A stretch of DNA of 21,648 nucleotides. It comes from a virus. Position numbers and translations under genes: made by a program. Below, piece after piece: positions 1 to 21,648 of this stretch (its first letter is position 1; every line of letters begins with the position of its first letter). The stretch covers positions 1 through 21,648 of IMG/VR virus record IMGVR_UViG_3300007722_000136. One strand, 5' to 3'. Under the pieces are notes generated by a model. That model made no database searches. It was not told where the DNA came from and saw only the letters and a program-made list of their open reading frames with translations.

Positions 1-8
1 CAATTACT

Positions 9-692
9 GTGCGGCCAAGTATCCCGATGTGGAGTCATCAATCCGGCGCTTGGTTTTACCGCGGCCGTAGCTACGGCCTAGATGAGGGGCGACTGGCCGA
101 CCACCACTACACAATCGATTGTGGAATATACGCTGAATATGCTGAAGGGCAGCTTGCCAAATACAAGGAGCGAGAGGTTGAGCTCGCAGAAGCAGCAAAG
201 CGTGAGTGTGAGATGTTTAAGAGATACCAGGCTGTGCTTGATCGGCTTTCGAAAGCTGAGGCGGAACTCCAGGCACGCGCCACGCAGAAGCCTTCGACGA
301 GGATGTTTCGCATGAGCGGAGGGCCGGATGTTTCATGGGAAATGGGCCGTGCGTTGTTCGCGGGCTATACCGCGTTCAATGGTCTTTGTTACAAGACCGT
401 TGAAGAGTTACACGGACGTGGTGGTTTGGGTTGGGCCGAAGTACAATTCATGTGGACAGAGAAACGCAAAGGGGAACGTTTCAAAGAAGCGTTTTACGCC
501 GCCATCCGCGGTGAGAAGCCTGCAGCAGCAAGAAATCTTGCTGCTACGATGTTCGATTCGGGATTCCGGGCTGGTGCCGACTGGTCTGGTGAGGAGCATA
601 TCCTGCACGACATGGGTTCTTCGTTCAACGAAGAACGCAATGCAGCCATTGATGCCGCCCTTCGATGCTTCACTGGATGGGAGAGGCGCTGA
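9..692 (+). CDS. Hypothetical coiled-coil protein, possibly cut by the left window edge
   Basis: I do not recognise the family. The frame opens at a GTG at 9 and is still open to the window edge, so the true start may lie outside; an ATG at 27 is another option. Residues about 45-95 are rich in E, K, A and L and look like a coiled coil. The rest is a compact, aromatic-containing region (residues about 105-220). The last ten residues look odd: 27 nt before the stop another frame (frame of 665) reads an ordinary-looking tail ending KIAMLKEGK and stopping with the TGA inside the ATGA of the next gene at 718, the usual gene junction in this arm. A one-base indel near 660-670 may have truncated the natural C terminus. 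Function unknown. Confidence 0.6.
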   Translation: MRPSIPMWSHQSGAWFYRGRSYGLDEGRLADHHYTIDCGIYAEYAEGQLAKYKEREVELAEAAKRECEMFKRYQAVLDRLSKAEAELQARATQKPSTRMFRMSGGPDVSWEMGRALFAGYTAFNGLCYKTVEELHGRGGLGWAEVQFMWTEKRKGERFKEAFYAAIRGEKPAAARNLAATMFDSGFRAGADWSGEEHILHDMGSSFNEERNAAIDAALRCFTGWERR

Positions 693-717
693 AGATCGCA
701 ATGCTCAAGGAGGGAAA

Positions 718-849
718 ATGAGCAAGGAACTGATTGCCAGGTTGAGAGCGCGGAAGGTTACGCATGTGGAATATATTACAACAAGGCGAACACCCCGGAC
801 GAACCACGAGAGCATACACAGGGAGGACAATGAAACCAATACCGATTAA
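718..849 (+). CDS. Small hypothetical ORF, probably frameshifted
   Basis: A strong SD (AGGAGG at 709-714) precedes ATG 718, so translation very likely starts here with MSKELIARL. As written the frame runs to TAA at 847-849 (43 codons), but its second half is basic and low in protein character. From about position 744 the neighbouring frame is much more protein-like (ESAEGYACGIYYNK..., ending in HTQGGQ) and stops at TGA 831-833, overlapping the next ATG (830) as ATGA, the junction style used throughout this arm. I infer a -1 shift near 744 and a natural product of about 38 residues ending at 833. Function unknown. Confidence 0.45.
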   Translation: MSKELIARLRARKVTHVEYITTRRTPRTNHESIHREDNETNTD

Positions 850-1042
850 AGCCGCGGAACTTATTGCCAAGAAGTACGGGTATAGCCAAGTCGTAATTAT
901 TGCCCGTGGGGTTGGGGTTGGCGAGCACTGTACTACATACGGGATTGATCAGGAGAATTGCGACGTCGCCGTGCGCATTGGCGACTTTCTGAAGTATAAA
1001 GTGATGGGGTGGATTAAGGAGAACCATGAGACCAGACCTTGA
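830..1042 (+). CDS. Small conserved-looking phage hypothetical protein (70 aa)
   Basis: ATG 830 follows the SD GGGAGG (821-826). The 70-residue product begins MKPIPIKAAELIAKKYGY and contains GEHCTTYG, a short NCDVAVRIGDFLKYKVMGW core and a charged tail. Proteins of this type (lysine-rich N terminus, TTYG motif, GDFLK-KVMGW) are, as far as I recall, common small hypotheticals in phages of proteobacteria; no function is known to me. The upstream gene, if the frameshift at about 744 is corrected, would overlap its start by four bases, so it is probably co-translated with its neighbours. Confidence 0.65.
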   Translation: MKPIPIKAAELIAKKYGYSQVVIIARGVGVGEHCTTYGIDQENCDVAVRIGDFLKYKVMGWIKENHETRP

Positions 1043-1079
1043 AATGCTGCGCGATTATCACGGCGAGGAGGGGAAATGA
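1026..1079 (+). CDS. 17-codon micro-ORF coupling two genes
   Basis: ATG 1026 sits five bases after a good SD (AAGGAG at 1016-1021, inside the end of the preceding gene) and the frame ends at TGA 1077-1079, overlapping the ATG of the next gene at 1076. The peptide ends HGEEGK, and its final codons form the SD (GAGGAGGGG) of the next gene, as at other junctions in this arm. It may be a genuine micro-gene, a coupling ORF, or the remnant of a longer gene. No function can be assigned. Confidence 0.35.
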   Translation: MRPDLEMLRDYHGEEGK

Positions 1080-1459
1080 GCGCAGCAAGTGACAAAGCAT
1101 TCATTGAGTTTGAGAGAGCAGTCGATGAAGCACTGGATGCCTGCTCCCGGGGTGTTGAGACTGCGGCGGCAGTCTACGACAGGGCCTACGCCAGAGACGG
1201 TGCCGGCGAAGAAGTTGACTTCGAGGCGCTGGGCATCTTCAAAAGAGCCACCGCCGAAGCGCAGACTGTTTGCGACAAAGTCATGGAGGCGGCACATGCC
1301 GCATACAAAGCGGCCACCGTCACAGAGCGGGACGCCTACTACAAGGGGCTGGTGCAACATCTAAAAAACGCAGCCCAAACGAGAGAGCACGCCATTCGGC
1401 TAATAAATGAAAGCGAGAGAAGTCGTTTGCAGGCAATTCGCGACAAGGAAGTGAAATGA
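1076..1459 (+). CDS. Hypothetical alpha-helical protein (127 aa)
   Basis: Start ATG 1076 has a very strong SD (GGAGGGG at 1067-1073). The product is rich in A, E, K and R with few aromatics, and is predicted by eye to be almost entirely helical with coiled-coil character; I see no catalytic motif. Its stop TGA 1457-1459 overlaps ATG 1456 of the following gene as ATGA, indicating translational coupling. Position in a run of small early-type genes suggests an accessory host-takeover or regulatory role, but that is only inference from location. Confidence 0.65.
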   Translation: MSAASDKAFIEFERAVDEALDACSRGVETAAAVYDRAYARDGAGEEVDFEALGIFKRATAEAQTVCDKVMEAAHAAYKAATVTERDAYYKGLVQHLKNAAQTREHAIRLINESERSRLQAIRDKEVK

Positions 1460-2010
1460 GCATCGAAACTTGGAAGCAGGAGTTTTATGCGGTAGAGGCC
1501 AGCGTCGCCGGCAAATCCACGGACGTGGAAATGCTTGAACACTCGATAAAGAAGTGGGAGGGATTGCAAACAGAAAACCTCGAACGTCACGAGCTGAGAG
1601 TGAACTACACCAGGATTGTAGACGTGGGGGGAGTAAATTTTCACATAAATTCAGAGAGCTGCGCCCTCTGCAGCAAGCATCTATTTTCCAGCAGGGATGA
1701 CAGCTGCGCATCCTGCCCGCTGAGCAAAGTCAGAGGGGGTGTGTCATGCGACCAGATCGACGCAGACGATCCCTCTCCTTTTGACGCGTGGAGGAACAGG
1801 GCTAACCCAGAACCGATGTTGACCTTTTTGAGAAAAGCGCGTAAGATCGCAGTCAAGGAGGGAAAAATGACCATTAAATCCCAACACGCGATTCTACTTA
1901 ACCGCCTGCACCAGACCGAGTCCACGATTGTTAGACTCGAATCCGAGCTTGCAGCACTCAAAAATACCGATAAAGTTATTGACTGCATGGTTGATCGTTT
2001 TTTATCTTAG
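1456..2010 (+). CDS. Cysteine-rich (zinc-ribbon-like) hypothetical protein, possibly two genes fused
   Basis: Start ATG 1456 overlaps the previous stop. Residues about 71-99 hold paired cysteines (CALC, then CASC, and a further C), consistent with a small zinc-binding module; the C-terminal 47 residues form a helical, leucine-spaced segment. An excellent SD plus ATG occurs in frame at 1867, and the sequence just before it (1843-1870) nearly repeats the junction at 692-721 except for one extra A in the A-run. With one A fewer, the first protein would end ...KIAVKEGK at a TGA overlapping ATG 1867. So the 184-aa frame may be two coupled genes fused by an indel. The frame ends at TAG 2008-2010. 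Function unknown. Confidence 0.55.
   Translation: MSIETWKQEFYAVEASVAGKSTDVEMLEHSIKKWEGLQTENLERHELRVNYTRIVDVGGVNFHINSESCALCSKHLFSSRDDSCASCPLSKVRGGVSCDQIDADDPSPFDAWRNRANPEPMLTFLRKARKIAVKEGKMTIKSQHAILLNRLHQTESTIVRLESELAALKNTDKVIDCMVDRFLS
1867..2010 (+). CDS. Internal in-frame start: 47-aa helical peptide
   Basis: ATG 1867 follows AAGGAGGG (1856-1863), one of the best SDs in the region, so initiation here is likely whether or not the upstream frame is truly fused. The 47 residues (starting MTIKSQHAILLNRLHQ) have a heptad-like L/I spacing and could form a short coiled coil. After its TAG stop (2008-2010) the same frame stays open and protein-like through to 2526, so the stop itself may be a mutation. 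Confidence 0.4.
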   Translation: MTIKSQHAILLNRLHQTESTIVRLESELAALKNTDKVIDCMVDRFLS

Positions 2011-2136
2011 CGGCTGCCACACGATTTTGCACCGGATTGCGGAATCGCGTTTGATGGCTGCAAGCCAGACGCACTTGGCTATGTACCGAGCTGGCCGGTC
2101 GGCACCAACCTGCTCACGTCCGATCAGGCGCGAGCG

Positions 2137-2526
2137 ATGATTAAATACGTCATTCACGGCGAGAAAGTTGGCGCAGGCAAGAGTGCAGGCCTGGCGTGGA
2201 AGAATGCGGCAAAGAACATAGCCCCCGCCAACGAGGGAGAGTGTGAGTCGAGTAAGCTGACGCTGGACGAGATTCTCGAATACGCAGAATATTTGGCAGA
2301 GGGTGACGAGTGCCTTTCTGTGCAGTCGGAGATACTGCGGATTGTGAAAGAATATGTGGCCGAGCACCGCACCGCACCGTCCGTGCCGGCGGCTATTGCG
2401 GAAATTATTCGTAGCTCACAGCATTGCGTGGTGGTTGATGTAACAGGGGCGGTGCATTTTTGCGTGAAAGCAAAGATCAGTGATCTTAACAACGTTGCCG
2501 CCATTTGCGGCAAGGAGAAGAAATGA
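2137..2526 (+). CDS. Hypothetical protein; coding signal begins before its first ATG
   Basis: ATG 2137 is the first ATG in this frame but has no clear SD. The 42 codons before it (2011-2136) read as good protein (including CGIAFDGCKPDALGYVPSW), with no ATG, GTG or TTG; only CTG codons are available. Immediately upstream, at 2008-2010, is the in-frame TAG that ends the previous ORF. The visible protein has a polar N-terminal part, an acidic helical middle (LTLDEILEYAEYLAEGDE) and a C-terminal part with cysteines. Either the gene starts at CTG 2014, or it is the 3' part of a longer gene cut by TAG 2008. Function unknown. Its stop overlaps ATG 2523. Confidence 0.5.
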   Translation: MIKYVIHGEKVGAGKSAGLAWKNAAKNIAPANEGECESSKLTLDEILEYAEYLAEGDECLSVQSEILRIVKEYVAEHRTAPSVPAAIAEIIRSSQHCVVVDVTGAVHFCVKAKISDLNNVAAICGKEKK

Positions 2527-2795
2527 AAAAACACATCGAAGAAGCACAGACGGAATACGACAGGGAGGAACTTGAAACTATTATCGACGATCTACATAGT
2601 CTCGGGGCAGAGTTTGAAGATGCTGTCGATACAAACACTTACCTGACGGGGGAACTCGACAAAGCGGTAGATATTATTGTTGATCTTGTCCGCGATATAC
2701 GCTCAACACCATGGTCACCAGATCGGGAAATAAAATGGGATGCGTATGAAGCTGCTACTGCAATGCTGCGCAATTATGGAAAGATGCCGGTGTAA
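2523..2795 (+). CDS. Acidic helical hypothetical protein (90 aa)
   Basis: ATG 2523 lies seven bases after AAGGAGAAG (2512-2520) and overlaps the previous stop as ATGA. The product is strongly acidic, with a helical N-terminal two-thirds (EEAQTEYDREELETIIDDL onward) that may form a coiled coil, and a tail with W, Y and P residues. No known motif is seen. It closes the run of tightly spaced small genes in the left arm. Confidence 0.6.
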   Translation: MKKHIEEAQTEYDREELETIIDDLHSLGAEFEDAVDTNTYLTGELDKAVDIIVDLVRDIRSTPWSPDREIKWDAYEAATAMLRNYGKMPV

Positions 2796-2919
2796 ATATG
2801 GACAAACAAAAGTTAGACTACAAGTGGCATATGGACAAACAAAAACCTAGCAATCAGTTGGTGTATAATACGCCAATGACGTATAGAGATATAACACAAA
2901 AGTTAGACTACAAGTGGCA
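2796..2919 (+). repeat. Short direct repeats (24 bp and 16 bp)
   Basis: A 24-bp sequence (ACAAAAGTTAGACTACAAGT plus GGCA) occurs at 2806-2829 and again exactly at 2896-2919. A 16-bp sequence (ATATGGACAAACAAAA) occurs at 2796-2811 and 2829-2844. The two repeats interlock, suggesting a local duplication. Between the copies is a TATAAT (about 2864-2869) without a convincing -35 box. Confidence 0.7.
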
Positions 2920-3046
2920 GTGGTGTTTAAATGGTGATTGGCACTCACTGACGGTGAACACGGTGGAAGCACCAAATTGGATCCAACGTACGTTAATACG
3001 TTGGTGTTTTGCGATACATTGGAGAAGCATTAAAAGACCCGCCTAA
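2798..3046 (+). CDS. Doubtful ORF built on a duplicated segment
   Basis: An 82-codon frame starts at ATG 2798, two bases after the preceding stop, and ends inside the terminator stem at 3046. It has no good SD. Its first third is made of repeated DNA, so KLDYKW occurs twice, and its C-terminal part (QRTLIRWCFAIHWRSIKRPA) looks like random translation. An alternative view is that 2796-3030 is a decayed or regulatory spacer before the terminator. I list it because nothing else explains the stretch, with low confidence. Confidence 0.25.
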   Translation: MDKQKLDYKWHMDKQKPSNQLVYNTPMTYRDITQKLDYKWQWCLNGDWHSLTVNTVEAPNWIQRTLIRWCFAIHWRSIKRPA

Positions 3047-3060
3047 GCGGGTCTTTTTTT
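3032..3060. terminator. Bidirectional intrinsic terminator
   Basis: An 11-bp stem (3032-3042 with 3047-3057) closes a CTAA loop. It begins with an A-run and ends with a T-run, so it can act in both directions. It separates the + strand left arm from the minus-strand gene ending at 3059, whose stop overlaps the T-run. Confidence 0.9.
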
Positions 3061-3256
3061 AGTCGTCTGAACCTTCAGATTCTGGTGGTCCATCAACTGT
3101 TAACAGGCCTTGTTTAACTGGCTCGTCAGATACGATACCGGCACCGGTGTCGTCGTCGATTGGGACGCTAACAGGTGGTACAGCATTCGTTGGTGAAGTT
3201 ACATCCCCTTCTGGGCGATCTGGGTCAAATGGAAATACTGATTCTTTTTCTGACAT
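3059..3256 (-). CDS. Small acidic proline-rich hypothetical protein (65 aa)
   Basis: The ATG at 3256-3254 (minus strand) is preceded by a clear SD (AAGGAG, at about 3263-3268 on the complement). The product is strongly acidic and rich in P, G, V, D and S, with no cysteines and little predicted secondary structure; it looks disordered. It is convergent with the left-arm genes and shares their terminator. No family is recognised. It could be a small virion or host-interaction protein, but nothing in the sequence settles that. Confidence 0.6.
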   Translation of the reverse strand: MSEKESVFPFDPDRPEGDVTSPTNAVPPVSVPIDDDTGAGIVSDEPVKQGLLTVDGPPESEGSDD

Positions 3257-3311
3257 ACTTTTCTCCTTGGTTTAATTAAAATACCGCTCATACTCTCACG
3301 GTCATATCTAT

Positions 3312-3451
3312 TTATCTTAATAATTCTTTGTGCTGATCTTCATAGCGTCGAATTAAAGCTTTATCGATATGATTGGGGGTTGGTTTGAGACGAAGTTCAA
3401 AAAGCTTGTCTTCTAGTTGCTGTCGACGAATTGTTTAACCAGGTCCCACAT
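3312..3451 (-). pseudogene. Small minus-strand gene broken by a frameshift
   Basis: On the minus strand ATG 3451-3449 has a good SD (AAGGAG at about 3458-3463) and starts MWDLVKQF, but hits TAG after 12 codons. A -1 shift right after the TTC codon (near 3428-3430) opens a very protein-like frame (RRQQLEDKLFELRLKPTPNH..., ending in YEDQHKELLR) to TAA 3314-3312. The joined product would be about 46 residues. No recognisable slippery heptamer is present, so a mutation or sequence error is more likely than programmed shifting. The rest of 3257-3496 holds no other gene that I can support. Confidence 0.5.
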
Positions 3452-3496
3452 ACAATCTCCTTTTAGTTGTATTTACCCCACAGGAATTTTTGACAG

Positions 3497-3524
3497 TTGA
3501 CCTTTGTAATTAATTGTGTATAAT
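3497..3524 (+). promoter_or_regulatory. Sigma70-like promoter
   Basis: TTGACC (3497-3502), a 16-bp spacer and TATAAT (3519-3524). The same GTTGACCT...TATAAT pattern recurs at 11481 and 15087. A TTGACA at 3490-3495 gives an alternative -35 with too long a spacer. It would drive the metallophosphoesterase and the genes after it. Confidence 0.8.
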
Positions 3525-3570
3525 AGACTATAGGAAAAACCCAAACAACTGCGACCACAAAGCGAATAAC

Positions 3571-3586
3571 CAAGATGGTAATCTTG
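3571..3586 (+). promoter_or_regulatory. Leader hairpin next to the start codon
   Basis: CAAGAT (3571-3576) and ATCTTG (3581-3586) form a 6-bp stem with a GGTA loop, ending two bases before ATG 3589. No ordinary SD lies outside it; the only purine-rich stretch (AAGATGG) is in the stem and loop. It could act as a translational operator. Small hairpins can arise by chance. Confidence 0.4.
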
Positions 3587-3588
3587 AA

Positions 3589-4368
3589 ATGAAAATATTC
3601 TACATGTCTGACCTCCACACCGAGGCTGGTTGTCTTGACCTTCGGAAGTTCGAAGGAACGAAGGACGACGTCGTCCTTCTTGTTGGTGATATTGGTGTTG
3701 GAGTTCACCCCGACACGTATAAGCAGCTATTGAAAGATATTGCACCACGAGTAGCGACTGTTATATACATCCCTGGCAACCACGAATACTATGGTGGCCA
3801 CTACGACACTACGTTCGAAGATATGCAGGACACTATTGCTGCAGCGTTCACGAACGTGATGTTTGACCGCCAGATTATGACTGTGATCGGTGACGTTGGG
3901 TTTGTTGGTGCAACGTTGTGGACAGATATGCGGAACGATGACTGGTTTGTCAAGCAAAAAATTCGCGAAGCAATGAATGATTTTCATGTGATCCGCACTG
4001 CATACACCAACCGCCGATTCCATCCAGATGACTGTGTTGAGATTTTCAAAAGGGACTATGCCTTTATCCGCGATAGCATCAAGCATTTGCGCGAACAAGG
4101 TGTCAAGAAAATTGTAGTGTTCACTCACCACGGTGTGACCGAGCAAGCGTGCTTGCCACAGTTTCGATCGAATGCGCTAAACCCAGGATGGATGTCTAAC
4201 CTCGAGGTAGAAATTCTGGCGTGGCAACCAAACTTTTGGATCCACGGGCACATTCACAACACCGTCAATATTCCAATTGACAAGACAGTGATACTCACAA
4301 ACCCTCGGGGGTATTTTCCGCGGCAACTGAACGCAGAGTTTGATATTAACAAACATATTGATGTATAA
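3589..4368 (+). CDS. Calcineurin-like metallophosphoesterase
   Basis: The 259-aa product carries the full set of metal-binding motifs of the superfamily: DLH (D8, H10), GD (33-34), GNHE (63-66), HH (180-181) and GHIH (220-223). Such enzymes hydrolyse phosphomono- or diesters with a two-metal centre; the phage substrate (nucleic acid ends, cyclic nucleotides or nucleotides) cannot be read from the sequence. ATG 3589 is chosen because it starts directly with the first core strand (MKIFYMSDLH) and lies downstream of the promoter's -10 box; a longer frame from GTG 3514 would begin inside that promoter. The adjacent gene is DNA ligase, which hints at a role in DNA metabolism. Confidence 0.88.
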   Translation: MKIFYMSDLHTEAGCLDLRKFEGTKDDVVLLVGDIGVGVHPDTYKQLLKDIAPRVATVIYIPGNHEYYGGHYDTTFEDMQDTIAAAFTNVMFDRQIMTVIGDVGFVGATLWTDMRNDDWFVKQKIREAMNDFHVIRTAYTNRRFHPDDCVEIFKRDYAFIRDSIKHLREQGVKKIVVFTHHGVTEQACLPQFRSNALNPGWMSNLEVEILAWQPNFWIHGHIHNTVNIPIDKTVILTNPRGYFPRQLNAEFDINKHIDV

Positions 4369-4395
4369 CGGGACTTCTAGTGCTGAGGAAAAACG

Positions 4396-5703
4396 ATGAT
4401 ATATGAAATTTTCAAGCAGCTCCGCGCAACAAACTCGAAACTCGAAAAACTTGCTATCCTGAAAAGCAACGTTGACTGTTACCTGCTGCAACGTGTATTC
4501 GTTGCAGCGTTTGATCCAATGATCACATACTACATGAAGAAGGTTCCTGAAGCTTCTGTAATGAGAGAGCGTATCGATCTAATTGACACATTCGCTTATC
4601 TTGATACACTGGCGAACCGAAAAGTTACTGGCAACGCCGCTATTGAAATGATCGGTAAGGTTCGCGGCATGTTGGATGATGGTGATCGGGAAGTGTTTGA
4701 TTGCATGCTAACGCGCGACATCAAGTGTGGTGTGTCTGAAAAGACGATCAATAAAGTATGGCCGGACTTGATTGAAGAGTTTCCGTGTCAGTTGTGCCAC
4801 GGGTACGACGATAAAACACAGGGAAAAATATCTTATCCTGCACACGCTCAGATCAAAGCAGATGGGATGCGTTTTTTTGCTGTGTGTGTTGGGGGCGAAG
4901 TAGAGTTTCGGTCACGGAACGGCAAGATCCTCGACTTTCTCGGAGAGCTTGTGCACGAGTATAATACCCTTGCAATCAAAGCTGGGTGTGATGTTGTATT
5001 TGACGGCGAGCTTGTTATATACGAAAAGGACGGCACGTTAATGCCACGTCAGAAGTCAAATGGTATTTGTGGCAAAGCGTCAAAAGGAACCATATCCCTC
5101 AAAGAGGCAAAAAGCATTACAACGGTTCTTTGGGATATTATTGACCACAAGGATTTTAAAGCCAAGAAATCGAACGTACCATGCGGCGTGCGATATGAGC
5201 GGCTGATGAAGATTGTTGATCAAGCTTGCGTAGGTTCGAGGGTTGCAACGATTGACACCGTCACCGTTCATGACGAGGAGCAGGCAGTACAATTGTTCCA
5301 AACGTATCTCGATCGAGGCCTTGAAGGAATCATTCTCAAAAATCTCAGCAGCCCTTGGGAAAGCAAGCGGGTCAAACACCAATTGAAGATGAAGGCAGAG
5401 CTTGAGTGTGATCTTGAAATTTCTGAGTGGCAGTTTGGAACAAAAGGAACAAAGAACGAGAAGCTGCTCGGGACGTTGGTTGGAAAAACGTCGTGTAGCC
5501 TTCTCACGACTGGTGTGGGTTCTGGTTTTTCAAAAAAGCAACGCGAAACCATTGGGCCAGAAGTCGTTGGTGATATCATGGCAGTGAAGTATAATTGTAA
5601 AATTCGGGACAAGAAAACTGGACAATGGAGTTTGTTTCTTCCCATCTTTGTAGAGATTCGTATAGACAAATCCACCGCTGACAGCCTGGAGGATATTGAA
5701 TGA
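4396..5703 (+). CDS. 30: ATP-dependent DNA ligase (T4 gp30-like)
   Basis: This enzyme seals nicks through an adenylated lysine. Motif I is K154-A-D-G, motif III FDGEL (201-205), motif IIIa LWDIID (244-249), motif IV EGIILK (309-314) and motif V LKMKAE (329-334), followed by an OB-fold C-terminal region. At 435 aa it is somewhat shorter than T4 ligase (487 aa). The N-terminal 130 residues form the helical DNA-binding domain, and this domain resembles the stand-alone protein at 9313-9747. The start ATG 4396 follows TGAGGAA (4383-4389). Its stop overlaps the ATG of a 27-aa membrane peptide. Confidence 0.95.
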   Translation: MIYEIFKQLRATNSKLEKLAILKSNVDCYLLQRVFVAAFDPMITYYMKKVPEASVMRERIDLIDTFAYLDTLANRKVTGNAAIEMIGKVRGMLDDGDREVFDCMLTRDIKCGVSEKTINKVWPDLIEEFPCQLCHGYDDKTQGKISYPAHAQIKADGMRFFAVCVGGEVEFRSRNGKILDFLGELVHEYNTLAIKAGCDVVFDGELVIYEKDGTLMPRQKSNGICGKASKGTISLKEAKSITTVLWDIIDHKDFKAKKSNVPCGVRYERLMKIVDQACVGSRVATIDTVTVHDEEQAVQLFQTYLDRGLEGIILKNLSSPWESKRVKHQLKMKAELECDLEISEWQFGTKGTKNEKLLGTLVGKTSCSLLTTGVGSGFSKKQRETIGPEVVGDIMAVKYNCKIRDKKTGQWSLFLPIFVEIRIDKSTADSLEDIE

Positions 5704-5783
5704 ACTTTATTGCCGCAACTATTGCTGCGTCGTTGTGGATTTTTTGTTGCTGGTGGAACGGCATGCTTAATAGTCAACTATAA
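5700..5783 (+). CDS. 27-aa membrane micro-protein
   Basis: ATG 5700 overlaps the ligase stop as ATGA and the frame ends at TAA 5781-5783. The peptide is almost one hydrophobic helix (FIAATIAASLWIFCCWWNG), just long enough to span a membrane. Coupling to the ligase gene and the hairpin right after it support a real gene, but it is too short for a family assignment. Confidence 0.45.
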   Translation: MNFIAATIAASLWIFCCWWNGMLNSQL

Positions 5784-5790
5784 CTGGAGC

Positions 5791-5812
5791 GGAGGGCCGC
5801 GCGCGGCCCTCC
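5791..5812. terminator. GC-rich perfect palindrome, likely terminator or processing hairpin
   Basis: The 22-nt sequence 5791-5812 is a perfect palindrome of GGAGGGCCGC type and would form a very stable hairpin. It is followed by CTTATAAGG rather than a T-run, so factor-independent termination would be weak; it may instead mark an mRNA end or processing site. It sits between the ligase block and the next gene. Confidence 0.55.
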
Positions 5813-5840
5813 TTATAAGGATATTGCAAGAAGCAAAATA

Positions 5841-6209
5841 ATGAAACCACTCCTACACGCAAACATATCGCGGAAAACACATGGCGGGTCTGTTGATGAC
5901 TACCTGCCAATTCATAACTTCATTGACTCAACGAAGGCAGCAATGTCCGATATGCGTCACAGAGCAATTCTTCACTCTGCGTTCGGGTGCTTTATGGTTG
6001 AGCAGGTGTTCGGTACATACTTCACAAACAGCGACGGCAAAAAAGTCAGTACACGAGATGTGGCCGAAGAGCACATCATACAGGATCTCGGATTCATTCC
6101 GACGATGGAGCAATATTTAAATAATATGAAGTTTCAACCGTGGATGGGTGGCACCGAAAAAGGCCAGCACTCTAAATCTAAGAAGCGCCACATTTCACTA
6201 GAGGATTAA
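5841..6209 (+). CDS. DUF6915-type phage protein
   Basis: The 122-aa product has the pattern of a small family common in phages and plasmids (DUF6915 as I recall it): an early HGGSVDDYLPIHNFIDSTKAAMSD block, an RHRAILHSAFGCFMVEQVFG block, then TNSDGKKVSTRDVAEEHIIQDLG and a FIPTMEQYL end. The many histidines in the middle are typical. Its function is not known to me. ATG 5841 has a weak SD (AAGAAG at 5828-5833). The next gene starts two bases after its stop. Confidence 0.7.
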   Translation: MKPLLHANISRKTHGGSVDDYLPIHNFIDSTKAAMSDMRHRAILHSAFGCFMVEQVFGTYFTNSDGKKVSTRDVAEEHIIQDLGFIPTMEQYLNNMKFQPWMGGTEKGQHSKSKKRHISLED

Positions 6210-6211
6210 TT

Positions 6212-6670
6212 ATGTTAGATAAACTTGATTCATTAATAGCAGCAATCAAGGCAGCAAAGAAGCTGTTTCGAAAACAAGCGGAAGAATCTTTCAAAGAAGT
6301 TGCGAAAGAGTTGTTCGTGCTGGCACCGGAAGTCAAAACGATTAGGTGGTGCCAGTTCACCCCCTACTTTAATGACGGTGAAGAATGTGTGTTCAGTGTC
6401 AGCGAGCCTTATTTCTCAAACGCAGATCCCGATCAGCTGTCGTCAGAAGGTGAACTTCGTGAAGAATATCCGAGCATGTTCAGCGTCGCGCCGTATAGTC
6501 TACACGACACAAAAGTCATGTCGGATGAATCAGCTGCGGCTTGTATGAATTTCTCAGCGATTGTTCAGTCAGCTGAGATGGATGAAGTTATGCGCGACAT
6601 ATTCGGCGATCACGTTGCGGTCACGGTAACGCCGAACTCGATGGATTCGGACGAATACAGGCACGATTAA
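6212..6670 (+). CDS. Conserved phage hypothetical protein (152 aa)
   Basis: ATG 6212 is preceded by AGAGG (6200-6204). The N-terminal 40 residues form a basic helix, followed by a compact domain with RWCQFTPYFNDGEECVFSVSEPYF. I recall this TPYFNDG-type motif from phage hypotheticals of unknown function. The C terminus is acidic. It lies two bases after the preceding gene, so the two are probably co-translated. No catalytic motif is evident. Confidence 0.65.
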   Translation: MLDKLDSLIAAIKAAKKLFRKQAEESFKEVAKELFVLAPEVKTIRWCQFTPYFNDGEECVFSVSEPYFSNADPDQLSSEGELREEYPSMFSVAPYSLHDTKVMSDESAAACMNFSAIVQSAEMDEVMRDIFGDHVAVTVTPNSMDSDEYRHD

Positions 6671-6682
6671 TAATTATTCAAA

Positions 6683-6712
6683 ATATCCTCCTATATAATA
6701 TTAGGAGGATAT
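6683..6712 (+). promoter_or_regulatory. Hairpin that buries the SD of the RuvC-like gene; loop holds a TATAAT
   Basis: ATATCCTCCTA (6683-6693) pairs perfectly with TAGGAGGATAT (6702-6712), an 11-bp stem that fully hides the SD AGGAGG (6703-6708) of ATG 6715. The 8-nt loop includes TATAAT (6694-6699). A transcript starting about 6-7 nt after this box would lack the 5' arm and expose the SD. T4 genes e, soc and 49 use such hairpins to block translation from read-through mRNA; applying that scheme here is inference. Confidence 0.65.
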
Positions 6713-6714
6713 AA

Positions 6715-7257
6715 ATGAAAACATTAGGAATCGATTTATCAATGACGTCGCCTGCATTATGTTTACATGACGGGAAAAAGTTCGAGTTCAGCAAGTGCAA
6801 GTTTTTCTTCTTGACAAGCCACAAGAAGTTTCTCTACAAGGACTCAAACGTGCATGGTGAAATGTTTCCAGAATGGGATTGTGATAGTGAGCGATATAAC
6901 AATATTGCAACATGGGTTGTTGATCTCGCAAAGCTCCACGGTGTTGACAAAATCACAATAGAAGGGTATAGTTTCGCTTCAGTGGGCCGCGTTTTTAATA
7001 TTGCAGAGAATGGAGGGGTGTTAAAATACCTTCTATGGAAGAACGAATTACCATATACTAGCATCCCACCAACAACAATTAAGAAATTCGCTACAGGCAA
7101 GGGAAACGCTAATAAAGAGGCTTTACAAACGAGGTTCATTGAGGATACACAATTTAATTTGAAGAAGATATTGGGAATGACGGAGAAACAATGGAATCCT
7201 TCGTCAGATATTATTGATAGTTATTATGTTTGCAAATATGGAGTTGAAAATGAATAA
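6715..7257 (+). CDS. RuvC-like Holliday-junction resolvase
   Basis: The 180-aa product fits the RNase H-fold resolvase pattern: first strand GIDLS with D7, second acidic residue E83 in TIEGYSF, a conserved PPTTIKKFATGKGNANKE loop (118-134), and the C-terminal SDIID with D165 and D168, giving the D...E...DxxD site. It would cut branched replication or recombination intermediates before packaging, a role played by unrelated endonuclease VII (gp49) in T4. Its SD is sequestered in a hairpin. The next gene overlaps its last eight bases. Confidence 0.85.
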   Translation: MKTLGIDLSMTSPALCLHDGKKFEFSKCKFFFLTSHKKFLYKDSNVHGEMFPEWDCDSERYNNIATWVVDLAKLHGVDKITIEGYSFASVGRVFNIAENGGVLKYLLWKNELPYTSIPPTTIKKFATGKGNANKEALQTRFIEDTQFNLKKILGMTEKQWNPSSDIIDSYYVCKYGVENE

Positions 7258-7498
7258 AGCGACAATTAAATCGGCGCTACACTTGGGCATTGTCAAGATT
7301 ACATTCACAAAAAAAGACGGCACTGAACGAATTATGAATTGCACTCTTAGCACAGACTTTGGTGCAACACATTATGAAAAGAAAACAGAGCGTGTCAAGG
7401 AACCAAAAGACGATATGTTCTCTGTTTGGGATGTTGATAAAGGCGCGTGGAGAACACTAACTATATCTGCAATCACTGATATAGTATATCCTTCATAA
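7250..7498 (+). CDS. Small SH3-barrel-like T4-superfamily protein (DUF2693 type)
   Basis: ATG 7250 is chosen over the upstream in-frame start because ATGGAG (7238-7243) can serve as SD and because the family start is MNKATIKSALHLGIVKITFTK. The 82-aa product has the hallmarks of this group: a basic strand, DGTERIMNCTLS, and a late VWDVDKGAWRTLTISAI segment. Such proteins are widespread in T4-like phages and have no settled function that I know. Its stop TAA overlaps the next ATG as TAATG. Confidence 0.75.
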   Translation: MNKATIKSALHLGIVKITFTKKDGTERIMNCTLSTDFGATHYEKKTERVKEPKDDMFSVWDVDKGAWRTLTISAITDIVYPS

Positions 7499-8463
7499 TG
7501 GGCATCTCCAAAAACGAAATAACCGTTGGTGCAAACGGTGGGACTGAGCAGCTAATACGTGAATTTGAAAAATACGTGCCTGCAGAAGTCGCCGAAGAAT
7601 TTCAAATCATTCCATCCCGCAATCGTGGATTCACTCCAGGGAAAATTCCTATCTATTGGGCACACGATCTTCCTGGCGACCCCGAATGTGTCCACCTCGG
7701 AAAAGGTGGATACCAACAATACAAAAAACTGGTGTTTGTTAGTAATTGGCAGATGCAGGCATTTATTAACTACTATAAAATTCCTTGGTCATATTGCACA
7801 GTGATGCAAAACGCAATTGAGCCTCTCGAATTTGCGGCCAGCACTTCTGACAAAATCAAACTAATCTACCACACAACACCTCACCGCGGGCTCGAGATTC
7901 TTGTTCCTGTATTCATCAAACTGTGCGAAAGGTATGATAATATCGAGCTCGACGTATATTCGAGTTTCAATATATACGGATGGGGCGATCGCGATAAGCA
8001 GTATCAACAAATTTTCGATGCAATGGAATCCCACCCAAACATTAACAATCATGGATCTGTTTCTTCTGAAAAAGTTCGCCAAGCGGTAACAGCAGCGGAT
8101 ATTTTCGCCTATCCGAGCATCTGGCAAGAAACGTCGTGTCGTAGTTTAATGGAAGCGATGTCGGCAGGATTGCTGTGTGTGCATTCTGATTACGGCGCTC
8201 TTTACGAGACGGCGGCCGGGCTTACGATGATGTATCATTACGACGAAGACAAAAACAAGCACGCCGGTATCTTTTACAACGCATTGTCGTTTGCAATCGA
8301 TTCAGCTATAGCAATCCGCGGAAATCCTGAAACAAGACAGTTTTTGTTATCAACGAGTTCAATCGCAAACACGTTTTACAACTGGCAAACGAGATCTACA
8401 CAGTGGACTGCATTCCTTCAAAACATACTTAACCGAGAGAAGAAAAACCTTGCTAATCCTTGA
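7498..8463 (+). CDS. Glycosyltransferase, GT4 family (GT-B fold)
   Basis: The 321-aa product shows GT4 features: an N-terminal GGTEQL nucleotide-sugar loop (14-19), a Rossmann-like HRGLEILVPVF strand-helix (129-139), AADIFAYPS (199-207) and the EX7E motif at E211...E219 followed by AMSAGLLCVHSDYGALYE. It transfers a sugar from a nucleotide sugar; the acceptor may be modified phage DNA or a cell-surface or virion target, and the sequence does not decide. It is joined by TAATG to the gene before it and overlaps the RNase H start by 14 nt. Confidence 0.88.
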   Translation: MGISKNEITVGANGGTEQLIREFEKYVPAEVAEEFQIIPSRNRGFTPGKIPIYWAHDLPGDPECVHLGKGGYQQYKKLVFVSNWQMQAFINYYKIPWSYCTVMQNAIEPLEFAASTSDKIKLIYHTTPHRGLEILVPVFIKLCERYDNIELDVYSSFNIYGWGDRDKQYQQIFDAMESHPNINNHGSVSSEKVRQAVTAADIFAYPSIWQETSCRSLMEAMSAGLLCVHSDYGALYETAAGLTMMYHYDEDKNKHAGIFYNALSFAIDSAIAIRGNPETRQFLLSTSSIANTFYNWQTRSTQWTAFLQNILNREKKNLANP

Positions 8464-8983
8464 TTTCAACCAAATCTGTATATCGAATGTGTTGGCGCAG
8501 ATGGGTAGTCACACAAACCTTCCTATTAACGAAGATTTGGTTCGTCCAACGATTATAAACCAAATCAGATCAATACGTTCAAAATTTCGTAATGCTGGGC
8601 AAACAATTATTGCGTGCGACTCGCGATATAGTTGGCGTCGCGACTCGTTTCCACACTACAAAGCAAACCGCAAGACTGCTCGCGAAGCTGGTGATTTTGA
8701 TTGGGTTACTATGCACACTGTAATGAACAATCTTGCCGACGACCTCGACAAAAACTTCCCATATGTTGTCCTCGCTGTCGAAAAAGCAGAAGCCGACGAT
8801 ATTATTGGTGCGCTCGTTTTCAAGTATGGGCAAGTAATAAATACACCTCAGGATGAACAAATTACTATTGTATCCGGCGACAAAGACTTCAAGCAACTTC
8901 ATATATTTAAAAACGTAAAACAGTATAGCCCTGTGCTAAAAAAGTTCCTTACATGCGACGACCCAACCACGTTTCTTTTTTAA
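8450..8983 (+). CDS. rnh: T4-type RNase H (FEN-like 5' nuclease), N-terminal part only
   Basis: The product matches T4 RNase H: LILDF (D5), ACDSRYSWRRD (D57, R63, R64, D65), YKANR (70-74), EAEADD-type EKAEADD (111-117) and SGDKDFKQL (D144, D146). This 5'-3' exonuclease and flap endonuclease removes lagging-strand RNA primers. TTG 8450 with GAGAG upstream (8435-8439) gives MLILDF, right for the family. An in-frame TAA (8981-8983) cuts it at 177 residues, before the GDKGDG loop and H3TH DNA-binding region. Without readthrough it lacks two catalytic aspartates and is probably inactive. Confidence 0.85.
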   Translation: MLILDFNQICISNVLAQMGSHTNLPINEDLVRPTIINQIRSIRSKFRNAGQTIIACDSRYSWRRDSFPHYKANRKTAREAGDFDWVTMHTVMNNLADDLDKNFPYVVLAVEKAEADDIIGALVFKYGQVINTPQDEQITIVSGDKDFKQLHIFKNVKQYSPVLKKFLTCDDPTTFLF

Positions 8984-9316
8984 CAAATTGTTCGCGGAGA
9001 TAAGGGTGATGGCGTACCAAATATTTTTATGGAGGACGACTGTTTCGTTGTAGGCACTCGCCAAAAGAAAGTAATGGCATCCTTTCTCCGATCGTTCAAC
9101 CCGCACTTCTGTCAAGATGAAAAGTTAATGGCGAAGTATGAGCGCAATAAAAGGCTGATCGATCTTCGCTGCGTCCCTACCTCAATCTTTGAAGAAGTGT
9201 ACGCGCAGTACGAGGCAAAACAACCGGCGTGCGCGCTTAAAAAGGGGAAGGTGTTCAATTACTTTATCACCCACAAAATGAAAAATTTAATGGAATCCAT
9301 CGGAGAGTTTACATGA
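8984..9316 (+). pseudogene. rnh: C-terminal part of RNase H after an in-frame TAA
   Basis: Directly after the TAA, in the same frame, the sequence continues QIVRGDKGDGVPNIF, the metal-binding and helix-hairpin-helix signature expected next in T4 RNase H, then a typical C-terminal region ending in MESIGEFT. No bases are missing or added, so this is a single nonsense change, readthrough, or a sequence error, not an intron. The only ATG early in this part (9029) has no SD and would skip the signature. Its stop overlaps ATG 9313. Confidence 0.8.
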
Positions 9317-9747
9317 AAAAGAGTATGTACGAAATTTTTAAGCGTGTATCAGAAGTAAAGAAGCCAGCTGACCGCGTTACTTCGTTGCGGCTGAGTTGCA
9401 ACCCTGCAATGCAAGCTTTCCTCAAATACACGTTCGACCCCAATATTGAATTTCTCCTTCCAGAAGGAGAACCTCCATACAAACCTGCTAAATTTGATGA
9501 CCTCGAAGGTCGCCTATTTACTGAGGTTCGTCGTATGTACCTCTTTATCAAGAACGGCAATCCCAACCTTTCGCAAAACCGTCGCGAGATGATGTATATT
9601 CAACTTCTTGAATCGGTCGACCGCGACGACGCCAAATTGTTGCTGGCAATGAAAGAAAAGAAAACACCATTCAAAACGATTACCTGCAAACTTGTTAATG
9701 AAGCGTTCCCCGGCCTACTTACACAAAAGGAATTGGAAAAAGCATGA
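9313..9747 (+). CDS. T4-superfamily protein (DUF6433 type) resembling the DNA-ligase N domain
   Basis: The 144-aa product belongs to a group seen in cyanophage-like T4 relatives (DUF6433, from memory). It lines up with the N-terminal domain of the ligase at 4396: YEIFK at the start of both, F-DP-I (AFDPMI in ligase, TFDPNI here), and later an L...D...LL.M...K pattern ending KTI...FPGL here against KTI...WPDL in the ligase. There is no nucleotidyltransferase domain. I infer a DNA- or ligase-associated accessory protein derived from that domain. Start ATG 9313 overlaps the RNase H stop. Confidence 0.75.
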   Translation: MKKSMYEIFKRVSEVKKPADRVTSLRLSCNPAMQAFLKYTFDPNIEFLLPEGEPPYKPAKFDDLEGRLFTEVRRMYLFIKNGNPNLSQNRREMMYIQLLESVDRDDAKLLLAMKEKKTPFKTITCKLVNEAFPGLLTQKELEKA

Positions 9748-9929
9748 GTAAGACATTTAAAAAAATGCCCGCGATGATTCAAGACGAAGATTCGTCGTCA
9801 AGGGATTTTAGGTTTCGTAAACAGCATATCGACGATGGGTCTCATTACCTCGGCGAAGTAAAAAAGCTCGTCAAAGTGCACAATTTTGACGTGAAACTTA
9901 TCGATCAACTTGGACAAGAAGAACAATAA
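9744..9929 (+). CDS. Small charged hypothetical protein (61 aa)
   Basis: ATG 9744 overlaps the previous stop as ATGA and its own stop overlaps ATG 9929 as TAATG, so it is firmly inside a coupled operon. AAGGAATTGG (9728-9737) supplies an SD. The product is highly charged (FKKMPAMIQDEDSSSRDFRFRK onward) with no recognisable motif. Confidence 0.6.
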   Translation: MSKTFKKMPAMIQDEDSSSRDFRFRKQHIDDGSHYLGEVKKLVKVHNFDVKLIDQLGQEEQ

Positions 9930-10165
9930 TGGTATATGAATTCCTTGATACAGTAACTGGTACAATTGTTGACTTTTCAATGAAAATGTCGGAATATGGT
10001 CAATTCGTGAAGGATAATCCACATCTTGAACGGCACCACTCGGCCCCACCTGCTCTTGGAGATCCTATCAGGCTTGGCTTTCGTAAACCGGATGATGCCT
10101 TCAGAGATAAACTAAAGGACATAAACCGAGCTGCAGGACGCTACGGTAAAGTGAATACATTCTAA
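9929..10165 (+). CDS. FmdB-like small T4-superfamily protein without zinc cysteines
   Basis: The 78-aa product fits a group common in T4-like and cyanophage genomes: a YEFLDTVTGTIVDFSMKMSEYGQF N-terminal part like the FmdB zinc-ribbon fold, then NPHLERHHSAPPALGDPIRLGFRKPDD and a terminal NTF. The cysteine pairs of true FmdB proteins are absent. Function is unknown; FmdB proteins are annotated as regulators. It is coupled on both sides by TAATG overlaps. Confidence 0.7.
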   Translation: MVYEFLDTVTGTIVDFSMKMSEYGQFVKDNPHLERHHSAPPALGDPIRLGFRKPDDAFRDKLKDINRAAGRYGKVNTF

Positions 10166-10857
10166 TGATAAATCAAAAATTTTTTGAATTTGTTACGTTA
10201 TTTGACCGCACAAAACTGAATACACGAGCTGGGGCTGATAAAAAACGGCATTACGTCACGCCAGAAGGAAAAAGCTACAAGTCGGTCACAACAATTCTTG
10301 GTGAGCAAGTTAAGCCGGCACTTGAAGCGTGGAAAAAGCGCGTTGGCCCAGAAGAAGTAAACAAGGCAAAGCGCAAAGGTGTTAGTGCAGCAAATCGTGG
10401 TACCGCTCTCCACTCTCTTGTTGAAAGATATATGGGGAACGAACTCATTGATCCGAAACAGGTCCTTCCCTCTACCCTTGCAATGTTTGCAGACATCAAA
10501 GGGATTATTGATGACAATATCGACCAAGTGTACGGTCAAGAGTTTTCTTTATACTCAGACGTTCTTCAGACAGCAGGCACATGTGACGCGTTTGTACGGT
10601 TTGATGGCTACCCAACTGTGCTCGATTTTAAAACGTCGTCGAAGGTAAAAAAGGAACAGTACATTGGTGATTACTTTCTCCAATGCACAGTTTATGCTCT
10701 TATGTTGCAAGAAAGATATAATATTAATGTTCCTCGAATTGCAGTGCTGATTGGTGTTGAGGGTGAGGACCCCCAATTGTTCGTCAGGAAACCTTCAGAG
10801 TTTTACTCAAAAGTGCAGCAAGTGTTTATTACAGATAGAGCGCATGAGCGCGTTTGA
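10165..10857 (+). CDS. PD-(D/E)XK exonuclease (Cas4/RecB/MGME1-like)
   Basis: The 230-aa product has YKSVTTIL near the N terminus, GTALH (79-83), an acidic E126 (GQEFSLY), D141 (TCDAF), the core D154-F-K156 (LDFKTS) and a downstream Q173 (FLQCTVYALM). These are the active-site elements of the PD-(D/E)XK exonucleases related to RecB, Cas4 and MGME1 found in many T4-like phages. It probably degrades or trims single-stranded or flap DNA during replication or recombination. It ends the operon; a palindrome follows 26 bp later. Confidence 0.85.
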   Translation: MINQKFFEFVTLFDRTKLNTRAGADKKRHYVTPEGKSYKSVTTILGEQVKPALEAWKKRVGPEEVNKAKRKGVSAANRGTALHSLVERYMGNELIDPKQVLPSTLAMFADIKGIIDDNIDQVYGQEFSLYSDVLQTAGTCDAFVRFDGYPTVLDFKTSSKVKKEQYIGDYFLQCTVYALMLQERYNINVPRIAVLIGVEGEDPQLFVRKPSEFYSKVQQVFITDRAHERV

Positions 10858-10883
10858 GGTTGCTCGTAAGCACTTCACCGAAC

Positions 10884-10917
10884 CACAAGACGTTGCCCTT
10901 AAGGGCAACGTCTTGTG
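10884..10917. repeat. 34-bp perfect palindrome
   Basis: Every base of 10884-10917 pairs with its partner (centre TTAA at 10899-10902). As RNA it would form a hairpin of up to 15 bp with a TTAA loop, but no T-run follows, so a classic terminator is unlikely. It lies directly upstream of a TATAAT (10926-10931), where it would cover the -35 region, so it may be an operator, an RNA processing site or a terminator of another type. Confidence 0.85.
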
Positions 10918-10925
10918 TGGTACTA

Positions 10926-10931
10926 TATAAT
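10926..10931 (+). promoter_or_regulatory. Candidate -10 element
   Basis: TATAAT at 10926-10931, seven bases before ATG 10938. No -35 box matches at the right distance; the palindrome occupies that place, so use would need an activator or an extended contact. Transcription from here would begin at about the micro-ORF start. Confidence 0.35.
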
Positions 10932-10937
10932 AGAGGG

Positions 10938-10988
10938 ATGGTTAATGAAGAAGAATATTATAAGAAACTTACGAAAGATTATTTATGA
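10938..10988 (+). CDS. 16-aa micro-ORF coupled to the next gene
   Basis: ATG 10938 has AGAGGG just before it (10932-10937, very tight spacing) and the frame (MVNEEEYYKKLTKDYL) ends at TGA 10986-10988, overlapping ATG 10985. The next gene has no SD of its own, so its translation may depend on this ORF. It could be a leader peptide or simply a coupling device. Confidence 0.35.
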   Translation: MVNEEEYYKKLTKDYL

Positions 10989-11476
10989 CCGGTGAAGAAC
11001 TTCTTGTACAGTTAAAAATTGATACTACGCCTCCAATGTATAAAATAATTGAACACTACAATCACTTAATATTGAGCGCCCAGAATCCGAACGAAAAAGC
11101 TAACATATTCCTGACAAAATTTGGTTGCGACCCTATTGCAAATGACCGGGTTGCTCGGCTAACAGTTGTTGCCTTGATTAGAGAGTTAGTGACCCTCCGT
11201 GACAAATTTAAGCTCGAAAAAGCTTTGAAGGCTGCGGACAAAACGGTCGATTACACATTTCGACTTCTTGGACTGGTTGTTCCTTTACAGGATAAGAACT
11301 TTGTTCCTGCTAAGATGAAAAAAACCGACGCGAATTACAAAATACTGACGGCGATGGAACTTTTCAAGAAGTACAACAAAAAGACGCCAAAAGAATGCAC
11401 AGCAATAATAGCGAAAAAGCTTAAAATCCCTTATGGAACAGCATACTATTATTATAGGAAAATTTCGAAAGCCTAA
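10985..11476 (+). CDS. Hypothetical protein with a C-terminal helix-turn-helix-like region
   Basis: The 163-aa product is helical and basic overall. The last 30 residues (TPKECTAIIAKKLKIPYGTA followed by a YYYYRK run) have the spacing of a DNA-binding helix-turn-helix, with a small residue at the turn and a Tyr-rich final helix. I do not recognise the N-terminal part. Its start overlaps the stop of the micro-ORF at 10938. A role as a phage transcription factor is plausible but rests only on the HTH-like pattern. Confidence 0.6.
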   Translation: MTGEELLVQLKIDTTPPMYKIIEHYNHLILSAQNPNEKANIFLTKFGCDPIANDRVARLTVVALIRELVTLRDKFKLEKALKAADKTVDYTFRLLGLVVPLQDKNFVPAKMKKTDANYKILTAMELFKKYNKKTPKECTAIIAKKLKIPYGTAYYYYRKISKA

Positions 11477-11480
11477 ACAG

Positions 11481-11509
11481 TTGACCTCAATGTAGTTTGA
11501 TAGTATAAT
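11481..11509 (+). promoter_or_regulatory. Sigma70-like promoter
   Basis: TTGACC (11481-11486), a 17-bp spacer and TATAAT (11504-11509). It shares CAGTTGACCT with the promoter at 3497. It drives the DUF932 gene with a leader of about 35 nt. Confidence 0.85.
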
Positions 11510-11542
11510 GGTTACTCAGAAGTTTTTCAAACCACATTGAGG
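11485..11542 (+). promoter_or_regulatory. Inverted repeat linking the promoter to the SD
   Basis: CCTCAATGT (11485-11493) is the exact complement of ACATTGAGG (11534-11542), whose end is the first part of the SD GAGGAG (11540-11545). The 5' arm lies inside the promoter, so only read-through mRNA could form the stem and hide the SD; mRNA from the local promoter would lack it. It could also be a DNA operator. Confidence 0.5.
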
Positions 11543-11552
11543 AGAAGTCTAT

Positions 11553-12500
11553 ATGTCACATCTTGTCGAACAAATGGCGTATGCTGGTGAAGTGCCGTGG
11601 CACGGTCTTGGTAAGAAGGTTCCCAATGATCTGTCTGCTGAGCAAATGCTCAAAGCTGCTGGACTTGACTGGGAGGTGAATAAGGTTCCCGCCTTTATCA
11701 CTATAGACAAAAAGAAAGTTGATATTGGTCGCTCTGCACTAGTACGCAGCTCCGACAACACAATTCTTGATGTTGTCTCCAAAGATTGGAACCCCGTTCA
11801 AAATGCAACCGCGTTCGAGTTCTTCAAAGAGTTCGTCGACGTCGGTGACATGCAAATGCATACTGCCGGATCTCTCAAAAAGGGAAAGATGGTGTGGGCG
11901 CTCGCAAAAGTCAACGATTCGTTTGAATTGTTCGGTGGTGACAAGGTCGACAGCTATTTGATGTTTACCAACCCACACGAGTTCGGCCACTCAATTGACG
12001 TACGTTTCACTCCGATCCGTGTAGTGTGCAATAACACTCTCACGCTGGCTCTTTCACACAAAGGTGACCGAGTTGTCCGGCACACTCACCGAACCGAGTT
12101 TGATCCGGAAATGGTTAAGATCACTCTCGGAATGGCCCGCGAAAAAATGCTTGAGTATAAAAGCGCGGCTGCCACTCTTGGTAAAAAACGTGCGACCGAA
12201 GATGCAGTCCGCAACTACGTTCGGGAGTTGTTCCCGATGATCACGAAAGATAAAGAGCGGCTCGATCTTTCGAAGAATGCTACGGCGGTCCAGTACTTGG
12301 TTGAAAATCAACCTGGCGCTCAATTTGCTGAAGGTTCGTGGTGGCAAGCATTCAACGCGGCGACGTTTTTCATCGACCACAAAATCGGCAAGAGCAATGA
12401 CCGCCGTGTTGCTTCATCGTGGTTCGGTACGAACCGTGCACTGAAAGTGAAAGCGTTGAACAAAGCGGTCGAATACGCGGATACTTCGAAGGCACTGTAA
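11553..12500 (+). CDS. DUF932 phage/plasmid-like protein (TIGR03299 type)
   Basis: The 315-aa product has the family's opening (GEVPWHGLGKKVP, residues 12-24), a middle with SYLMFTNPHEFGHSIDVRFTPIRVVCNNTLTLAL in shorter conserved pieces, and a C-terminal WWQAFNAATFFIDHKIG region. The family is widespread in phages and plasmids, of unknown biochemical role. The SD GGAGAAG (11541-11547) and ATG 11553 are clear. It has its own promoter and a structured 3' element at 12508, so it is probably a single-gene, strongly expressed unit. Confidence 0.88.
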   Translation: MSHLVEQMAYAGEVPWHGLGKKVPNDLSAEQMLKAAGLDWEVNKVPAFITIDKKKVDIGRSALVRSSDNTILDVVSKDWNPVQNATAFEFFKEFVDVGDMQMHTAGSLKKGKMVWALAKVNDSFELFGGDKVDSYLMFTNPHEFGHSIDVRFTPIRVVCNNTLTLALSHKGDRVVRHTHRTEFDPEMVKITLGMAREKMLEYKSAAATLGKKRATEDAVRNYVRELFPMITKDKERLDLSKNATAVQYLVENQPGAQFAEGSWWQAFNAATFFIDHKIGKSNDRRVASSWFGTNRALKVKALNKAVEYADTSKAL

Positions 12501-12507
12501 TATTTCT

Positions 12508-12589
12508 GCTCAGCCAGGTCGCCCTAAAGGATCAGGCTAAAGAGAACGAGGAAACGGGGAGTCACGCCCCCGGCTGAGCCTTTTATTTA
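12508..12589 (+). ncRNA. Structured intergenic RNA, terminator-like, perhaps an independent ncRNA
   Basis: GCTCAGCC (12508-12515) pairs with GGCTGAGC (12572-12579) around a 56-nt interior, followed by a U-rich run (CTTTTATTT). Inside are a GGGG/CCCC hairpin (12556-12559 with 12567-12570) and a weaker GGTC/GATC hairpin (12517-12520 with 12530-12533). AGCC at 12512-12515 could instead pair with GGCT at 12535-12538, which would disrupt the outer stem. It has no tRNA T-loop. I match it to no known RNA family; it may simply be an elaborate terminator. The remaining bases to 12618 hold nothing clear. Confidence 0.5.
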
Positions 12590-12618
12590 AGACCTTAATA
12601 CCACCTTCAAAATAATGT

Positions 12619-13041
12619 ATGATCAAACATCCTGGAGCTCGAACTCGCGCGCTGTATATGTGGGAGAACCGTTGTGTTGGCCCATATCTAAAGCTGCTCA
12701 ATCATTATGATATAGTTATTGCTGCACATACTATCTGGGAATCGTTTCAGCTACCACTACACAAACTTCCTGTTATTGAGATCAAAAATGTGCCAATATC
12801 ATACTGCTTAGGACGCGGTTTAATCGTGTTAAAACCGGCTGACATGGAGTTCCTTACGTTAGCCCACGAGTTGGTGCATGCGAGAGGGTTTGGATCTGTT
12901 AAAAACCCCCATAACGTTGGTTTTGTTAAGAATTATGCTGTTTGTCTCGATCGTTTCAGTAATACATATTTAAAAACAATAACAAATAGGACAAACGCTA
13001 TTTACTTCTATAACGAAATGCGCAGGATTAATTTGCTATGA
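12619..13041 (+). CDS. HExxH metallopeptidase-like protein
   Basis: The 140-aa product has H83-E84-L-V-H87 within LTLAHELVHARGFG, followed by NPHNVGF (H98), the layout of small zinc peptidases of the SprT or similar type; H98 is a candidate third ligand. No signal peptide is seen, so it would act in the cytoplasm. The start ATG 12619 has no good SD; upstream ATG 12614 is in another frame. Its stop overlaps ATG 13038 of the oxygenase fusion as ATGA. Substrate unknown. Confidence 0.65.
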   Translation: MIKHPGARTRALYMWENRCVGPYLKLLNHYDIVIAAHTIWESFQLPLHKLPVIEIKNVPISYCLGRGLIVLKPADMEFLTLAHELVHARGFGSVKNPHNVGFVKNYAVCLDRFSNTYLKTITNRTNAIYFYNEMRRINLL

Positions 13042-14063
13042 GAGATCTTTACCCGACACGCGTGTATGATGGAGTCATCAACGAACAATTGGTGGCACAT
13101 ATATCAAAGCAAAATGCCGGTCTATTCAAATATGGCTGGAAAGGTAATTCAAAACTTGAAGGAGATCAAGGTCACTGGAATGTTAAGATAGCTCACGAAG
13201 GACGCCACTCAACAAAAGATCTATCGTGTGAGTTATTTAAATTAAACTCTGAAATTGGTGCATTGTGGGAATACATACAGAGATATTTCGTTGGCAACAA
13301 GGCACTTCACCAATGCTACATCAACGGCTACACATTCGGAACTGATGGATATATTCATCGCGACGATCCTTGGGCAAAAGAACAGGGTGAAAATTCACCC
13401 ACGTGTGAAACAGTTATTATATACCTCAACGAACAATGGGATGCTAACTGGGGTGGGGAAACAGCACTATTTGACCAAGATCGGGAAATTGTTAAATCAG
13501 TGCTGCCAAAGTTTGGCCGCGTGTTAATATTTGACGGCCAAACTTTTCACGCTTCGCGGCCGATGAGTAGGATGTGCCCTAAATTGCGGCAAGTGCTTGT
13601 GTTTAAAACTTTCCGAATGCCGGAGCATAATAAGACGCCGAATGCGGTTGATGTTGCTTACAATATAACAAAAGGAATGAAGCACTCGGGCCGGTCATTC
13701 TTTGAGCACTTGATTAACACATCGGTGTTGTTGTTAAAAGAGGGGGCAAAAGAAGATGTAGTCGCCGCGGGGTTGTTTCACTCAATATATGGAACTGAGC
13801 AGTATAAGATTGATGGAACGCTAATCACACCCGAACAACTCAAAAACGTTATTAGTCCTTACTCGTTTAAGCTCGTACAAACTTTCTGCTCCTTAGAACA
13901 CCGTCGAAGCTACTTTCTTGCCCTAGCCAACAATTTTGCAATCACACAACAACAACACGATTTAATTCAAATACAGATGTGTAATTTGATTGAGCAACGC
14001 CCCAAACACAGCGATATACCTGTTTTGAGGGATATGTTGAAAAAGGTTAAAACAAATGAGTGA
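13038..14063 (+). CDS. 2OG-Fe(II) oxygenase fused to an HD-like (DUF6817-type) domain
   Basis: The N-terminal half (1-195) is a prolyl-hydroxylase-like dioxygenase: iron ligands H107-x-D109 (YIHRDDPW) and H171 (TFHASRP), a GGETALF strand (139-145) and R184 as 2-oxoglutarate anchor. The C-terminal part (about 205-335) has HSGRSFFEHLINTS (216-229) and AAGLFHSIYGTE (243-254), the signature of a predicted HD-like domain. The joint protein may hydroxylate a protein, nucleotide or base, with the second domain acting on a related substrate; this pairing is inference. It is coupled to the metallopeptidase-like gene before it. Confidence 0.82.
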   Translation: MRDLYPTRVYDGVINEQLVAHISKQNAGLFKYGWKGNSKLEGDQGHWNVKIAHEGRHSTKDLSCELFKLNSEIGALWEYIQRYFVGNKALHQCYINGYTFGTDGYIHRDDPWAKEQGENSPTCETVIIYLNEQWDANWGGETALFDQDREIVKSVLPKFGRVLIFDGQTFHASRPMSRMCPKLRQVLVFKTFRMPEHNKTPNAVDVAYNITKGMKHSGRSFFEHLINTSVLLLKEGAKEDVVAAGLFHSIYGTEQYKIDGTLITPEQLKNVISPYSFKLVQTFCSLEHRRSYFLALANNFAITQQQHDLIQIQMCNLIEQRPKHSDIPVLRDMLKKVKTNE

Positions 14064-14376
14064 AAAAAAAAGTAAATATGTAACTATTCCAAACGTACCT
14101 ACCGACGAGATAATTGCGGCAATGGCGGCGGTATATGACCCCGCGTGGGGATACCCCGCAGGGTCGGATGTTGACCAGATTTGGGCAAGAAAAAGCTACG
14201 AAGTTATTGTTGCAAAAATAGTAGGTGCATCACCTTTAGAGGACAGGGTGGCTGTGCTGGAAGCTGAGAACAATCGCCTTACACACGTTATCCTCGATCA
14301 AGGATTTATCATCCGAAAACAAATTGAAACAATTCACAGCATACATGAAGATGGTACAAAGAAATCAAATGATTGA
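14056..14376 (+). CDS. Hypothetical protein with C-terminal coiled coil (106 aa)
   Basis: ATG 14056 overlaps the end of the oxygenase gene by eight bases. The N-terminal part includes YDPAWGYPAGSDVDQIW, and residues about 60-100 (LEDRVAVLEAENNRLTHVIL onward) have a leucine heptad pattern expected to dimerise as a coiled coil. No enzyme motif is visible. It overlaps the start of the following membrane-protein gene. Confidence 0.6.
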   Translation: MSEKKSKYVTIPNVPTDEIIAAMAAVYDPAWGYPAGSDVDQIWARKSYEVIVAKIVGASPLEDRVAVLEAENNRLTHVILDQGFIIRKQIETIHSIHEDGTKKSND

Positions 14377-14647
14377 CTGGATTATTACCGACTTCAAATC
14401 CCATCCTAAAAGGTTCTGTGTAGAACTAATTGCGTGGGCTGTGAGTATTGGGTGTAGCGTCACGGTTGCGTTGACGCTTCCTGATGTTTCGTGGATAATG
14501 CTTTACAGCCTATGGATTCCAAGTTGTATTGCATACGCATGGGCAGCACATTCTCGCAGGTCGTTTGGAATGCTCGCTAACTATATGTTACTGGCACTAA
14601 TCGACACGGTCGGATACTCCAGAGCTTTATACAACTATTTTGGATAA
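14369..14647 (+). CDS. T4-superfamily membrane protein (about 92 aa)
   Basis: The product holds three hydrophobic stretches: FCVELIAWAVSIGCSVTVAL, SWIMLYSLWIPSCIAYAWAA and GMLANYMLLALIDTVGYSRA, separated by short polar loops, so it is probably an integral membrane protein with three helices. I recall similar small proteins from cyanophage-like T4 relatives, without known function. ATG 14369 (MIDWIITDF) is preferred because it overlaps the previous stop; ATG 14345 or 14351 in the same frame are possible, and no candidate has a strong SD. Confidence 0.6.
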   Translation: MIDWIITDFKSHPKRFCVELIAWAVSIGCSVTVALTLPDVSWIMLYSLWIPSCIAYAWAAHSRRSFGMLANYMLLALIDTVGYSRALYNYFG

Positions 14648-14660
14648 AGAAAGGTATTAT

Positions 14661-15086
14661 ATGTCAAAATTAGTGTTGGTGAGAGGAATCCCTGGATCTG
14701 GCAAATCAACGATCGCAGGAATATTGTCCCACGTTGGGTTTATTCACATTGAATCAGACCAATTCTTCATGCACAGAGGTAAGTACGTGTTTGACATCTC
14801 AAAACAATCGCTCGCTCATGCGTGGTGCGTAAAGGAAACGCGCGATTTGATTTCGTTGGGTAATGATGTGGTTGTTAGCAACACTTTTACGCGATTGTGG
14901 GAAATGGCACCATATGTCGATATCGCGGCAGAGTGGGTGGTTCCTTTGACAATTATTGAAGCAAAAGGAACGTACGTTAATACCCACGGAGTGCCACCGG
15001 ACGTCCTTAAAAAGATGTGCGAACGTTGGGAAGATGTCGAAGAGATGACGTATAGTGTTCGCGACCTTGGTAAATTGCGTACATAG
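14661..15086 (+). CDS. P-loop kinase-like ATPase (AAA_33 type)
   Basis: The 141-aa product starts with a Walker A loop GIPGSGKST (9-17). HIESDQFFM supplies the substrate-side Asp seen in polynucleotide-kinase-like P-loop kinases, and NDVVVSNTF is the Walker B-like strand. It lacks a phosphatase domain, so a small nucleotide, nucleoside or RNA-end kinase fits better than full T4 Pnkp. ATG 14661 is preferred over TTG 14640 because AAAGG (14649-14653) sits at SD distance. It ends with TAG, immediately followed by a promoter. Confidence 0.78.
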   Translation: MSKLVLVRGIPGSGKSTIAGILSHVGFIHIESDQFFMHRGKYVFDISKQSLAHAWCVKETRDLISLGNDVVVSNTFTRLWEMAPYVDIAAEWVVPLTIIEAKGTYVNTHGVPPDVLKKMCERWEDVEEMTYSVRDLGKLRT

Positions 15087-15115
15087 TTGACCTTTCGTTA
15101 AAATTTGGGTATAAT
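15087..15115 (+). promoter_or_regulatory. Sigma70-like promoter
   Basis: TTGACC (15087-15092), a 17-bp spacer and TATAAT (15110-15115), the third copy of the GTTGACCT...TATAAT pattern in the window. It drives the small gene at 15137 and could read into the tmRNA. Confidence 0.85.
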
Positions 15116-15136
15116 ACTCTATCAATGGAGAATAAA

Positions 15137-15391
15137 ATGTTATTCAAGAAAGATTTTTTACGAGAGATGGAAGGTGAGACGGTGCTGAATGAGATCGTTG
15201 ATCATAGTCGATGGAGTGTTTATTATCGTAGAGTGTTCAAGTTTGAAGGCAAGACCTACGAGACAGTATACTCCGATGGCGCTACTGAAATCCAAGATGA
15301 ATCGCCGTACGATGGCGCTGATGATGATATTGAGTGTGAAGAAGTATTTCCGAAAGAGGTAACTGTGGTGCAGTACGTTAAGACGTTATAA
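15137..15391 (+). CDS. Small acidic phage hypothetical protein (84 aa)
   Basis: ATG 15137 is chosen because GGAG (15127-15130) lies six bases before it; ATG 15125 in the same frame would be almost at the transcript start. The product includes RWSVYYRRVFKFEGKTYETVY, a beta-rich segment, then an acidic stretch (SPYDGADDDIECEEVFP). It resembles small phage hypotheticals I have seen, without known function. Its stop codon overlaps the TATAAATA element of the tmRNA promoter. Confidence 0.65.
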   Translation: MLFKKDFLREMEGETVLNEIVDHSRWSVYYRRVFKFEGKTYETVYSDGATEIQDESPYDGADDDIECEEVFPKEVTVVQYVKTL

Positions 15392-15394
15392 ATA
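15387..15394 (+). promoter_or_regulatory. T4-type late promoter (TATAAATA)
   Basis: An exact TATAAATA within TTATAAATAGTA (15386-15397). The same 12-mer occurs at 18466-18477 upstream of gene 32. In T4 this octamer alone, with gp55 and gp33, makes a late promoter; gp33 is encoded at 16958. Transcription would start at about 15400, at the 5' end of the permuted tmRNA. Confidence 0.65.
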
Positions 15395-15399
15395 GTAGC

Positions 15400-15720
15400 T
15401 TATTGCTGTATGAAGTTGACTGAAAGGTGTTCTGGACGGGGGTTCGATTCCCCCCGACTCCACCAAAGACATATTGGGGTATTAGGCCGAAAGCAGCAAT
15501 AAGCGAATAGGCTGGTAGGACCTAGTATGTCTCTGATGGGGTCGACCGGTTTCGACAGGGCAATGATTAGGAAGATCGACAGCACGTCAGGCGATCGACG
15601 TTAATGAAGCAAAAACGTAAATGCAAACGATAGTGCATACTTCGAGCCAGTGCGCCTAGCGGCGTAATCTCGACGGGGTTTGCGGCGGTGTACCTTGTAA
15701 CCAAAATCACCGCCACTGAT
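15400..15720 (+). ncRNA. ssrA: Circularly permuted (two-piece) tmRNA
   Basis: The 3' (acceptor) part comes first: T-arm GGGGG TTCGATT CCCCC (15438-15454), acceptor strand CGACTCC (15455-15461), A, then an encoded CCA (15463-15465). The 5' part follows at 15538: GGGGTCG (15538-15544) pairs with CGACTCC including the G3-U pair used by alanyl-tRNA synthetase. The intervening segment 15466-15537 extends the stem with AGACATA (15467-15473) and TATGTCT (15526-15532). PK1 is GATCG/CGATC (15574-15578, 15592-15596) interleaved with ACGTC/GACGT (15584-15588, 15597-15601). The tag frame starts at GCA 15623 and reads ANDSAYFEPVRLAA, stop TAA 15665-15667. A second pseudoknot follows (GGTT 15677-15680 with AACC 15699-15702; GGCGGTG 15684-15690 with CACCGCC 15708-15714). 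Outer ends are approximate. Confidence 0.93.
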
Positions 15721-15738
15721 TATACTAAGAGGTTCAAT

Positions 15739-16041
15739 ATGCATATTGTCGACGGTGCTCTAGACAACAACCCAACCACAAGCATTACGACGTCAACAAG
15801 TCTAATGGATGAGCTGTCAAAAATATACGTAACACCGGCAAACTATACACCTGACCAAGCTGCTCAGCTTTCGCTTGGCCGTATTTCAAATAAGCGGTAT
15901 AATGACGAGACATTCGAAAATTATCGACTCCGTCTCAAGGATCAGCAGCAAAAAATTAAGAAACTCTCTCGCGGGGTCCTCGTTTGGGACTCTGTTAAGA
16001 ATGGTACGTTCAAACACGAAAGAAACAATGAAGCAAGTTAA
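15739..16041 (+). CDS. Hypothetical protein (100 aa)
   Basis: ATG 15739 follows AGAGG (15728-15732). A longer frame back to GTG 15688 is rejected because it would run through the tmRNA pseudoknot. The product has a Ser/Thr-rich N-terminal part (NNPTTSITTSTSLMDELSKI) and a basic helical C-terminal part (DETFENYRLRLKDQQQKIKK). No family is recognised. It overlaps the start of the cytidylyltransferase gene by 14 bases. Confidence 0.6.
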   Translation: MHIVDGALDNNPTTSITTSTSLMDELSKIYVTPANYTPDQAAQLSLGRISNKRYNDETFENYRLRLKDQQQKIKKLSRGVLVWDSVKNGTFKHERNNEAS

Positions 16042-16552
16042 CGTAGGGTTTACGTGTGGGTCGTTTGATCTTTTCCATGCCGGCCATGTTGAAATGCTTC
16101 GTGAAGTGCGAAGTAAATGCCACACGCTGATAGTTGGTATTCAATCTGACCCCACAATTGATCGTCCTGAAAAAAACTCCCCTGTTCAATCTATAATAGA
16201 GAGACAGATACAGGTGGCCGCTTGCCGTTACGTCGACGAAACATACGTCTATAACACCGAAGCAGATTTGCTCGTTTTGCTTTCAACTCTACCAATTGAT
16301 ATGAGATTTCTTGGTATGGAGTACATGAATAAGGAGTATACTGGCAGGAACCTATCAATCGACGTAACGTACAACAGTCGAGAACACTCTTTCAGCTCAA
16401 CAGATTTAAGAAGGCGCGTATACCTAGCAGAACTAATAGACGTTACTAATCTTGTCTTGGAGGAGAAGTATGAGAGATCTTCTACTTGCCATAATGTTGT
16501 ATGCTGCTCCAGTGCAGCCGACACCTATTCAACAAAACGTTCCTGTAGTTAG
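16028..16552 (+). CDS. Cytidylyltransferase-like nucleotidyltransferase (TagD type)
   Basis: The 174-aa product begins at ATG 16028 with GFTCGSFDLFHAGHVEML, the HxGH motif (H17, H20) of the cytidylyltransferase superfamily, and has FSSTDLRRR (122-130) in place of the second conserved ISSTxIR motif. Enzymes of this fold join CTP (or ATP) to a phosphorylated small molecule; the substrate is unknown, though T4-like phages often carry one. The last 25 residues, rich in C and S, run through the start of the next gene (overlap 83 nt) and look like an incidental extension. Confidence 0.82.
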   Translation: MKQVNVGFTCGSFDLFHAGHVEMLREVRSKCHTLIVGIQSDPTIDRPEKNSPVQSIIERQIQVAACRYVDETYVYNTEADLLVLLSTLPIDMRFLGMEYMNKEYTGRNLSIDVTYNSREHSFSSTDLRRRVYLAELIDVTNLVLEEKYERSSTCHNVVCCSSAADTYSTKRSCS

Positions 16553-16958
16553 TCCACAAGAGATAACATGTCTTGCAGAAAATATTTATCATGAGGCACG
16601 CGGCGAAGGCGAACAAGGAATGATCGCCGTTGGGTTGGTTACAATTAACAGAGTGAATAGCCCCAAATTCCCCGACAAGATTTGCCATGTTGTCCACGAG
16701 CGAAATAAGTGGGGATGCCAATTTTCGTGGGTATGTGATGAAAAGCTTGTTCGAAAAAAGAAAAAGAGCGAGGCGTGGGATGCGAGCTACGCCGCGGCCC
16801 TCAAGGTAATATACGATTTTCGCTCACACCATAATATAGTTCCGAACGCGCTTTTTTACCACGCAAAACACGTTGAATTTCCTCAGTCGTTTCGTAAGAA
16901 GCTTACGGAGGTTGCTGTCGTAGGAAATCATATTTTCTTCAGAGGTAAAGATTTATAA
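16470..16958 (+). CDS. SleB/CwlJ-like cell-wall hydrolase with signal peptide
   Basis: ATG 16470 has a near-perfect SD (GGAGGAG at 16459-16465). Residues 1-14 (MRDLLLAIMLYAAP) form a short hydrophobic export signal or anchor. The catalytic region has LAENIYHEARGE (35-46) with the conserved E42, then QGMIAVGLVTINRV and FPDKICHVV, typical of the Hydrolase_2 (PF07486) family that cleaves peptidoglycan glycan strands, and a C-terminal ALFYHAKHV. It would act in the periplasm during lysis. Without a nearby holin this may be a secreted endolysin or spanin-independent accessory enzyme. Confidence 0.85.
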   Translation: MRDLLLAIMLYAAPVQPTPIQQNVPVVSPQEITCLAENIYHEARGEGEQGMIAVGLVTINRVNSPKFPDKICHVVHERNKWGCQFSWVCDEKLVRKKKKSEAWDASYAAALKVIYDFRSHHNIVPNALFYHAKHVEFPQSFRKKLTEVAVVGNHIFFRGKDL

Positions 16959-17200
16959 TGAATGATATCAAACTGGATTCGATGATTGACGTAAAAACCT
17001 TTTTGTACGAAATTGAAAACCTTGTCACTGAGAAGAAATTAGAGTATATTGATGCAATTGTTTATTACTGTGACAACAATAACATGGAAGTAGAGACAGC
17101 AGCCTCTCTAATCAAACAAAACCAAATGATGAAAGCTAAGGTAAGAGTTGAGGCAGAAGATCTTCACTACCTTCCTAAGAAATCGAGACTACCTATATGA
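16958..17200 (+). CDS. 33: Late-transcription coactivator (T4 gp33-like)
   Basis: The 80-aa product fits the gp33 group of cyanophage-like T4 relatives: an N-terminal IENLVTEKKLEYIDAIVYYC helix pair, EVETAASLIK, and an end of AEDLHYLPKKSRLPI. T4 gp33 binds RNA polymerase and links the late sigma factor gp55 to the sliding clamp. Two TATAAATA elements in the window are matching targets. It is joined by TAATG to the hydrolase gene and lies upstream of 59 and 32, as in T4. Confidence 0.8.
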   Translation: MNDIKLDSMIDVKTFLYEIENLVTEKKLEYIDAIVYYCDNNNMEVETAASLIKQNQMMKAKVRVEAEDLHYLPKKSRLPI

Positions 17201-17877
17201 TGGAAGTGTTGCCGTGGGCTGTTGATGTGAATGAAATGAAGCAGCACCTCGTTAAGAACGTATTTCCTCTTGGCCCAGCCGTAATTCAAGGCGAAGAATA
17301 CGGGTTTGATACGTTTGGTGGGTGGAGCGTTCAAAGTCGGACCGGCGAATGGGCAGATGGATGGCAGATTACGAGACCGAGTCACGACTACACCGATGAG
17401 CAGCTGTTCGATTTAAAATACCGCGGAGTCGGCCACCCAATGGAACACGTCCACCCTACAGCGGCCAATACTGGGTATCTTAAATTTTGGATGGATAAGA
17501 TTGAGAGTGCTGGATTCTACCCGCGCCGCGCGCGTATTACTGTAGTGCGTCCAAACACGCATTCAGTTTGGCATCAGGACGCTGCAGATGATCAATATGG
17601 TGTTAGACTTCATATTCCTATTGTTACAAACAATGCATGCTTTCATCACGTACAAGATTGTAAACCTTTTCATATGGACGCTGGAAAAGTGTATGTCATC
17701 TGCGTTAATAACGTGCACAGGATCATTAATAACAGCGTATACAACCGTTTCCATTTAATAATGGATGTATACGACACACAACACTTTTGTAACAGTAGTA
17801 CGTTCCACTATAAAGGTAATATTTTGGAACGGATCGCCGCCGCAGGTGATTTTAGGAGAAGAATTGATGCTCTCTGA
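17197..17877 (+). CDS. Aspartyl/asparaginyl beta-hydroxylase-like 2OG-Fe(II) oxygenase
   Basis: The 226-aa product has the double-stranded beta-helix ligands H126-x-D128 (WHQDAADDQ) and H174 (NVHRIINNS), R184 as a likely 2-oxoglutarate contact, plus RLHIPIVTN and DAGKVYVICVN strands, matching the PF05118 family. Host members hydroxylate Asp/Asn side chains; the phage target is unknown. ATG 17197 overlaps the gp33 stop. It is placed between 33 and 59, which are adjacent in T4, so it appears to be an insertion into that cassette. It overlaps the start of 59 by 11 bases. Confidence 0.82.
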   Translation: MMEVLPWAVDVNEMKQHLVKNVFPLGPAVIQGEEYGFDTFGGWSVQSRTGEWADGWQITRPSHDYTDEQLFDLKYRGVGHPMEHVHPTAANTGYLKFWMDKIESAGFYPRRARITVVRPNTHSVWHQDAADDQYGVRLHIPIVTNNACFHHVQDCKPFHMDAGKVYVICVNNVHRIINNSVYNRFHLIMDVYDTQHFCNSSTFHYKGNILERIAAAGDFRRRIDAL

Positions 17878-18457
17878 TCTTAGTGATGGTTTTCAAGCGT
17901 TTAAACAGTATGTAGCTATTAAGAACCACTTTACATCACCATACTACGATTACTTCAAGTATAACGGAGCAGTCAAAGTAGGACGTCCGACGTTTGACAA
18001 ACGCCGCGACAAATTCATGTTCAGCAAACTAGCTAAAAAGAAAGATATTAAAGGTTTTTTGATTGCTAATTTTGTTGATAGCAAGAACTCGTGGGTTGGA
18101 GATGTAATTAGTAATGTAGCAAGCGATAAGATTTATTTGCAGTGGTTGGGCCGTCAACAATCATTGCAGTATATTTTTGAGAATGATCTCGACAAACTTA
18201 GTGGTACACTCGAAGAAAATCTCAAAGTAGAGGATGGTCAGTACCCTATCCTTTTAAAGCTGGCATTAAGAAAACAAGTTAGTTTGGAAACAGTCATCAT
18301 TTTGAACTCGTTCTGCAAATTCTTCAAACACTGGTCTCGTAATATTGAAGATACAGTAATTTGGCCGCAATTCAAGTTCAAATGTTTGAAGTATAAACCC
18401 TTTATAACCTTTGATCAAAAAACTTTCAGAAAAATAGCTGTTGACAAATTTTCGTGA
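17867..18457 (+). CDS. 59: Helicase loader (T4 gp59-like)
   Basis: The 196-aa product matches gp59: YDYFKYNGAVKVG, then TFDKRRDKFMFSKL and IANFVDSKNSWVGDV, which line up with the RRDKYFFQKL and NLVANQDAWIGDI stretches of T4 gp59, and a C-terminal helical half. gp59 loads the gp41 helicase on gp32-coated forked DNA and starts recombination-dependent replication. ATG 17867 is chosen over the longer frame because TAGGAGAAG (17853-17861) is an excellent SD. Gene 32 follows directly, as its protein partner. Confidence 0.88.
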   Translation: MLSDLSDGFQAFKQYVAIKNHFTSPYYDYFKYNGAVKVGRPTFDKRRDKFMFSKLAKKKDIKGFLIANFVDSKNSWVGDVISNVASDKIYLQWLGRQQSLQYIFENDLDKLSGTLEENLKVEDGQYPILLKLALRKQVSLETVIILNSFCKFFKHWSRNIEDTVIWPQFKFKCLKYKPFITFDQKTFRKIAVDKFS

Positions 18458-18466
18458 AAAAGGGAT

Positions 18467-18474
18467 TATAAATA
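18467..18474 (+). promoter_or_regulatory. T4-type late promoter upstream of gene 32
   Basis: TATAAATA within TTATAAATAGTA (18466-18477), identical over 12 bases to the element before the tmRNA. TTGACA at 18441-18446 is 20 bp upstream, so weak sigma70 use is also possible. The leader 18475-18544 is A/T-rich, almost unstructured, as expected for an autogenously regulated gene 32 mRNA. Confidence 0.6.
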
Positions 18475-18544
18475 GTACATATTATGAGAACCATGTGGAT
18501 AAAATAACATAAAACGTACATTTCGTATACAAGGAGAAACACAA

Positions 18545-19465
18545 ATGGCAACAAAGCAATCATTCGCGCAGATGAAGCGCAATCGTAATACCGCCTTCGA
18601 AAAGCTCAACGCCGAGCTGACCAAAATCGATGGCCCCAAAAATCAAGAAGATGAGCGGTTCTGGAGACCAGCAGTAGATAAGGCAGGCAATGGTTATGCC
18701 ATTGTTCGGTTCCTCGCTGCTCCTGGTGAAGAGGACGTTCCTTTTGTCCGTATTTGGGATCATGGATTTAAAGGTCCGGGTGGTTGGTATATCGAGAAGT
18801 CACTCACGACACTTGGGCAACAAGATCCTTGCAGTGAGTATAATCAAAAGCTGTGGGCGACCGGCGACCCTGCCGATAAGAAGTTCGTGCAAGGTGTTCA
18901 GGGAACTCCAGGGTCAAAACGCCGTCTTTATTACGTCTCGAATGTTTATGTTATAAAGGATTCCGCTAATCCGGAAAATGAAGGGAAGGTTTTCCTTTTC
19001 CAATATGGCAAGAAGATTTGGGACAAGCTCAACGGTGCAATGCATCCTGAGTTTGAAGACGAAAAGCCAATGAATCCTTTTGATCTTTGGGATGGCGCTA
19101 ATTTCAAAATCAAGATTCGTAAGGTGGATGGATATCGCAATTACGATTCATCTGAATTTGAAACTCCAAGTCCGTTGTTTGAATCTGACGACGAAATTGA
19201 AAAAGTTTGGAAGTCGGAGTTTCCTTTAGCTGCATTTACTGATCCGAAGGAATTCAAATCGTACGAGCAACTGAAAGCTCGTCTCGACAAAGCAATGGGA
19301 ACCAGCACTAGAACAGATGACGGAGATGATGAGGAGTTTGTGCCTACTAAAGCGCCACGTGAAGCAAAATCGAAAAAGGCAACTGCCGAAAAAACGATTG
19401 TGCCAGATGATGACGAAGATGAGGACAGCACAAAGTTCTTTGAAAAGTTAGCAGCAGAAGAGTAA
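18545..19465 (+). CDS. 32: Single-stranded-DNA-binding protein (T4 gp32-like)
   Basis: The 306-aa product follows gp32 throughout: basic N terminus (MKRNRNTAF), AGNGYAIVRFL, HGFKGPGGWYIE, SANPENEGKVFLFQYGKKIWDKL, GANFKIKIRKVDGYRNYD and a long acidic tail (DDDEDEDSTKFFEKLAAEE) that in T4 recruits replication partners. Of the T4 zinc ligands (His, Cys, Cys, Cys) only the His of HGF and one Cys (DPCSEYN) remain, so the zinc site is probably lost. SD AAGGAG (18531-18536). It coats single-stranded DNA in replication, recombination and repair, and probably regulates its own translation. Confidence 0.95.
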   Translation: MATKQSFAQMKRNRNTAFEKLNAELTKIDGPKNQEDERFWRPAVDKAGNGYAIVRFLAAPGEEDVPFVRIWDHGFKGPGGWYIEKSLTTLGQQDPCSEYNQKLWATGDPADKKFVQGVQGTPGSKRRLYYVSNVYVIKDSANPENEGKVFLFQYGKKIWDKLNGAMHPEFEDEKPMNPFDLWDGANFKIKIRKVDGYRNYDSSEFETPSPLFESDDEIEKVWKSEFPLAAFTDPKEFKSYEQLKARLDKAMGTSTRTDDGDDEEFVPTKAPREAKSKKATAEKTIVPDDDEDEDSTKFFEKLAAEE

Positions 19466-19466
19466 C

Positions 19467-19495
19467 AAAAAGGGCCGAAAGGCCCTTTTCTTTTA
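19467..19495 (+). terminator. Intrinsic terminator after gene 32
   Basis: AAAAGGGCC (19468-19476) and GGCCCTTTT (19481-19489) form a 9-bp stem with a GAAA loop, followed by CTTTT. It lies directly after the gene 32 stop. Confidence 0.92.
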
Positions 19496-19507
19496 GAAAG
19501 TTAAATT

Positions 19508-19915
19508 ATGTTCTTGATTATCATTATAATTTTGTTGTTATTGGCAGTTATTGGGCTCGTCCGAGCTTCAATGCCCTTGTTAATGGTTGTCGGCGCGTTA
19601 ATGATTCCTTTCGGAATGTATGTACATCTTACCAAACCGTTTACAGAAGAAGGCAAAGAAGAGACGCGACTTGTTGAGCACTTTAAGAAACAAGGTGTAC
19701 CAGAAGAACAGGGAAAGCTTATTTACCTGTTGCGGCATGCGTCACCTCGATGTGCTGGAACAATACATGACGACGACCCACAATACTACTGCAACAAAGA
19801 GAAAGCGTACCTTCGCGAACTGCGGAAGTCTGGGGTATGTGATACCATGCGGTTGGCGTTTTGTATTGACCTAAGTCAACCGGACGGTATGCACCGAGAC
19901 ACAAAACATCGTTAG
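19508..19915 (+). CDS. Hypothetical membrane protein (135 aa)
   Basis: ATG 19508 opens a protein with two hydrophobic stretches (residues 2-18, FLIIIIILLLLAVIGLV, and about 22-42) joined by a short loop, then a polar domain with several cysteines (RCAG, YYCNK, GVCDT, FCID) in a pattern compatible with disulfides. I infer an inner-membrane protein with an exported or cytoplasmic polar part; a holin-like role is possible from size and topology but not shown. Only a weak SD (AGAAAG) is present. Its TAG stop overlaps the stop of the opposite-strand gene. Confidence 0.6.
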   Translation: MFLIIIIILLLLAVIGLVRASMPLLMVVGALMIPFGMYVHLTKPFTEEGKEETRLVEHFKKQGVPEEQGKLIYLLRHASPRCAGTIHDDDPQYYCNKEKAYLRELRKSGVCDTMRLAFCIDLSQPDGMHRDTKHR

Positions 19916-21648
19916 TAAGCGTCCGCTGTCTGCATTTCCCGCACTTTAAATATAGTAGGGCGGGTTGATACAGCATCAGGAATATCATAAATATTCTGCA
20001 TTGACGAAGATTGTCCTTTAGAATTTCCTGGAGAAACTTTTAGAGGAGCAGGAGGAGCAGTTAACAAAACGGCGCCGATCAAAGCTTTTGCCCACGATGG
20101 CAGGGCTTCGTCTCCGAGATTGTTGTGGGCGCCCTGGTTGTACGTCATTCCGGAAGCAAGCGACATCGAGGTGTCTCCACCAGCAAGGGCGACGGCCGTA
20201 GTCTTGCGGATCGAGTCTGTTTCCCCTCTCGCGCCTTTTGCTGATCGTTCATAGAAACGATCAACCGCAACAGCTTTTGCTTCTGCTCCCTGAGCATCTT
20301 GTATCCTACTCCACGCACCCTTCTCGCTATTATTGAGCTCCCAAATAATGAAATCGAGTTGAGTGTCGAGGTCGGAAACATCACGACCTCGCTCTGCTGC
20401 CCAACGACGTAGTGCTGGTTGCCTATCATTCCACTGAGCGATTCCATACGCCGCCCCATTATCCCCGACAGCATTAGTATCAAGACCAGATTCAGCAATA
20501 AGGTTGCTTACCATAGCCGCGGCGTCGTCACGGGACATCCCCGCCTTCATGAAATAGTCCATACAGTATTTTGCACGATCGTGTGGATATTTCTTTTTTT
20601 TCTTTGACGCCGTCGACGATAATCTATTGCTTGAAGAAACGGAAGGGCGCGAAACGGCAGCCGCGGCAGCTGTTCCTAGTGATTCACCCACCATACTACC
20701 AACAATACCACCAACTACCCCGCCGACAATTGTTCCTGCAATCGGGACGACTGATCCAATTGCAGCTCCCGCTGCCGCACCTGCTAAACCACCCGTTAGC
20801 CTCCCGGCCGTTTCAAAGTTTAGTTTGGTAAGAGCCTCTTCATACAACTCTGCTGGCATCTGACCTTCTTCATATTTTTTCGTGAGTTCCATTCTATTAG
20901 AGAAGTATCCATACCCCTCAACAGCAACCACCACAACACCACCACCACGCCGAAAAAGCTTGACCATTTTTTTGGCCATGCCTTGCACAGACGTGTTGCT
21001 CATTGATGCAGCTTCTAACTTTGCGTTATGAGCTTTAATACTAGCAAGTTTGCGTTTGCTTTTGACCCCCTTAGTCGAAAGGGGTTCCCCAGCAGGTGCA
21101 TTTTGCATTTTCTTGTTTGCCCACATCTCAACTAATGTTGGGCCAGCTAATGCTGTGGCCAAACCAGCGGCTTGAATTCCGGCACCAACTTTGCTGCCTG
21201 GAGCTCCGGTACCGTCAGGGCCTTCATCACCATTATCACCAGATAACCAATTATAACCGCTATACAATGCAGCCGCGCTTAATCCTAGAATTGCAGCTTT
21301 GCCGCTGAGACCAAGTCTTGATTTTGAGAAGATCGATTTCCCGCCTTTGCCGCCAGCCCCGGCAGCCGCGGCCGCGGCTGCCGGGGCCCCGGCAGCTGCC
21401 GCGGCTGCCGGGGCAGCTGCCGCGGCGCGGAAACCTATTCCACGCATCGCACCAACAGCGATGCTAGTTATTGCTGCGATACCGACGCGTGTTAGAAGGA
21501 ACGCCCCAACAACACCAGCAATATTGTTATCCTCCTTGCCACCCAGCTTCTCCCACAGATACTTCGAGACATCACTCAGCCCCTTGAAAATCGTTCCAAG
21601 AGGTTTAAGCACAGTGATAATATCATTCATGTTATCACCAAACTTTGC
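19912..21648 (-). CDS. Virion-associated lysin with lysozyme-like domain, 5'-truncated
   Basis: The frame runs from the right edge (still open there; ATG 21630 lacks a good SD) to TAA 19914-19912. In visible order, numbered from that ATG: a hydrophobic segment (about 39-65), an Ala/Pro/Gly-rich run (69-95), a variable linker, a glycine-zipper-like stretch (278-320, GGLAGAAAGAAIGSVVPIAG), a KKKKK link, then a Phage_lysozyme2-type domain (about 353-465) with E380 in LIAESGL and AYGIAQWNDRQ. This layout fits a tail or baseplate protein that opens peptidoglycan at infection. Being the only large minus-strand gene, it may start a structural block beyond the window. Confidence 0.8.
   Translation of the reverse strand, partial: AKFGDNMNDIITVLKPLGTIFKGLSDVSKYLWEKLGGKEDNNIAGVVGAFLLTRVGIAAITSIAVGAMRGIGFRAAAAAPAAAAAAGAPAAAAAAAGAGGKGGKSIFSKSRLGLSGKAAILGLSAAALYSGYNWLSGDNGDEGPDGTGAPGSKVGAGIQAAGLATALAGPTLVEMWANKKMQNAPAGEPLSTKGVKSKRKLASIKAHNAKLEAASMSNTSVQGMAKKMVKLFRRGGGVVVVAVEGYGYFSNRMELTKKYEEGQMPAELYEEALTKLNFETAGRLTGGLAGAAAGAAIGSVVPIAGTIVGGVVGGIVGSMVGESLGTAAAAAVSRPSVSSSNRLSSTASKKKKKYPHDRAKYCMDYFMKAGMSRDDAAAMVSNLIAESGLDTNAVGDNGAAYGIAQWNDRQPALRRWAAERGRDVSDLDTQLDFIIWELNNSEKGAWSRIQDAQGAEAKAVAVDRFYERSAKGARGETDSIRKTTAVALAGGDTSMSLASGMTYNQGAHNNLGDEALPSWAKALIGAVLLTAPPAPLKVSPGNSKGQSSSMQNIYDIPDAVSTRPTIFKVREMQTADAY
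21354..21426. repeat. GC-rich palindromic low-complexity tract
   Basis: This tract encodes the Ala/Pro/Gly run of the lysin. It is almost all G and C with repeated CGGCAGC/GCCGCGG units, and 21357-21386 is a perfect 30-nt palindrome. It stands out from the surrounding sequence and is a likely site of length variation. Confidence 0.8.

Follow-up and report, generated by a model that had tools for sequence, protein, structure and literature searches.

A T4-superfamily phage with a beta-type, circularly permuted tmRNA gene

Does a T4-like phage carry an intact gene for tmRNA, the RNA that releases stalled bacterial ribosomes, with its two parts in reversed order, and if so, what would the phage gain from it? 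The question arose from a reading of the window, by which we mean the whole stretch of DNA analysed here, an IMG/VR virus record of 21,648 bases. The original prediction placed a circularly permuted tmRNA there and named Infernal with the Rfam models and tmRNA-aware tools as ways to check it, and both bear it out. The Rfam model RF04321 (tmRNA_permuted, curated cut-off 47 bits) matches 15404-15667 (+) over the full model with 143.7 bits (E 9e-29), ARAGORN calls a permuted tmRNA with the tag ANDSAYFEPVRLAA, and reading the letters upholds every coordinate that had been named as well as the permuted order itself, in which the acceptor 3' strand, T-arm and CCA stand 5' of the acceptor 5' strand. 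The beta_tmRNA model RF01850 gives the top score of the alpha, beta and cyano models (15351-15736, full model, 114.7 bits, cut-off 84); the alpha model is also above its cut-off (66.1 bits, cut-off 50), whereas the cyano model (46 bits, cut-off 70) is below, as is the one-piece model (31 bits, cut-off 47). The stretch 15404-15667 (+) holds a complete permuted tmRNA gene of a T4-superfamily phage. None of the expected elements is missing, from the acceptor stem with its G3-U pair, the T-arm and the CCA to the 72-nt intervening segment, PK1, the tag and the 3' hairpin:

15404-15465, + strand: acceptor piece, made up of the P2 5' strand, T-arm, acceptor 3' strand and encoded CCA (sequence reading, ARAGORN, Rfam)
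15404-15408, + strand: 5' strand UGCUG of the P2 outer helix, partner CAGCA at 15580-15584 (covariance-model alignment)
15438-15454, + strand: T-arm, a 5-bp stem (GGGGG 15438-15442 with CCCCC 15450-15454) and UUCGAUU loop (sequence reading, Rfam)
15455-15465, + strand: acceptor 3' strand CGACUCC (15455-15461), discriminator A15462 and CCA (15463-15465)
15466-15537, + strand: intervening segment of 72 nt, expected to be excised, its ends pairing as AGACAUA/UAUGUCU
15538-15544, + strand: acceptor 5' strand GGGGUCG with the G3-U70 pair
15584-15610, + strand: PK1, stem 1 15584-15588/15597-15601, stem 2 15591-15595 with 15604-15606 and 15609-15610
15623-15667, + strand: tag reading frame GCA...GCG TAA, ANDSAYFEPVRLAA (sequence reading, ARAGORN)
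15684-15714, + strand: 3' hairpin of 7 bp with the beta-type loop CCUUGUAACCAAAA (beta_tmRNA alignment)

The acceptor stem had been described as seven pairs including the G3-U pair, and this stands: G15538-C15461, G15539-C15460, G15540-U15459, G15541-C15458, U15542-A15457, C15543-G15456 and G15544-C15455 all pair in the window (7/7), the third being the G3-U70 alanine identity pair of AlaRS. A non-redundant set of 96 phage permuted tmRNAs (window included) keeps all seven pairs and the G3-U in every member, while positions 5 and 6 of the stem have undergone true pair changes, with five pair types each. Pairs 4-7 are observed in 384/384 cases against at most 323/384 with shuffled partners, a test that carries a mild bias from picking the register in favour of pairing. 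The window tmRNA has an MFE z-score of -3.3, and in folding the paired ends of the intervening segment lengthen the acceptor helix. The 3' hairpin at 15684-15714 likely lies close to the 3' end of the messenger piece.

PK1, which is located 5' of the tag, had been described as an interleaved pair of 5-bp stems, and only part of that description stands. Stem 1 covaries, with both-side changes in four of its five pairs (12 sequences). The second stem, which we read as GATCG/CGATC at 15574-15578/15592-15596 and which is seen in this sequence alone, is not conserved; it pairs in 53% of cells only, which equals the shuffle level, and was rejected as fortuitous. The real partner is 15604-15610, where the conserved stem 2 joins the loop to AUN (15604-15606) and GC (15609-15610), with one G-G mismatch in the window in a stem that is conserved in relatives.

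The tag was correctly predicted to end at TAA 15665. Its frame starts with alanine, finishes in a degradation signal and is closed by the stop, and ARAGORN gives the same tag. Among the 96 phage permuted tmRNAs the tag begins AND in 70 and ends in [LIMV]AA in 89; because these 89 end LAA, IAA, VAA or MAA, the tag appears to be kept as a degradation signal. One tight clade (L087, L089, L098, L139, L161) has tags that are very short (ADAELVAA) or of 23 residues (ANAFKPEVTVPMSVFADQELVAA), with the same end, and two further permuted tmRNAs (L115, L144) have the odd predicted tags DDCKSSKPRKCKRRKVRISRLNSA and AKTNTLAMGAAAGR, perhaps from a misread frame or a degenerate gene. Judged by its sequence, the window tmRNA gene looks functional.

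The T4-superfamily assignment is borne out by gp32, gp33 and gp59, which lie within 4 kb. Downstream of the tmRNA the window holds the following genes:

15739-16041, + strand: small ORF right after the tmRNA
16028-16552, + strand: cytidylyltransferase-like protein, also found in the closest relative
16482-16958, + strand: cell wall hydrolase (PF07486), a regular downstream neighbour of phage permuted tmRNAs
16958-17200, + strand: gp33, late-transcription coactivator (PF16805)
17765-18457, + strand: gp59, helicase loader, its true start probably downstream of 17765
18545-19465, + strand: gp32, single-strand DNA binding protein

Upstream stand an ATP-dependent ligase, a RuvC-like resolvase and exonucleases, the ligase and resolvase counting with gp32, gp33 and gp59 as T4-type core genes; since T4-type genes lie on both sides of the tmRNA, the record is part of a T4-superfamily phage. 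The nearest isolates are only about 50% identical in gp32, and in gp59 the nearest is Stenotrophomonas phage DLP6 (38%). Elsewhere in the window, 17197-17877 and 13038-14063 encode Aspartyl/asparaginyl beta-hydroxylase-like, 2OG-Fe(II) oxygenase and DUF6817 proteins, which are possible modifiers.

How long has the gene been with such phages? Scanning IMG/VR with a pattern for the permuted order yielded at least 119 stretches, and in nearly all of them ARAGORN finds a permuted tmRNA. Where non-redundant loci have both a tmRNA and gp33, the two share a strand in 36 of 36 cases, and the tmRNA is upstream of gp33 in 35 of 36, at gaps of 0.4-5.6 kb. A tmRNA is present in 11 of the 19 gp32 relatives that extend at least 5.5 kb upstream; these are the nearest relatives, partly redundant, and not a population estimate. 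Among the matches listed, the phage closest to the window is L002, by gp32 (62%), gp59 (64%), gp33 (68%) and the tmRNA (75%), and it has the cytidylyltransferase and the gene order in common with the window. The two form one clade with L119 in the tmRNA tree (support 0.988), in the reading of which the Cupriavidus branch (two references, wrongly cut) was left out. Direct nucleotide comparison with isolate phages returned short T-arm stretches at most, or nothing. Distances between tmRNAs correlate with those between core genes (Mantel correlations 0.25-0.35 over 37-39 loci; 0 of 2000 permutations as high), and these modest values make exchange between phages likely. Because the gene is shared with L002, despite core-protein identities of only 62-68%, we take the tmRNA to be, in all likelihood, an old phage gene with some exchange between phages.

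This age bears on the suggestion that the phage acquired the form of its host, which cannot be assumed. Permuted tmRNAs are carried by Stenotrophomonas phages DLP6, Bhz51 and QDWS359, Xanthomonas phage Rb1, Pseudomonas phage SM1 and Acinetobacter phage BUCT628, all with gammaproteobacterial hosts, and these four host genera are expected to have one-piece tmRNA. Permuted tmRNA genes have been described from alpha, beta and cyanobacterial lineages (PMC11915505). In isolated phages of the same four genera, permuted tmRNA genes are absent from the record annotation:

L203, 3004-3225 (KU682439.2): unannotated phage permuted tmRNA
L204, 2003-2308 (PQ569993.1): unannotated phage permuted tmRNA
L205, 2003-2297 (ON331942.1): unannotated phage permuted tmRNA, with a hypothetical protein annotated antisense over the gene
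L207, 1970-2269 (KU245542.1): unannotated phage permuted tmRNA
L209, 1978-2192 (MZ593728.1): unannotated phage permuted tmRNA

Two Cupriavidus megaplasmids (L212, L214) also have permuted tmRNA genes, where the PLSDB table lists no gene.

When would the gene be transcribed? Two sites upstream of it bear on timing:

15387-15394, + strand: T4-type late promoter motif TATAAATA, without a -35 element, predicted start near 15400
15087-15115, + strand: sigma70-like promoter TTGACC-17-TATAAT (11/12), ahead of a small ORF lying 5' of the tmRNA

The late-type motif lies about 10 nt 5' of the first base of the acceptor piece, and nothing resembling a -35 element was found 5' of it. Two exact copies occur in the 21.6-kb window against 0.70 expected, which is unremarkable by count, and so the case for a late promoter rests on position: of 104 relatives, 32 have TAAATA at a distance of 35-90 nt from the T-arm anchor, on its 5' side, compared with 4 that have it at 100-155 nt. 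From this we infer late timing for the window tmRNA. The other exact copy, at 18467-18474, ends 71 nt 5' of gp32. Late timing is not general, because the slot before the tmRNA is filled by a good sigma70-type promoter in other phages (20 of 96 cases, compared to 2.7 expected from shuffles). Nor is every upstream TAAATA counted as a late promoter, as 11 of the 30 such loci also fit sigma70. In five phages (L029, L032, L072, L077, L008) a hybrid TTGAC(A/T/C)-17-TATAAATA, fitting both sigma70 and T4 late promoters, stands directly 5' of the tmRNA. Since the one slot holds late, sigma70 or hybrid promoters, phages appear to supply the tmRNA gene with a promoter of their own. The sigma70-like site at 15087-15115 is weaker and 290 nt upstream of the tmRNA; such sites number 6 in 2.3 kb against 4.3 in shuffles, weak on its own, and this one may possibly give earlier read-through transcription. 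A search for a terminator between the tmRNA and the downstream small ORF (15739) found none.

SmpB, AlaRS and EF-Tu have established roles as partners of tmRNA. No SmpB gene was found in 21 phage records of 93-221 kb by a search that was positive in 10 of 14 control genomes, and the phage tmRNA would thus work with the SmpB, AlaRS and EF-Tu of the host. We consider it probable that, with these host factors, the window tmRNA helps to rescue ribosomes late in infection. Transcription from the putative late promoter whose motif is seen would begin near 15400, pass in turn through the acceptor piece, the intervening segment and the messenger piece, and run on into the hydrolase-gp33 genes, given that no terminator was found. 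From this transcript host tRNA-processing enzymes would excise the 72-nt segment, so that one piece ends at CCA 15465 and the other begins at G15538; pairing in P2 and in the acceptor stem would hold the two together. With its G3-U pair kept, the two-piece RNA should be a substrate for host AlaRS, and with SmpB and EF-Tu it would enter ribosomes stalled on broken messages, add ANDSAYFEPVRLAA and free the ribosome, the tagged product being sent to degradation through its LAA end. The gain to the phage would be more active ribosomes late in infection, and the gene would have been long kept within phages beside late-transcription and replication genes. In T4 infection the host's own SsrA stays stable, and a part in keeping ribosomes available was suggested for it (PMC9697503). 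This fits a rescue role, but it is then not obvious why a phage would need a copy of its own.

The RNA could instead be made mainly to give chosen proteins a longer, phage-specific tag (...EERLAA or ...PVRLAA), shifting which of them are degraded. Tags of the window clade do have 13-14 residues and an RLAA end, compared to the usual 10-residue ALAA tag, and selective tagging as host-protein recycling was proposed for phage Melnitz (PMC9004378). However, the LAA end is still an ordinary degradation signal, and RLAA-ending tags turn up in several separate tmRNA clades. Nor is tmRNA known to have any means of picking host over phage proteins, and on balance selective tagging seems unlikely. The lack of a phage SmpB would also suit a decoy RNA that blocks host trans-translation by titrating SmpB or the ribosome, with the tag-less tRNA-like RNA of mycobacteriophage DS6A as precedent (PMC4131195, PMC11915505). 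Yet the messenger piece is complete, with PK1 and an in-frame tag whose end is conserved, and as the tag appears to be kept as a degradation signal, we judge a mere decoy to be highly unlikely.

It is equally improbable that the gene is a recently captured bacterial ssrA, taken from the present host or left by prophage excision and without a selected role. The beta-type sequence would fit such an origin, and ssrA is a common integration site (PMC9004378), but position and order are common to diverged phages, the promoter slot is the gene's own, and the tmRNA is 75% identical to that of L002 while the core proteins are 62-68% identical. Two strict DNA patterns for a bacterial counterpart also gave no match in 84,980 genomes, which is weak evidence given their strictness. 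Beyond ribosome rescue in this one phage, we tentatively suggest that the two-piece tmRNA may be a long-standing module of one broad T4-like group, placed upstream of gp33-gp59-gp32 with its own promoter in a fixed slot and brought into hosts of any tmRNA form, where it would install its own rescue RNA and tag late.

The claim of novelty, as originally stated, is not supported, as the permuted tmRNAs of the T4-like phages Melnitz and Mosig were published in 2022 (PMC9004378). That work reported a two-piece tmRNA in the Methylophilales phage Melnitz, related it to pelagimyophages, located ssrA directly upstream of gp33, and counted 53 two-piece forms among 133 unique phage tmRNA structures. The window tmRNA is a further, beta-type case. 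New in it are the late-type promoter motif next to the gene and the conserved location amid T4 late and replication genes; new as well are the agreement of core genes and tmRNA on the nearest phage, and the permuted copies in phages whose hosts are expected to have the one-piece form. It confirms ribosome rescue as a function that many T4-like phages would bring along, and the fixed gene order and promoter slot yield a testable prediction on timing. In Stenotrophomonas and Pseudomonas phages, where phage and host tmRNA forms are expected to mismatch, the two could be told apart by structure and tag in laboratory systems.

Like the window, Melnitz and Pelagibacter phage Mosig EXVC030M are T4-type phages with a permuted ssrA upstream of gp33. 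In the Mosig record the annotated SsrA immediately precedes the late-transcription accessory gene, after which come gp59 and gp32, and as in the window it is on the strand of gp33; the window differs in having the hydrolase and cytidylyltransferase genes between tmRNA and gp33. In contrast to the beta-type tmRNA of the window, the Mosig tmRNA scores as alpha type and that of Melnitz was placed with Alphaproteobacteria (PMC9004378). The authors of that paper inferred an early promoter for Melnitz ssrA and described a glutamine riboswitch, whereas the window has a late-type promoter motif and no match to such a riboswitch.

The betaproteobacterial tmRNA model RF01850 matches the window tmRNA over its full length, the loop of the 3' hairpin and stem 1 of PK1 included, but a bacterial tag has 10 residues (ANDEKFALAA in Cupriavidus, as on the two megaplasmids) and that of the window has 14. 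Beta-type phage copies score up to 165 bits, some above the window's 114.7, and the beta model exceeds its cut-off in DLP6 and Bhz51 (Menderavirus) and in SM1 and BUCT628, as it does in the window. In these four and Rb1, most of them unannotated, the gene has other genomic places and other tags than in the window, those of Bhz51 and DLP6 sitting by tRNA clusters. The tmRNAs of the mycobacteriophage Bxz1 group and Bacillus phage G are one-piece, with standard gene order, and not permuted. What they have in common with the window is a tmRNA encoded by the phage itself (PMC4131195).
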